Assembly (NCBI RefSeq): GCF_002300165.1
Contig: NZ_MLCE01000008.1
Coordinates: 93,032-157,031, forward strand
DNA: 64,000 nt
Reading direction: 5' to 3'
Source: Streptomyces sp. Tue6028
GTDB lineage: Bacteria > Actinomycetota > Actinomycetes > Streptomycetales > Streptomycetaceae
The position numbers and the translations under genes are program-made. The notes beneath the pieces were generated by a model that worked only from the letters and a program-made list of their open reading frames with translations, was not told the origin of the DNA and did not search any database. Positions 1-64,000 of the stretch are shown one piece after another (position 1 is the stretch's first letter; every line of letters starts with the position of its first letter).

Positions 1-1239
1 GCAGTCGCAGTCACAGTCGCTGAGGCAGCCCTCGCGCTTCTTGCGCGACCAGGGACCCTCGTACTCCTCGGCGCAGCAGACCTTGCAGGTGCAGCACAGG
101 CCGATCGCGGCGGCGCACCCGGCCCAGAAGCCGCGCTTGCCGGGACCGGGCGGCTGGAAGGAGGGTCCACCGCCGAAGGGGTTGCCGCCACCGCCGTACG
201 GGTTCTGCGGATCGTAGGGACCGTGCGGGGCGTGGGGGCTCTGCGGGCCGTACGGACCGCCCTGCTGGGGCGGTCCGAACGAACCCTCGACCGGGTGCAA
301 GCCGCCGGCCGGCGGCGCCAGGACGCCTCCCGGCCCGTGCGCGCCCGCACCCCCGCGCGCGCCGTCCGCCGCGTGCCCGCACGCGGACGAGCCGAACGCG
401 CGGTCCACCGACCTGCCCAGCTCGTGCGCCAGCAGCAGGTGCGCCAGCTTGCCGTCGGTGAACTCGACCTCGCGCAGCGCGAGCCGGATCCCGTGCAGGG
501 CGTCGTCGGCGAGCCGCCGTGCCTCGGTGAGCGACGTCCCGGTGGCCGTGAGCGGGTTCCAGGCTCCCGACGCGGCGTCAGTTTCCCTGTCCTCGACGGC
601 GTCCAGCAGGTGCGCCAGCCGTCCGAAGAGCCGTCCCGCCTCGGCGAGCGGCTCCGCGTTGCCGGGCCGGCCGGCGAGTACGGCGGTGTGCGCGAAGGCT
701 GCGGCCGTGGCGGTCTCGGTCGGTTCGGTGACGGTGAGCAGCGGCGTTCCGGGCCCGGCCAGCGCCTCGATGCCGATCTGCCGGTCCACGGCGTCGACGA
801 GCACGGCGGTGTCGAAGCCGACGTCGGAACCGGTGCGCGCGCCGGCCCTGCCCCAGCTCGCGGCGACCCGGCGGGCGGCGAGCGCCACGGGCCGGCGCGC
901 CAACAGCCCGTCCCCGTCGGCCACGTGGTCGCGGACCTTCGCCGAGGCGAGCACCAGCGAGACAGCGGCGGCGAGGCGCGCTCCCTCGCCCTGAGCGACG
1001 GAAGCGGTGCGCATGCCGCGCAGCGGGCAGGGCCCGGCGGTCCGGCGCCATCCCGTCGCCCGCTCCGCCTGAGCCTCCGTCAGAACGGATATCAGCAGAC
1101 CGTCATAGTTCGTGACGATCCGCGCGAACTGCCCGTGGTCACCGCGCAGCGCGAGACACAGCCCGCACAAGTGGGCCATCCACTGGGTCTTGAGTCCTTC
1201 ACCGAGACGGTGGCTGCAGGGCCTCACGATTCCGAACAC
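1..1239 (-). CDS. DUF5685 family cysteine-rich protein (3' end outside window)
   Basis: The frame is open from a GTG at 1239 to the window edge, so the C-terminus is missing. The first 290 or so residues match my memory of the Streptomyces DUF5685 family. The N-terminus carries C8, C25 and C28 in a HLCGLC setting. After a Gly/Pro-rich linker (residues about 300-370) comes a cysteine-rich tail with CC, CTC and CC clusters ending in alternating Asp-Cys. The cysteines suggest metal binding, but that is inference; no enzymatic function is known to me. GGGGGAG lies just upstream of the GTG. It is divergent from sflA, sharing a 290-bp intergenic region. Confidence 0.8.
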   Translation of the reverse strand, partial: MFGIVRPCSHRLGEGLKTQWMAHLCGLCLALRGDHGQFARIVTNYDGLLISVLTEAQAERATGWRRTAGPCPLRGMRTASVAQGEGARLAAAVSLVLASAKVRDHVADGDGLLARRPVALAARRVAASWGRAGARTGSDVGFDTAVLVDAVDRQIGIEALAGPGTPLLTVTEPTETATAAAFAHTAVLAGRPGNAEPLAEAGRLFGRLAHLLDAVEDRETDAASGAWNPLTATGTSLTEARRLADDALHGIRLALREVEFTDGKLAHLLLAHELGRSVDRAFGSSACGHAADGARGGAGAHGPGGVLAPPAGGLHPVEGSFGPPQQGGPYGPQSPHAPHGPYDPQNPYGGGGNPFGGGPSFQPPGPGKRGFWAGCAAAIGLCCTCKVCCAEEYEGPWSRKKREGCLSDCDCDC

Positions 1240-1529
1240 GACACTCCCCCGTGACACGTACGACGTTGAGCGGCGGCATCCTAACGACCACTCCGTTCAC
1301 CCGTACGCACCGACCGTCACCCGAACGCCGTGGGAAATCATATTTCACTCTCAGTCAGCAGCCGTACACAGCAAGACCCTTGGGATACCGGGGCTCTCGA
1401 CGGATTCGCTGTGCACCAGTACCGTCACGAAACCCCCGCGCGGCGTCTATCCACTTGGCGCGACATCCGCATCATGGACGACCATGGGGATGCGGAAAGC
1501 ACGAAAGACCGCTGTGAGAGGAGGCGTCC

Positions 1530-1967
1530 ATGGGATCGGTGCGCAAGGCGAGTGCCTGGCTTGGCCTCGTCGACGACAACGATGACGAGCGTTACTACGA
1601 CGACGACTACGCCGAGGGACAGGAGTCCGGCGAGGCCTGGGTCACCGACCCGCGGGTGAAGGTCGCGTCCGAGACGGCGGAGGAGAAGGGCCGCCGGATC
1701 GGCACGGTCACCCCGGACAGCTTCCGGGACGCGCGCGGCATCGGCGAGCTCTTCCGGGACGGCGTCCCGGTGATCATCAACCTCACGTCCATGGAGCCCG
1801 CCGACGCCAAGCGCGTGGTGGACTTCGCGGCCGGCCTGACCTTCGGCCTGCGCGGCACGATCGAACGGGTCGCCACCCGGGTCTTCCTGCTGACCCCCGC
1901 CAACACGGAGATCGTCAGCGGCGAGGCCGCGGGTCGTCAGACGGACGGTTTCTTCAACCAGAGCTGA
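1530..1967 (+). CDS. sflA: SepF-like cell division/growth protein (SflA type)
   Basis: A 145-residue SepF-family protein. An acidic, Asp/Tyr-rich N-terminus (residues 15-30) precedes the compact SepF domain (about 58-135, from VTPDSF to the VFLLTP strand). SepF anchors FtsZ to the membrane. Streptomyces carries a true SepF in the division cluster plus two SepF-like proteins, and this one sits outside any division cluster beside an acyl-CoA dehydrogenase, as I recall for S. coelicolor sflA (SCO1749). The canonical amphipathic N-terminal helix is not obvious, although residues 2-13 could form one. The start is fixed by a strong GAGAGGAGG site 5 nt upstream. Confidence 0.85.
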
Positions 1968-1992
1968 GGCAGGGCCGCTCACCGGCCCTGCC
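1968..1992. terminator. Bidirectional hairpin between sflA and the acyl-CoA dehydrogenase
   Basis: A perfect 10-bp stem (GGCAGGGCCG / CGGCCCTGCC) with a 5-nt loop begins right at the sflA stop codon. It lies between two convergent genes and could serve both. There is no U-tract, as is usual for Streptomyces terminators. Confidence 0.6.
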
Positions 1993-2011
1993 CCACGGGG
2001 TCCCCAAGGCT

Positions 2012-3202
2012 CTACCGGAAGGCGTCGAGTCCGGTGAGCGCCTTGCCCAGCACGAGTTGATGCATCTCGACGGTGCCCTCGTAGGTGAGCACCGACTCCA
2101 GATTCGTGGCGTGCCGCATCACGGGGTATTCGAGCGAGATTCCGTTGGCGCCGAGGATCGTCCGCGCGGTGCGGCAGATCTCGATCGCCTCCCGCACGTT
2201 GTTGAGTTTGCCGAAACTGACCTGTTCGGGACGGAGCCGTCCCGCGTCCATGCGCCGCCCGAGGTGGTGGGCGAGCAGAATTCCCTTGTGCAGCTCGACC
2301 GCCATGTCGGCGAGCTTCGCCTGGGTCAGCTGGAAGCCGCCGATGGGCCGGCCGAACTGCTCGCGCGTCTTCGCATACTCGACGGCGGCCTCGAAACTGG
2401 CCCGCGCCGCGCCCATGGCGCCCCACACGATCCCGTACCGGGCGTGCGAGAGACAGCTGAGCGGTCCCTTCAGCCCGACGACGTCCGGCAGCACTGCGTC
2501 GGCGGGCAGCCGTACGTCGTCCAGGACGAGCTCGCTGGTGACGCTCGCCCGCAGTGACCACTTGTGCTTGATCTCGGGCGCGGAGAATCCGGTCACGTCG
2601 GTGGGGACGACGAAGCCGCGGATTCCGTCGTCCGTCTGGGCCCAGACCACGGCGACCCCGGCGACGGACCCGTTGGTGATCCACATCTTCCGCCCATTGA
2701 GGACCCAGTCGCCGCCGTCGCGCTTGGCGTGGGTGCGCATGGAGGCGGGGTCGGAGCCGTGGTCGGGCTCGGTGAGCCCGAAGCAGCCGATGATCTCTCC
2801 GGAGGCCATCCCCGGCAGCCAGGTCTGCTTCTGCTCCTCGCTGCCGAACCGGTGGATGGCGTACATGGCGAGGGAGCCCTGAACGGAGACGAGGGAACGG
2901 ATGCCGGAGTCGGCGGCCTCCAGCTCCAGGCAGGCCAGACCGTACTGCACCGCGGACGCCCCGGCGCACCCGTACCCCTGGAGGGACATGCCGAGTGCCC
3001 CGATGGCGCCGAGCTCCCGCGCCAGCTCCCGGATGCCGGGCAGCTCGCCCTTCTCGTACCACTCGGCGACGTGCGGCAGCACCCGGTCGGCCGCCCAGGT
3101 CCGCACGGTGTCGCGGACGGCGAGGTCCTCCGGGTCCAGCAGGTCGTCGATGCCGAGCGGGTCGGCGGGGTCGAAGGGCGGGAGCTTCGAGGACGCGGAC
3201 AT
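2012..3202 (-). CDS. Acyl-CoA dehydrogenase, glutaryl-CoA dehydrogenase-like
   Basis: A 396-residue flavoenzyme, the normal length for the family, with N-terminal helical, middle beta and C-terminal helical domains. The CFGLTEPDHGSD stretch (about 140-151) is the FAD/substrate strand. The catalytic glutamate is expected at E375 in TYEGTVEMH, the place it takes in glutaryl-CoA dehydrogenases. The reaction would be alpha,beta-oxidation of a short acyl-CoA passed on to ETF. Glutaryl-CoA is the best guess, but isobutyryl- or 2-methylbutyryl-CoA cannot be excluded. The ATG has GGAGG 8 nt upstream. A 17-bp palindrome overlaps the promoter, suggesting TetR-type control. No partner enzyme is adjacent. 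Confidence 0.9.
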   Translation of the reverse strand: MSASSKLPPFDPADPLGIDDLLDPEDLAVRDTVRTWAADRVLPHVAEWYEKGELPGIRELARELGAIGALGMSLQGYGCAGASAVQYGLACLELEAADSGIRSLVSVQGSLAMYAIHRFGSEEQKQTWLPGMASGEIIGCFGLTEPDHGSDPASMRTHAKRDGGDWVLNGRKMWITNGSVAGVAVVWAQTDDGIRGFVVPTDVTGFSAPEIKHKWSLRASVTSELVLDDVRLPADAVLPDVVGLKGPLSCLSHARYGIVWGAMGAARASFEAAVEYAKTREQFGRPIGGFQLTQAKLADMAVELHKGILLAHHLGRRMDAGRLRPEQVSFGKLNNVREAIEICRTARTILGANGISLEYPVMRHATNLESVLTYEGTVEMHQLVLGKALTGLDAFR

Positions 3203-3224
3203 GAGGCAGCCTCCGGCACGCTAA

Positions 3225-3241
3225 AACTAGCAGTGTTAGTT
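3225..3241. promoter_or_regulatory. Palindromic operator candidate upstream of the acyl-CoA dehydrogenase
   Basis: AACTAGCAGTGTTAGTT is a 17-bp palindrome with one mismatched pair (arms AACTA/TAGTT around CA-G-TG). Read on the minus strand, its right end merges with a TAGTTT element that could be the -10 box, so a bound regulator would block transcription. TetR-family regulators commonly use sites of this form; no such regulator gene is in the window. Confidence 0.5.
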
Positions 3242-3426
3242 ACGACGTCGCGGCCGACGTTACGACGCAGTGTCCCGCACGTCCAGGGGCCCTCCCCCAC
3301 ACGACCACGAAACACGGCCGCGAACGTACGGCCACAGACTCACGGCCACGCGCCACGGGCACGCGCCCTGCCGGAGGACCCGCACGGGCCGGCGGGCGGA
3401 GTCGGTGGGCGCACGGCCGGAGAGAG

Positions 3427-5034
3427 CTACGCGGTCACGCGGGACTCGGCGACCTCGCGGGGTGCCGGGATCTCCGCCGGACCCGCCGCCGGCGCCGGGC
3501 ACTCCATGACCCGCGGCAACCGCAGCGCCATCACCGCGCCGAGCATCAGCAGGCCCGCGCTGACCAGCAGGGTCACATGCAGACCGTGCACGAAGGAGTC
3601 CCGCGCGGCATGCCGAAGGGCCGCACCGGGCGCCCCGCCGAGCCGCCCGGCGACCTCGTACGCCTCCCCGAGCGAGTGCCCCGCCGCGGTCGAGTCGGCG
3701 GCCGGAACCCCGGGAACCGACGAGAGCCCCGGCTTGTACGCGGCGTTCATCACACTCCCCAGCAGCGCGATCCCGATGCCCGCACCCAGCTGGTAGGAGG
3801 TCTCGCCGATGGCGGCGGCCCCACCGGCCTGCGCGGGCGGCGCCTCGCTCAGCATCGACTCGTACGCTCCGAAGAGCGTGGTCTCCAGACCGAAACCGAG
3901 CAGCACGAAGCCGAAGAGCAGCAGCCCCGTGTTGTCGTTCCCGCCCATCGCGGTCAGCGTGACGACCGCGGCGGCGGTCAGGCAGAAACCGAGGCTGACC
4001 ATCGTGCGCGGGCCGAATCGCCGCAGCATCTTGGCCCCGGCGAGCCCGGCGGCCATCGCCGCGACGGTGAGCGGCAGCAGCCGCAGCCCCGTCTCCAGCG
4101 GCGAGAGGCCGAGCACGAGCTGGAGGTACTGCGCCGCGATCAGCTCCAGACCGACCAGGGCGAGCATGGCGAGGACGATGCATCCCACCGAGGTACTGAA
4201 CGCGGGCCGCGCGAACATCCGCAGGTCGACCAGCGGATGCGCACGCCGCCGCTGGCGCCGGACGAAGCCGGCCAGCAGCGCGCCGCCCAGGAGCAGGGGG
4301 CTCAGTGTGAGCGGGCCGAACGGGGCCTCCCCGCCGCCGAGCCGCTTCACGCCGAGGACGAGCCCGAAGAGTCCGGCGGCGGCCATCAGGGCGCCGACGA
4401 TGTCCCAGGGACCGTTGCGGTCCCCCTTCGACTCGGGCAGCAGCATCCGTCCGATCGGCAGGCTGACCAGCATCAACGGGATGTTGACCAGGAAGACGGA
4501 CCCCCACCAGAAGTGTTCGAGGAGGAAGCCGCCGAGCAGCGGTCCCACCGCCGCGCCCACGGCGGCCACCGCGCTCCAGATGCCGATCGCCAGGGCCCGC
4601 TCCCGTCGGTCGGGGAAGACCTGGCGCAGGATCGAGAGCGTCGCGGGCATGATCATCGCGCCGCCGACGCCGAGCAGGGCCCGCGCGAAGATCAGGACCT
4701 GCGCGCTGTCGGCGCAGGCCGCGACGGCCGAGGCGACGCCGAAGAGGGCGTATCCGAGCAGGAGGACGCGTCGGCGGCCGACGCGGTCACCGAGCGTGCC
4801 GAAGAGTATGAGGAGCGAGGCGCAGACCAGCGGATAGATGTCGACGATCCAGAGCAGCTCTATCGCGCCGGGCCTGAGGTCCTCGGTGACGGCGGGCACC
4901 GCGACGTGCAGCACCGTGGCGTCGAGCGCCACCAGCAGCAGACTGACGCACAGGACGACGAGGACGACCCAGCGGTTGGCACCGGCCCCGGTCTCCCGAC
5001 GGCATCGCGCAGCGGCCGTGGTCGTCCCGGACAT
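3427..5034 (-). CDS. MFS drug exporter, DHA2 (14-TMS, QacA/EmrB-like)
   Basis: A 535-residue integral membrane protein with 13-14 hydrophobic segments from about residue 20 to 500. It has the MFS motif A-like loop GDRVGRRR after TM2 and a motif C-like Gly/Pro-rich TM5 (GIWSAVAAVGAAVGPLLGG). These mark proton-driven multidrug exporters of the DHA2 family; substrates cannot be read from sequence. The ATG at 5034 has GGGAGGT at proper spacing, so longer in-frame extensions are discounted. A perfect 14-bp palindrome (5216-5229) lies about 180 nt upstream. It is divergent from the 5295 membrane gene. Confidence 0.9.
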   Translation of the reverse strand: MSGTTTAAARCRRETGAGANRWVVLVVLCVSLLLVALDATVLHVAVPAVTEDLRPGAIELLWIVDIYPLVCASLLILFGTLGDRVGRRRVLLLGYALFGVASAVAACADSAQVLIFARALLGVGGAMIMPATLSILRQVFPDRRERALAIGIWSAVAAVGAAVGPLLGGFLLEHFWWGSVFLVNIPLMLVSLPIGRMLLPESKGDRNGPWDIVGALMAAAGLFGLVLGVKRLGGGEAPFGPLTLSPLLLGGALLAGFVRRQRRRAHPLVDLRMFARPAFSTSVGCIVLAMLALVGLELIAAQYLQLVLGLSPLETGLRLLPLTVAAMAAGLAGAKMLRRFGPRTMVSLGFCLTAAAVVTLTAMGGNDNTGLLLFGFVLLGFGLETTLFGAYESMLSEAPPAQAGGAAAIGETSYQLGAGIGIALLGSVMNAAYKPGLSSVPGVPAADSTAAGHSLGEAYEVAGRLGGAPGAALRHAARDSFVHGLHVTLLVSAGLLMLGAVMALRLPRVMECPAPAAGPAEIPAPREVAESRVTA

Positions 5035-5215
5035 GTACGTACCTCCCAGATGTTCCCTCGCGTTCGGCGGAAACCTCAGGGTGGGGACTCCCTGGGGCTG
5101 TGGCCTGGGGGAGCGGAGTCCCGGCCCACGCAACAAAGGCGAGTGAGCCGCCCACAGTACGCGAGTTCCCGGCGATGACGCGTGGCAGACCTCTCACGTT
5201 CTTCCTGCATTGCGT

Positions 5216-5229
5216 GTGGCGTACGCCAC
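5216..5229. promoter_or_regulatory. Perfect 14-bp palindrome between the MFS exporter and the 5295 membrane gene
   Basis: GTGGCGTACGCCAC is fully self-complementary and lies in the divergent intergenic region. It may be the operator of an exporter regulator such as a TetR or MarR protein, but no regulator gene is adjacent, so the role is inferred from position only. Confidence 0.35.
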
Positions 5230-5294
5230 GCTCCCCTCGGAGCACCACGCCCCGCCGGGCCCCACGGTTCCGGGCGACATCGATAATCGAGCCC

Positions 5295-6464
5295 GTGACC
5301 GATCTTGAGACACCTGTCGCGAAGCCGCCCCGCGCGGGCGCCCTGCGCCGCGCGGCCCCCGCCCTCCTCGGGTACGCGGGCGTCCGCGCGCTGGGGCTCG
5401 TGGTCCTCGCCGCGTGGAGCGCGGCGAACGGCAAGAGCGCGCACACCCTGCTCACGGCCCGCTGGGACGCGCTCTGGTACACCCGGGTCGCCGACCTCGG
5501 CTACGGCTGGGAAGTCCGACTGCCGAACGGCGACGTGCACTCGAACCTCGCCTTCTTCCCGCTGCTGCCCTGGCTGGAGCGTCTGGGCTCGGCCCTCACG
5601 CCGCTGTCGTCCGCGGACGCGGGCCTGCTGGTGAGCACGGCGGCGTCGCTGGCCGCGGCCTGGGGGATCTTCGCCGTCGCGGAGCATGTGTACGGACGAC
5701 GGGCGGGCGTCTGTGCCGTGCTGGTGTGGGCGGTGCTGCCGATCGGTGTCGTGCAGTCGATGGCGTACAGCGAGTCACTGTTCACGGCGCTCGCCGCCTG
5801 GTCGCTGTACGCGGTGCTGACCGGCCGCTGGATCACGGCGGGCCTGCTCGCCGCGCTCGCGGGGCTGACCCGGCCGGTGGGAGTGGCGGTGGTCGCGGCC
5901 GTCTGGGTGACAGCGGTCATGTCGTTCGTACGGGACCGAAGCGCGCCCGGCCCGGACGGCGCACCCCGGTGGCGGCGCGCCCTCGGCATGCTTCTCGCGC
6001 CGCTCGGCGCCGCCGGCTACGTGCTCTGGGTCGGCCGTCGCACGGGCAAGGGCCCGCTCGGCTACCTCGACGTGCAGGCGGGCTGGCGCAACGGCTTCGA
6101 CGGCGGCTACGCCTTCGCGCGCTTCGTCGCCGACAAGTTCACGTCCTTCCCCTCGGCCCTGGCCGGCGTCGGACTGATCGTCGGCGTCGCGCTGGTCATC
6201 TGGCTGTACGTGACGTGCGTGCGCCAGGGGCAGCCGCTGCCGCTCCTGGTGTACTCGGGGATCGTCACCGCGCTCGCCCTGTGCGCGTCGAGCTACTTCG
6301 GCTCGAAACCGCGCCTCCTGCTGCCCGCCTTCCCCCTTCTGCTGCCCCTCGCCCTCGCCCTGTCCCGGCTGCGTACGCCCAGGTCGGCGGCGGTCCTGGG
6401 CGGCGTGGCGGCGGCTTCCGCGGTCTACGGCGCCTTCTGGCTGAACGGCTCCGGTCCGCCATGA
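5295..6464 (+). CDS. Polytopic membrane protein, mannosyltransferase-like (GT-C type)
   Basis: A 389-residue protein with about nine hydrophobic segments. Features typical of GT-C glycosyltransferases of the PIG-V-like bacterial group are an early luminal acidic motif (RWDALWYTRVADLGYG, about residues 55-70) and a FFPLLPW turn about 20 residues later. Such enzymes move a sugar from a polyprenyl-phosphate donor outside the membrane; the acceptor here is unknown. I chose GTG 5295 because GATAAT sits 7 nt before it, the layout of a leaderless transcript, and the longer frame upstream is Arg/Pro-rich and uncharacteristic. The stop is followed by an AT-rich gap before the PAP2 gene. Confidence 0.75.
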   Translation: MTDLETPVAKPPRAGALRRAAPALLGYAGVRALGLVVLAAWSAANGKSAHTLLTARWDALWYTRVADLGYGWEVRLPNGDVHSNLAFFPLLPWLERLGSALTPLSSADAGLLVSTAASLAAAWGIFAVAEHVYGRRAGVCAVLVWAVLPIGVVQSMAYSESLFTALAAWSLYAVLTGRWITAGLLAALAGLTRPVGVAVVAAVWVTAVMSFVRDRSAPGPDGAPRWRRALGMLLAPLGAAGYVLWVGRRTGKGPLGYLDVQAGWRNGFDGGYAFARFVADKFTSFPSALAGVGLIVGVALVIWLYVTCVRQGQPLPLLVYSGIVTALALCASSYFGSKPRLLLPAFPLLLPLALALSRLRTPRSAAVLGGVAAASAVYGAFWLNGSGPP

Positions 6465-6703
6465 TCGACTCCCGGACGCCCGGTGAGCTGCCGGAGAATT
6501 CCAGCCCAGCATTCGGTGAACGAATATATAAGCGTCATAAAACCGAACCACGGACGGATCAATGGAATTACGGAGTCCACTCTCCGAGGATTAGACATTC
6601 ATAGAAAATAAACACGGACCTGAGAGGAATCCCACATCACATCGTCATCACAAAGCGAGTGATTCGGCCTGGAACGCAGCTCACTCGCTGTAACGTCGAT
6701 TGA

Positions 6704-7729
6704 GTGCGTACCGAACGAAACCTGACCCGTCTGGACCGGGTCTTCGCCCGGCTCGACCGTGAACCTGAACGGCCGGCCCACATCGACGTGCCGAGGATGA
6801 GCCGGCACAGGGTCGTGCTGTTCGCGGCGACCCTGGCCTTCTACCTGGCCATCGTGTGGGCCGTCGCCATCACTTCATGGCTGGTCAGATTCGACTGGCA
6901 GGTCATGTTCTTCCGGCCCTACCAGCAATGGCCGGAGATCCACGCGTTCCTGGACTACTACGTGGTGCTCGGCCAGCGCGGCCCCACCGCCGTGATGGTC
7001 GCCGCCTGGCTGGGCTGGCGCTCCTGGCGGCAGCACACCCTGCGCCCGCTGCTCACGCTGGGTGCCTCGCTGCTGCTCCTCAACATCACGGTCGGCGCCG
7101 CCAAGTTGGGCATGGGCCGCCTCGGCCCCCACTACGCCATCACCATCGGCTCGAACGAGATGGGCCTGGGCGGCGATATATTTCCTTCGGGCCACACCGC
7201 CAACGCCGTTGTGACCTGGGGCATCCTGGCCTATCTGGCCTCGACCCCACGGGCCCGGCGCTGGCTGTCCGCGCTTTCCGCGGTGACGTCGCTCGGCGTC
7301 GGTCTGACCACCGTGTACCTCGGCACGCACTGGCTGAGCGATGTGCTCCTCGGCTGGGCCGCGGGTCTGCTGATCCTGCTGGCGCTGCCTTGGTGCGAGC
7401 CGCTGATCGCCCGCGCCGAGACCGGGATCTTCTCGCTGCGCGACTCCTGGCGCGCCCGTCGCGGCCGTGTCGTGCCCGCCCCCGCGGCCTCGCCGGTCGG
7501 CGTGCCCGCCATGGTGCCGCACCCCGCCACCGCGGACGGCGAGGTCCCCGCGCGGGAGTCGGCCGCCTCCGTCCGCGCGCCCCGGGCACCGGTGTACCTG
7601 GCTCCCGGCCCGCACACGGCCCGCTCGGAGCGCACCCCGGTCACCCCGGTCGGCAGTCGCCGCCCGCCGCACGCCGACCGGGTGGCGCGCTCGGCCACCA
7701 CCTCGGCCCGCCCCCTGACGGGCGGCTGA
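6704..7729 (+). CDS. PAP2-family membrane phosphatase
   Basis: A 341-residue protein with about six membrane segments in residues 30-235. The phosphatase signature is present: K133 in KLGMGRLGP (motif 1), P161-S-G-H164 (motif 2) and H209 with D213 in GTHWLSD (motif 3). Family members dephosphorylate lipid pyrophosphates or phosphatidates at the outer membrane face; undecaprenyl pyrophosphate recycling is one option. Motif 1 ends in GP instead of the usual RP, a mild deviation. The last 100 residues are a Pro/Arg-rich cytoplasmic tail without recognisable domain. TAACGT 7 nt before the GTG and no Shine-Dalgarno suggest a leaderless mRNA. Confidence 0.88.
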   Translation: MRTERNLTRLDRVFARLDREPERPAHIDVPRMSRHRVVLFAATLAFYLAIVWAVAITSWLVRFDWQVMFFRPYQQWPEIHAFLDYYVVLGQRGPTAVMVAAWLGWRSWRQHTLRPLLTLGASLLLLNITVGAAKLGMGRLGPHYAITIGSNEMGLGGDIFPSGHTANAVVTWGILAYLASTPRARRWLSALSAVTSLGVGLTTVYLGTHWLSDVLLGWAAGLLILLALPWCEPLIARAETGIFSLRDSWRARRGRVVPAPAASPVGVPAMVPHPATADGEVPARESAASVRAPRAPVYLAPGPHTARSERTPVTPVGSRRPPHADRVARSATTSARPLTGG

Positions 7730-7773
7730 GGACAACCGAACGGCGGGGCCGGTACGCACACCTCTCCCCGCAC

Positions 7774-7813
7774 CGCGAAGGCCCCCGGCTCCTGACAGCC
7801 GGGGGCCTTCGCG
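7774..7813. terminator. Strong hairpin between PAP2 gene and the I78-type gene
   Basis: A perfect 17-bp stem (7774-7790 with 7797-7813) with a 6-nt loop. It follows the PAP2 stop by 45 nt and lies 50 nt past the 3' end of the convergent small gene, so it can act in both directions. Confidence 0.8.
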
Positions 7814-7862
7814 CGTCGGTCGGGTCCTGCCGGGACCACCGGGTCCCGTCGGTGCGGTGCCG

Positions 7863-8078
7863 TCAGCCCTTCCAGCAGCGCGTGACCCTACCGTCCGTGA
7901 CCTCGAAGTTCAGCCGCCCCACGAGGTACTCCATGGTGATGATCGCGCCCGGGGGCAGCGAGCGCACCGTGGTCCAGCCGTGCTCCTGGGCACGGCGCTC
8001 GGCGCTGCTCGCCTCCAGTCCTACGTAACTCTCCGGACTGTCCTGGGGCTCTGCGGAATGAGGGGGAATGGGTGCCAT
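7863..8078 (-). CDS. Small I78-type peptidase inhibitor-like protein
   Basis: A 71-residue protein. Residues 20-71 resemble the proteinase inhibitor I78 family: a helix with ERRAQEHGW, a PPGAIITMEYLVGRLNFEV core and a TRCWKG end. I78 members are small inhibitors of serine proteases, often secreted, but no signal peptide is visible here, so a cytoplasmic role is equally possible. I prefer ATG 8078 because TAACGT stands 7 nt before it (leaderless layout); in-frame GTG codons at 8084 and 8129 would lengthen the N-terminus by 2 or 17 residues. Confidence 0.65.
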   Translation of the reverse strand: MAPIPPHSAEPQDSPESYVGLEASSAERRAQEHGWTTVRSLPPGAIITMEYLVGRLNFEVTDGRVTRCWKG

Positions 8079-8429
8079 GACGGCCACGTTAGGCGGCGTC
8101 GCCCCGGCCGGGGAAGTCCGGATCGCCACCCAGCGTCACCCATACCCCTCCGGTCACACTTCTGTCACAGGATCACGACACGTGTTTCGGTCGAACTCCG
8201 TCACACGCACGAGGGGTTCCCTACGCGTTCTGCACTCCTTCGAACGTAATTCGGAGCCGGCGTGACACCGTCCCGAACAGCTCGATGGAATGTACGGATC
8301 CAAAGCCTCGGCGCGGCCTTTCCATTCCGATTCCGGGGCCCGCCGTGGAATCTGACGCCCCATGGGAAATACCCGTTCCGGCACAGGAACCCCGCGCGCG
8401 GCGTGCCGGCCCACGACGCCCGGTGCACA
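8079..8429. other. Intergenic region upstream of the I78-type gene
   Basis: About 350 bp with lower GC than the flanks. Apart from TAACGT just before the I78-type start (8085-8090 on the minus strand) I see no gene, hairpin or repeat. It also holds the 3' flank of the WYL regulator. Confidence 0.5.
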
Positions 8430-9410
8430 TCACTGCCGTGGCGGTGAACTCCGCTCCAGAGCCCGGGACAGCCGGTCCCGGGCCGCGGTGAGCGCGTCGG
8501 TGAGCCCGGCGGGTTCGAGGACCTCGAACTCGAATCCCGTCATCGTCACGTGCACGACCATGACGTCGAGACTGGCCGCCCCGGTCCGCAGGACACAGCT
8601 GTCCGGACCGGCGGCCTCGAGTGTTCCTGCGGACGGTGAGATCCGCTCGGCCGCCTCCTCCAGGGGCACCAGCAGCCGGACGACGGCGTGCGTGGCGTAC
8701 GCGCCGGTGGAGACGCCCTTGGAGACGTACGCGGCGAGGTCCTCGGCCGGTGGGGTGCGGGGCGCGAACCGCGGTCCGTGCGGCGGCCTGGGCGTGACAC
8801 GGTCCACCCGGAAGGTGCGCCAGTCGTCGCGGTCGACGTCCCAGGCGACCAGGTACCAGCGGCGTTCGGTGCACACCAGGCGGTGCGGCTCGACGGTGCG
8901 GCGGGTCGAGGAGCCGCCGTGGTCGCGGTACTCGAACCGGAGCCGCTCGCCGTCGCGGCAGGCGTTGGCCAGTTCGGTGAGGACGGCCGGGTCGACCGCC
9001 GAGGGCTGCGGGCCGCGCAGCATCGGCACGGTGAACGCGTTCAGGGCGCCGATCCTGCGGCGCAGCCGGTGGGGCAGCACCTGTTCCAGCTTGGCGAGGG
9101 CGCGTACGGAGGTCTCGCCGATGCCCTCGATGCCCTGGCCGGCGGCCGTGCGCAGGCCGACCGCGACGGCCACCGCCTCGTCGTCGTCCAGCAGCAGCGG
9201 CGGGAGTTCGGCTCCCGCGCCGAGCTGGTAGCCGCCGCCCGTGCCGGGGCTGGCGTTGACCGGATAGCCCAGCTCGCGCAGCCGGTCCACATCGCGCCGG
9301 ACCGTCCTCGGCGTGACGCCGAGACGCTCCGCGAGATCGGCACCCGACCATTCCCGGTGGGCCTGGAGCAGGGACAGCAGACGGAGCAGCCGTGCGGAGG
9401 TGTCCAACAT
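8430..9410 (-). CDS. WYL-domain transcriptional regulator (DeoR-type HTH)
   Basis: A 326-residue regulator. Residues 1-60 form an HTH_11-type winged helix (ADLAERLGVTPRTVRRDVDRL), and residues about 130-320 hold the WYL region with its WYLVAWD core. WYL proteins are DNA-binding regulators whose WYL domain senses a ligand, thought to be a nucleic acid or nucleotide. The start is uncertain: ATG 9410 gives the usual MLDTSARLL beginning of Streptomyces homologues, while ATG 9440 adds ten residues. Two near-identical 18-bp direct repeats lie just upstream and may be its operator. No obvious target gene is adjacent apart from the ABC locus. Confidence 0.85.
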   Translation of the reverse strand: MLDTSARLLRLLSLLQAHREWSGADLAERLGVTPRTVRRDVDRLRELGYPVNASPGTGGGYQLGAGAELPPLLLDDDEAVAVAVGLRTAAGQGIEGIGETSVRALAKLEQVLPHRLRRRIGALNAFTVPMLRGPQPSAVDPAVLTELANACRDGERLRFEYRDHGGSSTRRTVEPHRLVCTERRWYLVAWDVDRDDWRTFRVDRVTPRPPHGPRFAPRTPPAEDLAAYVSKGVSTGAYATHAVVRLLVPLEEAAERISPSAGTLEAAGPDSCVLRTGAASLDVMVVHVTMTGFEFEVLEPAGLTDALTAARDRLSRALERSSPPRQ

Positions 9411-9466
9411 GGGCCCGAGTCTGTCAGCCCTTGCGGACATCTTCGGTCCGCGAGGACTCGGTCTCG

Positions 9467-9520
9467 CGTCGGCATGGACTTCCCTTAGCCAGCTAGGTCC
9501 CCCGTCGGCATGGACTCCCC
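9467..9520. repeat. Two 18-bp direct repeats upstream of the WYL regulator
   Basis: CGTCGGCATGGACTTCCC at 9467-9484 recurs at 9503-9520 with one mismatch; the period is 36 bp. They lie 57-110 bp before the WYL start on its coding strand, a plausible place for an autoregulatory site. Confidence 0.5.
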
Positions 9521-9566
9521 CACTGCTGCCGGTCTGCGTAGGGGAGTCCTGGCGGCGGCCGGGGGC

Positions 9567-10853
9567 TCAGGGCCGGTAGGACAGTTGCGGGACCTGGAAG
9601 CAGGTGGAGTTCATGTCGCCCTGGGAGACCCAGCCCCGGCCGTCCTTCCAGCGGGCCACCGACAGGCAGGCCCGCCGTGTCGTCGGCGGCTCGGCCAGCC
9701 GCTCGTACGTGACCGGCAGCAGCAGCCCGCCCGCGGTGTAGGGCTCGCCGCGGTTCATGAAGGCGTCCACGCACGCGCGGGTGACCCCGGCCGCCGTGCA
9801 GGACTTCGCCGCGTCGGCGAACCACCGTGCGGCCGCCCAGCCCTCCAGCTGCCACTGGGAGTGCGACCCGAACCCCTTGGTCGCGTCCCGGAACTCGCGT
9901 ACGGCGGGGTTCGCGGTGTCCTCGTAGTCGCGGCTGGACCCGGTGGCCCACAGGGCGTTGCGGCACCGCGGCGAGTCCTTGTAGTCCTCGGCCACGGTGG
10001 ACGTCCAGTTCTGCACATTGGTGACCTTGGCGATGACCTCGGCGTCCACGTCGTCCATCGCCTTGCACAGCTGCGCGTTGCCGTGCGTGTCGACGGCGTC
10101 GAAGACGAGGTCGGCTCCCCGGTCCTTCAGATCGGCGGCGGCGGCCCGGAAGTTGGGCAACGCGAAGTCGACCTGTTCGGTGACCACCTTGTAGCCCTCG
10201 GCCTTCAGACCCTGGGTGACGAGCCGGGCGTAGGCGGCCGACGCGGACTGGTTGTAGGAGACGACGGCGGCCGTGCGGGCGCCGTGCACGCGCTTGAAGT
10301 AGCGGTACACCTCGGTACCCCCGTACAGGTTCCCGCCCCAGCCCGGCGTTCCGTCCCGGGGCGCGAGACTCCCGTAGATCCCGTACAGGTGCGGGTAGGT
10401 GTCGTACGCCGGCCCGATGGGCTGGCCCCCGATGTCGGGCACGCGCGCGTGCGACACGCGCGGGGCGCCGGCGTAGTCGAGGGCCGTGGTCGCGACGAGT
10501 GCGACGACCTTGTCCTCGTCGATCAGCCGGTGCACGCACTCGTTGTTGCCGACACCGCTGCCGCCGTCGTCGCACAGCCGCACCTCTACGCGGCGCCCGT
10601 CGATGCCACCACGGGCGTTGAGGCGGTCGAAGTAGGCCTTCGCCCCGTCGCGCGGGCCGGTGAAGGCCGAGCCGCCGACGGGGCTGGTGGCACTGGTGAC
10701 GATGCCGACCCGGATCGGGGCGGTGCCTCCCTGCCGGGTGGGGGTGGACCGGTTCTCGAAGTCGCTCTCGGGGAGGCGGCTGCCGCAGGCCGTGCCCAGC
10801 AGGAGGAGCAGCGCGAGGGCGAGCGCCTCAGCAGCCGGGGCCGGGCGACTCAT
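9567..10853 (-). CDS. Branched-chain amino acid-type ABC substrate-binding lipoprotein
   Basis: A 428-residue periplasmic-binding-fold lipoprotein. The signal peptide ends in a lipobox LGTAC with C23 as the lipidated cysteine. The mature part resembles LivJ/LivK and amide-binding (Peripla_BP_6) proteins: IRVGIVTSATSPVGG at the N-terminal lobe and FDAVDTHGNAQL in the middle. It would deliver ligand to the LivH-LivM-LivG fusion encoded divergently from 11973. The ligand need not be a branched-chain amino acid; amides and urea use the same fold. Its start overlaps the 3' end of the lipoprotein gene upstream by 26 nt, so the two are co-transcribed. Confidence 0.88.
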   Translation of the reverse strand: MSRPAPAAEALALALLLLLGTACGSRLPESDFENRSTPTRQGGTAPIRVGIVTSATSPVGGSAFTGPRDGAKAYFDRLNARGGIDGRRVEVRLCDDGGSGVGNNECVHRLIDEDKVVALVATTALDYAGAPRVSHARVPDIGGQPIGPAYDTYPHLYGIYGSLAPRDGTPGWGGNLYGGTEVYRYFKRVHGARTAAVVSYNQSASAAYARLVTQGLKAEGYKVVTEQVDFALPNFRAAAADLKDRGADLVFDAVDTHGNAQLCKAMDDVDAEVIAKVTNVQNWTSTVAEDYKDSPRCRNALWATGSSRDYEDTANPAVREFRDATKGFGSHSQWQLEGWAAARWFADAAKSCTAAGVTRACVDAFMNRGEPYTAGGLLLPVTYERLAEPPTTRRACLSVARWKDGRGWVSQGDMNSTCFQVPQLSYRP

Positions 10854-11358
10854 TGCCGCTCAACTGGACCAGTGCGCACAGGGTCTTGACGGATACCTTC
10901 CAGGTGCCGTCCTGTTCGACGGCCGTCCCGGAGGCGCCCGGCAGCGCGGTCGCGCCCTTCAGGGTCAGCGAGTACGTGACGTCCGCGTCCCGCGGTGACG
11001 TGAACTCGATCTCCTCGACGTGCGCCTGCACCTCCTGGCCGCGCTTGTCGCCGTTGAAGCTCTTCAGGACTTGGGTCATGGCGTCGCCGTTCTCCAGGAC
11101 GCTCTGCTTGTCCTTCTGAGGGACGGCGGGATCGAAGAACTTCTCCCAGTTCCGCTCGATCTCCTTCTCGGCTGCCGCCGGGTCGGACGGGGCGGTGGCG
11201 CTGGGCGAGGGGTCGGCGGACCGCTCCACGGAGGGCGCGGGCGGGGCGCCGCCTCCACCGCCGCTGTCGTCGCCGCATGCCGTGAGGGCGGCGGCGAGGA
11301 CGAGAACCGCCGCCGCTGCCCGGCCACTTGGCCGCCTGAGTTCGCTCCCGAGAACCAT
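10828..11358 (-). CDS. Lipoprotein of unknown function, possibly NTF2-like
   Basis: A 176-residue protein. The signal peptide ends in LTAC (C28 lipidated), then a Gly run and Ser/Pro-rich spacer (30-70). The globular part (about 75-175) has an alpha-helix (EKEIERNWEKFF) followed by strands with VEEIEFTSPRDADVTYSL and DGTWKVSVKTLC, the order seen in NTF2-like small lipoproteins. That fold call is by eye. It is co-transcribed with the substrate-binding lipoprotein (26-nt overlap) and divergent from the transporter genes, so it may be an accessory of the same uptake system. ATG 11358 was chosen over longer frames because the signal peptide begins there. Confidence 0.65.
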   Translation of the reverse strand: MVLGSELRRPSGRAAAAVLVLAAALTACGDDSGGGGGAPPAPSVERSADPSPSATAPSDPAAAEKEIERNWEKFFDPAVPQKDKQSVLENGDAMTQVLKSFNGDKRGQEVQAHVEEIEFTSPRDADVTYSLTLKGATALPGASGTAVEQDGTWKVSVKTLCALVQLSGNESPGPGC

Positions 11359-11479
11359 CTGGCTCACCACCGGGTGTAGTCCGGGCCATGTGCGCCCGGT
11401 GCTTTCAGGGTCAGCTTCCAGAAGGCATAGTGCAAGCCATTGGCTGACATGGACAGACACACGACGTGTGGGAGCCCGG

Positions 11480-11962
11480 ATGCGGACATCTCGACTGCGG
11501 ACCGTGCACCCCGTCCTGTGGGCCGGGTGGGCCGCGCTCGCCGCCGGAGCGGTGCTGTGCGTCATCGGCTGGTACGGCATCTCGGGCGAGCGCTACGCGG
11601 AGCGCCAACTGCCGTATCTCGCCTCGTGCACGGTGCCCGGCGCGGCGCTGATCATCGCGGGCGCGGTGCTGCTCACGCACGGCAGGAACGCACTGGCCGC
11701 GGCGCGCGTCGAGGAGTTGTACGGACTGCTGGTGGCGACCGAGCCCGCCGGGGCGGCGGAGTCGGGGGGCGCCGTGAGCGCGCCCCTGGCCTCCAGCGGC
11801 GACCTGTCGATGGTGCCGGGCGGCACGCTGTGGCATCGCGCCGACTGCCCGCTGGTCGCCGGGAAGGCGGAGGCGGTGCCGGTGGACTCGCGGGTCCTGG
11901 CCGGCGGGGAACTCGGGCCGTGCCCGATCTGCGAGCCGTCCGCAGCCGGTCCGGGCGACTGA
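11480..11962 (+). CDS. Small membrane protein with C-terminal Cys motif
   Basis: A 160-residue protein with two membrane helices (about 11-31 and 50-69). A soluble tail follows, with HRADCPLV and GPCPICEP, a His plus three cysteines that could bind a metal. I do not recognise a named family. GGGAG lies 6 nt before the ATG. It is 10 nt before the LivH-LivM-LivG fusion on the same strand, so it is probably part of that uptake operon. The 121-bp gap to the divergent lipoprotein gene must hold both promoters. Confidence 0.65.
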   Translation: MRTSRLRTVHPVLWAGWAALAAGAVLCVIGWYGISGERYAERQLPYLASCTVPGAALIIAGAVLLTHGRNALAAARVEELYGLLVATEPAGAAESGGAVSAPLASSGDLSMVPGGTLWHRADCPLVAGKAEAVPVDSRVLAGGELGPCPICEPSAAGPGD

Positions 11963-11972
11963 CGGCCCTCCC

Positions 11973-14900
11973 GTGGCGTCCCTGACGTACGACCTCACGC
12001 TCGCCGGTCTCTCGGTGGGAAGTGCCGCCGCGCTCACCGGGGTCGGTCTGATCGTCACGCACCGCGCCACCGGGGTGCTCAACTTCGCGCACGGCGCCGT
12101 CGCCATGGTGTGCGCCTTCCTGCTGCGTCAGTTCACCGTCGAGTGGGGCTGGCCGCTCGCGCTCGGTACGGCCGTGACCCTGCTCGTGGTGGCCCCCGCC
12201 ATCGGGGTGGCGCTGGAGCGCTTCGTGTTCCGGCCGCTGGCCGTGCTCGGCGGCGACCCGGCGCAGACGCTGGTCGCGTCGATCGGCGTCTTCGTGCTGC
12301 TGGTCGGCGGGGCGGCACTGGTGTGGGGCACCGGGGCACGGGCCGACGCGCCGACCGTGGTGTCGGCCGACCCCTGGGGGCAGCTGGCGGTGGCCCTCGC
12401 GCTCGCCGCGGGCGTGGGCGCCGTACTTCGCTCGCCGAGGGGACGCCCGCTGGGCTCGCGGCGGCGGACCCGCTTCGCCATCGAACTGCGCGCCGTCGTC
12501 GACGACCGCCCGCTCGCCGTGCTCGGCGGCATCGACGCCGACCGGGTGGCGGCGGCCGGCTGGGCCTTCGGCTCCTTCACGGCGGGTCTGACCGGCGTGC
12601 TCCTCGCCCCGTACGTGCGTCTGGACCCGTACGGGATGCCGCTGCTGGTCATGGAGGTGATGGCGGTGGCGGTGGCCGCGCGGATGCGCAGTCTCCCCGT
12701 CGCCGTCGTGGTGGCCCTCGGTGTGGCGGTCGGGCAGAGCCAGTTGACCCGGCTGCACCCCGCGGGCCGCGCCGAACCGCTGCTCCAGGCGGTCGGCGCG
12801 AACCTGTTCGTGGTGGCGCTGCTGTTCTCGGCGCTCGTCCTGCCCGGCGTCGGCACCCGTGACGCGCTGCCGCGCACGGCGACGGCCCGCGTGGCGACGC
12901 CGCCGGGGGCGTGGATCGTGGCGGTCGTCCTCTTCCTGCTGCCCCTCGGGTTCGCCGGCTCGGACCTGCACACGTCGGTCCAGGTGCCGGCGTTGGGCGT
13001 GGTGCTGCTGTCGTTGGTCGTGGTCACCGGCCGCGGCGGTCAGATCTCGCTGGGGCAGGCCGCGTACGCGGGTCTGGGCGCCCTCTTCACGGCGCTGCTC
13101 GCCGCGGGCCGCTTCCCCGGCCTGCCGCGCCTTCCCGAACTGGCCGCGCTCGCCGTGGCCGTGCTCCTGGTCGCGCCGCTCGGTGTGCTGACCGGCTGGC
13201 CGGCCATCCGGCGGCACGGCCTGGCGCTCGCGCTCGCGACGTTCGCCGTGGGGGTGGGGGTCAGCCGGTTCGTCTTCGCCCAGCCGTACGCCACGTCGGG
13301 GCTGTCCCTCGGCCGCCCGGCCGGCTTCGGCGGCGACCGGGCGTACTACGTGCTCGAACTGGGGCTGCTGGCAGCCGCGTTGCTGGCGGCGAACGCTCTG
13401 CGCCGGGGACGGACGGGCCGCGCCCTCGCCGCCCTGCGCGACCACGAGCCGGGCGCCTCGGCGGCGGGCGTCCGCGTCCCGGCCCTGAAGCTGGCCGCGT
13501 TCGTCGCGGGTGCCGCGCTGGCCGCGCTGGGCGGCGGGATGCTCGGCATGGGGCTGCGCGCCTTCGACGCCACGGCCTACGACCCGGTCCGCGGGCTGCT
13601 GTGGTTCGCGGCGGTCGTGGTCCTCGGCGCGGACAGCGTCCTCGGCGCACTGGCCGCGGCGGCGCTGCTGGTGGGCCTCGACGCGGGGGCGCGCGGCGGC
13701 GTCGCGGCGGCCCTGGTCGGCGTCCTGGCGGTCCTCGTCGGCCGGTTCCCCGGCGGTCCCTACGAGGCGCTGCGCACGGCGGCCTCCCGCCTCCGGCTGC
13801 GCCGCGAGGTGTCCTTGACCCCGCTGGGGTCGCGGGTACGCCGGCGGCTGCTGCCCGTGGCGACCCGGCCGGCCGACCGCCCCGCACCGCGCTCCGGCAC
13901 GCCGGTCCCTGCCGCCGTACCCGCACCCCGCAGCGGCCAGGGCCACACCGCCCCACCCGGCCCGCACACCCGGCCTCGGCCCACTCCTCCGCCGTCCACG
14001 CCCACCCGGCCCGGCGACCACCACCCCTCGCCGCTCTCCGGCACGCCGGGCCCCGCTGCCCGTACCGGCCCGGGCCACACCTTCCAGCCCGCCCCGGGCA
14101 CCGTCCGGAGCGACACCACCCCAGCCGGCCCGCACACCCGGCCGGGAGCCACTCCCCCGCCGTCCCCGCACACCCGGCCGGGGGCGGCGGCACCCTCGCC
14201 GCCCCGCGGCCGGCCCGGAGCGACCGCTCCCGCGCCGCGCGGCTCCCTGCCCGGAGCGGCCGTCCCATCGGGGCACCGCACCCGGCCGGGGGCCGTCTCC
14301 GCTCCCCCGGCGGGCGCCGAGCCGCGGGCTCCCCTCTCCGTGTCCCTGCGCGCCCGCGGTCTGCGCGTCGGGTACGGCGGGTTCACCGCCCTCGACGGGG
14401 TCGACCTGGACGTCCGGTCCGGACGCGTCACGGCCGTCGTCGGGCCCAACGGCGCCGGGAAGAGCACGCTCTTCCACTGTCTCGCCGGCACGCTGCGGCC
14501 GTCGGGCGGGCGGGTGCTGCTCGGCGGGCGGGACATCACCCGGCTCCCCGCGCACGCGCGCACCCGGCTGGGGATCGCGCGGACCTTCCAGCAGCTCGCC
14601 GTCTTCCCCACCCTGACCGTGGCCGAGAACGTCCGGGTCGGTGCCGAGCAGGGTCGGACCACCGATCCGGAGGCCGCGGAACGGGCGTTGCGGCTCCTCG
14701 GCCTCGACGGGCCGGTGCGGGCGTTCCCCGCGGCGGGGCTGCCCACCGGCACGCTCCGCCGCGTCGAGCTGGCCCGGGCGCTCGCGGGGAGTCCCCGGGT
14801 ACTGCTGCTGGACGAGCCCGCGGCAGGACTCGACGCCCCCGAAGTGACCGCGCTGGCGCGGGTGCTGCGGGCGCTCGCCGCGGACGGCACCGCCCTCCTC

Positions 14901-15019
14901 GTCGTCGAGCACGACCTCGATCTCGTCGCCGACCTGGCGCACACCGTCCACGTCATGGTGGCGGGACGGATCGTCACGTCCGGCCCCGCCGACCGCGTAC
15001 TGGAGAGGGGGTACGGCGG

Positions 15020-15023
<4 letters not shown>
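11973..15023 (+). CDS. Fused LivH-LivM-LivG branched-chain amino acid-type ABC transporter
   Basis: A 1016-residue fusion. Residues 1-290 are a LivH-like permease (LNFAHGAVAMV), 300-610 a LivM-like permease (GQISLGQAAYAGLGA), and 791-1016 a LivG-like ATPase. The ATPase has Walker A GPNGAGKS (about 824-831), Walker B LLLDEP (about 945-950) and the switch histidine in VVEHD. Its signature is LPTGTLRRVELA instead of a canonical LSGGQ, a looser form than the usual LPYGQQRR of LivG. A Pro/Gly/Thr-rich linker (615-790) with repeated PHTRPG joins permease and ATPase. These are normally three polypeptides. The downstream livF-like gene overlaps by GTGA. Confidence 0.88.
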
Positions 15024-17688
<2,665 letters not shown>

Positions 17689-18462
17689 GTGCCGCGCATG
17701 CTCGACGTCAGCGACGACGTACGCGCCGAGATCGGCGACGAAGAAGCCGACCGGCTGCTCGCCGGAGAGAACGCCCCCGGCAGTTACGACTGCACGTCCT
17801 GCCGCACCCCGGGCGACTCGGAACAGGAGCGGACCAGCACCGTCCTGTTCATCGGCGACGAGACCGCCGTCCTCGCCTTCGCCCACGCCACCTGCCTGCC
17901 CTCGCAGGTCGTGCAGGTCACCGAGGAGCAGCTGCAGGGCGCCGTCCGCTCGATCCACCCCGACGGCATCCCCACCGAGTTCGTTCCGGAGCAGGCCGTA
18001 CTGGGTGTCACCAGCGGACTCGTGCTGATCAACGGCGAGTTGCACCCGGCGCTCGTCGTCGAGCCGACCGGCCCCATCGTGCGCCCCGGCTCGACCGACA
18101 TCGGCGACGACTTCCTCCCCCTCCTCATCGAGCAGGGCTTCATGCCGGTGACCGCGGTGAACGGGGTGCCCCCGGTCCTGCACGGCTGGTCCGTGCTGCT
18201 CGCCATGGGCCAGCTGCACGCCGTGCTCCAGCCGGGCACCGGCGGTGGCTCCCCCGTCGCCTGGTGGCAGGCCCACCAGGCGCTCCAGGTCGCCGAGAGC
18301 TGGCGGTCGGCCGCCAACAAGCACCAGCAGGTGCTCCTGTTCGCGGCCCCGGTCGGCTCGATCGGCCGCCAGCCCCGCGAGGACCTGCTGCGCGACGCGC
18401 TGGACAAGGCGGCGGCCAACGGAAAGCTCGTCGCCGCCACCATGCCGCTCGCGGGCACCTGA
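17689..18462 (+). CDS. Conserved Streptomyces protein of unknown function
   Basis: A 257-residue soluble protein that I cannot assign to a characterised family. The N-terminal third contains a possible zinc pair (YDCTSCRTPGDSEQ, C35 and C38) with a later His-Ala-Thr-Cys (about 67-70). The remainder is alternating hydrophobic strands (VLGVTSGLVLINGELHPALV) without enzyme motifs. GTG 17689 has GAGGAG 6 nt upstream, a better arrangement than the ATG at 17698. It stands alone, divergent from the Rpf gene. Confidence 0.75.
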   Translation: MPRMLDVSDDVRAEIGDEEADRLLAGENAPGSYDCTSCRTPGDSEQERTSTVLFIGDETAVLAFAHATCLPSQVVQVTEEQLQGAVRSIHPDGIPTEFVPEQAVLGVTSGLVLINGELHPALVVEPTGPIVRPGSTDIGDDFLPLLIEQGFMPVTAVNGVPPVLHGWSVLLAMGQLHAVLQPGTGGGSPVAWWQAHQALQVAESWRSAANKHQQVLLFAAPVGSIGRQPREDLLRDALDKAAANGKLVAATMPLAGT

Positions 18463-18572
18463 GCCGGCCCCCGGGGAGCCCGGGCGCGAAAGTGCGCCGG
18501 GCACACTCCGGTTGACCTGCGAAAGCGACGTGGTGGCCGCATCCGTTGGGCGGCGGGGTCGTTGGCACATAC

Positions 18573-18971
18573 GTGCACACCTACGAAGCCCCCCGCCGCC
18601 GGCCCTTCCAGCCGGACGCGCCCGCGCGATCGGCTCAGGACACCTCGGGCGGTCCATCGGCCACGCCGATCTACGACGCGCTGTACGCCGAGTGGCTCAG
18701 GACCTTCAGGACCCTGCCCGGCGACCGGCACGGCGAAGAGGATATGGGCTTCACGGCCTTCGGGAGCATGCCGCGCGGTGCGACCTCGTACGGCGCGTCC
18801 AGCTCGTACAACTCCTACAGCGCGGGTGCGCACTCCGCGCGGCAGAGTGCCGTGCAGCAGGGCCACACCACGACGGCGACGGCCATCTGGCAGCCGAGCG
18901 GGCGGCAGCACGGCACCGGGTGGCACCACGTCCCCGCCGCGCTGCCGCCCGCACCGCGTCGGGGTCTCTGA
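18573..18971 (+). CDS. Conserved Streptomyces protein of unknown function, Ser/His-rich
   Basis: A 132-residue protein. A short central motif (IYDALYAEWLRTFRTLPGDR, about 33-52) looks like an amphipathic helix and is the part I associate with Streptomyces homologues. The C-terminal half is low-complexity Ser/Gly/His/Thr, with no membrane helix or signal. GTG 18573 was chosen because homologues begin near VHTYE; a TTG at 18546 is the alternative. The gene ends 8 nt before a strong terminator shared with der. Confidence 0.55.
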   Translation: MHTYEAPRRRPFQPDAPARSAQDTSGGPSATPIYDALYAEWLRTFRTLPGDRHGEEDMGFTAFGSMPRGATSYGASSSYNSYSAGAHSARQSAVQQGHTTTATAIWQPSGRQHGTGWHHVPAALPPAPRRGL

Positions 18972-18978
18972 CCCCGCC

Positions 18979-19023
18979 CATGAGGAAGGGCCGGCTCCCC
19001 GGGGGAGCCGGCCCTTCCTCATG
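18979..19023. terminator. Bidirectional terminator between the 18573 gene and der
   Basis: A perfect 21-bp stem (18979-18999 with 19003-19023) and a 3-nt loop lie between two convergent genes, 4 nt after the der stop codon. Confidence 0.85.
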
Positions 19024-19027
19024 TCTG

Positions 19028-20503
19028 CTACTTCTTCTTCGCGCCGCGCTTCTCGCGCACCCGCACCGAGATGTGCAGCGGCGTGCCCTCGAAGCCGAAC
19101 TCCTCGCGCAGCCGGCGCTCGATGAAGCGACGGTAGCCGTGCTCGATGAAGCCGGAGGCGAAGAGCACGAACCGCGGGGGCTTGGTGCCCGCCTGCGTGC
19201 CGAACAGGATGCGGGGCTGCTTGCCGCCCCGGATCGGGTGCGGGTGGGCGGCGACCAGCTCGCCGAGGAAGGCGTTCAGCCTGCCGGTCGGGACGCGGGT
19301 CTCCCAGCCGGCCAGGGCGGTCTCGATCGCCGGGACGAGCTTCTCCATGTGACGGCCCGTGCGCGCCGAGACGTTGACGCGCGGCGCCCACGCCACCTGG
19401 CCGAGCTCGGTCTCGATCTCGCGCTCCAGGTAGTAGCGGCGCTCCTCGTCGAGGGTGTCCCACTTGTTGAAGGCGAGGACGATCGCACGGCCCGCCTCGA
19501 CCGCCATGGTGACGATGCGCTGGTCCTGCACGGAGATCATCTCGGACGCGTCGATCAGGATGACGGCGAGCTCGGCCTTCTCGACGGCGGCGGCCGTGCG
19601 CAGCGAGGCGTAGTAGTCGGCGCCCTGCTGGAGGTGGACGCGCTTGCGGATGCCCGCCGTGTCCACGAACTTCCAGGTGACACCGCCGAGTTCGATGAGC
19701 TCGTCGACCGGGTCGCGGGTGGTGCCCGCGAGTTCGTTGACGACGACGCGTTCCTCGTTCGCCACCTTGTTGAGCAGCGACGACTTGCCGACGTTCGGGC
19801 GGCCGATGAGGGCGATGCGGCGCGGTCCGCCAACGGCGGAGCCGAAGGTCTGCGCGGGGGCCTCGGGCAGCGCCTCCAGGACCGCGTCGAGCATGTCGCC
19901 GGTGCCGCGGCCGTGCAGCGCGGAGACCGGGTGCGGCTCGCCGAGACCGAGGGACCACAGGTACGAGGCGTCGGCCTCACCGCTCGGGCCGTCCACCTTG
20001 TTGGCGCACAGGACGACGGGCTTGCCCGCCTTGCGCAGCAGGCGGACGACGGCCTCGTCGGTGTCGGTGGCGCCGACCTTGGCGTCGACGACGAAGACGA
20101 CCGCGTCGGCGGCCTCGATCGCGTACTCGGCCTGCGCGGCCACCGACGCGTCGATGCCGAGGACGTCCTGCTCCCAGCCGCCGGTGTCGACGACCTTGAA
20201 GCGGCGGCCCGCCCACTCGGCCTCGTAGGTGACACGGTCACGGGTGACGCCCGGCTTGTCCTCGACGACCGCCTCACGGCGGCCGATGATCCGGTTCACC
20301 AGGGTCGACTTGCCGACATTGGGACGGCCGACGACGGCGAGGACGGGCAGCGGGCCGTGGCCCGCCTCCTCGATCGCGCCCTCGACGTCCTCGATGTCGA
20401 AGCCCTCTTCCGCGGCGAGCTCCATGAACTCCGCGTACTCGACGTCGCCGAGTGCCCCGTGGTCGTGCTCTGCCGAGCCCTCGGGCTGGATGTGGTCGTT
20501 CAT
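19028..20503 (-). CDS. der: Ribosome-assembly GTPase Der (EngA)
   Basis: A 491-residue double-GTPase acting in 50S subunit assembly. After an acidic N-terminal extension (1-50) come GTPase domain 1 (GRPNVGKS about 59-66, DTGG, NKVD) and GTPase domain 2 (GRPNVGKSS about 230, [12 protein letters not shown]). A C-terminal KH-like domain follows (about 395-491), ending in a basic RGAKKK tail. ATG 20503 is preceded by GAGG at about 11 nt; the longer frame lacks a ribosome site. It follows cmk and plsC on the same strand, the usual actinobacterial order. Confidence 0.96.
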
Positions 20504-20580
20504 GAAGTCCGTACCTCGTCGTTCATTCGTGGTGATCGGTGGACCGCCCGCCTCCGGGAGATCCACTACTCAAGTGTCGC

Positions 20581-21255
20581 CTAGTGCCCGGTGGGGCGCC
20601 CGGCGTTTTCCCGGCGTCCGGTCAGACGCCGGGCCTCGTCCAGATGGGCGCTCAGATGCTTCTGGATGCGGGTGGTGGCCTCGTCCAGCGCCTTGCGCGT
20701 ACGCCGCCCGGTGCCGTCGCCCGCGTCGAACGGGTCGCCGAAGACGACGTCGACCCGGCTGCGCAGCGGGGGCAGCCCCTTTATCAACCGGCCCCGCCTG
20801 TCGGAACTTCCCAGCACCGCCACCGGCACGATCGGGGCTCCGCTGCGTACCGCGAAGTACGCGAGGCCGGCCCGCAGCGAGGCGAAGTCGCCCTCGCCGC
20901 GCGTGCCCTCCGGGAAGATCCCGAGGACGCCGCCGTTCTCCAGGACGCCGAGCGCCTGGGTGATGGCCGTGCGGTCGGTGGTCTCACGGTCCACCTTCAG
21001 CTGGCCGATGCCCAGCAGGAAGGGGTCGAGCGGCCCGATGAACGCTTCCTTCTTGATCAGGAAGTGCGTGGGCCGGGGCGCGACACCCATGACCATCGGT
21101 CCGTCGATGTTGTGCGAGTGGTTCACGGCCAGGATCGCCGGGCCCGTCGCGGGTACCTTCCAGGCGCCCAGGACGCGCGGCTTCCACAGCCCGTACATCA
21201 GGCCGACGCCGATGCGGCGCCCGACCTCGGCGCCCCTCTCGGAGGGTGCGGTCAC
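20581..21255 (-). CDS. 1-acyl-glycerol-3-phosphate acyltransferase family protein (PlsC-like)
   Basis: A 224-residue acyltransferase. The catalytic NHSHNID (H-x4-D, about residue 45) and the glycerophosphate-binding FPEGTRG (about 112-118) are both present. Such enzymes transfer an acyl chain to lysophosphatidate or a similar lipid at the membrane. There is only one weak hydrophobic segment near the N-terminus. GTG 21255 overlaps the cmk stop by GTGA, which fixes the start and shows translational coupling. Confidence 0.92.
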   Translation of the reverse strand: MTAPSERGAEVGRRIGVGLMYGLWKPRVLGAWKVPATGPAILAVNHSHNIDGPMVMGVAPRPTHFLIKKEAFIGPLDPFLLGIGQLKVDRETTDRTAITQALGVLENGGVLGIFPEGTRGEGDFASLRAGLAYFAVRSGAPIVPVAVLGSSDRRGRLIKGLPPLRSRVDVVFGDPFDAGDGTGRRTRKALDEATTRIQKHLSAHLDEARRLTGRRENAGRPTGH

Positions 21256-21944
21256 TTGGCGGCCCGCTTCTCCTCGACGAGGGTGACCACACACTCGATG
21301 ACCTGCTGGAGCGTGAGGTCGGAGGTGTCCACCTCGACCGCGTCGTCCGCCTTGGCCAGCGGGGACGTCTTGCGGCTGGAGTCGGCCGCGTCCCGCTTGA
21401 TGAGGGCCTCGCGCGTGGCGTTGACGTCCGCGCCCTTCAGCTCACCGCTGCGGCGGGCGGCACGGGCCTCCGGAGAGGCGGTGAGGAAGATCTTCAGGTC
21501 GGCGTCCGGCAGCACGGTGGTGCCGATGTCGCGGCCCTCGACGACGATCCCGTACACGGCGGAAGCGGCGAGCGAGCGCTGGAGCTCGGTGATGCGGGCG
21601 CGCACCTCGGGCACCGCGCTGACCGCGCTGACCTTGGAGGTGACCTCCTGCGTGCGGATCGGGCCGCCGACGTCGGTCCCGTCGACCGTGATGGTCGGCG
21701 CGGACGGGTCGGTGCCGGAGACGATCTCCGGCTTCTCCGCCACGGCGGCGATCGCGGAGGGGTCGGCGACGTCGATGCCGTTGCTCACCATCCACCACGT
21801 GATCGCCCGGTACTGGGCCCCCGTGTCCAGGTAGCTCAGGCCGAGCTGCGCGGCGACGGCCTTCGAGGTGCTCGACTTGCCCGTGCCGGAGGGGCCGTCG
21901 ATGGCGACAATCACAGCCGGAGCGGTCCGGGCGGCCTTTTCCAC
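21252..21944 (-). CDS. cmk: Cytidylate kinase
   Basis: A 230-residue (d)CMP kinase. The P-loop GPSGTGKSS is at residues 17-25, then LDTGAQYRAITWW (NMP-binding helix) and VVEGRDIGTTVLPDA, a Cmk hallmark. It phosphorylates CMP and dCMP with ATP. GTG 21944 follows AGGAAGG at 11 nt and gives the short N-terminus known in the family; GTGs at 21956 and 21989 are alternatives. It heads the cmk-plsC-der operon with 4-nt overlap to plsC. Confidence 0.95.
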   Translation of the reverse strand: MEKAARTAPAVIVAIDGPSGTGKSSTSKAVAAQLGLSYLDTGAQYRAITWWMVSNGIDVADPSAIAAVAEKPEIVSGTDPSAPTITVDGTDVGGPIRTQEVTSKVSAVSAVPEVRARITELQRSLAASAVYGIVVEGRDIGTTVLPDADLKIFLTASPEARAARRSGELKGADVNATREALIKRDAADSSRKTSPLAKADDAVEVDTSDLTLQQVIECVVTLVEEKRAAK

Positions 21945-22194
21945 GGTGACGGACACCTTCCTGGTACGGGGTGATGGGTATGGGGGCACGATCGCGCCCC
22001 GCCCAAGGTTACTGGCTTCGCGGACCCCTTATCACTGGCCCTTCCCGCGGCCGGATCACCGGCCCACGCCGGGACCGGCCGCCGTGCCCGCCCGCGGACG
22101 CTCTGCCGCGCCCCGGGAAGCGCGCCCGGCCGCCGGGGTCACCGCCACGGAACGCGGGACGGCCACGGCCGCGGCCCGTCCCGCCCGGCGGCCG

Positions 22195-23280
22195 TCACTG
22201 CCGCAGCGCCCAGCCCCGCTCGCGCAGCGCCGCGCTCAGCACCGGCACCGCCTTGGGCTCCACCATCAGCTGGACGAGTCCGGCCTGCTGGCCGGTGGCG
22301 TGCTCGATGCGTACGTCCTCGATGTTGACCCCGGCCATCCCCGCGTCCGCGAAGATGCGGGCCAGCTGACCGGGCTGGTCGTCGATGAGGACGGCCACGG
22401 TCTCGTACACGCGCGGAGCCGAACCGTGCTTGCCGGGGACCCGGACCTGGCCCGCGTTGCCGCGGCGCAGCACGTCCTGGATGCCGTCGACGCCCTCGCG
22501 GCGCTTGGCCTCGTCGGAGGACTGGAGGGAGCGCAGCGCCTGGACGGTCTCGTCGAGGTCGGAGGAGACGTCCGCGAGGAGGTCGGCGACCGGCCCCGGG
22601 TTGGCGGAGAGGATGTCGATCCACATCCGCGGGTCCGAGGCGGCGATGCGGGTCACGTCACGGATGCCCTGCCCGCAGAGCCGTACCGCCGCCTCCTCCG
22701 CGTGCTCCAGGCGCGCGGCGACCATGCTGGAGACCAGGTGCGGCATGTGCGAGACGAGGGCGACGGCCCGGTCGTGGGCGTCGGCGTCCATGACGACCGG
22801 CACGGCACGGCAGTGCGACACCAGCTCCAGGGCGAGGTTCAGGACCTCGGTGTCCGTGTCGCGGGTGGGGGTGAGCACCCAGGGACGGCCCTCGAAGAGG
22901 TCTCCCGTCGCGGCCAGCGGGCCCGACTTCTCGCGGCCCGACATGGGATGCGTACCGATGTACGAGGACAGGTCGAGGCCGAGCGCCTCCAGCTCGCGGC
23001 GCGGTCCGCCCTTGACACTGGCGACGTCGAGGTAGCCGCGCGCGACCCCGCGGCGCATGGCGTCCGCGAGCGTGGCCGCGACGTGCGCGGGCGGCGCCGC
23101 CACGATCGCCAGGTCGACGGGCCCCTGCGGCGGCTCGTCCGTGCCGGCGCCGAGCGCCGCCGCCGTACGGGCCTGCTCCGGGTCGTGGTCGGCGAGGTGG
23201 ACGACGACCCCGCGGGCCGCCAGCGCGAGGGCCGCCGAGGTGCCGATCAGCCCGGTCCCGATGACGAGTGCGGTCCTCAC
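22195..23280 (-). CDS. tyrA: Prephenate dehydrogenase with C-terminal ACT domain
   Basis: A 361-residue enzyme of tyrosine biosynthesis (prephenate to 4-hydroxyphenylpyruvate, NAD-linked). The Rossmann motif GTGLIGTS lies at 8-15, the substrate-binding THPMSGREKSG at about 114-124, and an all-helical middle domain follows. A C-terminal ACT domain (about 285-361) suggests feedback control by tyrosine. GTG 23280 overlaps the stop of aroH by 4 nt, so the two shikimate-branch enzymes are made together. Confidence 0.95.
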   Translation of the reverse strand: MRTALVIGTGLIGTSAALALAARGVVVHLADHDPEQARTAAALGAGTDEPPQGPVDLAIVAAPPAHVAATLADAMRRGVARGYLDVASVKGGPRRELEALGLDLSSYIGTHPMSGREKSGPLAATGDLFEGRPWVLTPTRDTDTEVLNLALELVSHCRAVPVVMDADAHDRAVALVSHMPHLVSSMVAARLEHAEEAAVRLCGQGIRDVTRIAASDPRMWIDILSANPGPVADLLADVSSDLDETVQALRSLQSSDEAKRREGVDGIQDVLRRGNAGQVRVPGKHGSAPRVYETVAVLIDDQPGQLARIFADAGMAGVNIEDVRIEHATGQQAGLVQLMVEPKAVPVLSAALRERGWALRQ

Positions 23281-23639
23281 TGGGCGATGTCCTTGCGCAG
23301 TGCGCCGGCGGCGCCGAGGTAGACGTGCACCACGTCGGCGCGCGGCTTGTCGGACTCGATGTGCGCGAGGACCCGTACGACCCGGGGCATCGCGCCCTCG
23401 ATGTCCAGTTCCTGCGCGCAGATCAGCGGGACGTCGACGATGCCTAGTCCCCGGGCCGCGGCGGCCGGGAAGTCGCTGTGCAGGTCGGGCGTGGCGGTGA
23501 ACCAGATGCTGATCAGGTCGTCCGCGGTGAGCGCGTTGCGCTCCAGGATGGCGGTGAGCAGCTCGCTGACCTGCTCGTCCATGTGCCCGGCCTCGTCCCG
23601 TTCCAGTTGGACGGCGCCCCGGACCGCTCGTACCGCCAC
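23277..23639 (-). CDS. aroH: Chorismate mutase, AroH type
   Basis: A 120-residue monofunctional chorismate mutase with the trimeric AroH fold. VRAVRGAVQLERDE at the N-terminus carries the active-site Arg, then ISIWFTATPDLHSDFPAAAAR and HVYLGAAGALR. It converts chorismate to prephenate, the substrate of the overlapping tyrA. GTG start with AGGAG 7 nt upstream. Confidence 0.95.
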   Translation of the reverse strand: MAVRAVRGAVQLERDEAGHMDEQVSELLTAILERNALTADDLISIWFTATPDLHSDFPAAAARGLGIVDVPLICAQELDIEGAMPRVVRVLAHIESDKPRADVVHVYLGAAGALRKDIAQ

Positions 23640-23761
23640 GGTGATGCTCCTCGCTGATGTACGTACCTGTCTGAACGCACCAGCGTAGTCAGCCCGCGAC
23701 GCGCGGGTGCGGGGCGCCCGCCTGCCGAGACGAGCGGACGCCCCCTACGGACCGGTGGTTC

Positions 23762-24193
23762 TCAGAGGTTCTGCGCCCTGATGAGGTCCTCCAGGGACCC
23801 GGCGGGCAGCTGTCCCTCGGGCGTCAGTTTGTCGACGGCCCGGGGCAGGTTCTCGGCGATCTGGGTCGCGGCCTGGTCGGTGGTGATCCCGGCCTCGTCG
23901 GCGACCTGCTTGAGGGCGTCGTCGGGCAGCGCGTGCTGGATCTGCGCGCCCGTCACGGACTGGTTCTCGCCCGTGCCGACCCAGGAGTCCTTCTGCTCCG
24001 CCAGGCCCGCCTTGGTGAGCATGTCCAGCAGGCCGCCCAGCGGATTGCCGCCCGCGGCACCCGAGCCGCCGGCGCTCAGGGCTCCGAGCAGGGCGCCGAG
24101 GATGTTGCCCGCGCCGGAGGCGCCCGCGGCGCCGCTCTGGCCGGAGCCGCCGAGGAGGCCGCCGAGCAGGCTGCCGAGATCGTTACCCGCCAT
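23762..24193 (-). CDS. YidB-like (DUF937) protein
   Basis: A 143-residue protein. A Gly/Ala/Leu-rich low-complexity half (1-65, repeated LLGGLL and LGALLG) precedes a helical domain of the YidB/DUF937 type (about 70-143: SVTGAQIQHALPDDALKQ, then GITTDQAATQIAENLPRAVD and LPAGSLEDL). The function of the family is unknown. ATG 24193 has AAAGG at 8 nt; GTG 24199 is possible. It is divergent from the secreted protein at 24370. Confidence 0.8.
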   Translation of the reverse strand: MAGNDLGSLLGGLLGGSGQSGAAGASGAGNILGALLGALSAGGSGAAGGNPLGGLLDMLTKAGLAEQKDSWVGTGENQSVTGAQIQHALPDDALKQVADEAGITTDQAATQIAENLPRAVDKLTPEGQLPAGSLEDLIRAQNL

Positions 24194-24369
24194 GGTCACG
24201 CCTTTCCAGAGGAGGGCCGGGGGCAGGTCGCCTCCCGGCCTCAGACCTTGCCAATCTCACGCGAATCGCCGTATTCCGCCACTTGTGGTGAGAACGCCGC
24301 TGTGCGCCTCTGGACGCGGGGGCGCGGGTCCGCTGTCATGGCAGGAGGCTCGCCTCGGGGGAGGCCCGT

Positions 24370-25068
24370 ATGACCCGCATGAAGCGTCCAGGACCCCTTC
24401 TCACCCTGCTGGCGGGACTGCTGCTCGGGGTGTTCCTGCTGTCGCTCAACGCGACGACGGGGACGAGGAACGCGTCCTCGGCCCAGGAGGAACCACCCGC
24501 CACGGCCGTGTCGCCCGGCGCGACGGCCGGCCCGACCGAATCCGCGCCCGCGTCCCCGGCCGCGCCGTCGACGGCGTCCGCGAGCCCGTCCCGGAGCGCC
24601 GCGGCCGACGCCGACTACGCGGGCCGTACCGACGACGACTCGTCGGCGGTCGCCGTCTCACTGCGCGACGACCGGGCGATCGCCTACTTCTGCGACGGAC
24701 GGGACAAGGAGTCCTGGCTGAAGGGCGACGTCGAGGACGACGGCACCATGAAGCTCACCGGGAAGAACGGCGCGGAGCTCGACGGCACCCTCCAGGACGG
24801 CAGGCGGATCCGCGGGACCGTCGACCTGGGCGGGCACCGCTACGGATTCACCGCCGACAAGGCGGTCAAGCCGTCCGGCCTGTACCGGGCGACCGCCACG
24901 GTGCGCGGCGCGAAGATCGACGGCGGCTGGATCGTGCTGCCCGGCGGCCGGCAGGTCGGCGTCCTCGACCGCGACGGCAGGCCGTCCACGGCGCCCAGGA
25001 TCGATCCGGAGACCGGTGCCGTGACGGTCGACGGCCGGACGATCACGGCGAAGCCCGTCACTCCCTGA
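24370..25068 (+). CDS. Membrane-anchored exported protein of unknown function
   Basis: A 232-residue protein. An N-terminal hydrophobic helix (about 9-26) is followed by a Ser/Ala/Pro/Thr-rich spacer (40-78), so the rest lies outside the cell. The globular part (80-232) is mostly beta (DDRAIAYFCDGRDKESWLKG, GTVDLGGHRYGFTADKAV), without enzyme motifs, and resembles Streptomyces exported proteins of unknown role. The start is supported by GGGGAGG 5 nt upstream. It precedes the DUF6529/Rieske genes by 202 bp on the same strand. Confidence 0.7.
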   Translation: MTRMKRPGPLLTLLAGLLLGVFLLSLNATTGTRNASSAQEEPPATAVSPGATAGPTESAPASPAAPSTASASPSRSAAADADYAGRTDDDSSAVAVSLRDDRAIAYFCDGRDKESWLKGDVEDDGTMKLTGKNGAELDGTLQDGRRIRGTVDLGGHRYGFTADKAVKPSGLYRATATVRGAKIDGGWIVLPGGRQVGVLDRDGRPSTAPRIDPETGAVTVDGRTITAKPVTP

Positions 25069-25103
25069 CCCGCACCGGGCTCCGTCCGCCGCCGCGCGAC
25101 GGC

Positions 25104-25147
25104 ACCGGTACCCGCACCCCGACCGGTACCGGGACCGGTACCCGCAC
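25104..25147. repeat. Short ACCGGTACC repeats in the gap before the DUF6529 gene
   Basis: ACCGGTACCCGCAC occurs at 25104-25117 and 25134-25147, with a third ACCGGTACC at 25122-25130. The copies can also pair as a GGTACCGG / CCGGTACC hairpin. The 202-bp gap (25069-25270) shows no gene; the repeats may be a terminator or binding sites. Confidence 0.45.
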
Positions 25148-25270
25148 AGTGCTCCCCGTCCCGCCCCCGCCGACGCTCCGCGAACGCCCGCGGCCCCGCT
25201 CCCGCTCCCGCACCACCGGCACCCGTCCCGCCCCCGCCGGACCCCCGTCCTTCCTGACCAGGGAACCGAT

Positions 25271-25855
25271 ATGACCGTGGACCCGAACGCCGCCACCCAG
25301 GGCTTCCCCTCGCCGGGGCCCGTCCACCGCCGCTCGCACCCGGCCCGCTACCTCGTCCCGGCGCTGGTCGCCGCGGCGGTCGCCGTCGGGCTGGGCGCCT
25401 ACGGCAAGGCGCACGACCCGGCCGGGACCGCCTTCAACATCGCCGGCTTCAGCAGCACGGGCGCCGTGAAGTCCTGGCTCGCGACGACCGCCTTCTTCTT
25501 CGCGCTCGTCCAGGTCGTCTCGGCGTTCATGGTCTACGGCAGACTGCCGGGCCCGCGCTGGGCGCCGGCGCTGCACCGCTGGTCGGGCCGCATCGCCTTC
25601 CTCGTGGCCGTCCCGGTCGCCGTGCACTGTCTGTACGCATTGGGCTATCAGACGTACGAATCGCGCGTCTTGTGGCACTCCCTCCTGGGTTGCTTCTTCT
25701 TCGGCGCCTTCAGTGCCAAGATGCTGCTGCTCCGCTCGGAGCGCCTGCCCGGCTGGCTGCTGCCGATCATCGGCGGCCTCGTCTTCGCCGTGCTCACGGC
25801 CATCTGGCTGACCTCTGCCCTCTGGTTCTTCCGTACGTTCGGAGTGACGACATGA
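25271..25855 (+). CDS. DUF6529 family membrane protein (cytochrome b561/ferric-reductase-like)
   Basis: A 194-residue protein with five hydrophobic segments (about 27-45, 66-86, 103-122, 133-153, 163-183). Histidines near helix ends (H102 in LHRW, H118 in VAVHCLY and H136 in LWHSLLG) could bind heme, as in b561-type or ferric-reductase membrane domains. The assignment to DUF6529 is from memory of Streptomyces homologues that precede a Rieske protein. AGGGA lies 8 nt before the ATG. It overlaps the Rieske gene by ATGA, so the two probably form one redox unit. Confidence 0.75.
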   Translation: MTVDPNAATQGFPSPGPVHRRSHPARYLVPALVAAAVAVGLGAYGKAHDPAGTAFNIAGFSSTGAVKSWLATTAFFFALVQVVSAFMVYGRLPGPRWAPALHRWSGRIAFLVAVPVAVHCLYALGYQTYESRVLWHSLLGCFFFGAFSAKMLLLRSERLPGWLLPIIGGLVFAVLTAIWLTSALWFFRTFGVTT

Positions 25856-26316
25856 CCAACCGCTCGACGCGGCGCACGGTTCTCGCGACAGGGACGGCCG
25901 CACTGCTCGCGGGATGCAGCAAATACGGCGACAACAGCAGCAGCGAGTCGGAGTCGTCTCCCTCGGAGGCCCCGATGGCGGACACGTCGAAGGCCGCCTC
26001 GCCCGCGCCGTCCGCGGCGGCGTCCGGCGGCAAGGAGCTGACCACGAAGGCCGCCGTCCCGGTGGGCGGCGGCAAGATCTTCAAGGAGCAGAAGGTCGTC
26101 GTCACCCAGCCGAAGAAGGGCGAGTTCAAGGCCTTCTCGGCGATCTGCACCCACCAGGGCTGCACGGTGAACCGCGTGGTCGACGGCCTGATCGACTGCC
26201 CCTGCCACGGCAGCAAGTTCAGCGTCGTGGACGGCGCGGTGAAGGCCGGCCCGGCTCCGCGTCCGCTGCCCGCCAAGAAGATCACCGTCGAAGGGAATTC
26301 GATCCGGCTGACCTGA
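25852..26316 (+). CDS. Rieske [2Fe-2S] lipoprotein
   Basis: A 154-residue exported Rieske protein. The N-terminus has twin arginines (STRRTVLA, residues 5-12) and a lipobox LLAGC with C22, suggesting Tat export and lipid anchoring. After a Ser/Ala/Pro spacer, the cluster ligands are C99-x-H101 and C116-x2-H119, with C104 and C118 for the classical Rieske disulfide. It would pass electrons on the outer membrane face with the DUF6529 protein, whose gene overlaps by ATGA. It is too small to be the bc1-complex Rieske subunit. Confidence 0.9.
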   Translation: MTNRSTRRTVLATGTAALLAGCSKYGDNSSSESESSPSEAPMADTSKAASPAPSAAASGGKELTTKAAVPVGGGKIFKEQKVVVTQPKKGEFKAFSAICTHQGCTVNRVVDGLIDCPCHGSKFSVVDGAVKAGPAPRPLPAKKITVEGNSIRLT

Positions 26317-26337
26317 GGCGACACGTACGCTCCAGGA

Positions 26338-27063
26338 ATGGATGCCGCGGCCCTGGTGCGTGACCACACGATCTACTCCTGCGTGATGGGTTCACGCGCC
26401 TTCGGGCTGGCCACCGACACCAGCGACACCGACCGCCGGGGCGTGTTCCTCGTCCCCACTCCGCTCTTCTGGCGCTTCGAGAAGCCGCCGACGCATGTGG
26501 AGGGCCCGGCCGAGGAACAGTTCAGCTGGGAGCTGGAGCGGTTCTGCACCCTGGCGCTGCGCGCCAACCCGAACGTCCTGGAGTGCCTGCACTCCCCGCT
26601 CGTCGAGTACGCGGACGCCACCGGCCGCGAGCTGCTCTCCCTGCGCGAGGCCTTCCTGTCCCGTCAGGCGCACGAGACGTTCGCGCGCTACGCCATGGGG
26701 CAGCGCAAGAAGCTCGACGCCGACGTCCGCAGGCACGGCGCCCCGCGCTGGAAGCACGCCATGCACCTGCTGCGCCTCCTCACGACGTGCCGCGATCTCC
26801 TGCGCACCGGCGAGCTCCGGATCGACGTGGGCGAGCAGCGTGAGCCGCTCCTCGCGGTGAAGCGGGGCGAGGTCCCGTGGGAACGGGTGGAGGCCTGGAT
26901 GTCCCGGCTGGCGGCGGAAACGGACGAGGCGGCCGCGGGAAGTCCCCTCCCGTACGAGCCGGACCGGGCCCGCGTGGAGGACTTCCTGGTCCGGGTGCGC
27001 CGCGCCTCAGCCCTCCAGGCGGACCCGGACGACGAAATCGTGCAGGGCGTCGTGGGCGGTTGA
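26338..27063 (+). CDS. COG3541/RlaP-type nucleotidyltransferase
   Basis: A 241-residue Pol-beta-fold nucleotidyltransferase. The active-site pattern is GSRAFGLATDTSDTDRRG (about 18-35), with the G-S and two metal-binding aspartates. Then comes NPNVLECLHSPLV, shared with the convergent paralogue at 27007. Substrates are unknown; the family is predicted to modify nucleic acids or proteins. ATG 26338 has TACGCT 6 nt upstream and only an over-close AGGA, so a leaderless mRNA is likely. The 3' end overlaps the convergent paralogue by 57 bp. Confidence 0.82.
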   Translation: MDAAALVRDHTIYSCVMGSRAFGLATDTSDTDRRGVFLVPTPLFWRFEKPPTHVEGPAEEQFSWELERFCTLALRANPNVLECLHSPLVEYADATGRELLSLREAFLSRQAHETFARYAMGQRKKLDADVRRHGAPRWKHAMHLLRLLTTCRDLLRTGELRIDVGEQREPLLAVKRGEVPWERVEAWMSRLAAETDEAAAGSPLPYEPDRARVEDFLVRVRRASALQADPDDEIVQGVVGG

Positions 27064-27759
27064 GGCGTCGGGCAGCGCCGAGGCGTCCTGGGCCTCGTCC
27101 AGCAGGGTGTGCAACCGCTCCACGTCGTCCCGCACCCGCGCGCGGTCGACGTCGGCCGCGCCGTGCTCCCGCTCCGCCTTCGCGGCGATCAGGTCGGGCA
27201 GCCGGGCGGGGGCCTCGGCCACGCACCCGACGAGCGTGGGCAGATGGGCCTGCACCTCACCGCTGCGCATCAGATGGACGCCGGTGAGCAGCACACGGAA
27301 CGTGTAGAGCAGCGGCTTGAGTTCGCCGGTCCGCTCGAACAGCCGCCACTGCGTGGCGGCGAAGCCCCGGTAGTGGTGGGCGTGATGGCGGGTGAGCACG
27401 GCGGGGGCGAGCGAGACCAGCTCGCGGTGCGCCTCGGTGGTGTGCACGACCAGGGGGGACAGGAGCTGCTCCAGCACATAGCCGTTGCGCCGCAACATCA
27501 GCCGGACGAACTTGCGCAGGTCGTGGGTGACGAGGTCCATCTCGACACCGTCCTCGAACCACATGCGCGACCGGGTCTCCTCCGGTTCGCGCAGGCCGAC
27601 GAGTTCGGCGGCGGGCAGCAGGTGGACGCCTCGCAGGTCGACGTCGGAGTCGCGCGAGGGGAAGCCGTAGAGGTGGGCTCCGGAGACCGTGGCGAAGAGC
27701 ACCGGGTCGGGCTGCTGCGCCACCACGGCCTTGAGGTCGATGTCGAGGACGTCCGTCAT
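27007..27759 (-). CDS. COG3541/RlaP-type nucleotidyltransferase
   Basis: A 250-residue paralogue of the 26338 protein. The catalytic stretch is TVSGAHLYGFPSRDSDVDLRG (from about 25), with aspartates D39 and D41. NGYVLEQLLSPLV matches the neighbour, and a helical C-terminus ends in DFVVRVRLEG. It starts 3 nt after the ADP-ribosylglycohydrolase stop, so it is the last gene of an nrtR-led operon. The substrate is unknown. The link with ADP-ribose removal and an NAD/ADP-ribose sensor suggests nucleotide-modification chemistry, which is inference. Confidence 0.82.
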   Translation of the reverse strand: MTDVLDIDLKAVVAQQPDPVLFATVSGAHLYGFPSRDSDVDLRGVHLLPAAELVGLREPEETRSRMWFEDGVEMDLVTHDLRKFVRLMLRRNGYVLEQLLSPLVVHTTEAHRELVSLAPAVLTRHHAHHYRGFAATQWRLFERTGELKPLLYTFRVLLTGVHLMRSGEVQAHLPTLVGCVAEAPARLPDLIAAKAEREHGAADVDRARVRDDVERLHTLLDEAQDASALPDASTAHDALHDFVVRVRLEG

Positions 27760-27762
27760 CCG

Positions 27763-28785
27763 TCAAGCGTCCCAGAGCGCCCCCAGCGACATGAGGTCGC
27801 CCTGGTACTCGATCCGGTCGGCCCAGGCCGTCGGCCAGGCGTCCGAACCGTGGTAGGCGCCGGCGAAGGCGCCCGTCAGGCAGGCGATGGAGTCGGAGTC
27901 GCCCGAGGTGCAGGCGGCCCGGCGCAGCGCGGTGAGGGGCTCGTCGACGAAGAGCAGGAAGCACAGCAGGCCGGTGGCGAGGGCCTCCTCGGCGATCCAG
28001 CCGCCGCCGGTGGCCATGCAGGGGTCGCTCTCGGGCGAGACGGTCCGCACGGCGTGCCGCAGCTGGTCCAGGGCGGCGAGGCACTCGTCCCAGCCTCGGG
28101 TGATGTACGCCTCGGGCGTGGGGTCCTCGCTGTAGGTCCACAGGTCGCCGAGCCAGCGGGAGTGGTAGCGGTGGCGGTTCTCGTACGCGTACGACCGCAG
28201 CCGGCCGACGAGGCCCATCGGCTCGACGCCCTGGGTGAGGAGCCAGATCGCCTGCGCGGTGAGGTCCGCGGCGGCGAGGGCGGTGGGGTGTCCGTGGGTG
28301 AGCGCGGCCTGGAGCTGCGCGGCACCGGCGCGCTGTTCGTCGCTGAGTCCGCGGACCAGTCCGACGGGAGCCACGCGCATGTTGGCGCCGCAGCCCTTGG
28401 AGCCGATCTGGCTGGCCTCCTGCCAGCGGCGCTTCTCGTTCTTGAGGAGGTTGCAGGCGACGAGGCAGGTGCGGCCGGGCGCGCGGTTGTTGTCGGGCGA
28501 CTGGTACCAGTCCACGAACTCCTCGCGGACCGGCCGTTCCATCCGCAGCGGGCCGAGCAGTCCGCGGTCCATGGCCGTGCGCAGCCCCCGCGCCAGCGCC
28601 AGCGTCATCTGGGTGTCGTCGGTGACCTTCGCGGGCGTGGGCAGCGCCATCTGCCGCCAGGGCCCGCACTTGTCGAGGATCGCGGGGACGGAGTTGAACT
28701 CGGTCGGGTACCCGAGCGCGTCGCCGAGGGCGAGGCCGATGAGAGATCCGGTGGCGGCGCGCTTGGCGAGAGTCGTGGCGGTCAT
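27763..28785 (-). CDS. ADP-ribosylglycohydrolase family protein
   Basis: A 340-residue DraG/ARH-type hydrolase. GSLIGLALGDALGYPTEF opens the fold (13-30). T55-D56-D57-T58 in VTDDTQM and G295-D296-S297-D298-S299 supply the two-magnesium site. Family members cleave ADP-ribose from proteins or release free ADP-ribose. The ATG overlaps the nrtR stop as TGATG, and the nucleotidyltransferase gene begins 3 nt after its stop, showing one transcript. The target here (Arg-, Ser- or nucleic-acid-linked ADP-ribose) cannot be told. Confidence 0.9.
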   Translation of the reverse strand: MTATTLAKRAATGSLIGLALGDALGYPTEFNSVPAILDKCGPWRQMALPTPAKVTDDTQMTLALARGLRTAMDRGLLGPLRMERPVREEFVDWYQSPDNNRAPGRTCLVACNLLKNEKRRWQEASQIGSKGCGANMRVAPVGLVRGLSDEQRAGAAQLQAALTHGHPTALAAADLTAQAIWLLTQGVEPMGLVGRLRSYAYENRHRYHSRWLGDLWTYSEDPTPEAYITRGWDECLAALDQLRHAVRTVSPESDPCMATGGGWIAEEALATGLLCFLLFVDEPLTALRRAACTSGDSDSIACLTGAFAGAYHGSDAWPTAWADRIEYQGDLMSLGALWDA

Positions 28786-29540
28786 CAGGGCCGTCCTTCC
28801 GAACTGGGACGCAGCAGGGGCGGGTGCAGGGCTTTGGCGTCGCCCGCGCGGTAGAGCGCGGCGGGCTTGCCGCGGCCGCCGGTGAGGCGCGCGGCGCCGG
28901 GGACCTGCTCGACGAATCCGGGCGTGGCGAGGACCTTGCGCCGGAAGTTGGGCCGGTCGAGGGCGGTGCCCCACACGGTCTCGTAGACCTGCTGCAGCTC
29001 GCCGAGGGTGAAGCGGGGCGGGCAGAAGGACGTCGCGAGACAGGTGTACTCGAGCTTGGCGCCGACGCGTTCGTGGGCGTCCGCGAGGATCCGGTCGTGG
29101 TCGAAGGCGAGCGGGCCCAGCGCGTTGAACCGCAGCCACTGGGCCTGTGCGGCGTCGCCGCCGCCGCGCGGCTCGGGAGGGTCCGGGAGCAGCGCGGCGA
29201 AGGCGACGGAGACGACGCGCATCCTGGGGTCGCGGTCGGGCTCGCTGTAGGTGCGCAGCTGCTCCAGGTGGAGTCCGGAGAGGTCCGACAGGCCGGTCTC
29301 CTCGGCGAGTTCGCGGCGGGCCGCCGCCTCCGCCGACTCGTGCGGCAGCACGAAGCCGCCGGGCAGTGCCCAGCGGCCCGCGTAGGGTTCCTGGCCGCGC
29401 TCGACGAGCAGCACCTGGAGCGCGCCGGCACGAACCGTCAGGACGGCCAGGTCGACGGTGACGGCGAAGGGTTCGAACGCGTACTTGTCGTAGCCCTCCG
29501 GTGCTGTGCCGCCCGGCGCACGGCTCTCCTTCCCGCGCAC
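28785..29540 (-). CDS. nrtR: NrtR-type regulator: Nudix domain plus winged helix
   Basis: A 251-residue protein. Residues 20-165 form a Nudix domain with a complete box (G62-x5-E68-x7-R76-E77-L-x-E80-E81-x-G83). Residues about 165-240 form the winged-helix DNA-binding part (FTLGELQQVYETVWG, DRPNFRRKVLA). NrtR proteins repress NAD-metabolism genes and are released by ADP-ribose or related nucleotides. Many have lost the catalytic Nudix residues; here they are intact, so hydrolysis may also occur. GTG 29540 has AGGAGG at 7 nt. A tandem palindrome at 29569-29602 is the probable operator. Confidence 0.88.
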   Translation of the reverse strand: MRGKESRAPGGTAPEGYDKYAFEPFAVTVDLAVLTVRAGALQVLLVERGQEPYAGRWALPGGFVLPHESAEAAARRELAEETGLSDLSGLHLEQLRTYSEPDRDPRMRVVSVAFAALLPDPPEPRGGGDAAQAQWLRFNALGPLAFDHDRILADAHERVGAKLEYTCLATSFCPPRFTLGELQQVYETVWGTALDRPNFRRKVLATPGFVEQVPGAARLTGGRGKPAALYRAGDAKALHPPLLRPSSEGRP

Positions 29541-29568
29541 GCCCCCACCTCCTGCTCACCGCCATTTT

Positions 29569-29602
29569 TATGGTCACTCTGACTATGGTCAGTACGACTA
29601 TA
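29569..29602. promoter_or_regulatory. Tandem NrtR operator candidate
   Basis: Two overlapping imperfect palindromes stand 15 bp apart: TATGGTCA-N3-TGACTATG (29569-29587) and TATGGTCA-N3-CGACTATA (29584-29602). They lie 28-62 bp before the nrtR start and contain TATAGT, CATAGT and CATAAA boxes on the minus strand, so binding would cover the promoter. The layout fits autoregulation of the nrtR operon. Confidence 0.7.
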
Positions 29603-29649
29603 AAGGGGTGGGTGAGCGCCAACAAGCCTCTGAGCGCGGGAATTTGACG

Positions 29650-29698
29650 CCGGGCGGACGGAGCCGGGGTGCGCGCTCCCCCGGCTCCGTCCGCCCGG
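29650..29698. terminator. Strong hairpin after the second MFS exporter gene
   Basis: A perfect 20-bp stem (29650-29669 with 29679-29698) and 9-nt loop. It lies 9 nt past the stop of the minus-strand exporter and would isolate it from the nrtR operon. Confidence 0.85.
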
Positions 29699-29706
29699 CC
29701 CCGGTG

Positions 29707-31122
29707 TCAGTCTCCGGCGCGCGACGGCGCGAACGCCGCCACCACCGCGCCCGCCGCGGCGGCCCCCGCCGAGACCCAGAGCGCGGGTCCGCAGCCGTCG
29801 ACGAAGGACCGCGCCGAGCCGTAGCCGCCGTACCGCGTGAACACGGCCGCGGCCACGGCGACTCCGAAGACCCCGCCCAGCTCGCGCAGCGCGTTGTTGA
29901 CCCCGGCCGCGACGCCCGCCTCCTCGGGCGGCACCGACGACGTCACCGCGTTCGCCACGGTGGGGAAGACCATGGAGATGCCGACACCCGCGACGACCAG
30001 CGGCAGGACCAGGCTGCCGTAGGAGACGCCCGGTTCGACCTGCCAGGCCAGCAGGCCGATCCCGACGGCCTGCAGGACGAGTCCCGCGAGCATGAAGGGC
30101 CGGTTGCCGAACCGGTCGGCGAGCGCGCCCGCGACCGGCGCGACGAGCAGCGGCATCCCCGTCCACACCAGGATGCGGACGCCCGCCGCCAGCGGGGAGT
30201 TGCCGAGACCCAGCTGGAAGAGCTGCGAGATCATGAAGAGGGAACCGAGCAGGGACATGAACGTCAGGAACGCGGCGCCGTTGGCGGTGGAGAAGCCGCG
30301 TCGGCGGAAGTGGGTGAGCGGCAGCATCGGGTAGCGGGCCCGCGTGTGCTCCCAGCCGAGGAAGGCCGCCACGAAGACCACTCCGACGGCCAGCGCGACC
30401 AGCACTTCGGCGCTCCCCCAGCCCGCCTCCGGGGCCCGCACCGGCGCCCACGAGAGTCCGGTCAGCCCGACCGCCGCCAACAGCAGTCCCACGACGTCGA
30501 GTTGTGGACGGGGACCGTGGCTCTCCCGCAGCCTGCGGGCGGCCGCCGGCAGCATCGCGAGACCCGTCGGCACGTTCAGCCAGAAGATCCACTGCCAGGA
30601 CAGGCCCTCGGTGACCGCGCCGCCGAGCACCGGTCCGGCCGCCACGCCGAGCCCGGTCACCCCGCCCCACAGGCCGATGGCGACGCCCCGCTTCTCCGCC
30701 GGGAACGCGTCGCTGATGAGGGTGAGCGTGAGCGGCAGCAGGACGGCGGCGCCGGCGCCCTGGACCACGCGCGCGGCGATCAGCTGGCCGGGACTTCCCG
30801 CGAGCGCCGCCATGGCCGAGGCCGCGGTGAAGACGGCGAGTCCCGCGACGTACATGCGGCGCCGTCCGAACCGGTCGCCGAGCGCGGCACCGGTCAGGGT
30901 GAGACAGGCGAAGACGAGGTTGTAGGCGTTGATCGTCCATTCCAGGTCGGACAGGCTCGCCCCGAAGTCCGCCCGCAGGGCGGGCAGCGCGGTGGAGACG
31001 ACGACCACGTCCAGGGAGCAGAGCAGCGCCCCGAGTCCGGCCAGGACGACGGTCCACGCGCGTCGTGGCGGTGCGGCACCGGAAGCGGGTTCGCGGACCG
31101 GGGCGCGCAGGGTGTCAGCCAT
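29707..31122 (-). CDS. MFS drug exporter, DHA2 family
   Basis: A 471-residue membrane protein with about 14 hydrophobic segments. Motif A is GDRFGRRR (about 83-90), and a motif C-like TM5 reads GLGVAAGPVLGG (about 156-167). It is a likely proton-driven exporter of unknown substrate. The ATG has AAGGA upstream, but this site lies in one arm of a 10-bp hairpin (31131-31162) that also spans the stop of the preceding gene, so initiation may be regulated. It follows the SigG-like sigma factor and metal-binding enzyme genes on the same strand with a 31-nt gap. Confidence 0.9.
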   Translation of the reverse strand: MADTLRAPVREPASGAAPPRRAWTVVLAGLGALLCSLDVVVVSTALPALRADFGASLSDLEWTINAYNLVFACLTLTGAALGDRFGRRRMYVAGLAVFTAASAMAALAGSPGQLIAARVVQGAGAAVLLPLTLTLISDAFPAEKRGVAIGLWGGVTGLGVAAGPVLGGAVTEGLSWQWIFWLNVPTGLAMLPAAARRLRESHGPRPQLDVVGLLLAAVGLTGLSWAPVRAPEAGWGSAEVLVALAVGVVFVAAFLGWEHTRARYPMLPLTHFRRRGFSTANGAAFLTFMSLLGSLFMISQLFQLGLGNSPLAAGVRILVWTGMPLLVAPVAGALADRFGNRPFMLAGLVLQAVGIGLLAWQVEPGVSYGSLVLPLVVAGVGISMVFPTVANAVTSSVPPEEAGVAAGVNNALRELGGVFGVAVAAAVFTRYGGYGSARSFVDGCGPALWVSAGAAAAGAVVAAFAPSRAGD

Positions 31123-31130
31123 GTCGGTTC

Positions 31131-31162
31131 CTTCCGTGAGGTCGAGGGATCACTCACGGAAG
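31131..31162 (-). promoter_or_regulatory. Hairpin covering the ribosome-binding site of the exporter gene
   Basis: On the minus strand CTTCCGTGAG (31153-31162) pairs with CTCACGGAAG (31131-31140) around a 12-nt loop. The second arm contains most of the GGAAGGA ribosome site of the exporter. The hairpin overlaps the stop codon of the upstream gene, so ribosomes finishing that gene could open it. Confidence 0.55.
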
Positions 31163-31849
31163 GCAGACCGGGCCCCGTCCGGAAAGGAATCGCGGCGGTC
31201 CGGGGCGCCGCCCGAGGAAGGCCACCAGACGGTCTCCGGGCCGGGGCCACGACGTCGGCGCGCCGACCGGTTCGGCGAAGCGCACCCCGCGGTCGGCGTC
31301 GTCCACGACGCACCGCGCCACGGGCAGCAGTTCGGCGGCGAGCGCCGGCGGGATCGGCCGGGACGTCCCGCACGCCTGCGCCACGTCCCAGCCGTGCACC
31401 GCGATCTCGACGGCGCCGACCGCCGCGAGCACGCCCAGCCCGAGCGACCGGTCGCCCACGCCCACGAGGGGCTCGCCCGTGCCCGGGAGGCCGCGTGCGA
31501 AGGCCCCGCCGCGGCGCGCGGCGCGCCCGGCCGAAGGCCCGTCCGTGCCGGGCGGGCGGCCCGCGTGCGGCACGTCGCCGAAGGCCACCGCCCAGGCGCC
31601 CAGCAGCGCGCAGGCACGCTCCCGGAAGGCGCACACCGGATCGGCGGCGCCCGCGGTGGGACACAGCCCCACCTGCCCGTCGGTGACGCCCTCGTACAGC
31701 GCGTCCACCGAGTCGTCGAGGTGCCGCAGCAGCTCCCCCAGGTCCCAGCGCGCGCAGGGCGTGGCCCGTCCCAGCGTGCCGGGCGCCACCACGGCGACGC
31801 TTCCCAGGGCATAGGCGAGCGAACGCTCCAGGAGCTCACCGGAGTTCAC
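31154..31849 (-). CDS. TIGR03086-like metal-binding protein (mycothiol-dependent isomerase family)
   Basis: A 231-residue protein of the DinB/MDMPI-like four-helix group: CARWDLGELLRHLDDSVDALYEG near the N-terminus and AVEIAVHGWDVAQACG at about 143-158. The H in RHLDD and the HGWD motif give the metal-binding histidines expected for TIGR03086 proteins. Some relatives use mycothiol, as maleylpyruvate isomerase does. GTG 31849 overlaps the sigma factor stop by GTGA, so the two are translationally coupled and this protein is likely part of the sigma factor's response. Confidence 0.75.
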   Translation of the reverse strand: MNSGELLERSLAYALGSVAVVAPGTLGRATPCARWDLGELLRHLDDSVDALYEGVTDGQVGLCPTAGAADPVCAFRERACALLGAWAVAFGDVPHAGRPPGTDGPSAGRAARRGGAFARGLPGTGEPLVGVGDRSLGLGVLAAVGAVEIAVHGWDVAQACGTSRPIPPALAAELLPVARCVVDDADRGVRFAEPVGAPTSWPRPGDRLVAFLGRRPGPPRFLSGRGPVCLP

Positions 31850-32874
31850 CGGAGCACCTGCGGCAGCACCTTGGGCAGGCCGAAGCGCGCGAAGAGGTCC
31901 GGGTCGAGGAAGGCGGTGATCCGCGCGATGCGCGCTCCGCGTACGCCGAGCGCAGGCGCTGCGTGCGCGTCGCGCAGATCCGGAACATGTGCGCCGGTCA
32001 CATCGAGCACCTGCAAGGAGTGCGCCCGGTACGCGCCGTCCGCGCCCCTCTCGTACGACCCCACCGCGGGCTGTCCGTTGGCCCCCGTCGGCAGCATCCG
32101 GACCCGTCCCGGCTCGCCGACCCGCGCCCCCAGGAAGCGCAGCACGTCCTTGGTGCCGCGGAACCAGTCCAGGTGAGGAGGCATCTCCAGTTCGACGCCG
32201 TCCTGGAGGAGCTCCAGCAGGGCGTCCATGTCGGCGTGCTCGAAGGCCGCCATGTAGCGGTCGATCAGCTCGCGGTCCCGGGCGACGTCCGGTTCGGTCA
32301 CCAGGTCCTCCTCCGGCGCCACCTCGTCGAGCCGGGCACGCGCGCGCTGGAGGGTGCTCTTGACGGCCGCGGTCGAGGTCCCGAGCAGCGCGGCGACCTC
32401 GGGCGCGCGCCAGGCCAGCACGTCCCGCAGGATGAGCACGGCCCGCTGCCGGGCGGGCAGGTTCTGGAGCGTGGCGACGAGCGCGAGCCGCAGGCTCCCC
32501 CGGGCCGCCACCACGGTCGCCGGGTCGACGAGCGCGTCGGGCAGCGGCTGGAGCCACTCGACGTCCGTCGCGGGGGCCCTCAGCGGCTCCTCGGGCGCGT
32601 CCGAGGGTCCGCCGAGGCCGGCGGGCAGCGGACGGCGCACACGGCCCTCCAGGGCCGTCAGGCACGTGTTCGTGGCGATCCGGTGCAGCCAGGTCCGCAA
32701 GGACGCGCGGCCCTCGAACCCGCCGTACGCCCGCCAGGCCCGCAGATAGGTCTCCTGGACGAGGTCCTCGGCGTCGTCCACCGATCCGAGCATGCGGTAG
32801 CAGTGCGCGAGCAGCTCCCGCCGGTACGGGTCCGTGAGCCGTACGAACTCCTCGCGGTCGGTCGTCGCAGTCAT
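31846..32874 (-). CDS. ECF sigma factor with C-terminal SnoaL-like domain (SigG/TIGR02960 type)
   Basis: A 342-residue sigma factor. Region 2 is at about 10-80 (HCYRMLGSVDDAEDLVQETY), region 4 at about 130-190 (LPARQRAVLILRD, VAALLGTSTAAVKSTLQRAR), and a SnoaL/NTF2-like domain at about 205-330. Sigma factors of this kind lack a classical anti-sigma factor and are thought to be controlled through the C-terminal domain. No anti-sigma gene is adjacent. The ATG has GGGAGCGGGC just upstream. It is coupled by GTGA to the metal-binding protein gene. Confidence 0.88.
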   Translation of the reverse strand: MTATTDREEFVRLTDPYRRELLAHCYRMLGSVDDAEDLVQETYLRAWRAYGGFEGRASLRTWLHRIATNTCLTALEGRVRRPLPAGLGGPSDAPEEPLRAPATDVEWLQPLPDALVDPATVVAARGSLRLALVATLQNLPARQRAVLILRDVLAWRAPEVAALLGTSTAAVKSTLQRARARLDEVAPEEDLVTEPDVARDRELIDRYMAAFEHADMDALLELLQDGVELEMPPHLDWFRGTKDVLRFLGARVGEPGRVRMLPTGANGQPAVGSYERGADGAYRAHSLQVLDVTGAHVPDLRDAHAAPALGVRGARIARITAFLDPDLFARFGLPKVLPQVLR

Positions 32875-32974
32875 GCCCGCTCCCTTCCCGCCGGCCCACG
32901 CCCGGCGGCTCCCGCGCCGGTACGGACCGGCGGATCGTTCACCGGTACAGACCGGCGGGGCGGCGAAAACGAAT

Positions 32975-33007
32975 CGGCCGGTCCCGGAGAAGTTCCGGAA
33001 CCGGCCG
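32975..33007. terminator. Hairpin after rluB
   Basis: An 8-bp outer stem (CGGCCGGT / ACCGGCCG) with an inner CGGA / TCCG stem lies 25 nt past the rluB stop on the minus strand. Confidence 0.6.
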
Positions 33008-33031
33008 TCGTAGGGCGCGGGAGCCCAGCCC

Positions 33032-34102
33032 CTAGAGGCCGACCTCGTTCATCAGCATGCCGACCTCGGTGTTCGACAGGCGGCGCAGCCAGCCCGACTT
33101 CTGGTCGCCCAGGGTGATCGGGCCGAAGGCCACCCGCACCAGCTTGTCGACGGGGAACCCGGCCTCGGCGAGCATGCGGCGCACGATGTGCTTGCGGCCC
33201 TCGTGGAGGGTCACCTCGACGAGGTAGTTCTTGCCGGTCTGCTCGACGACGCGGAAGTGGTCCGCCTTGGCGTACCCGTCCTCCAGCTGGATGCCGTCCT
33301 TGAGCTGCTTGCCCAGGTCGCGCGGGATCGGGCCCACGATGTGCGCGAGGTAGACCTTCTTCACGCCGTACTTGGGGTGGGTCAGGCGGTGGGCCAGCTC
33401 ACCGTGGTTGGTGAGCAGGATGACGCCCTCGGTCTCGGTGTCGAGCCGGCCGACGTGGAAGAGCCGCGTCTCGCGGTTCGTCACGTAGTCGCCGAGGCAC
33501 TGACGGCCCTCGTTGTCCTCCATGGTCGAGACGACACCGGCGGGCTTGTTCAGCGAGAAGAACTGGTACGACTGCGTCGCGACCGTCAGCCCGTCGACCT
33601 TGATCTCGTCCTTCTCCGGGTCGACGCGCAGGCCCTGCTCCAGGACGATCTCGCCGTTGACCTCGACCCGGGCCTGCTCGACCAGCTCCTCGCAGGCACG
33701 GCGGGAGCCGTAGCCCGCGCGCGCGAGCACCTTCTGCAGGCGCTCGCCCTCCTGCTCGGCGCCGGGGAAGGTCTTGGGCAGCTTGATGTCCTTCTTGCCC
33801 GCGTACCGGTCCCTGTTGCGCTCCTCGGCCCGCGTCTCGTACTCGCGGGAGCGTGCGGGCTCCGTACGGCCGCCACGCTGCTGGCTCTGCTTGGGTCCGC
33901 CCTTGGCACCGCCGCGGGCCGAGCTGCCGCGTCCGGACTTCGGGCCGTCCGGGGAGGCCCCGGGGCCCACGTCGTAGCGGCGCTCCTCGGGGCGGGGCTT
34001 GCGGGGGCGGCCCTGCCCCTGCTTCTGGTCCCTGTCGTTGCCGGCACCGCGGAAATTACCGCGCCCACCGCTCTTGCCGCTGCCGCTGCCGCTGCTTCGC
34101 AT
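33032..34102 (-). CDS. rluB: rRNA pseudouridine synthase RluB-like
   Basis: A 356-residue enzyme. A long basic, Gly/Arg/Lys-rich N-terminal extension (1-110) precedes an S4 RNA-binding domain (about 115-160, ERLQKVLARAGYGSRRACEEL) and the RsuA-type catalytic domain with the active Asp in HVGRLDTETEG (about 213-223). It isomerises a uridine in 23S rRNA. The scpB stop and the rluB ATG share a base (TGATG), which fixes the start at 34102. The order scpA-scpB-rluB is conserved in actinobacteria. Confidence 0.94.
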   Translation of the reverse strand: MRSSGSGSGKSGGRGNFRGAGNDRDQKQGQGRPRKPRPEERRYDVGPGASPDGPKSGRGSSARGGAKGGPKQSQQRGGRTEPARSREYETRAEERNRDRYAGKKDIKLPKTFPGAEQEGERLQKVLARAGYGSRRACEELVEQARVEVNGEIVLEQGLRVDPEKDEIKVDGLTVATQSYQFFSLNKPAGVVSTMEDNEGRQCLGDYVTNRETRLFHVGRLDTETEGVILLTNHGELAHRLTHPKYGVKKVYLAHIVGPIPRDLGKQLKDGIQLEDGYAKADHFRVVEQTGKNYLVEVTLHEGRKHIVRRMLAEAGFPVDKLVRVAFGPITLGDQKSGWLRRLSNTEVGMLMNEVGL

Positions 34103-34764
34103 CAAAATTCCGTCTGGTCGTCTGCGTCGTCTGTCCCCGGAGCGTCAGGTGCGTCCGGGTCGAACGACGGAACACCTTCCTGCGTCTCGGCCTCGATCGC
34201 GTCCGCCTCGGGGAGGAAGGGCGCGAGCTCCGGGAGCTCGTCCAGGCCGCGCAGGCCCATTCGCTCCAGGAAGTAGTTCGTCGTCGTGTACAGGATCGCA
34301 CCTGTTTCGGGTTCCGTGCCCGCCTCCTCGACCAGACCGCGCTGGAGGAGGGTGCGCATCACACCGTCACAGTTCACTCCGCGGACCGCCGAGACCCGGG
34401 AACGGCTGACCGGCTGGCGGTACGCGACGACCGCCAGCGTCTCCAGCGCCGCCTGGGTGAGCCGGGCCTGCTGCCCGTCCAGGACGAAGCGTTCCACGGC
34501 CGTGGCGTACGCGGGCCGGGTGTAGAACCGCCAGCCGCCCGCGATGAGCCGCAGCTCGAAGCCGCGGCCCTGAACCGTGTACTCGTCGGCCAGTTCCCGC
34601 AGCGCGTCCGCGATCTGCCGCTTCGGCCGCTCCAGGATCTTGGCGAGGTGCTCCTCGGTGGCCGGCTCGTCGACGACCATGAGGACGGCCTCCAGGGCCG
34701 GCTTGAGATCGAGGTCGGCGACGGTGCGCAGCCCTGCCGGGATCTCGCTGATGTCCTCGCTCAC
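34102..34764 (-). CDS. scpB: Segregation and condensation protein B
   Basis: A 220-residue kleisin-associated winged-helix protein of the SMC-ScpAB condensin. It has two winged helices (about 18-95 and 96-175), with the typical VVAYRQPVSRSRVSAVRGVNCD and RGLVEEAGT. It joins ScpA and SMC to compact and segregate the chromosome. An acidic tail (180-220) is species-variable. GTG 34764 overlaps the scpA stop by GTGA. Confidence 0.95.
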   Translation of the reverse strand: MSEDISEIPAGLRTVADLDLKPALEAVLMVVDEPATEEHLAKILERPKRQIADALRELADEYTVQGRGFELRLIAGGWRFYTRPAYATAVERFVLDGQQARLTQAALETLAVVAYRQPVSRSRVSAVRGVNCDGVMRTLLQRGLVEEAGTEPETGAILYTTTNYFLERMGLRGLDELPELAPFLPEADAIEAETQEGVPSFDPDAPDAPGTDDADDQTEF

Positions 34765-36149
34765 GCCTTCTCCTCCTTGCCCGTGCCGGTCCCCTTGGCG
34801 TCGTCCTTGCCCGTGCCGGTCCCCTTGGCGTCGCCCTTGCCCGTCGGTTCCTCGGGGGGCCGGTCGAACTCGTCGGTGACCCGGGGCTGCTCGTCGCCCT
34901 CGCCGCCCGTCCAGCGCACCAGCAGGTCCCCGAGGGCCTCCTCCTGGTCGAGGGCGACGGCCTTCTCCCGGTAGAGCTCCAGCAGGGCCAGGAAGCGGGC
35001 CACGACGGTGAGGGTGTCGTCGGTGTCCTCGACCAGTGCGCGGAAGCTCGCCTCGCCGAGTTCGCGCAGCCGCGCCACCACGATCCCGGCCTGTTCCTGC
35101 ACGCTGACCAGCGGCGCGTGGATGTGGTCGACGTAGACCTGCGGCTTGGGCTTCGGCTGCATCGCCTTGACCGCGAGCTTCGCGAAGCCCTCCGGCCCGA
35201 TGCTGATGACGACCTCGGGCAGCAGTTCCGCGTGGTGGTCCTCGAGCCCGACGGTACGGGGGTACCGGCGGGCCTCCTCCTCCAGCCGCGCGTTGAAGAT
35301 GTCCGCGATCTGCTTGTACGCGCGGTACTGCAGGAGCCGCGCGAAGAGCAGGTCCCGGGCCTCCAGCAGCGCCAGGTCGGCCTCGTCCTCGACCTCGGCG
35401 GCGGGCAGCAGCCGGGCTGCCTTGAGGTCGAGCAGGGTCGCCGCGACGACCAGGAACTCGGTCGTCTGGTCGAGGTCCCAGTCCGGTCCCATCGCCCTGA
35501 TGTGCGCCATGAACTCGTCGGTCACGCGGGACAGCGCCACTTCCGTGACGTCCAGCTTGTGCTTCGAGATCAGCTGGAGCAGCAGGTCGAAGGGGCCCTC
35601 GAAGTTCGAGAGCCGCACCTTGAAGACCCCGTCATCGGCCTCGTCGGAGCCCTCGGAGGGCGCAGGCACGGCATCCGCACCGACGTCCCTGGTGCCCCGC
35701 GTCGCGACCGCGGCCCCGGGCACAGCCCCGGCAAGACCGTCGACGGCGAAAGGCTCCACGACCGCCTCGGACTGCACGACCTCTACGGATGCCGCGACCG
35801 CCTCGGTCTCCACGACCTCTACGGATACCGCGACCGCCTCGGACTGCACGACCTCTACGGACTCCACGACCGCGGCAGGCTGCTCGCCCCCGGCGGGCGA
35901 CTCACCCGCGCCGACCCGCGCGGCCGGACCGACCGCCTCGGTCGACGCGATCGGCTCGCTCGCCTCGTCCACCTGCGGCGACGCGGCCGCCTCGGCTTCC
36001 GCCGGAAGCGCGGGCGCTCCGCCCGGAGGCTGCGGCGGCGAGGCCGCGGCCGGCGTCTCGGGCGGTGGCGTCGCCCCGGGGCCCCGCCCCAGGACACGCC
36101 GACGCCCGCCGGGGCCGGCGGCGGGGACAGGGGCGTCGTTCGAGGTCAT
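34761..36149 (-). CDS. scpA: Segregation and condensation protein A with extended low-complexity termini
   Basis: A 462-residue kleisin, much longer than the usual 250-300. The conserved core is at about 175-420: VFKVRLSNFEGPFDLLLQLI with KHKLDVTEVAL (SMC-head-binding N-terminal part), then a C-terminal winged helix (ARFLALLELYREKAVAL). Residues 1-170 are Pro/Ala/Glu-rich with three 12-residue repeats of the type VEVVQSEAVAVS. The tail has DAKGTGTGK repeats. The long ends are probably disordered. It lies 18 nt after the RHH gene and overlaps scpB by 4 nt. Confidence 0.93.
   Translation of the reverse strand: MTSNDAPVPAAGPGGRRRVLGRGPGATPPPETPAAASPPQPPGGAPALPAEAEAAASPQVDEASEPIASTEAVGPAARVGAGESPAGGEQPAAVVESVEVVQSEAVAVSVEVVETEAVAASVEVVQSEAVVEPFAVDGLAGAVPGAAVATRGTRDVGADAVPAPSEGSDEADDGVFKVRLSNFEGPFDLLLQLISKHKLDVTEVALSRVTDEFMAHIRAMGPDWDLDQTTEFLVVAATLLDLKAARLLPAAEVEDEADLALLEARDLLFARLLQYRAYKQIADIFNARLEEEARRYPRTVGLEDHHAELLPEVVISIGPEGFAKLAVKAMQPKPKPQVYVDHIHAPLVSVQEQAGIVVARLRELGEASFRALVEDTDDTLTVVARFLALLELYREKAVALDQEEALGDLLVRWTGGEGDEQPRVTDEFDRPPEEPTGKGDAKGTGTGKDDAKGTGTGKEEKA
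34771..34850. repeat. 30-bp tandem repeat at the 3' end of scpA
   Basis: A 30-bp unit occurs at 34771-34800 and 34801-34830 with one mismatch, and about 13 nt of a third copy follow. It encodes the repeated DAKGTGTGK segments at the ScpA C-terminus. Confidence 0.8.
35764..35871. repeat. Three 36-bp tandem repeats in the scpA N-terminal region
   Basis: Copies at 35764-35799, 35800-35835 and 35836-35871 differ at a few bases. Each encodes 12 residues rich in Val, Glu and Ser. The length is a multiple of three, so copy number can change without breaking the frame. Confidence 0.85.
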
Positions 36150-36167
36150 AGCCGTCGCAGGCTACCG

Positions 36168-36725
36168 CTACCGCCCGCGCAGCCGTCGTACGAGGATGCT
36201 CGCGTCCCCCCGGGACTCCAGGTCGGCCAGCACCACGGCCACCGCCTCGCGGACGATCCGCCCGCGGTCGACGGCGAGACCGTGCTCGCCGCGGAGCACC
36301 AGCCGGGCGTGCTCGAGGTCCATGAGCTCCTCGGCGGACACGTACACCGTGATCTTCTCGTCGTGCCGCTCCCGGCCGCTGGGCCGGCGGTTGGCGGCTC
36401 GCCCCCGCTTGCGGGACGGCTGGGCGGCGGAGGAGCCCTCCTGCGGCGCCTGGCGCCGTCCCGTGCGCTCCGCGGCGGCACCCCGGCTGCGGGACTCGCC
36501 CGCGTCGGCCGGCTCGGCGTCCGCCGCGACGTGTTCGTCGCCCTCGCCGTCGCCGCCCTGGACGGGCACCGACTGAGGCGCGTCCTCCCCCGCGGCGGCC
36601 GCGTCGCTGTCACCCGCGGGCGCCGGAACCCGCGCCTCGCCATTGGTCCGGCGTGAGGGCGTGGACGCCTGGAGCGCCATTCCCCCGGTGGTACGGAACA
36701 GTTCGTCGGCCCCCGGCAGACTCAC
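36168..36725 (-). CDS. Probable ribbon-helix-helix partner of ParA
   Basis: A 185-residue protein I cannot name. Residues 1-115 are low-complexity (Ala/Glu/Arg). Residues about 118-185 form a compact domain: KITVYVSAEELMDLEHARL (a strand then helix) and RGRIVREAVAVVLADLESRG (helix), the pattern of ribbon-helix-helix DNA-binding proteins. GTG 36725 overlaps the parA stop by GTGA, so it is coupled to ParA and stands just before scpA. Its likely role is a DNA- or ParA-binding partner. GTG 36737 is an alternative start. Confidence 0.65.
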   Translation of the reverse strand: MSLPGADELFRTTGGMALQASTPSRRTNGEARVPAPAGDSDAAAAGEDAPQSVPVQGGDGEGDEHVAADAEPADAGESRSRGAAAERTGRRQAPQEGSSAAQPSRKRGRAANRRPSGRERHDEKITVYVSAEELMDLEHARLVLRGEHGLAVDRGRIVREAVAVVLADLESRGDASILVRRLRGR

Positions 36726-37891
36726 TCGGCGTGACACCGGGCGAGCACCTCCCTGGCGAGCTGGCGATAGGCGGCGGCACCGACGGAGTTGGAGGCGTAC
36801 GTGGTGATCGGTTCACCGGCGACCGTGGTCTCCGGGAAGCGGACCGTGCGGCCGATCACCGTGTGGTAGACGTGATCGTCGAAGGCCTCGACCACGCGCG
36901 CGAGCACCTCGCGGCTGTGCACCGTGCGGGAGTCGTACATCGTGGCGAGGATGCCGTCGAGTTCCAGCTCGGGGTTGAGCCGCTCCTGGACCTTCTCGAT
37001 GGTCTCGGTGAGCAGCGCGACACCACGGAGGGCGAAGAACTCGCACTCCAGCGGCACGATCACCTTGTGAGCCGCCGTCAGGGCGTTGACGGTGAGCAGG
37101 CCGAGCGAAGGCTGACAGTCGATCACGATGTAGTCGTAGTCGGCCATCAGCGGCTTCAGGGCGCGCTGCAGCGTGGACTCACGGGCGACCTCGCTCACCA
37201 ACTGCACTTCGGCGGCGGACAGGTCGATGTTGCTGGGCAGCAGGTCCATGTTCGGGACCGCTGTCTTCAGGAGCACCTCGTCGGCCGCCATGCCCCGCTC
37301 CATGAGCAGGTTGTAGACGGTGAGGTCGAGCTCCATGGGGTTGACGCCGAGACCGACCGAGAGCGCGCCCTGCGGGTCGAAGTCGACGAGCAGGACCCGT
37401 CGGCCGTACTCCGCGAGCGCGGCGCCCAGGTTGATGGTCGACGTGGTCTTGCCGACGCCGCCCTTCTGGTTGCACATCGCGATGATCTTCGCGGGGCCGT
37501 GGTCGGTCAGCGGGCCCGGGATCGGGAAGTACGGCAGCGGGCGGCCGGTCGGTCCGACGCGCTCGCGACGCTGACGGGCCGCGTCGGGCGCGAGCGTGGC
37601 CGCGTACTCCGGATCGGGCTCGTACTCGGCGTCGGGGTCGTAGAAGTGCCCCTCGGGCAGTTCGTCGTAGTCGGCGAAGTGGGTGCGGTTCTCGCCACTT
37701 CCGTTGCCGGCCATGGCGTTCACGTGATGGCCATCCATGCTCTGGTGTGCTGTCTGAGTCATCCGGGGACTCTGGTGGGCTGCGAAGGTTCGGACAGCGA
37801 CGGAGCCGACAGCCTTGAGCTCCGTGGGGCCCTGGCCCCGCGCCGGCATTCCTGGTTGACCACCCCCGGGAGTAAATGTCGACTCATTCAC
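36722..37891 (-). CDS. ParA/Soj-family ATPase linked to scpAB
   Basis: A 389-residue ParA-type ATPase. A 130-residue disordered N-terminal extension precedes the deviant Walker A KGGVGKTT (K143 and K148), then DFDPQGALSVGLG (switch I) and YIVIDCQPSLG (Walker B). It resembles Rv1708 of M. tuberculosis, also placed before scpA, and differs from the chromosomal ParA of parAB. It probably positions a cargo on the nucleoid. GTG 37891 has AAGGAGGT at 10 nt. The RHH gene follows with 4-nt overlap. Confidence 0.9.
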   Translation of the reverse strand: MNESTFTPGGGQPGMPARGQGPTELKAVGSVAVRTFAAHQSPRMTQTAHQSMDGHHVNAMAGNGSGENRTHFADYDELPEGHFYDPDAEYEPDPEYAATLAPDAARQRRERVGPTGRPLPYFPIPGPLTDHGPAKIIAMCNQKGGVGKTTSTINLGAALAEYGRRVLLVDFDPQGALSVGLGVNPMELDLTVYNLLMERGMAADEVLLKTAVPNMDLLPSNIDLSAAEVQLVSEVARESTLQRALKPLMADYDYIVIDCQPSLGLLTVNALTAAHKVIVPLECEFFALRGVALLTETIEKVQERLNPELELDGILATMYDSRTVHSREVLARVVEAFDDHVYHTVIGRTVRFPETTVAGEPITTYASNSVGAAAYRQLAREVLARCHAE

Positions 37892-38271
37892 AAGTCGTCT
37901 TACCTCCTTGGTGACCAGGAAACTTCTAGATAGGTCAGCGTGGCACCATGCCGACGGTTGGCGACTCTATGGCGTGTCACCGGTCCGCAGCAACACAATC
38001 CGCCGGACCCGACCCGATGTGTCGGCAACCGAACACCCCTCTGTCAAGGGCGTAAGGCCGTCGCACGGCAGGTTTCACCGGTGTGCGAATCGGTCGAAGG
38101 GTTACGTTCGCGGCGAGTTGAACGAGTGTCGCAAAGTGACCCGACACACATCCGGCCGGACCTTGTCGGGCAAGGTCCGGCCGGGTGCGCGGTGTTGACG
38201 ACCGGTGACGTTTTCCCCCCGATCGAGCGAAGTGCGGGCCGGGGAGTATCGACTTTTTACCGGTCGATGAC
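37892..38271. other. Intergenic region between ald and parA
   Basis: A 380-bp gap holding the ald terminator (38152-38184) and the parA promoter and leader (strong ribosome site near 37902-37909). No further gene or repeat is visible. Confidence 0.6.
38152..38184. terminator. Hairpin downstream of ald
   Basis: A perfect 14-bp stem (38152-38165 with 38171-38184) and 5-nt loop about 90 nt after the ald stop on the minus strand. The stem is GC-rich and has no U-tract. Confidence 0.75.
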
Positions 38272-39387
38272 TCAGCCGAGCAGCGTCTCCAGCTCGACGT
38301 GCTCGAGGCCGTGCGCCTCGGCGACCTCGCGGTAAACGACCTTGCCGTCATGGGTGTTGAGACCCTTGGCCAGCGCGGGGTCACGGCGCAGCGCCTCGAC
38401 CCAGCCGCGGTTCGCGAGCTCGACGATGTACGGCAGCGTGGCGTTGGTCAGCGCGTACGTGGAGGTGTTGGGCACCGCGCCGGGCATGTTGGCGACGCAG
38501 TAGAAGACCGAGTTGTGGACCGGGAAGGTCGGCTCGGCGTGGGTGGTGGGACGCGAGTCCTCGAAGCAGCCGCCCTGGTCGATCGCGATGTCGACAAGGA
38601 CACTTCCCGGCTTCATCCGGGACACCAGCTCGTTGGTGACCAGCTTCGGGGCCTTGGCACCCGGGATGAGCACGGCACCGATCACGAGGTCGGCCTCCAG
38701 GCAGGCCTTCTCCAGCTCGAAGGAGTTGGACATGACGGCCTTGATCTTCGTGCCGAAGATCTTGTCCGCCTCGCGCAGCTTGTTGATGTCGCGGTCGAGC
38801 AGCGTCACCTCGAAGCCCATGCCGATGGCGATCTGCGCGGCGTTCCAGCCGGAGACGCCACCGCCGATCACGACGGCCTTGGCGGGCAGCACGCCCGGGA
38901 CACCGCCGGGGAGCACGCCACGGCCACCGGCCGCGCGCATCAGGTGGTAGGCGCCGACCTGCGGGGCGAGGCGGCCCGCGACCTCGGACATGGGGGCCAG
39001 CAGCGGCAGCGCGCGGCTGGGGAGCTCGACCGTCTCGTACGCGATCGCCGTGGTCCCGGACTCCAGGAGCGCGTCCGTGCACTCCTTGGAGGCGGCCAGG
39101 TGCAGGTAGGTGAAGAGGGTCTGGTCCTTGCGGAGGCGGTGGTACTCCTCCGCGATCGGCTCCTTGACCTTGAGCAGCAGGTCGGCGGCGGCCCACACCT
39201 CGTCGGCCGTCTCCAGGATCTGCGCGCCTGCGGCGGTGTACTCCTCGTCCGGGATCGACGAGCCGACACCGGCGCCGCGCTCGATGACGACCTGGTGGCC
39301 GTGGCGCACCAGCTCGTGCACGCCGGCGGGGGTGATGGCCACCCGGAACTCGTTGTTCTTGACCTCGCGGGGGATGCCGACCTTCAC
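38272..39387 (-). CDS. ald: Alanine dehydrogenase
   Basis: A 371-residue NAD-dependent enzyme interconverting L-alanine and pyruvate plus ammonia. MKVGIPREVKNNEFRVAITP opens the N-terminal lobe. The active-site Lys follows in LLLKVKEP (about 70-77) and His in FTYLHLA (about 91-97). The Rossmann motif is GGGVSGWNAAQIA (about 174-186). GTG 39387 gives the standard length and lies 10 nt after AAGGA; GTG 39396 is the alternative. Repeated ATGCAT boxes upstream suggest Lrp/AldR-type control by alanine. Confidence 0.95.
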   Translation of the reverse strand: MKVGIPREVKNNEFRVAITPAGVHELVRHGHQVVIERGAGVGSSIPDEEYTAAGAQILETADEVWAAADLLLKVKEPIAEEYHRLRKDQTLFTYLHLAASKECTDALLESGTTAIAYETVELPSRALPLLAPMSEVAGRLAPQVGAYHLMRAAGGRGVLPGGVPGVLPAKAVVIGGGVSGWNAAQIAIGMGFEVTLLDRDINKLREADKIFGTKIKAVMSNSFELEKACLEADLVIGAVLIPGAKAPKLVTNELVSRMKPGSVLVDIAIDQGGCFEDSRPTTHAEPTFPVHNSVFYCVANMPGAVPNTSTYALTNATLPYIVELANRGWVEALRRDPALAKGLNTHDGKVVYREVAEAHGLEHVELETLLG

Positions 39388-39424
39388 GTCGATCACGGTC
39401 CTTGGCTCAGAGGGTTCTGGGGCT

Positions 39425-39459
39425 ATGCATGCCGAGGCGATGCAAGCCAGGCAATGCAT
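39425..39459. promoter_or_regulatory. Three ATGCA(T) boxes upstream of ald
   Basis: ATGCAT at 39425-39430, ATGCA at 39440-39444 and ATGCAT at 39454-39459 are spaced 14-15 bp apart, about 1.5 helical turns. They lie 38-72 bp before the ald start, which suits multimeric Lrp/AsnC-family binding. Confidence 0.55.
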
Positions 39460-39554
39460 GTCATACCTGACGTACCGGAGCACATCGGGAGACACCACGA
39501 AGGAACGCGGCGGAGCCAGTCTAATGAAGGGATTCTCTCTGTCTAGCCTTTCAA

Positions 39555-39577
39555 TGCATCAATCTTCAGTGGATGCA
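39555..39577. promoter_or_regulatory. Distal inverted ATGCA repeat upstream of ald
   Basis: TGCATC (39555-39560) and GATGCA (39572-39577) form a perfect inverted repeat with 11-bp spacing, sharing the core of the three boxes nearer ald. It overlaps the 3' end of the STAND gene. Confidence 0.5.
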
Positions 39578-41640
39578 CTACGGATTTCGCAGGCGTTAGC
39601 GTCGTGTTCCCGGCTGGATGTGCCCTCGGGCAGCTCGTCTCCCAGCATGCGCTCCGCCGCGCCCCGGTGCAGCCGGGCGGCCGCCGGGTCACCGAGCCGG
39701 TCCAGCGTGTCGGCCAGCCTGAGCTGGAGCGCCGCCTGCAGGCGCACGTCGTCCGCGTGCCGCGCCCATTCGACGGCCTCCTGGCAGGTGCGCAGCGACT
39801 CCTCGGGCCGCCCCGCGTACTCCTGCACCCGGGCCATCTCGCTCAACGCCCGTGCCTGCGCGGCCACGTCGGCGTTGCGCCGGTGTCCGGTGACGGCGGC
39901 GCGCCAGTTGCGCAGGGCTTCGCCGTAGCGGCCCGCGTACGTGTGCGCGGTGGCGATGCGGCCGTACAGCCGGGCGGCGTCCACGCTCTCCCCGCGGGCC
40001 AGGCGCTGGGCGAGCGCCCTGCCGTACCAGTCGGCGGCCCGGTCGAAGTCCCCCAGCTCCTGATGGGCACCGCCTACGGATTCCATCGCGCGGCCGGTCG
40101 CGTACGGGTCGTTCGCCTCGCGTCCGGCGTCCAGCGCGGCCCGGTAGCGGACCAGGGCGTCGGCGGTCCGGCCGGTCTGCGCGTCCAGGTCGGCGAGGTT
40201 CAGCAGCGCCGCGGCCTTCTCGCGCGGCAGGCTGCGCCGCTCGGCGACGTCCAGGACGAGCCGGTGGATGCCGTACAGCTCGGGGGCGGCGGCCCGCGTC
40301 CCGACGTGCGCGACCATCGCCCTGACCAGCGCGGCCATGAGGCGGCGGGCCAGCGTGTCCAGCTCCCCGTCGGCGACCGCGAGCCGGGCCGAGGCCAGCA
40401 GCGCGGGCTGCCGGATCTCCAGCCACTCGGCGGCGGCCCGGGGGGTGGGGAAGCGCAGGGCGCGGGGCATCCCGGCGAGCTTCTCGCGGGCCGGCGAGCT
40501 GTCGGTCTCCGTGATGGCGCGGCAGGACACCAGCAGCCGCACGGTCCGCTCCAGCATGCGGGCGCGGGCCAGCTGGAGCTCGGACGGGCGGTCGTGGATC
40601 TCCGTCATCGCCCGCAGCAGGGGCAGCAGACAGCCGGGCACCTCGTACTGCGACAGCGGCGACTCGACGGAGCGCAACAGACCGAGCGTGACGAATTCGT
40701 CCAGGGCGGAGCGGGCGGCGCCGACCGAACAGCCGGCCAGCGCGGAGGCGGTGTGCGGGTCCACGAGGCCCGCGGGGGCCAGGGACAGCAGACGCAGCGT
40801 CCGCGCCGCGGCGGCCTGGAGCGAGTCGTACGAGAGGCGGAAGACGCGGTCGAGGGGCGTGCCTTCCTCGCCGTCGGTGCGCAGGTGCTTGGTGAGGTCG
40901 GCGACGGCCGACGCGGGCCGGGCGGCGAGCCAGCCGCCGGCGAGCGCCAGGGCCGCGGGCTGGCCCGCGCACAGTTCGACCAGGCCCTCGGCGGCCAGCG
41001 GGTCGACGGTGATGCGGACCGAGCCGGTGTACCGGCCGAGGAGTTCCAGGGCGGACTTGGTGTCCATGCCGCCCAGCGTGCAGGGGCGGACGTCCGCGAT
41101 GCCGGTGAGAGGCCCTCCGGAGACGGCGACGACCAGGCACTCGGGCGCGTCCGGGAGCAGGGCGTCGACCTGCTCGGCGTCGGCCGCGTCGTCGAGCAGC
41201 AGCACCACCCGGCGCACGGCGAGGGCCTCGCGCAGGGCCTCGCCCAGGTCGTCGGCGTCGGCTCCGGGAGGCGTCGAAAGCCCCAGGGCGACGAGCAGTT
41301 CCCGCGCGGTGCGTTCGGTGGGCACCCGGATGCCGTCGGGTTCGGTGAGCCGCGCGCGCAGCACCCCGTCGGGGTAACGCTCGGCAACCTGCCGGGAGAG
41401 CTCCTCGGCGAGCGCGGTACGCCCGGATCCGGGCTTGCCCGCGATGAGCAGCACGCGCGCGCGAGGCGCCTTGCGCCCGGAGAGGGTGTCCAGGCCCGCA
41501 CGCTCGATGTCGGCCCTGAGTTCCTTCAACTCTCTTGTACGGCCGAGGAACTGACTCTCCGTGGAAACAGACTCGACAGCCGGCGGCTGCCCTTTCGCCG
41601 ACACGTTCGTGCCGCCGTCTTCCACGGCCGGTTCCGTCAC
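39559..41640 (-). CDS. STAND-type ATPase with TPR repeats, no effector domain
   Basis: A 693-residue protein. It has a P-loop NB-ARC-like domain (about 30-300: FLGRTRELKEL, Walker A GKPGSGRT with R74 in place of lysine, Walker B VVLLLDDAAD), a winged-helix segment (about 260-330) and a TPR array (about 470-670). This is the AfsR-like arrangement without the SARP DNA-binding domain. Such proteins are switch ATPases that sense a partner through the TPRs. GTG 41640 with GGGAG about 9 nt upstream is preferred. No partner gene is visible; ald follows 171 bp downstream. Confidence 0.82.
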   Translation of the reverse strand: MTEPAVEDGGTNVSAKGQPPAVESVSTESQFLGRTRELKELRADIERAGLDTLSGRKAPRARVLLIAGKPGSGRTALAEELSRQVAERYPDGVLRARLTEPDGIRVPTERTARELLVALGLSTPPGADADDLGEALREALAVRRVVLLLDDAADAEQVDALLPDAPECLVVAVSGGPLTGIADVRPCTLGGMDTKSALELLGRYTGSVRITVDPLAAEGLVELCAGQPAALALAGGWLAARPASAVADLTKHLRTDGEEGTPLDRVFRLSYDSLQAAAARTLRLLSLAPAGLVDPHTASALAGCSVGAARSALDEFVTLGLLRSVESPLSQYEVPGCLLPLLRAMTEIHDRPSELQLARARMLERTVRLLVSCRAITETDSSPAREKLAGMPRALRFPTPRAAAEWLEIRQPALLASARLAVADGELDTLARRLMAALVRAMVAHVGTRAAAPELYGIHRLVLDVAERRSLPREKAAALLNLADLDAQTGRTADALVRYRAALDAGREANDPYATGRAMESVGGAHQELGDFDRAADWYGRALAQRLARGESVDAARLYGRIATAHTYAGRYGEALRNWRAAVTGHRRNADVAAQARALSEMARVQEYAGRPEESLRTCQEAVEWARHADDVRLQAALQLRLADTLDRLGDPAAARLHRGAAERMLGDELPEGTSSREHDANACEIRSASTED

Positions 41641-41824
41641 GGGCCACACTCCCGTCCCACTGCACGCGCAAGCCCGCCGGGACTCCGGTTCGGGCGTTTC
41701 CAGAGCCTAGTTCACGCTCTGCGACGAACCGTGCGGAGCGCGGCGGGCACGTCCCCCGATCGGATCAGGCGATCGTAGGACCGGCGGTGTGCCACGCGCG
41801 GCGGCAGGAACCCGTGGGCGGGCG

Positions 41825-42451
41825 TCAGACCTCGAAGGGGCGCGCGGGCCAGGGCGCCTCGGCCGGGCGCAGCGCGTCGAGGCCGTCGCCCTGCCGTGCG
41901 GCGATCAGCGAGAGGACGCCGACGACCAGACAGTTGTTGTGCAGGTCACCGCCGAGCACACCGCGCACGAGGTCCGCGACGGGCACCCGGGCCAGCTCCA
42001 TGTCGGCCTCTTCGTCCTCGACCTCGAAACGCTCGCCCTCCGCCTCGGAGAGGTCGCGGGCGAGGAAGATCCGCACGGCCTCGTCGCAGCCGCCGGGAGT
42101 GGTGTAGACGTCGGTCAGCACGCGCCAGTCCTCCGCCTTGACGTGCGCCTCTTCGTAGAGCTCGCGCTGCGCGGCGTGCAGCGGGTTCTCGCCGGGGATG
42201 TCGAGCAGGCCCGCGGGGATCTCCCAGAGCTTGTGGCGCACGGGGTGGCGGTACTGGCGGATGACCAGGACGCGGTCCTCCTCGTCGAGGGCGAGGACGG
42301 CCACGGACCCGGGGTGGACCTGGTAGTCGCGGCGGACCACCGAGCCGTCGGGCATGACCACGTCGTCGGTGCGCACCGAGGTCTTGTTGCCCTTGAACGG
42401 GGTCTCGGTCGCCCGGACCTCCCACTCCTCGGCGGTGTCCTTGATCGTCAT
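41825..42451 (-). CDS. ADP-ribose pyrophosphatase (Nudix)
   Basis: A 208-residue Nudix hydrolase like Rv1700. The box GLLDIPGE-N6-QRELYEEAHV is at about 81-104, with the one-residue longer loop known for this subfamily. VIRQYRHPVRHKLWEIPAG precedes it and helps bind ADP-ribose. It splits ADP-ribose to AMP and ribose-5-phosphate, clearing a toxic NAD breakdown product. ATG 42451 has GGGAGGAC 6 nt upstream. It follows pyrG by 98 nt on the same strand. Confidence 0.9.
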   Translation of the reverse strand: MTIKDTAEEWEVRATETPFKGNKTSVRTDDVVMPDGSVVRRDYQVHPGSVAVLALDEEDRVLVIRQYRHPVRHKLWEIPAGLLDIPGENPLHAAQRELYEEAHVKAEDWRVLTDVYTTPGGCDEAVRIFLARDLSEAEGERFEVEDEEADMELARVPVADLVRGVLGGDLHNNCLVVGVLSLIAARQGDGLDALRPAEAPWPARPFEV

Positions 42452-42549
42452 GGCCTGTCCTCCCACACGTGCGAAAGATCCGGTCCTGTGACGGAACCGG
42501 GGCGCGCACCTCGCAAGACGCGCACCCCGGCCACCGTACAACCCTTGCG

Positions 42550-44199
<1,650 letters not shown>

Positions 44200-44695
44200 G
44201 GCCAAAGGGGGGCTCCCGTGGTCGCGGTCTGGGGTGCGTGCCGGCGTGGGGTCCGGAGATCTCCGGAGGTGCCGTCGCTGCGGTTCGGGGGTTTCTTGCC
44301 CACCGGTCCACGGGCTACCAGGGTATCAGCGACAGAACAGGACCGCTTCCGGCCACGCTCCGCGCACACCTGGGCACAGAGCCCGCACAGCCCTCACTCG
44401 ATCGGCCCACCCGGGTTGCCGTGAGCGGCACGCGGATCTTCCAGGTGCGTCGTATCCTGCTCGGACACTCGCTGCCGAGCCCGGCCGGCACACGGCACCA
44501 TCCCCGCCGGTATCCCGGAACAAAGAGAGCTCGTCAGTTCGTTTCGCAACGACAATCGCACCGACAATTGACGTTCCGCAGCGGCGCAACACCAACGTTC
44601 CGCAACAACAGACGCTTCGCATTACATACGTTCCCCCCTGACCGTTACATACGTTCCCCTGACCGCAAGAGCGACCGCCCCTGACGGGGGGCGAC
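44200..44695. other. Divergent intergenic region between pyrG and the GH15 gene
   Basis: A 496-bp gap, AT-rich from about 44500. It contains the tandem repeat at 44622-44665. Otherwise I see only a variant ACGTTCCG motif at 44594-44602 and 44566-44581, and no gene. Confidence 0.5.
44622..44665. repeat. Perfectly abutting tandem repeat upstream of the GH15 gene
   Basis: TTACATACGTTCCCC-(CC)-TGACCG occurs at 44622-44644 and, lacking CC, at 44645-44665. It lies 31-74 bp before the GH15 start, where it could be a regulator-binding site or part of the promoter. Confidence 0.6.
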
Positions 44696-46522
44696 GTGGC
44701 CGTTCGACTGGAGATGCACGTGGCCGGGCGCATCGAGGACTACGCACTCATCGGAGACATGCAGACAGCTGCGCTGGTCTGCCGGGACGGCACAGTCGAC
44801 TGGCTGTGCCTGCCCCGCTTCGACTCGCATGCCATCTTCGCGGGGCTGCTCGGCACGGAGGAACACGGGTTCTGGCGGCTCGGCCCGGCGCACGCGGCCG
44901 ATGCCGAACCGCCGACGGCGGCACGCCGCAGGTACCGCGGCGACTCGCTGATCCTCGAATCCGAGTGGGACACCCCGCGGGGCACGGTCCGGGTGACCGA
45001 TTTCATGCCCCCGCGTGACGGCGCGCCGCAGCTGATCCGGATCGTCGAGGGCGTCACCGGCCGGGTGCCGATGCGCTCCGCGCTGCGAATGCGTTTCTCG
45101 TACGGGCGCGTGGTCCCCTGGGTGCACAAGCACGAGGGACGCACCGTCGCCGTCGCCGGGCCCGACTCGGTGTGGTTCGACACGGCCTGCGAGACCTACG
45201 GCAAGGCGCTGACCACCTACGCCGACTTCACCGTGGCGCCGGGCGACCGGATCGCGTTCACCATCTCGTGGGAGCCCTCGCACAAGGAGCCGCCCGCGCT
45301 GCCCGAGCCGGAGCAGTCCCTGGTGGCCACCGAGGACTTCTGGCGCGACTGGGTCGAGCAGTGCACGTACCACGGGCCCTACCGCGAGGCCGTGGTCCGC
45401 TCGCTGATCACGTTGAAGGCCCTGACGTACGCGCCGACGGGCGGGATCGTCGCCGCCCCGACGACCTCGCTCCCGGAGGAGATCGGCGGCGTACGCAACT
45501 GGGACTACCGGTACACGTGGCTGCGCGACGCCGCGATCACCCTCTCCTCGCTGCTGCGCACCGGCTACCGCGAGGAGGCGCGCGCCTGGCGCGAATGGCT
45601 GCTGCGCGCCGTCGCGGGCGACCCGGAGAACCTGCAGATCATGTACGGCATCGCGGGCGAGCGGGAGTTGGGTGAGGCGGAACTCGACTGGCTCCCCGGG
45701 TACGAGAACTCGATGCCGGTCCGCGTGGGCAACGGCGCCGCGCACCAGCTCCAGCTCGACGTGTACGGCGAGGTCACCGAGGCCCTGCACCTGGCCCACA
45801 TGACGGGCCTGTCCCGCAACGACTACGCCTCGCTGCTCCAGTTGAAGCTGATCCGCTACCTGGAGGACCACTGGGACCAGCCCGACGAGGGCATCTGGGA
45901 GGTGCGGGGCCCGCGCCGGCACTTCGTGCACTCCAAGGTGATGGCCTGGGTCGCCGTCGACCGCACCATCAAGCTCATCGAGTCCGGTGACGCGGACGGT
46001 CCGCTGGAGAAGTGGCGCGAACTGCGCGACGACATCCACCGGGACGTGTGCGAGAAGGGCTACGACAAGGAGCGCAACACGTTCACGCAGTCGTACGGCT
46101 CCAAGGAGCTGGACGCCTCGCTGCTGCTGATCCCGCAGATGGGCTTCCTGCCGCCGGACGACAAGCGGGTGATCGGCACGATCGAGGCGATCCAGCGCGA
46201 GCTGTCGACCCCGGACGGGTTCATCCTGCGCTACCCGACCGCCGGTGAGGACGCGGGCGTGGACGGTCTGGAGGGCGACGAGGGCGCGTTCCTCGCCTGC
46301 TCGTTCTGGATGGCCGACGACCTCGCGATGATCGGCCGGGTCGACGAGGCCCGCAAGCTGTTCGAGCGCCTGCTGGCCCTGCGCAACGACCTCGGGCTGC
46401 TCGCCGAGGAGTGGGACCCGCACCTGCAGCGCCAGGTGGGGAACTTCCCGCAGGCGTTCAGCCACGTCCCCCTGATCGACACGGCACTGCGTCTGACGGC
46501 CTCGGGAGCGTACGGCGGCTGA
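44696..46522 (+). CDS. Glycoside hydrolase family 15 protein (glucoamylase/trehalase-like)
   Basis: A 608-residue cytoplasmic hydrolase without signal peptide. The N-terminal super-beta-sandwich (IEDYALIGDMQTAALVCRDG, then DWLCLPRFDS) precedes an alpha/alpha barrel with IGGVRNWDYRYTWLRDAAIT (about 262-281), the substrate-binding strip of GH15. Actinobacterial members of this kind include the Rv2402-type trehalase, so trehalose is a reasonable substrate, with maltodextrins as alternative. GTG 44696 with a G-rich site 4 nt upstream is chosen; ATG 44714 is possible. Confidence 0.88.
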   Translation: MAVRLEMHVAGRIEDYALIGDMQTAALVCRDGTVDWLCLPRFDSHAIFAGLLGTEEHGFWRLGPAHAADAEPPTAARRRYRGDSLILESEWDTPRGTVRVTDFMPPRDGAPQLIRIVEGVTGRVPMRSALRMRFSYGRVVPWVHKHEGRTVAVAGPDSVWFDTACETYGKALTTYADFTVAPGDRIAFTISWEPSHKEPPALPEPEQSLVATEDFWRDWVEQCTYHGPYREAVVRSLITLKALTYAPTGGIVAAPTTSLPEEIGGVRNWDYRYTWLRDAAITLSSLLRTGYREEARAWREWLLRAVAGDPENLQIMYGIAGERELGEAELDWLPGYENSMPVRVGNGAAHQLQLDVYGEVTEALHLAHMTGLSRNDYASLLQLKLIRYLEDHWDQPDEGIWEVRGPRRHFVHSKVMAWVAVDRTIKLIESGDADGPLEKWRELRDDIHRDVCEKGYDKERNTFTQSYGSKELDASLLLIPQMGFLPPDDKRVIGTIEAIQRELSTPDGFILRYPTAGEDAGVDGLEGDEGAFLACSFWMADDLAMIGRVDEARKLFERLLALRNDLGLLAEEWDPHLQRQVGNFPQAFSHVPLIDTALRLTASGAYGG

Positions 46523-46611
46523 ACCGGCGCACCCCGCCGAACAAGAGGGATCCGCCGTGCCCGCCTACGCTTGAAGCAGTCCTGTCCCCTGCCGGAAAGG
46601 GGGCGGCTGCG

Positions 46612-48000
46612 ATGGCTCCCCTTTCGAAGGCGGGCGCGGCGCTCGCCGCGCTCCGCACGGATCTGAGCGGCGAGGTCCTCGCCCCGGACGACCCGGGCTA
46701 CGACGAAGCCCGGGTCGTCTTCAACGCGATGATCGACCGGCGGCCCGCCGTGATCGCCCAGTGCGAGAACGACGCCGACGTGATCCGCTCGGTCCGCTTC
46801 GCACGGGACCTGGACCTGGCGGTCGCGGTCCGCGGCGGCGGGCACAGCGTGGCGGGCATGGCCCTCGGTGACGCCGCCCTGGTGATCGACCTGCGGCGGA
46901 TGCACGAGGTCACGGTGCACCCCGGATCGGCGAGCGTACGCATCCAGGGCGGCGCCACGATGAGGCACATGGACACCGCCACCCAGCCCCACCACATGGC
47001 GACCACGGGGGGCCGCGCCTCCACGACCGGCGTCGGCGGCTTCGTGCTGGGCGGCGGCACCGGCTGGCTGGACCGGGCGTTCGGCCTCGCCATCGACAAT
47101 CTGCTCGGCGTCGAGCTCGTCACCGCGGACGGTACGGCCGTCCGCGCGAGCCACGACGAGAACCCGGAACTGTTCTGGGCGCTGCACGGCGGCGGCGGGA
47201 ATTTCGGTGTCGCCACCGCGCTCACCCTGCACCTGCACGAGTTGCCCGAGTTCTCCTTCGCCCTGGTGATCTTCCTCCCCGAGCACGGGCCGGACGTGCT
47301 GCGCACCTACCGCGAGATCATCACGACCGGCCCGCAGGAGGCGGGCGGCGGCATCCTCTATCTGACCGGTCCCCCGGAAAACTTCATCCCCGCCCATCTG
47401 GTGGGCACGCGGCTGCTCGCCGCCGTGGTGACGTACACGGGCGGCGAGGAGGATCTGCGCAAGGTCGCCCAGCCGCTGCTGGCGCTGCCGCACGAGGCGG
47501 AGATCGTGACGGCCATGCCGTACGCGGAGTTCCAGACGATGTTCGACGACCCTCCCGACATGCGCAACTACTGGTCCGCGGAGTACATGGCGGCGGCTCC
47601 CGACGCCATGCTCGACGTCTTCCACTCCCTCGGCGAGCGGGTGCCCGTGCCCACGGGAACCCAGCACGTGCTGTTCCCGCAGGGCGGCGCGATCGCCACC
47701 GGGCCCGCCGACTACCCGGTGCCGTACCGGGACGCGCCCTGGGTGGTGCATCCCTTCGGCGTCTGGGAGGACCCCGCCGACGACGAACGGTGCATCGACT
47801 GGGTCAGGGAGGTCCGGGAGAGCGTGCGGCCCTGGAGCACCGGCGCCGTCTACCTCAACTTCATCGGCGACGAGGGCGCGGACCGGATCGTGGCCGGTCT
47901 GGGCGCCGAGAACCTCAGACGTCTGGCCGCGGTGAAGGCCTCGTGGGACCCCGACAACGTCTTCCGTTTCAACCACAACATCAGGCCCGTACCGGAGTGA
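46612..48000 (+). CDS. FAD-linked oxidase, BBE/6-HDNO type
   Basis: A 462-residue flavoprotein. The PP-loop FAD domain has VAVRGGGHSVAG (71-82) with H78 expected to carry covalent FAD, then TGGRASTTGVGGFVLGGGTGW. The C-terminal BBE segment ends in FRFNHNIRPVPE. Family members oxidise amines, sugars or natural-product intermediates with oxygen. ATG 46612 has an AAAGGGGG site about 9 nt upstream. It follows the GH15 gene by 89 nt on the same strand but no functional link is evident. Confidence 0.85.
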   Translation: MAPLSKAGAALAALRTDLSGEVLAPDDPGYDEARVVFNAMIDRRPAVIAQCENDADVIRSVRFARDLDLAVAVRGGGHSVAGMALGDAALVIDLRRMHEVTVHPGSASVRIQGGATMRHMDTATQPHHMATTGGRASTTGVGGFVLGGGTGWLDRAFGLAIDNLLGVELVTADGTAVRASHDENPELFWALHGGGGNFGVATALTLHLHELPEFSFALVIFLPEHGPDVLRTYREIITTGPQEAGGGILYLTGPPENFIPAHLVGTRLLAAVVTYTGGEEDLRKVAQPLLALPHEAEIVTAMPYAEFQTMFDDPPDMRNYWSAEYMAAAPDAMLDVFHSLGERVPVPTGTQHVLFPQGGAIATGPADYPVPYRDAPWVVHPFGVWEDPADDERCIDWVREVRESVRPWSTGAVYLNFIGDEGADRIVAGLGAENLRRLAAVKASWDPDNVFRFNHNIRPVPE

Positions 48001-48129
48001 GCACGGCGGCCAGCACCGGGCCCGGCACCCTCCGACCGGTCCCGCGGCGCCTGCCGGGGCCGGTCCCGCGGAGCTTTCCGGAACCCCGGAAGATGCCCCC
48101 GGAACGCATCCACGGGTAGCGTCCGCCGT

Positions 48130-49758
48130 ATGGACAGCCGTTACGACACCCAGGGCGCCGGAATCACCGTGCAGCGGGCCCTCGAGCTGCCCGGACTGCG
48201 CAGCGGACTGCCGGAGATCCTCGCCGGAGCCGACCGCCTGCAGCGCACCGTGCGCTGGGTGCACGCGGGCGAGGTCCCGAACATCGCCTCGCTGCTCAAG
48301 GGCGGCGAGCTGCTCCTGACGACGGGATACGGGCTCGGCACCCGCCCCGCGGACCAGCGCGCCTTCGTCCGCACCCTCGCCGAGCGCGGTATCGCCGCGC
48401 TCGTCGTGGAGCTGGGACCACGCTTCACCCGGCTGCCCTCCGCGCTCGTCGACACGGCACGGGCCGCCGGTCTTCCGCTGGTCCAGCTGCACCGCGAGGT
48501 GCCGTTCGTGACGGTCACGGAGGAGGTGCACACCGAGATCGTCAACGGCCACTACGCGCTGCTCCAGCAGGCCGAGGAGGTGCACAGGCGCTGCACGGAG
48601 GCGCTCCTCGGCGGCGGCGGTGTGCCCCAAGTCCTGGACATCCTGGCGGACTTCAGCGGCGACCCGGTCTTCCTGGAGACGGCGGACGGACAGCTGCTGT
48701 ACGCCGCCGGGACGAAGTCCGCCGGTGCCGACCCGCTCCAGGTGTGGGAGGGCCTGCGCGGCCAGCACAAGGAGGAGCCGCCCGCCGGCACGACGCTCGT
48801 GGACGTGCCCGGGGGCGGCCCCGGCTCGGGCTCGGTGCGGGCACGTCTCGTTCTGCTGCCGGTCGGCAATCCTGTCGCTCCGGTGCACCGGATCGCGGCG
48901 GAGCGGGCCGCCGGCATCCTGGCCGTCGTCCTGATGCAGGCCCGCCAGGAGGAGGAGCTCGCGGCGCGCGGGCGCGGCGACTTCCTCACCGATCTCGCCG
49001 AGGGCCGTATCGCGGCCGAGGACGCGCCCGCGCAGGCCCGGGTACTCGGCTTCAAGCCCGGTGCCGGGCCACTCCTCCCGGTCGTCATGCGTCTCGCCGA
49101 CGGCCCCTCCCCCGGCGGCGGTTGGGCGGTCCTGGCCCGCGCGGTCGCCGAGGAGCTGGCCTCGGTCGGAGTCCCCCTGCTGCTCGGCGTGCGCCCCGTC
49201 GAGGGCCGCGTGCCGCTGCTCGTGGGACTGCGCTCGGAGTCCGAACGCCCGGCGGTGGCGGACCGGGTCGCCGCGGCGCTGCGGGCCGGTGTGGAACGCG
49301 CGGGCATGCAACGGCCCGGTGCACAGCCGCCGGTGGTGGTCGTCGGCGTCGCGGGCGGCTGGACCGCCGCCTCGGCCGGTCTGCGGCACGCCGCGGAGAC
49401 GGCGACGGCGGCGCAGGGCCTGTCGGACCGCCCCTGGTACGACGCGCGCCGCCTGGACATCGACCTGCTGCTGTGGCGGCTGCGCGACCATCCGGACCTG
49501 GCGGCCTTCGTGGACCGCGCGATCGGCCCGCTGCGCGACCACGACAACCGCTCCAAGCCGCCTCTGCTGCCCACTCTGGAGACCTACTTGGCGCACGCGG
49601 GCCGCAAGGCGGAGACCGCCCGCGAGCTGCACCTGAACCGGCAGACCCTCTACAACCGCCTAGCCAGGATCGGCGAGTTGCTCGGCACGGACCTGGACGA
49701 CCCGCAGACGGTCATGGCGTTGAGTCTGGCGCTGCGGGCCCGCCGCCACGTCCCGTAG
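48130..49758 (+). CDS. PucR/CdaR-family transcriptional regulator
   Basis: A 542-residue regulator. The N-terminal PucR domain (about 14-135) has LRSGLPEILAGADRLQRTVR and WVHAGEVPNIASLLKGGELL, a GGDEF-like middle part follows, and the C-terminal HTH (about 475-540) reads AGRKAETARELHLNRQTLYN. PucR proteins control purine or amino-acid catabolism genes. The ATG has TAGCGT 7 nt upstream and no Shine-Dalgarno, indicating a leaderless mRNA. The FAD oxidase upstream is a candidate target, by adjacency only. Confidence 0.9.
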   Translation: MDSRYDTQGAGITVQRALELPGLRSGLPEILAGADRLQRTVRWVHAGEVPNIASLLKGGELLLTTGYGLGTRPADQRAFVRTLAERGIAALVVELGPRFTRLPSALVDTARAAGLPLVQLHREVPFVTVTEEVHTEIVNGHYALLQQAEEVHRRCTEALLGGGGVPQVLDILADFSGDPVFLETADGQLLYAAGTKSAGADPLQVWEGLRGQHKEEPPAGTTLVDVPGGGPGSGSVRARLVLLPVGNPVAPVHRIAAERAAGILAVVLMQARQEEELAARGRGDFLTDLAEGRIAAEDAPAQARVLGFKPGAGPLLPVVMRLADGPSPGGGWAVLARAVAEELASVGVPLLLGVRPVEGRVPLLVGLRSESERPAVADRVAAALRAGVERAGMQRPGAQPPVVVVGVAGGWTAASAGLRHAAETATAAQGLSDRPWYDARRLDIDLLLWRLRDHPDLAAFVDRAIGPLRDHDNRSKPPLLPTLETYLAHAGRKAETARELHLNRQTLYNRLARIGELLGTDLDDPQTVMALSLALRARRHVP

Positions 49759-49778
49759 CCGGTCCGCGGCGAGGGAGC

Positions 49779-50915
49779 TCAGGCAAGGAGCTGAGTCTGC
49801 GTCAACTCGTCGTAAACGCTGAGTACTTGGGCCACCGTCTCGTCCTCGGTCGGCCAGCCGGCGGCCTGCCGGGTGCCCCGCTCCTTCAGGAGTTCCCGGT
49901 GTGCGGGGTCGCCGAGCAGGCGCACCACGGCATCGGCGAGGGCGTCCGCGTCGCCGTACGGGACGAGTTCGGCGGCGTCGCCGACGAGTTCGGGGATGCC
50001 GCCGACCGCGGTGGCGACGAGCGGCACGCCCGCGTGCAGGGCCTCCTGCGCGAGGACCGAGCGCGACTCCCAACTGCTGGGCAGCAGTACGAGATCGGCG
50101 GCCGAGAGAAGGTCCGCGACATCACCGCGCCGTCCGATCAGACGGGCGGGCAGCTCTTCGTCCTCGATCCGCCGCTGGAGCACCGCCCGCAGCGGCCCCT
50201 CCCCCGCGATGACGAGCAGCGGCACGGGATCGAGGCGCCGCCAGGAGCGTGCCGCGTCCAGCAGGACGTCGTAGCCGCGATGCCGGTCGAGCGAGCCGAC
50301 GGCCATGAGCAACGGGCGTTCGGTGGCGCCGAGTTCGGCCCGCACCTTGAGCGGCGAGAGGTCGGGGTCCTGCGGCTCCGCGGGGGTGCGGGGCGCGGGC
50401 AGGGCGACGGCGGCGAGCCGTGCGTCGCGGGCGCCCCTTCTGCGCGCCCGGTCCACCAGATCGGAGGAGGTGCCCAGCACCACGGCGGCGGCCCGGGCGA
50501 CCCTCCGCTCCAGCAGCCGCAGCAGATGGGCCCGGGCTCCCTCGGCGTGCGCGCGCGTGTGCCAGGTGACGACGAGCGGTACACGCAGTCCGCTGAGGGC
50601 CAGCATCGCCCGCAGCCCGGCGTGCAGTCCGTGCGCGTGGACCAGGTCGGCGTCCGCGCACGCCGCCCGCAGCGCGGTCACGGAGGCGGGGTCGCTGCTG
50701 CGCGGCACGGGCACGTGCTGCGCGCCCACGTGCGTGAAGCCGTACGCCCGGTCCGCCTCGGCGGGAGCGCACACCGTGACGCGCACCCCTCGGGCCACCA
50801 GGCCCGCGGCGAGCGACCGCACATGCGCGCTGCTGCCCGCGCTCCCGCCGCCGAGCACCTGCACGGTGCGCAGGGCGGACTGGCCGTGCGGCGGGTGGCT
50901 GCTCACGTGGGTCAC
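49779..50915 (-). CDS. Glycosyltransferase family 4
   Basis: A 378-residue GT-B enzyme. The acceptor half has GGGSAGSSAHVRSLAAGLVA, and the donor half (about 190-378) has LLMAVGSLDRHRGYDVLL and the family E-x7-E in ESRSVLAQEALHAGVPLVAT. The sugar and acceptor are unknown. GTG 50915 is about 10 nt after AGGAG and is preferred over 50951. In Streptomyces this gene commonly sits beside recN. Confidence 0.88.
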   Translation of the reverse strand: MTHVSSHPPHGQSALRTVQVLGGGSAGSSAHVRSLAAGLVARGVRVTVCAPAEADRAYGFTHVGAQHVPVPRSSDPASVTALRAACADADLVHAHGLHAGLRAMLALSGLRVPLVVTWHTRAHAEGARAHLLRLLERRVARAAAVVLGTSSDLVDRARRRGARDARLAAVALPAPRTPAEPQDPDLSPLKVRAELGATERPLLMAVGSLDRHRGYDVLLDAARSWRRLDPVPLLVIAGEGPLRAVLQRRIEDEELPARLIGRRGDVADLLSAADLVLLPSSWESRSVLAQEALHAGVPLVATAVGGIPELVGDAAELVPYGDADALADAVVRLLGDPAHRELLKERGTRQAAGWPTEDETVAQVLSVYDELTQTQLLA

Positions 50916-51275
50916 GCGGCCGGGGCTCCTGGTTCGGCGTCGGACGGTCACGAAGAAACGTACAGAAGGTTCGTGCGGGAGTGTGACGCACAGCGCGCTC
51001 CGCGTGCTCCGCGGACTTCGCGTACTCCGCCAAGGATGCCAGGCCGTACGGGTGTTCCGGGACCGTCGCCGGTACGGGGCGCGGCGGACGGGGCGACTCG
51101 CCGAGGCCGATCACTCACACGGGTGAGAAGTCCCCTGCATGTGGGAGGGGTTGGCGGGGGTGCGCCGACCCCTCCGCAAGGCGCGCGACAACATGTTCAC
51201 GCCGCCACACCCCCCAACGCGCCCGAAGTCCCGCGTAGGGCCCGGCCGAACCGACAGCGGCACGGTCGGGCAGCT

Positions 51276-51299
51276 CCGCCGCGGGGAGACCCGCGGCGG
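51276..51299. terminator. Hairpin with GAGA loop downstream of recN
   Basis: A perfect 10-bp GC stem (51276-51285 with 51290-51299) closed by a GAGA tetraloop, a stable GNRA-type loop if transcribed from plus; the minus transcript has UCUC. It stands about 85 nt past the recN stop. Confidence 0.6.
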
Positions 51300-51318
51300 C
51301 GAAGGGCCCCGACGGCAT

Positions 51319-51349
51319 ACGCCCGGCGGGTGCGTGCCGTGCCGGGCGT
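51319..51349. terminator. First hairpin downstream of recN
   Basis: A 9-bp stem ACGCCCGGC / GCCGGGCGT with 13-nt loop, about 33 nt after the recN stop on the minus strand. Confidence 0.55.
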
Positions 51350-51381
51350 CGTGGCCCCGGGCCGGTCCGGACGACACCCAC

Positions 51382-53112
51382 CTAGCCGTCGGCGCGCGCC
51401 GTCGCCAGCAGTTCCTCGGCGTGGGCCCGCGCCGTCTCCGAGTCCTCCTGTCCGGCGAGCATCCGCGACAGTTCGCGGATCCGCTCCTCGCCCTCCAGGA
51501 CCTTCACCCCGGACCGGGTGACCGACCCGTCGTTGGTCTTCTCGACGAGCAGCTGCCGGTCGGCGAACGCCGCCACCTGCGGCAGGTGCGTCACGACCAC
51601 GACCTGGGCGGTCCTGGCCAGCTTGGCGAGCCGGCGTCCGATCTCCACTGCGGCCTTGCCGCCGACGCCGGCGTCGACCTCGTCGAACAGATAGGTCGGG
51701 ACCGGGTCCGTGCCCGCGAAGACCACCTCGACGGCGAGCATCACGCGCGAGAGTTCACCGCCCGACGCGCCCTTGGCGATGGGCCTCGGCGGCGCACCGG
51801 GGTGGGGGGCGAGCAGCAGCTCGACCTCGTCGACGCCCGCGGGCCCGTACGCGACGGTGCGCCCGCCGAGCTCCACGCCGTCCGGGTCGTCCGTCTGCCG
51901 GATGTCGAAGGACACGCGCGCGTGCGGCATGGCGAGCGAAGCCAGTTCGGCGGTGACGGCGGCGGCGAACCGTGCGGCCGCCTCCGTGCGGGCGTCGGTC
52001 AAGGCCTGTGCGAGTCCGCCCAGTTCGGTGCGCAACGCGTCCCGTTCGGCGGTCAGTTCGTCGATCCGCTCGTCGTCGCCGTCGAGTTCGGTGAGCCGCG
52101 CGGCGCCCTGTTCGGCCCAGGTGAGCACGGCGGCGATGTCCTCGCCGTACTTCCGGGTCAGCTGCGTGAGCGCGGCGCGGCGCTCCTCGACCGCGGCGAG
52201 CCGCAGCGGGTCGGCGTCGAGGTCGTCGGCGTATCCGGCCAGCTCGCCCGCGACGTCACCGAGCAGGATCCCGATCTCGCCGATACGCCCGGAGAGGGCG
52301 GCGAGGGCGGAGTCGTGGGACCGCACGGCCTCCAGCGCCCGGTGGGCGCCCGCGACGAGCGTGGTGGCGTCGATCCCCTCGGGGTCCTCGGGATTGCCCG
52401 CCAGGGCAGCGTGCGCGGCGGTGGCGGCCGAGGCCAGCGCCTCCGCGTGGCCGAGCCGCTCGGCTTCGGCGGCCAGCTCGACGTCCTCGCCGGCCCGCGG
52501 CTCGACGGCCGCGATCTCGTCGAGTCCGAAGCGGAGCATGTCGGCTTCCTGGGCCCGCTCGCGCGCTCGCGTGGTGATCTCTTCCAGTTCCACCGAGACG
52601 GCCCGCAGCCGCCGGTAGGCGCCGGCGTACTTGGCGAGCGGCACCGCGACGGCGTCCCCGGCGTACCGGTCGAGCGCCTGCCGCTGCCGGGACAGTTTGA
52701 GCAGCCCCTGCTGGTCGGTCTGGCCGTGCACGGCGACGAGCTCGTCGGCGAGCTCGGCGAGGACGCCCACCGGTACCGAGCGTCCGCCGAGGTGCGCCCG
52801 TGAACGTCCCTCCGCGGAAACGGTACGGCTGATGAGCAGGGCTCCGTCGTCGAGCTCCGCCCCGGCCTCCTCGGCCCGTACGAGGGCGGTCCCGCCGGCG
52901 GGTACGGCGATCCGCCCCTCCACGACCGCGTTCTTCGCGCCGATCCGTACGAGGGCCGGGTCCGCGCGCCCGCCCAGCAGCAGCCCGAGGCTGGTGACCA
53001 CCATCGTCTTGCCCGCACCGGTCTCACCGGTCACGGCGGTGAAGCCTGGCGACAGCTCGACGACGGCGTCGTCGATGACTCCGAGCGACCGTATCCGCAT
53101 CTCCTCCAACAC
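51382..53112 (-). CDS. recN: DNA repair ATPase RecN
   Basis: A 576-residue SMC-like protein for double-strand-break repair. Walker A GETGAGKT is at 29-36, the signature at about 450 (GASGGELSRVMLA), and Walker B just after (YLFDEVDAGVGG). The middle (about 150-360) is coiled coil. GTG 53112 with AAGG at 8 nt gives the short N-terminus typical of Streptomyces (LEEMRIRSLG). nadK lies 179 bp upstream on the same strand, as in mycobacteria. Confidence 0.95.
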   Translation of the reverse strand: MLEEMRIRSLGVIDDAVVELSPGFTAVTGETGAGKTMVVTSLGLLLGGRADPALVRIGAKNAVVEGRIAVPAGGTALVRAEEAGAELDDGALLISRTVSAEGRSRAHLGGRSVPVGVLAELADELVAVHGQTDQQGLLKLSRQRQALDRYAGDAVAVPLAKYAGAYRRLRAVSVELEEITTRARERAQEADMLRFGLDEIAAVEPRAGEDVELAAEAERLGHAEALASAATAAHAALAGNPEDPEGIDATTLVAGAHRALEAVRSHDSALAALSGRIGEIGILLGDVAGELAGYADDLDADPLRLAAVEERRAALTQLTRKYGEDIAAVLTWAEQGAARLTELDGDDERIDELTAERDALRTELGGLAQALTDARTEAAARFAAAVTAELASLAMPHARVSFDIRQTDDPDGVELGGRTVAYGPAGVDEVELLLAPHPGAPPRPIAKGASGGELSRVMLAVEVVFAGTDPVPTYLFDEVDAGVGGKAAVEIGRRLAKLARTAQVVVVTHLPQVAAFADRQLLVEKTNDGSVTRSGVKVLEGEERIRELSRMLAGQEDSETARAHAEELLATARADG

Positions 53113-53291
53113 GGACACGACCTTACGAGGTCGGAGCCCGTGTGTGCGACGGGCCCCGCCCCGCCGGAGCGAAGACGCAGGTGACAAGGGACCGCAAAGA
53201 CGCCCTTGTCACCCGCGGGAGTGGGTTTCCGAGTGGTCCGTCGCACGGACGAAGGGCCCGCCGCACGCGCGTGGCAGGCCCCTGCGTGCGC

Positions 53292-54197
53292 CTAGTGAGG
53301 GGCTCCCCGCCACCCCGAGACCGGCAGCGCGAACTTCGCCACGAGCCGGTCGGTGAAGGACGCGTGGTGCAGCCGTGCGAGCCGTACCGGCACGGCGCCC
53401 CGCCGGACCTCCACACGGGCTCCGGGCGGCAGCTCCACGGTCCGCCGGCCGTCGCACCACAGGACACCCGGCGGGACATGCGGCAGCACCTCAACGGCCA
53501 GCACGGAGTCCGGGGAGGTGACGAGGGGCTTGGCGAACAGCGCGTGCGCGCTGATGGGCACCATGAGCAGCGCCTCCACCTCCGGCCACACGACGGGCCC
53601 GCCCGCGGAGAAGGCGTAGGCCGTGGAGCCCGTCGGGGTCGCGCAGACGATGCCGTCGCAGCCGAAGCCGGTCACGGGCCGCCCGTCGATCTCCAGGACG
53701 ACTTCGAGGAGCTTCTCGGCGGACACCTTCTGCACGGCGGCCTCGTTGAGCGCCCAGTCCGTGTGCACGATGTCGCCGTTGCGGTGCACGACGACGTCGA
53801 CGGTCATGCGCTCCTCGACCTCGTACGCCTTGGTGACGACACGGTCGACGACCTTGTCGAGGTCGTCCCGCTCGGCCTCCGCGAGGAAGCCGACGCGGCC
53901 GAGGTTGACCCCGAGCATGGGCACTCCGGAGGCCCGGGCGAACTCCGCGCCGCGCAGCAGGGTGCCGTCACCCCCGAGGACGATGAGCAGCTCGCAGCCG
54001 TCGAGACACTGCGGCGTCGCCTCCCCGATCAGCTCCACCTCGTCGGGCAGCGGCAGGTCGGCCGCCTCCGCCTCCAGGACCCGTACGCCGATTCCGGAGC
54101 GCAGCAGCCCCTGGACGACCAGCTCGGCGCTGCGGATGGCCGCCGGCCTCCCCGTGTGGGCCAGCAGGAAAACAGTACGAGCTCGGGTCTGTGTCAA
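53292..54197 (-). CDS. nadK: NAD kinase
   Basis: A 301-residue NAD(+) kinase that makes NADP. G75-G-D-G-T79 is the catalytic motif, followed by NLGRVGFLAEAE and the NE/D-binding TDWALNEAAVQK. GFGCDGIVCATPTGSTAYAFSAGG is the second NAD site. Its start overlaps the tlyA stop by 4 nt, so translation is coupled. With recN and tlyA it forms the conserved actinobacterial tlyA-nadK-recN order. Confidence 0.96.
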   Translation of the reverse strand: MTQTRARTVFLLAHTGRPAAIRSAELVVQGLLRSGIGVRVLEAEAADLPLPDEVELIGEATPQCLDGCELLIVLGGDGTLLRGAEFARASGVPMLGVNLGRVGFLAEAERDDLDKVVDRVVTKAYEVEERMTVDVVVHRNGDIVHTDWALNEAAVQKVSAEKLLEVVLEIDGRPVTGFGCDGIVCATPTGSTAYAFSAGGPVVWPEVEALLMVPISAHALFAKPLVTSPDSVLAVEVLPHVPPGVLWCDGRRTVELPPGARVEVRRGAVPVRLARLHHASFTDRLVAKFALPVSGWRGAPH

Positions 54198-55009
54198 CGC
54201 GGCCCCTCCGCCACTGCACGGTCAACGTCGGCCGGGTCGAGTTCGGGTGCCCCGGCACGCAGCCACAGAAAGTACTCGACATTGCCCGAGGGTCCGGGCA
54301 GTGGGCTGGCGGTCACACCCTTCACTCCGAGCCCCAGTTCCCGGGCTCGTCCGGCCACCCCGCGCACGGCCTCGGCGCGCAGTTCGGGGCTGCGGACGAC
54401 ACCGCCGCTCCCCAGCCGTTCCTTCCCCACCTCGAACTGCGGCTTGACCATCATCACCAGGTCGGCGTCCGGCGCCGCGCACCGCACCAGGGCGGGCAGC
54501 ACCAGTCCGAGCGGGATGAAGGACAGATCCCCGACAACAAGGTCCACGGGCTCCCCATCGATCGCCTCCAACGTCAACTCGCGTACGTTCGTACGGTCCT
54601 TGACGGTGACACGTTCATCGCTCTGCAGAGACCAGGCGAGTTGTCCGTATCCCACGTCGACGGCGACGACCTGGGCGGCGCCCGCGCGCAGCAGGACATC
54701 GGTGAAGCCTCCGGTGGACGCGCCGGCGTCCAGCGCCCGCCGTCCTGCGACCTTCAGCCCCTGCGGTACGAACGCCTCCAGGGCGCCGGCGAGCTTGTGC
54801 CCGCCGCGCGAGACGTAGTCGGGGTCGCTGTCGTCCTGGGTGACCACGATCGCGGCCGCGGTCTCCACCTGAGTGGCGGGCTTGGTCGCGAGCGTCTTGC
54901 CGACGGAGACCCTTCCCGCGGCGATCAGCTGGCCGGCGTGCTCGCGCGAGCGTGCGAGCTTCCGGCGGACCAGCTCGGCGTCGAGGCGGCGGCGTGCCAC
55001 TCCTGCCAC
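54194..55009 (-). CDS. tlyA: TlyA: rRNA 2'-O-methyltransferase/hemolysin family
   Basis: A 271-residue protein. An S4 RNA-binding domain (about 5-65, RRRLDAELVRRKLARSREHA) precedes a FtsJ-type methyltransferase (about 75-265) with SAM motif ALDAGASTGGFTDVLL and the catalytic lysine in VMMVKPQFEVGKE. TlyA methylates 16S and 23S rRNA and in mycobacteria governs capreomycin sensitivity. GTG 55009 gives the known AGVARRRLDAEL beginning; AGGAG lies about 11 nt before. Confidence 0.93.
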   Translation of the reverse strand: MAGVARRRLDAELVRRKLARSREHAGQLIAAGRVSVGKTLATKPATQVETAAAIVVTQDDSDPDYVSRGGHKLAGALEAFVPQGLKVAGRRALDAGASTGGFTDVLLRAGAAQVVAVDVGYGQLAWSLQSDERVTVKDRTNVRELTLEAIDGEPVDLVVGDLSFIPLGLVLPALVRCAAPDADLVMMVKPQFEVGKERLGSGGVVRSPELRAEAVRGVAGRARELGLGVKGVTASPLPGPSGNVEYFLWLRAGAPELDPADVDRAVAEGPR

Positions 55010-55016
55010 GTTCGGT

Positions 55017-55406
55017 TCAGCTCCTAGTGCCATACGTCGTCGGGGGCGCCGGAGGTCCCGGGCGGGCGTCGAGCGCGGTGAGCGCGTCGCGCAGCCCCCG
55101 GTGTACATCCTCGTACACCTCGACGTGTCCGTCCGTGGCGAGGTGGTCGGCATCGGTCAGCCGCTCCAGCTGGGCGTCCACGTCCGCATTGCCGGTCGGG
55201 GTGCGGGGGACGTCCAGCGGGGCCGGGCCGGCGGGATCGCACGCGGGTTCGACGTCGGGGACGGTGTCCCGCGCCTCCTCGCCCTCGGGTCCGGCCGTCC
55301 GGGAGGGCACGCCGGACGGCCCGCTCTCGGGCACCGTCACCTGCGGCTCGGGCTCCACGGCCGTCGGCTGTGCCGGGGCCCCGGCCTCGGGAACTGACTC
55401 GCTCAT
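55017..55406 (-). CDS. Small acidic conserved protein upstream of tlyA
   Basis: A 129-residue protein. Residues 1-70 are Pro/Glu-rich and probably disordered. Residues about 72-115 form the conserved part (NADVDAQLERLTDADHLATD then VEVYEDVHRGLRDALTAL), likely a helical hairpin that Streptomyces homologues keep at this place. The function is unknown. It ends 7 nt before tlyA and is probably in its operon. TAGCGT 6 nt before the ATG and no ribosome site suggest a leaderless mRNA. Confidence 0.75.
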   Translation of the reverse strand: MSESVPEAGAPAQPTAVEPEPQVTVPESGPSGVPSRTAGPEGEEARDTVPDVEPACDPAGPAPLDVPRTPTGNADVDAQLERLTDADHLATDGHVEVYEDVHRGLRDALTALDARPGPPAPPTTYGTRS

Positions 55407-55448
55407 GCCCCGACGCTACCGCGAAGCGCTGCGGTAACGTCGATCGCG

Positions 55449-55796
55449 ATGGCGACGATTGAGGAGTGCCGCACCGCACTCGACAAGCTCTCTGACAACC
55501 TGGCGGGCGCCGAGGGGGACGTACGCAGCGCGGCGGCCCTGAACCGCTCGCTCAGCTGCCGTATCACCGACCTCGACATCACCTTCGTGGGCCGCCTGAA
55601 GGACGGCCGGATCGAGGTCCTCGACACGCTGCCCGGCACACCGCGCGAGCGAGCCCAGATACGGCTCACGATGAGCGGCGACGACCTCGTGTCGATGGTG
55701 AACGGCGAGCTGAACTTCGCGAAGGCCTGGGGTGCGGGCCGGGTACGGCTGGAGGCCGGCCTGCGGGACCTGTTCCGGCTCCGGTCCCTTCTCTAG
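55449..55796 (+). CDS. SCP2 sterol-binding-domain protein
   Basis: A 115-residue single-domain protein with the SCP2 fold (from about residue 20): LSCRITDLDITFVGRLKDGR and RLTMSGDDLVSMVNGELNFA, ending in AWGAGRVRLEAGLRDLFRL. SCP2 domains bind lipids or act as accessory modules. It is divergent from the 55406 gene with a 42-bp gap that must contain both promoters; TAACGT lies 8 nt before its ATG, again a leaderless layout. Confidence 0.85.
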   Translation: MATIEECRTALDKLSDNLAGAEGDVRSAAALNRSLSCRITDLDITFVGRLKDGRIEVLDTLPGTPRERAQIRLTMSGDDLVSMVNGELNFAKAWGAGRVRLEAGLRDLFRLRSLL

Positions 55797-55839
55797 CCGT
55801 TCTCCAGCCGTGGCGGCCCGTTCCGGCCTGTGGCCGTTC

Positions 55840-55861
55840 TCGGGGCCCGTACGGGCCCCGA
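55840..55861. terminator. Palindromic hairpin between the SCP2 gene and the siderophore transporter
   Basis: TCGGGGCCCGT-ACGGGCCCCGA is a perfect 22-bp palindrome between two convergent genes, 10 nt past the ATPase stop. It can serve both. Confidence 0.65.
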
Positions 55862-55870
55862 ACCCTTCTC

Positions 55871-56737
55871 TCAGGCCCCTCCGGCGGCCGCGGCGGCCAC
55901 TGTCGCCCGCCGTGCCCTGCGGGCCGCTGGCACCACCAGCGGAGTCCCCGTCTCCGGGTCGTCGATGACCTGGCAGCGCAGTCCGAAGACCTGCTCGACC
56001 AGCTCGGCCGTCACGATGTCGTTCGGCGCGCCCTCGGCGATGACCTCGCCGCCGCGCAGGGCGATGAGGTGGGTGGCGTACCGGGCCGCGTGATTGAGGT
56101 CGTGCAGGACCGCGACGAGGGTGCGGCCCTGCTCCTCGTGGAGCTGCGCGCACAGGTCGAGCACGTCGATCTGGTGCTGGATGTCGAGGTACGTCGTCGG
56201 CTCGTCCAGGAGCAGCAGGGGGGTCTGCTGGGCGAGCGCCATCGCGATCCACACGCGCTGCCGCTGGCCGCCGGAGAGTTCGTCGACGTAGCGGTCCGCG
56301 AGTTCGGCGACACCGGTCGACGCCATGGACTCCTGGACCACCCGCTCGTCCTCCGCCGACCACTGCCGCAGCAGTCCCTGGTGTGGGTAGCGGCCCCGGC
56401 CGACCAGGTCGCCGACCGTGATCCCGTCGGGGGCGATCGAGGACTGCGGCAGCAGTCCGAGCGTGCGGGCCACCTTCTTGGCCGGCATCGACTGGATGAC
56501 CTGGCCGTCGAGGAGCACCCGGCCGCGGGTGGGCTTCAGCATCCGCGACAGGGCGCGCAGGAGCGTCGACTTCCCGCAGGCGTTCGGGCCGACGATGACG
56601 GTGAAGGAGTTGTCGGGGATCTCCACCGACAGCTTCTCCGCGATGACGCGCTGGTCGTAGCCGAGGGTGACGTCGTCGGCGGACAGGCGGTTCACAGTGC
56701 TCCTCTGGTTGTTCATGTCCGGTCCGCTGGTGCTCAT
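55871..56737 (-). CDS. Ferric-siderophore ABC transporter, ATP-binding subunit (FecE-like)
   Basis: A 288-residue ATPase. Walker A GPNACGKST (50-58), signature LSGGQRQR (154-161), Walker B LLLLDEP (174-180) and switch His in LHDLNHA (212) are all canonical. The RGRYPHQGLL stretch is typical of iron/siderophore importers. ATG 56737 overlaps the stop of the upstream permease by ATGA, so three genes form one unit: permease, permease, ATPase. Confidence 0.92.
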   Translation of the reverse strand: MSTSGPDMNNQRSTVNRLSADDVTLGYDQRVIAEKLSVEIPDNSFTVIVGPNACGKSTLLRALSRMLKPTRGRVLLDGQVIQSMPAKKVARTLGLLPQSSIAPDGITVGDLVGRGRYPHQGLLRQWSAEDERVVQESMASTGVAELADRYVDELSGGQRQRVWIAMALAQQTPLLLLDEPTTYLDIQHQIDVLDLCAQLHEEQGRTLVAVLHDLNHAARYATHLIALRGGEVIAEGAPNDIVTAELVEQVFGLRCQVIDDPETGTPLVVPAARRARRATVAAAAAGGA

Positions 56738-57867
56738 ATGCGTCCCGCCTTGCGCTCGGTGACCAGGAGCCACAGCAGGTACACGCCGCCGAGTACACCG
56801 GTGAGCACGCCGACGGGCAGCTGGTCCGCGCCGAAGGCCCGCTGCGAGGTCCAGTCCGCGACGATCAGCAGCGTCGCGCCCATGCACATGGACGGCACCA
56901 GGTTGGGCCCGGGCGAGCGGGTCAGCCGCCGGGCGAGCTGCGGCGCGGTGAGTGCCACGAAGCCGACGGGGCCGGCGGCGGCGGTGGCGCCCGCGGTGAG
57001 CAGCACCGCGGCGAGCATCAGCAGCAGCCGCGTCCGCTCGACACGCACTCCGAGCGCGTTCGAGACGTCGTCGCCCATCTCCATCATGCGCAGCCCGCGG
57101 GCGTTGGCCAGGACGAGCGGGACGAGGACCGCGCACAGGACGAGCAGCGGCCACACCTGCTCCCAGTCACGGCCGTTGAGGGAACCCGTCATCCAGACGA
57201 TCGCGCGGGCCGCGTCGACGATGTCCGCCTTGGTCAGCAGATAGCCGTTGACGGCGGTGACGATCGCGGAGACGCCGATGCCGACCAGGACCAGCCGGTA
57301 GCCGTGCACGCCCCGCCTCCAGGCGAGCAGGTAGATGGCGAGTCCGGTGACGAGTCCCCCGACGAGCGCCCCGAGTGCTACCTGGTCCGCGCTCCCCGAG
57401 AAGAGCACGATCATGATGAGCGCGCCGGCCGTCGACCCCTGGCCGAGGCCGAGCACGTCCGGGCTGCCCAGCGGGTTGCGGGAGATGGACTGGAAGAGCG
57501 CTCCGCCGAGGCCGAGGGAGGCCCCGACGAGCAGGCCGACGAGGACGCGTGGCAGGCGCAGGTCGTTGACGATGAACTCCTGGCCGGGGTCTCCGTCGCC
57601 GAACAGCGTCTTGAGCACGTCGGCGGCCGGGATCGGGAAGTCGCCGGTGCCGATCAGCACCACGCTCGCACCGAGTGCGGCCACCAGCAGCAGGACGACG
57701 ACGGTGAACGCCCGGACGTCGAACCGGACGGAGAGGCCGCCGCGCGCGCGGACGGCGCGGACACCCCGGATGCCCGGGGCCGCGTCGCCGGTCTTCTCCG
57801 AGGGGGCGGGAGTGCCGGTGTCGTGAGCGGTGTTCTGTTCGGGGGCCGGGGTGGCGGTGTTCTTCAC
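56734..57867 (-). CDS. Ferric-siderophore ABC permease (FecCD family)
   Basis: A 377-residue permease with about ten membrane segments after a 50-residue Thr/Pro/Ala-rich N-terminus. DLRLPRVLVGLLVGASLGLGG and RNPLGSPDVLG are signature FecCD features, and the NALGVRVERTRLL coupling loop meets the ATPase. GTG 57867 overlaps the stop of the first permease by GTGA and has GGAGGA about 10 nt upstream. Confidence 0.92.
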   Translation of the reverse strand: MKNTATPAPEQNTAHDTGTPAPSEKTGDAAPGIRGVRAVRARGGLSVRFDVRAFTVVVLLLVAALGASVVLIGTGDFPIPAADVLKTLFGDGDPGQEFIVNDLRLPRVLVGLLVGASLGLGGALFQSISRNPLGSPDVLGLGQGSTAGALIMIVLFSGSADQVALGALVGGLVTGLAIYLLAWRRGVHGYRLVLVGIGVSAIVTAVNGYLLTKADIVDAARAIVWMTGSLNGRDWEQVWPLLVLCAVLVPLVLANARGLRMMEMGDDVSNALGVRVERTRLLLMLAAVLLTAGATAAAGPVGFVALTAPQLARRLTRSPGPNLVPSMCMGATLLIVADWTSQRAFGADQLPVGVLTGVLGGVYLLWLLVTERKAGRI

Positions 57868-58907
57868 AGCTGTGCCGTCCTCCGTCGCCGTACGAGAAAA
57901 ATGAAGACCGGGCCGCCCAGGACGGCGGTGACGATGCCGACCTGGAGCTCCGCCGGCCGGGCGACCAGCCGTCCGACGACATCGGCGCCGAGCAGCAGCA
58001 CGGGCGACAGGACGGTGGCGTACGGCAGGATCCAGCGCAGGTCGGGGCCGGTGAAGGACCGTACGACGTGCGGGACCATGAGCCCGACGAAGACGATCGG
58101 CCCGCAGGCGGCGGTCGCGGCGCCGCACAGCACGGTGGCGGCGGCCATGGACAGGGCGCGGGTCCGGTTGAGGTTGGCGCCCAGCGCGCGGGCCGTGTCG
58201 TCCCCCATCGCGACCGCGTTCAGCGGTCGGGCGAGGGTCAGCGCGGCGACCGTGCCGACCACCAGGAACGGCAGGACCTGCTTGATGGTCGAGTCGGTGG
58301 CCGAGGCGAGCGATCCGACCGTCCAGAAGCGCATCTTGCCGAGCGCCGCGTCGTCCGTGATCATCACGGCCTGGAGATAGCCGTAGAGCGCGGCGCTGAT
58401 GGCCGTGCCCGCGAGCGCGAGCCGCACCGGGGTCGCGCCGCGGCTGCCGCCGAGGAACCAGACCAGCGCTCCGACGGCCGCCGCTCCGAAGAAGGCGAAC
58501 CAGACGTAACCGCTCAGGCTCGTGACCCCGAAGTACGTGATCGCGGTGACGACCGCCGCGGACGCGCCCGCGTTGATGCCCAGCAGTCCGGGGTCCGCCA
58601 GGGGGTTGCGGGTGAGCGCCTGGAGGACGGCACCCGACAGCCCCAGCGCGGCGCCGACGAGCAGGCCGAGCACGGTACGGGACATCCGGTCGCGCACCAC
58701 GACGTCGGCGTACGTCCCCGAGTCGTGGAACAGGCCGTGCCAGACCTGGTCCAGCGGCAGCGCTTTCGCACCGACCGCGATGCTCGCCAGGGCGACGAGC
58801 ACCAGGATCCCGGCGGAGGCGAGGAGCCCAAGGGCACGTATCGTCCGGCGGGTTGGGGGCGCGGGGGCGGACTCCGCGCGCTGTTCGGGAGGACTGTCGA
58901 CCAACAC
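57864..58907 (-). CDS. Ferric-siderophore ABC permease (FecCD family), first gene
   Basis: A 347-residue permease with about ten segments. DRMSRTVLGLLVGAALGLSG and RNPLADPGLLGINAGAS are the family signatures; ARALGANLNRTRAL is the coupling loop. It is the first gene of the permease-permease-ATPase operon. The GTG start lies 5-24 bp from an iron box and 6 nt after TAACCT, so the mRNA may be leaderless and repressed by iron. No substrate-binding lipoprotein is encoded nearby. Confidence 0.92.
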   Translation of the reverse strand: MLVDSPPEQRAESAPAPPTRRTIRALGLLASAGILVLVALASIAVGAKALPLDQVWHGLFHDSGTYADVVVRDRMSRTVLGLLVGAALGLSGAVLQALTRNPLADPGLLGINAGASAAVVTAITYFGVTSLSGYVWFAFFGAAAVGALVWFLGGSRGATPVRLALAGTAISAALYGYLQAVMITDDAALGKMRFWTVGSLASATDSTIKQVLPFLVVGTVAALTLARPLNAVAMGDDTARALGANLNRTRALSMAAATVLCGAATAACGPIVFVGLMVPHVVRSFTGPDLRWILPYATVLSPVLLLGADVVGRLVARPAELQVGIVTAVLGGPVFIFLVRRRRTAQL

Positions 58908-58911
58908 GAGG

Positions 58912-58930
58912 TTAGGTTAGCCTACCCTCG
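58912..58930. promoter_or_regulatory. Iron box (DmdR/IdeR/DtxR type)
   Basis: TTAGGTTAGCCTACCCTCG agrees with the consensus TTAGGTTAGGCTAACCTAA over the left half and at CTA-CCT on the right. It overlaps the -10 region of the first permease gene, predicting repression by an iron-bound DtxR-family regulator. Confidence 0.75.
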
Positions 58931-58976
58931 CATTACGTCTCGATCCCCCGTCAGCACCCGTCGGGGCAACGCCTGC

Positions 58977-60044
58977 TCAAAGCCCCAGTCTGGCCAGCGC
59001 CTTCCCGCCGTCCAGTGCGCAGGTGCCCTCGCCGGCCGCCGTCCACGCCGCGGCGCACAGCGCCCGCAGCCCGTCGATGGGCTCGCCGTCGCCCTCCAGC
59101 TCCAGCCTCCCCGCGTCGCCCGGCTGCGCCTGCCCCGAGGAGCCGCTCGACCGGCGGACCGTCGCCGTCCAGCCGCCGCAGCGGAAGCCCTCGCCCGCCT
59201 CGACGACCTCGGGCTGGCCGGTGAGCAGACCGCGCAGATCCGCGTCCACGTACGTCGGCCGGTGCTGCGGCGGCGCCGCGAGGAGCTGCGCGCCGTCCGT
59301 CACGCCGGTCAGCACGAGCAGCGAGTCCACCTCGCCGTTGAACGCGCCCTCGATGTCCGTGTCCAGCCGGTCCCCGACCACCAGCGGGCGCTTCGCCCCG
59401 GTCCGCAGGATCGTCTCGCGGTGCATCGGGGGCAGCGGCTTGCCCGCCACCTGCGGCTCGGCACCGGTGGCGATACGGACCACCTCGACCGCCGCGCCGT
59501 TCCCGGGGGCGATGCCTCGTGCGCTCGGGATGGTCAGATCGGTGTTGGACGCGAACCACGGCACACCGCGCGCGATGGCGTAGCACGCCTCCGCGAAGCG
59601 ACCCCAGGGCAGGTCCGGCCCGCCGTATCCCTGGACGACCGCCGCCGGGTCGTCGTCGGCGGATTCCACCGGCTCCAGCCCGCGTTCGCGCAGCGCGACC
59701 CGCAGCCCGTCGCCGCCGATGACCAGCACGCGCGCGCCGGCGGGCACCTGCTCGCTGATGAGCCGTGCCACGGCCTGCGCCGAGGTGATCACGTCGGCGG
59801 CGTCGGTCTCCGTCCCGAGCTCGGTCAGATGCGCGGCCACCGCGTCCGGTGTCCTGAGCGCGTTGTTCGTGACGTACGCGAGATGCATGCCTCCGGATCG
59901 GGCGGTACCGAGCGATTCCACGGCGTGCGCGATCGCGCCGCCACCCGCATAGACCACTCCGTCCAAATCGAGCAGAGCGGTGTCGTACGCATCGCTCAAT
60001 GCCTGGTCACTGCCCTTGGGCCGGGTCCGGACGGTCTGGCTCAT
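58977..60044 (-). CDS. HAD-IIA phosphatase (NagD/Rv1692-like)
   Basis: A 355-residue HAD-superfamily phosphatase. The nucleophile motif LLDLDGVVYAG has D26 and D28, then TNNALRTP (motif II) and VGDRLDTDIEGA (motif IV). A C-terminal extension of about 80 residues follows, as in Rv1692, reported to dephosphorylate glycerol 3-phosphate in membrane lipid recycling. That substrate is a transfer by homology. ATG 60044 has GAGGAG about 9 nt upstream. It belongs with the tlyA-nadK-recN neighbourhood, as in mycobacteria. Confidence 0.88.
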   Translation of the reverse strand: MSQTVRTRPKGSDQALSDAYDTALLDLDGVVYAGGGAIAHAVESLGTARSGGMHLAYVTNNALRTPDAVAAHLTELGTETDAADVITSAQAVARLISEQVPAGARVLVIGGDGLRVALRERGLEPVESADDDPAAVVQGYGGPDLPWGRFAEACYAIARGVPWFASNTDLTIPSARGIAPGNGAAVEVVRIATGAEPQVAGKPLPPMHRETILRTGAKRPLVVGDRLDTDIEGAFNGEVDSLLVLTGVTDGAQLLAAPPQHRPTYVDADLRGLLTGQPEVVEAGEGFRCGGWTATVRRSSGSSGQAQPGDAGRLELEGDGEPIDGLRALCAAAWTAAGEGTCALDGGKALARLGL

Positions 60045-60116
60045 TGCGTATCGCTCCTCGTTCGACCACTTTCCCCCGATCATCGCTCATGCCACCGACG
60101 CACTTACGATGCCCCA

Positions 60117-61409
60117 ATGAACTATGCAGGTCCCGCGGAGGAAACACCGGCGCGCAGCGGCCTCGAACTGACCCCGTTCCGGGGCCTGCGCTACGACCCC
60201 GACCGGGTCGGCAGCCTGGCCGCCGTGACGTCCCCGCCGTACGACGTCATCGTGCGGCCCGACGGGCTGATCGAACTCGAGTCCGCCGACCCCCACAACA
60301 TCGTCCGGCTGATCCTCCCCCAGGACGTGACCCCCGAAGCCCGCAACCGGCAGGCGGCCGACACCCTGAGCCGCTGGCTGTCCGAGGGCGTACTGACGAC
60401 CGACTCCGAGCCGGGCCTGTACGTCTACGAACAGCGCGACGGCGACCATCTGCAACGCGGTGTCATCGGCGCCCTGCGCCTCTCGGAGCCCTCGGAGGGG
60501 GTCGTCCTCCCGCACGAGGACGTCATGCCGCACGTCGTCGCGGACCGCGCGGCCCTGATGCGCGCCACCTCCGCCAATCTCGAACCGCTGCTCCTGACCT
60601 ACCGGGGCAACGGTTCCCGCGTGGGCACGGCCGCGGTCATCGAGCGGACGGCCGCACTCCCGCCGCTCCTCGCGACCGTCACCGAGGACGGCATCGGCCA
60701 CCGTCTGTGGGCGGTCACCGACCGGGCCGAACTGACCGAGATCCAGACAGATCTCGGCCACCATCAGGCGCTCATCGCCGACGGCCACCACCGCTGGGCC
60801 ACCTACCTGCGGCTGCGTGCCGAGCACCCCTCGCCCAGCCCCTGGGACTTCGGCCTCGTCCTGCTGGTGGACACGGCGCGCTATCCGCTGCGCGTCCGCG
60901 CCATCCACCGCCTGCTGCACCAACTGCCCGTGCCCGACGCCCTGGCCGCGCTCGGGGACTCCTTCCGCGTACGCCGCCTCGACGCGCCCCTCCCCGAGGC
61001 ACTGAAGGCCCTGGCGGTGGCCGCCGCCGACGGGAACGCCTTCCTCCTGGCGGGCGACGGCGCCTTCCACCTGCTCGACCGCCCGGATCCGGCGCTGCTC
61101 GCGCGGACGATCCCGGCCGACCGCCCCGAGGCGTGGCGCACCCTCGACGCGACCGTCCTGCACGCCACGCTCCTGGACCACATCTGGGCCATCCCGGAGG
61201 ACTCGCCCGCGCACATCGCATACATCCACGACACGACCGCCACGGTCGAGAAGGCGGAACGCGACGGCGGGACAGCCGTCCTGATGCATCCGGTCCGCGA
61301 GGAGGTCGTACGCGACCTGGCGCGCCAAGGGGTCAAGATGCCCCGTAAGTCGACGTCGTTCGGGCCGAAGCCGGCCTCGGGGCTGGTGCTGCGGGCACTG
61401 GCCCGCTGA
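60117..61409 (+). CDS. DUF1015 family protein
   Basis: A 430-residue cytosolic protein of the DUF1015 (COG4198) family. SPPYDVI (about 40-46) and LIADGHHRW (about 220-228) are its marks, and the second His-His pair could be catalytic or bind a metal. The biochemical role is not established. The ATG has TACGAT 6 nt upstream without a ribosome site, so it may be leaderless. It is divergent from the HAD phosphatase with a 72-bp gap. Confidence 0.85.
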   Translation: MNYAGPAEETPARSGLELTPFRGLRYDPDRVGSLAAVTSPPYDVIVRPDGLIELESADPHNIVRLILPQDVTPEARNRQAADTLSRWLSEGVLTTDSEPGLYVYEQRDGDHLQRGVIGALRLSEPSEGVVLPHEDVMPHVVADRAALMRATSANLEPLLLTYRGNGSRVGTAAVIERTAALPPLLATVTEDGIGHRLWAVTDRAELTEIQTDLGHHQALIADGHHRWATYLRLRAEHPSPSPWDFGLVLLVDTARYPLRVRAIHRLLHQLPVPDALAALGDSFRVRRLDAPLPEALKALAVAAADGNAFLLAGDGAFHLLDRPDPALLARTIPADRPEAWRTLDATVLHATLLDHIWAIPEDSPAHIAYIHDTTATVEKAERDGGTAVLMHPVREEVVRDLARQGVKMPRKSTSFGPKPASGLVLRALAR

Positions 61410-61426
61410 ACTCACGCGGAAACGCC

Positions 61427-61466
61427 CACGGGCGGCGGGACTCCTTCCGGAGTCCCGCCGCCCGTG
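61427..61466. terminator. Bidirectional terminator between the DUF1015 gene and the TPR gene
   Basis: A perfect 18-bp stem (61427-61444 with 61449-61466) with a UUCC-type loop between convergent genes. Confidence 0.85.
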
Positions 61467-61512
61467 TATGTCGTGCGCCGTCCGCCCCGCTGTCGCGGGG
61501 CGGAGCAGGGTG

Positions 61513-63645
61513 TCAGCCGCGCGGGGCCTCGCCACCGTCGGAGTCCGCAGCGTCGCGGTCCGCCGCGTCGCTGCCGGCCTCCGGCTGTGCGTCGGGGGCG
61601 GACTCGGCCTCGTCGTCCTCGTCGAGCTGGTCCTCGTCCTCGAGGTCGGCGTCGACTTCGGCAACGGTCCCGGCCGTCTCCTCGGCCTCGGCCTCCGGCT
61701 GCGTCGCGACCGTCTTGGCCCCGTCCTCGTCCTCGTCGTCGACGAGGACGTCGACGAACTCGACACCGTCGAGCTCGGCGAGCCGGTCGGAGGCGTCGGT
61801 GCTGCCGTCCTTGTCGGACTCGACGGCCTTCGCGAACCACTCGCGGGCCTCGTCCTCGCGGCCGGCGGCGAGGAGCGCGTCGGCGTACGCGTAGCGCAGG
61901 CGCGCCGTCCACGGCTGCACGGCGTTCGAGGCCAGCTCCGGGCTCTGGAGGGTGACGATCGCGGCGTCCAGCTGGTCCATGTCGCGGCGCGCACCGGCCG
62001 CCACGAGACGCATCTCGACCTGACCGGCCTTGTCCAGCTTCTGCACCTCGGGGGCACCGGCCATGTCCAGCGCCTTCTCGGGCCGTCCGAGGCCGCGCTC
62101 GCAGTCCGCCATGACGGGCCACAGCTCCACGCTGCCGGTCATCCGGCGCGCGGCGCGGAACTCGGCGAGCGCCTCGCTGAACTTCTGGTTGGCGTACGCG
62201 GCGAAGCCGGCCGCCTCACGAACGGCGGCGACGCGCGAGGCCAGCCGCAGCGCGATCCTCGAGTACGCGTACGCACCCTCGGGGTCCTCGTCGATGAGCC
62301 GGGCGACCATCACCAGGTTGCGCGAGACGTCCTCGGCAAGGCCCTTCGGCAGGCTCTGGAGCTCCTGCTGCACGTCCTTGTCGATCTCGTGGCCCGTGAC
62401 GTCGTCAGGGATCGGGAGCCGCTTGATCGGCTCGCGGTCGCGGTCCCGCTCCTCGCGGTAGCGGCTGCCACCGCCGCGCCGGTCGTCGCCGCCCCTGCGG
62501 TCGTCGCGACCGCGGAAGCCGCCGGGGCGTCCGCCCCGGTCGTCACGACGCGGGCCACCGCGTCCACGGTCGTCACGGCCGCGGTCGTCGCGTCGGAAGC
62601 CACCGCGGTCGTCGCCGCGGCGGTCGTCACGACGGTCGTCCCTGCGGTCGTCGCGACGGTAGGCCGGACGCTCGTCACGCCGGTCGTCCCGACGGAAGTC
62701 GCCACCACGGCTGTCGTCACGACGGAAACCACCACGGTCACCGCGGTCACCGCTGTCACGCCGGTCATCGCGACGGTAGGCAGGGCGCTCGTCACGACGG
62801 TCGTCCCGACGGAAGTCGCCACCACGGCTGTCGTCACGACGGCTGTCGTCACGGCGGAAACCACCGCGATCGCCGCTGTCACGACGGTCGTCACGGCGGC
62901 CGTAGCCACCGCGGTCGTCGTCGCGGCGCGGGCCACCGGGACGGTCGTCACGACGGTACGCCGGACGGTCCCCGTCCCTGCGGAAACCACGGTCACGGTC
63001 GTCACGGCGGAAACCACCGCGGTCACCGCGGTCCCCGCTGTCACGCCGGTCGTCGCGTCGGAAGCCACCGCGGTCGTCACCGCGGCGGTCGTCACGACGG
63101 TCGTCCCTGCGGTCGTCGCGACGGTAGGCAGGGCGCTCGTCACGCCGGTCATCGCGACGGAAGTCTCCGCCACGGCTGTCGTCACGGCGGAAACCACCAC
63201 GGTCACCGCGATCGCCGCTGTCACGACGGTCGTCACGGCGGCCGTAGCCACCGCGGTCGTCGTCGCGGCGCGGGCCACCGGGACGGTCGTCACGACGGTA
63301 CGCCGGACGGTCCCCGTCCCTGCGGAAACCACGGTCACGGTCCCGGTCGTCGCGGCGAGGCCCACCGGGCCGGTCGTCACGACGGTACGGCGGGCGTCCG
63401 CCGCGGTCGCCGTCGCGACGGTCGTCACGCCGGTCGTCGCGGGCTCGGAAGCCACCGCTGTCACGGCTGTCGTCGCGGCGGCCGCCGCGGTCGTCGCCCC
63501 GGCGGTCATCACGTCGGTCGTCGCGCCGGCCGGACCCGCCACGGTCGTTGTCGCGGCGCGGGCCGCCACGGTAGCCGCCGCGGTCACCACTGTCCCGGCG
63601 GCGCTGGTCGCGCTCCGGACGCTCGTCGGGAGAGTTGGGGGACAT
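61513..63645 (-). CDS. Arg/Asp-rich repetitive protein with TPR domain
   Basis: A 710-residue protein in three parts. Residues 1-400 are almost only Arg, Asp and Gly: RRDDRR, DRGG, RGG and YRRDDRPGG blocks in long near-identical units. Residues about 405-625 form a helical TPR-like domain (FSEALAEFRAARRM, ALLAAGREDEAREWFAKAV). Residues 625-710 are acidic (EDEDQLDEDDEAES). RGG-rich parts often bind RNA or form condensates, but that is inference. ATG 63645 has AGGAG 5 nt upstream. It begins 75 nt after the terminator of the rRNA operon, on the same strand. Confidence 0.85.
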   Translation of the reverse strand: MSPNSPDERPERDQRRRDSGDRGGYRGGPRRDNDRGGSGRRDDRRDDRRGDDRGGRRDDSRDSGGFRARDDRRDDRRDGDRGGRPPYRRDDRPGGPRRDDRDRDRGFRRDGDRPAYRRDDRPGGPRRDDDRGGYGRRDDRRDSGDRGDRGGFRRDDSRGGDFRRDDRRDERPAYRRDDRRDDRRDDRRGDDRGGFRRDDRRDSGDRGDRGGFRRDDRDRGFRRDGDRPAYRRDDRPGGPRRDDDRGGYGRRDDRRDSGDRGGFRRDDSRRDDSRGGDFRRDDRRDERPAYRRDDRRDSGDRGDRGGFRRDDSRGGDFRRDDRRDERPAYRRDDRRDDRRDDRRGDDRGGFRRDDRGRDDRGRGGPRRDDRGGRPGGFRGRDDRRGGDDRRGGGSRYREERDRDREPIKRLPIPDDVTGHEIDKDVQQELQSLPKGLAEDVSRNLVMVARLIDEDPEGAYAYSRIALRLASRVAAVREAAGFAAYANQKFSEALAEFRAARRMTGSVELWPVMADCERGLGRPEKALDMAGAPEVQKLDKAGQVEMRLVAAGARRDMDQLDAAIVTLQSPELASNAVQPWTARLRYAYADALLAAGREDEAREWFAKAVESDKDGSTDASDRLAELDGVEFVDVLVDDEDEDGAKTVATQPEAEAEETAGTVAEVDADLEDEDQLDEDDEAESAPDAQPEAGSDAADRDAADSDGGEAPRG
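62862..63342. repeat. 139-bp exact direct repeat within the TPR gene
   Basis: Positions 62862-63000 recur at 63204-63342, apparently base for base, 342 bp apart (a multiple of three). Further near-identical copies flank them (for example 62590-62720 and 63055-63180). Confidence 0.8.
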
Positions 63646-63719
63646 GGTGACTCCTGTCTTCGGTACCGCAAGTCATTCTCGCGCAGTCGGGTACCCGGCG
63701 CGCTTCGGAAAAACAAAAA

Positions 63720-63760
63720 AGGACCTCTGGTCCCAGCGAGTCGCTGGGACCAGAGGTCCT
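63720..63760 (-). terminator. Rho-independent terminator of the rRNA operon
   Basis: A perfect 19-bp stem (63720-63738 with 63742-63760) and 3-nt loop 9 nt after the 5S end. On the minus strand it is followed by a T-rich run (63708-63719), making a classic intrinsic terminator. Confidence 0.93.
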
Positions 63761-63769
63761 CCAAAAATT

Positions 63770-63888
63770 GTTCGGCGGCGTCCTACTCTCCCACAGGGTC
63801 CCCCCTGCAGTACCATCGGCGCTATGAGGCTTAGCTTCCGGGTTCGGAATGTAACCGGGCGTTTCCCTCACGCTATGACCACCGAAAC
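63770..63888 (-). rRNA. rrf: 5S ribosomal RNA
   Basis: The reverse strand reads as a complete 119-nt 5S rRNA. It begins GUUUCGGUGGUCAUAGCGU, has the conserved ACAUUCCGAACCCGGAAGCU loop B region and ends GUAGGACGCCGCCGAAC, with both ends pairing. It is the last gene of an rRNA operon whose 23S and 16S genes lie beyond the window's right edge. Confidence 0.95.
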
Positions 63889-64000
63889 CCTTTCAGACAC
63901 CCTGAAAAAACAGGGTTTTGAACGGGCAGCGAACTAGCACACTTTTCAATTGAAACAAGTGGAACTGTTCAGCCAGCACAACCGTTCGTTGTCTGGGAAC
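63889..64000 (-). other. 23S-5S internal spacer of the rRNA operon
   Basis: Lower-GC sequence ahead of 5S on the transcribed strand, with a small ACCCTG-N6-CAGGGT hairpin (63899-63916) near the 5S processing site. I see no tRNA in it, and no part I can name as 23S rRNA up to the edge. Confidence 0.75.

What the first reader, a model, noticed from the sequence alone, without database searches (positions are those of the whole stretch)
26338..29602. NrtR-controlled ADP-ribosylglycohydrolase/nucleotidyltransferase module
The genes nrtR, ADP-ribosylglycohydrolase and a COG3541 nucleotidyltransferase overlap or abut (TGATG; 3 nt), so they form one transcript from a tandem palindrome. A second nucleotidyltransferase of the same family converges on them. 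NrtR senses ADP-ribose-type ligands, the hydrolase releases ADP-ribose, and the transferases have polymerase-beta motifs. Together this looks like a regulated cycle that adds or removes nucleotide groups on RNA, DNA or protein. I know of no described function for this combination.
Basis: partly seen in the sequence, partly recalled or inferred. Interest (0 to 1): 0.72.

Follow-up and report, generated by a model that had tools for sequence, protein, structure and literature searches.

The report
ADP-ribose operon with paired nucleotidyltransferases
In many Streptomyces, genes for a predicted ADP-ribose-sensing repressor, a predicted ADP-ribose-removing enzyme and one of two paired nucleotidyltransferases overlap or abut behind a conserved predicted operator, which would let an NAD breakdown signal switch on what is likely RNA-end repair.

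Summary
In detail: nrtR, an ADP-ribosylglycohydrolase gene (ARG) and RlaP-family nucleotidyltransferase B overlap or abut behind a tandem palindrome, and paralogue A converges on B. The four-gene set was found only in Streptomyces: 21 of 61 genomes of the genus sample have all four side by side. Two separable units are joined. One is an NrtR-type NAD-salvage operon: of 38 Streptomyces loci with nrtR beside ARG, 20 also have pnuC-nadR in front and 36 have the operator. The other is an A-B pair: in a scan ranked by similarity to a Microbispora B, 66 of 80 loci (79 not Streptomyces) have A directly upstream of B, and 0 of 80 show ARG, NrtR, NadR or PnuC. Of 10 genomes with intact ARG but no nrtR beside it, 7 keep an operator-like site. 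Catalytic motifs are intact in the window genes. Most likely reading: ADP-ribose relieves repression, ARG strips ADP-ribose from targets, and B with A rebuilds RNA ends; the last step is inferred from family. An obligate four-gene cycle is not supported, because each unit persists without the other. New variant of a known kind.

The parts
29569..29602 (.). predicted NrtR operator: two overlapping 19-bp palindromes (29569-29587, 29584-29602)
   Evidence: only two sites at <=2 mismatches in the held genome; conserved upstream of the operon in relatives
28785..29540 (-). nrtR: Nudix domain plus NrtR winged helix; canonical Nudix box GX5EX7REUXEEXGU intact
27763..28785 (-). ADP-ribosylglycohydrolase (ARG); TDDT and GDSDS motifs present
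27007..27759 (-). RlaP-family nucleotidyltransferase B; acid triad DxD + D
26338..27063 (+). RlaP-family nucleotidyltransferase A; acid triad DxD + E; convergent on B with 57-nt 3' overlap; no operator of this type in front of it

Best explanation
This is a Streptomyces-specific joining of a predicted NrtR-repressed NAD/ADP-ribose operon with one member (B) of a separable pair of RlaP nucleotidyltransferases that likely repair RNA ends. Steps: (1) NrtR would bind the tandem operator and repress nrtR-ARG-B (operator and gene order shown; binding inferred). (2) ADP-ribose, made when NAD is consumed, would release NrtR (reported for MsNrtR; inferred here). (3) ARG would remove ADP-ribose from modified protein or nucleic-acid ends, feeding the inducer; the intact Nudix box suggests that NrtR may also destroy it and so reset the switch (inferred). 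(4) More B would work with A, which has no such operator, as a two-protein template-independent nucleotidyltransferase that restores nucleotides on damaged RNA before ligation (inferred). In relatives the same operator also stands before nicotinamide-riboside uptake and use genes (pnuC-nadR); the window strain lacks those two genes at the locus.
For: Operator (up to 3 mismatches) upstream of the first gene in 36 of 38 Streptomyces loci with nrtR beside ARG; pnuC-nadR behind it in 20 of the 38, one (G025) with only a PnuC fragment (labels checked on L065 by Pfam). Motif 57 sites vs 0 for the reversed control. Of 10 genomes with an intact ARG but no nrtR beside it, 7 keep an operator-like site before ARG; in G221 a second genome-wide match lies before a PnuC-family gene followed by a NadR-like frame. 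ARG-to-B gap median 4 nt in 33 loci, nrtR-to-ARG median -4 nt in 55 (starts extrapolated from alignments). Motifs: Nudix box in 39 of 39 NrtR rows, DDTQMT plus GDSDS in 47 of 50 ARG rows (each set holds one duplicate of the window's gene), A DxD in 59 of 59 and its Glu in 57, B DxD in 37 of 38 and its third Asp in 37. A and B both reach outside the genus: A clade 95/94, B clade 100/99 support; A directly upstream of B (up to 122 nt) in 66 of 80 scan loci. Full-length B without A in 0 of 61 Streptomyces genomes, A without full B in 19. RlaP is predicted to restore nucleotides before RNA ligation (PMC7824862, passage). The own genome has a KptA and an RNA ligase. MsNrtR is released from DNA by ADP-ribose (PMC6800001, passages).
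Against: No RNA ligase lies by the locus; the nearest PF09414 hit that is not a DNA ligase is about 103 kb away on the same contig. 0 of 80 B loci from the scan show ARG, NrtR, NadR or PnuC, so the A-B function does not need ADP-ribose control. B is absent or broken in 19 of 49 genomes with A. One Streptomyces genome of the class sample (G351) has B with no A on the remaining 1.9 kb of contig, and 9 of 80 scan loci show no A (two of these have B near a contig end). G017 keeps an operator-like site but no NrtR was found. G009, G014 and G026 have ARG with neither nrtR nor operator at the locus. The best structural match, HalB, makes a nucleotide signal, and the next ones for B modify small molecules.
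Confidence: 0.5

Rival explanations
1. A-B make a nucleotide signal or modify a small molecule rather than repair RNA: the RlaP pair works like Hailong HalB (oligodeoxyadenylate) or like aminoglycoside nucleotidyltransferases, and in Streptomyces B's dose is tied to ADP-ribose.
Against: Identity to HalB 9-12%; a shared fold shows no function. Only six window genes were run against Pfam and none is an effector; neighbours were not searched for HalA. Viral predicted structures match with higher TM-scores (up to 0.80) and include phage nucleotidyltransferases, one named RNA repair pathway protein.
Confidence: 0.2
2. ARG-NrtR is a defence or stress module that removes ADP-ribose put on host molecules by phage or toxin enzymes, as predicted for ARG-centred systems with Nudix regulators (PMC9503650); the nucleotidyltransferases are variable add-ons.
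For: ARG plus a Nudix-type repressor is the described template (PMC9503650 section 3.8 read). A and B vary between genomes while nrtR-ARG stays.
Against: In the loci read, the same chromosomal surroundings recur (Rieske-like gene; other flanking genes, by my reading of translations), and pnuC-nadR in the operon points to housekeeping NAD salvage. PADLOC gave no hit for A, B or ARG and a weak one for nrtR.
Confidence: 0.2
3. The nucleotidyltransferases are passive neighbours: synteny in Streptomyces put B behind ARG without any shared function; the operon is ordinary NAD salvage.
For: 0 of 80 scan loci with B show ARG or NrtR. nrtR-ARG stands without A or B in G013 and G032 and in five of ten further Streptomyces loci (L236, L237, L239, L240, L241). 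B is broken in place in at least five genomes.
Against: ARG-B gaps are 3-6 nt in 19 of 33 loci and a full-length B stands next to ARG in 26 of 50 ARG genomes, as for a co-transcribed gene under selection. ARG and A co-occur (45 of 50 genomes with ARG against 4 of 11 without; p 4e-4, not corrected for relatedness).
Confidence: 0.25

Closest known systems
NrtR regulons of NAD metabolism (e.g. M. smegmatis MsNrtR)
   Same: Nudix plus winged helix; own-operon palindrome; next to NAD genes in many relatives (pnuC-nadR)
   Different: Different operator (GTTTTCGA-N7-TCGAAAAC in mycobacteria); Nudix box intact here, changed at three residues and inactive in MsNrtR; predicted targets include ARG and RlaP B
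ARG-centred systems with Nudix or WYL regulators (PMC9503650 section 3.8)
   Same: ARG gene with a Nudix one-component repressor
   Different: That section names phosphatases, chaperones, Macro/NADAR and REases as partners, not RlaP or NAD salvage; here RlaP B/A and, in relatives, pnuC-nadR
RlaP (PF10127) in phage and counter-RNase repair systems; COG3541 member T4 nrdC.11
   Same: Family by profile, acid triad
   Different: Here two diverged RlaP paralogues form a pair, no RNA ligase is adjacent, and one stands behind an NrtR-type operator
Hailong HalB (PDB 9dbh)
   Same: Closest solved fold for both A and B
   Different: About 12% identity; partner not searched; product of A and B unknown

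Membership tests
NrtR | Nudix domain plus NrtR winged-helix domain | tested here: met
   NUDIX 1.2e-22, NrtR_WHD 1.6e-15, both over cut-off
NrtR | palindromic operator in front of its own operon | tested here: met
   by sequence only
NrtR | ADP-ribose releases it from DNA | not testable with these tools
   needs a binding assay
NCBIfam equivalog NF050029 (ADPR-responsive repressor) | curated cut-off | tested here: not met
   130.5 bits against 400; so a member by domains, not filed as that equivalog
ADP-ribosylglycohydrolase (PF03747) | family profile and both metal motifs | tested here: met
   221 bits vs 26.2; TDDT and GDSDS in the window protein; DDTQMT plus GDSDS in 47 of 50 relatives' rows
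DraG or Tri1 equivalogs | NCBIfam cut-offs | tested here: not met
   71 vs 337 and 69 vs 490 bits
RlaP (PF10127) | family profile with pol-beta acid triad | tested here: met
   115 and 185 bits vs 23; DxD plus E (A) or D (B)
RlaP-RNA ligase repair cassettes | RlaP gene beside an RNA ligase gene | tested here: not met
   nearest PF09414 hit about 103 kb away; not filed as such a cassette
ARG-centred conflict systems (PMC9503650) | ARG with Nudix regulator | tested here: met
ARG-centred conflict systems (PMC9503650) | phosphatase, chaperone or nuclease partners; no linked ADP-ribosyltransferase | tested here: inconclusive
   neighbours were not profiled systematically
Hailong | HalA channel partner | not tested
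   no HalA search was run

The most novel reading that the evidence does not exclude
ADP-ribose-gated RNA repair: a two-protein RlaP enzyme (A outside the switch, B inducible) is turned on by an NAD breakdown product through an NrtR that both senses and hydrolyses the signal, coupling NAD loss to RNA-end restoration. B, never found without A in 61 Streptomyces genomes, depends on A.
Probability: 0.2. Interest if true: 0.75.

Novelty: new variant of a known kind. Interest (0 to 1): 0.48.

Why it matters
RlaP nucleotidyltransferases occur in bacteria and phages, and in the papers seen their role is a prediction. A conserved NrtR-type operator in front of one, and a recurrent paralogue partner, give a concrete inducer and a concrete protein pair to test. 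If true, it would tie NAD consumption to nucleotide transfer on RNA in a well-studied group of soil bacteria.

Tried and rejected
Rejected: an obligate four-gene cycle (units separate). Rejected: a wider regulon of this operator type in the own genome; beyond the two sites only background-level matches. A pair of variant sites before an arginine deiminase gene in G000 (one reported in G040) may be chance and was not pursued. PnuC elsewhere in the genome: the only PF04973 hit lies among riboflavin genes and reads as RibM (label mine). A NadR search of the own genome was not run. Outside Streptomyces, the four genomes of 296 with a distant relative of this ARG (53-58% identity) show no NrtR, RlaP, PnuC or NadR match in the fetched 14-15 kb. 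By sequence, B has no convincing PDB relative (A was not searched). PADLOC gave nothing for A, B or ARG. The second RNA-ligase-family hit (C34) is a DNA ligase by Pfam.

Print status: searches listed no paper that I recognised as describing this gene combination; the listings were capped, only open-licence papers are held, and most listed papers were not opened. The 2008 NrtR paper, the 2016 RNA-damage paper and the Hailong paper were not held, so the first may already list a Streptomyces pnuC-nadR-nrtR regulon.

Corrected on recheck: ARG motif counts, the list of nrtR-ARG loci without A or B, and the labels PnuC, NadR, arginine deiminase, KptA and DNA ligase, which now rest.
Full report
What is there. 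The window lies in a Streptomyces-like genome (closest named relative of A: Streptomyces sp. 142MFCol3.1, 98% identity). Four genes were confirmed at the stated coordinates: A (26338-27063 +) and B (27007-27759 -), both RlaP/PF10127; ARG (27763-28785 -), PF03747; and nrtR (28785-29540 -), Nudix plus NrtR winged helix. nrtR and ARG share one base, ARG and B are 3 nt apart, and A and B overlap by 57 nt at their 3' ends. The operator is two overlapping 19-bp palindromes at 29569-29602. In the held genome no other place matches TATAGTCN5GACTATA with 2 or fewer mismatches; at up to 3 mismatches there are 7 sites against 13 for the reversed control, so such hits are background.

Conservation in Streptomyces. 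In a sample of 61 genomes of the genus (the own one included), RlaP proteins occur in 54 and this ARG in 50, two of them partial (G051, G060). I fetched the neighbourhoods of all 50 (plus the window) and read them with tblastn. My tally: nrtR beside ARG in 38 of 50; pnuC-nadR in front of nrtR in 20 of these 38 (one, G025, with only a PnuC fragment); A beside ARG, with or without B between, in 42 of 50 (split in G028); a full-length B between ARG and A in 26 of 50; all four together in 21 of 61. PnuC and NadR were first named from their translations; Pfam agrees for the copies used as queries (NMN_transporter; AAA_28 plus a weak cytidylyltransferase-like match). By score class (classes mine), full-length B is in 30 of 61 genomes and A in 49. 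Every genome with B has A, 19 have A without a full B, and 12 have neither (Fisher p 1.3e-4, not corrected for relatedness). In at least five of the 19, remnants of B remain in place (G007, G012, G029, G046, G049). Further Streptomyces from the class sample show the same kinds of arrangement. Results against: G351 has B but no A on the remaining 1.9 kb of contig; L238 and L242 have broken A; five of the ten Streptomyces loci (L236, L237, L239, L240, L241) have nrtR-ARG without A or B, and L233-L235 have ARG without nrtR.

The operator. In 36 of the 38 loci with nrtR, a match with up to 3 mismatches lies upstream of the first gene, whether that is pnuC or nrtR; the two others are a contig end (G028) and G059. 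Over 80 Streptomyces loci (1.16 Mb, window not included, some without ARG) there are 57 sites at up to 2 mismatches in 55 loci; the reversed pattern has none. Thirty shuffled palindromes tested on 20 of those loci average 0.03 sites, against 9 observed. Among 10 genomes with an intact ARG but no nrtR beside it, 7 keep an operator-like site directly before ARG, in several as a variant, TTATCGTCA-N3-TGACAATAA; G009, G014 and G026 show none. A search for this variant in 8 genomes gave matches in 7 and none for the control. The nine sites: five at ARG; one before a PnuC-family gene with a NadR-like frame behind it in G221; two before an arginine deiminase gene (G000, G040); one before an unidentified frame in G020. 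An NrtR paralogue, about 60% identical, occurs in most of the 24 genomes tested; 23 of 24 have some NrtR match. It is the likely trans regulator where the local nrtR is missing. G017 speaks against this: it has an operator-like site, but no NrtR was found in its fragmented assembly.

The nucleotidyltransferase pair is separable from the operon. A tree of 121 RlaP rows places A (59 rows, support 95/94) and B (38 rows plus two duplicates, 100/99) as two clades that both contain Streptomyces and members of family f17; the tool warns that long branches meet. In 66 of 80, A lies directly upstream of B on the same strand (up to 122 nt between alignments); 71 of 80 have A in the locus; 9 do not, two of them with B near a contig end. 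In 0 of 80 does tblastn (E up to 1e-4, Streptomyces queries) show ARG, NrtR, NadR or PnuC within the locus, up to 7 kb each side; 13 of the 80 loci are shortened by contig ends. So the pair is a unit in its own right; its link to ARG and NrtR was seen only in Streptomyces, where A converges on B. In the class sample this ARG (E up to 1e-30) is found in 29 of 296 genomes, 25 of them Streptomyces, and the other four show no NrtR, RlaP, PnuC or NadR nearby.

Active sites. A: GS and DxD in 59 of 59 rows, and a Glu where B has the third Asp in 57 of 59. B: DxD in 37 of 38 and DLVTHD in 37 of 38. ARG: DDTQMT plus GDSDS in 47 of 50. NrtR: canonical Nudix box in 39 of 39. The ARG and NrtR sets each hold one duplicate of the window's gene. 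The M. smegmatis NrtR has three changes in that box and no detectable hydrolase activity, yet is released from DNA by ADP-ribose (PMC6800001, passages). So this NrtR may be both sensor and hydrolase; that is a prediction.

Mechanism. I commit to an ADP-ribose-responsive operon: NrtR represses nrtR-ARG-B, ADP-ribose relieves repression, ARG removes ADP-ribose from modified molecules, and B joins A to add nucleotides to damaged RNA ends. Shown: gene order, operator conservation, intact motifs, the A-B pairing, the pnuC-nadR link in relatives. Inferred: DNA binding, the inducer, ARG's substrate, and the reaction of A and B. Support for RNA is by family: RlaP is predicted to restore nucleotides before ligation (PMC7824862, passage) and is said to occur across counter-RNase repair systems (PMC6514570, passage); T4 nrdC.11 orthologues match COG3541 (PMC1524935, passage). 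KptA-type enzymes can ADP-ribosylate RNA ends, and RNA ADP-ribosylation is reversible by ARH3 among others (PMC8883491, passages). The own genome has a KptA and an RNA ligase, both far from the locus.

Against known systems. PMC9503650 (section 3.8 read) predicts a defence role for ARG genes with Nudix or WYL regulators and names phosphatases, chaperones, Macro/NADAR domains and nucleases as partners; that section does not mention RlaP or pnuC-nadR. The case here is a variant: NAD-salvage context in relatives, RlaP pair, intact Nudix box. Eight searches of the paper library listed no description of the combination that I recognised, but the 2008 NrtR paper was not held and may list part of it.

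Verdict. A real, conserved regulon, seen as a whole only in Streptomyces, with a testable inducer and an unusual nucleotidyltransferase pair; not an obligate four-gene cycle. Interest 0.48; new variant of a known kind.

Noticed in passing
own genome G000:C25:22839-22892 (L120, L129): Two variant NrtR-like sites 34 bp apart before an arginine deiminase gene (Pfam ADI); one such site is reported before the like gene in G040 (L131). May be chance or a second NrtR's regulon.
   Followed up: partly
own genome G000:C22:195486-196250 + (L072): A second NrtR (Nudix plus NrtR_WHD; about 60% identity) with an intact Nudix box, beside a glycogen-debranching-like frame and an ABC transporter (my reading).
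   Followed up: partly
G013, G017, G026, G032: A third, divergent class of RlaP protein (58-70 bits, matching profile positions 19-169) in Streptomyces genomes that lack A and B.
   Followed up: no
own genome G000:C37:16146-16697 and C14:30460-30954: An RNA ligase-family gene (same contig as the window, outside it) and a KptA/Tpt1 gene.
   Followed up: partly
own genome G000:C35:96533-97069 (L124): The only PnuC-family hit sits among riboflavin genes and reads as the riboflavin transporter RibM (label mine); pnuC-nadR salvage seems absent at the usual locus.
   Followed up: partly
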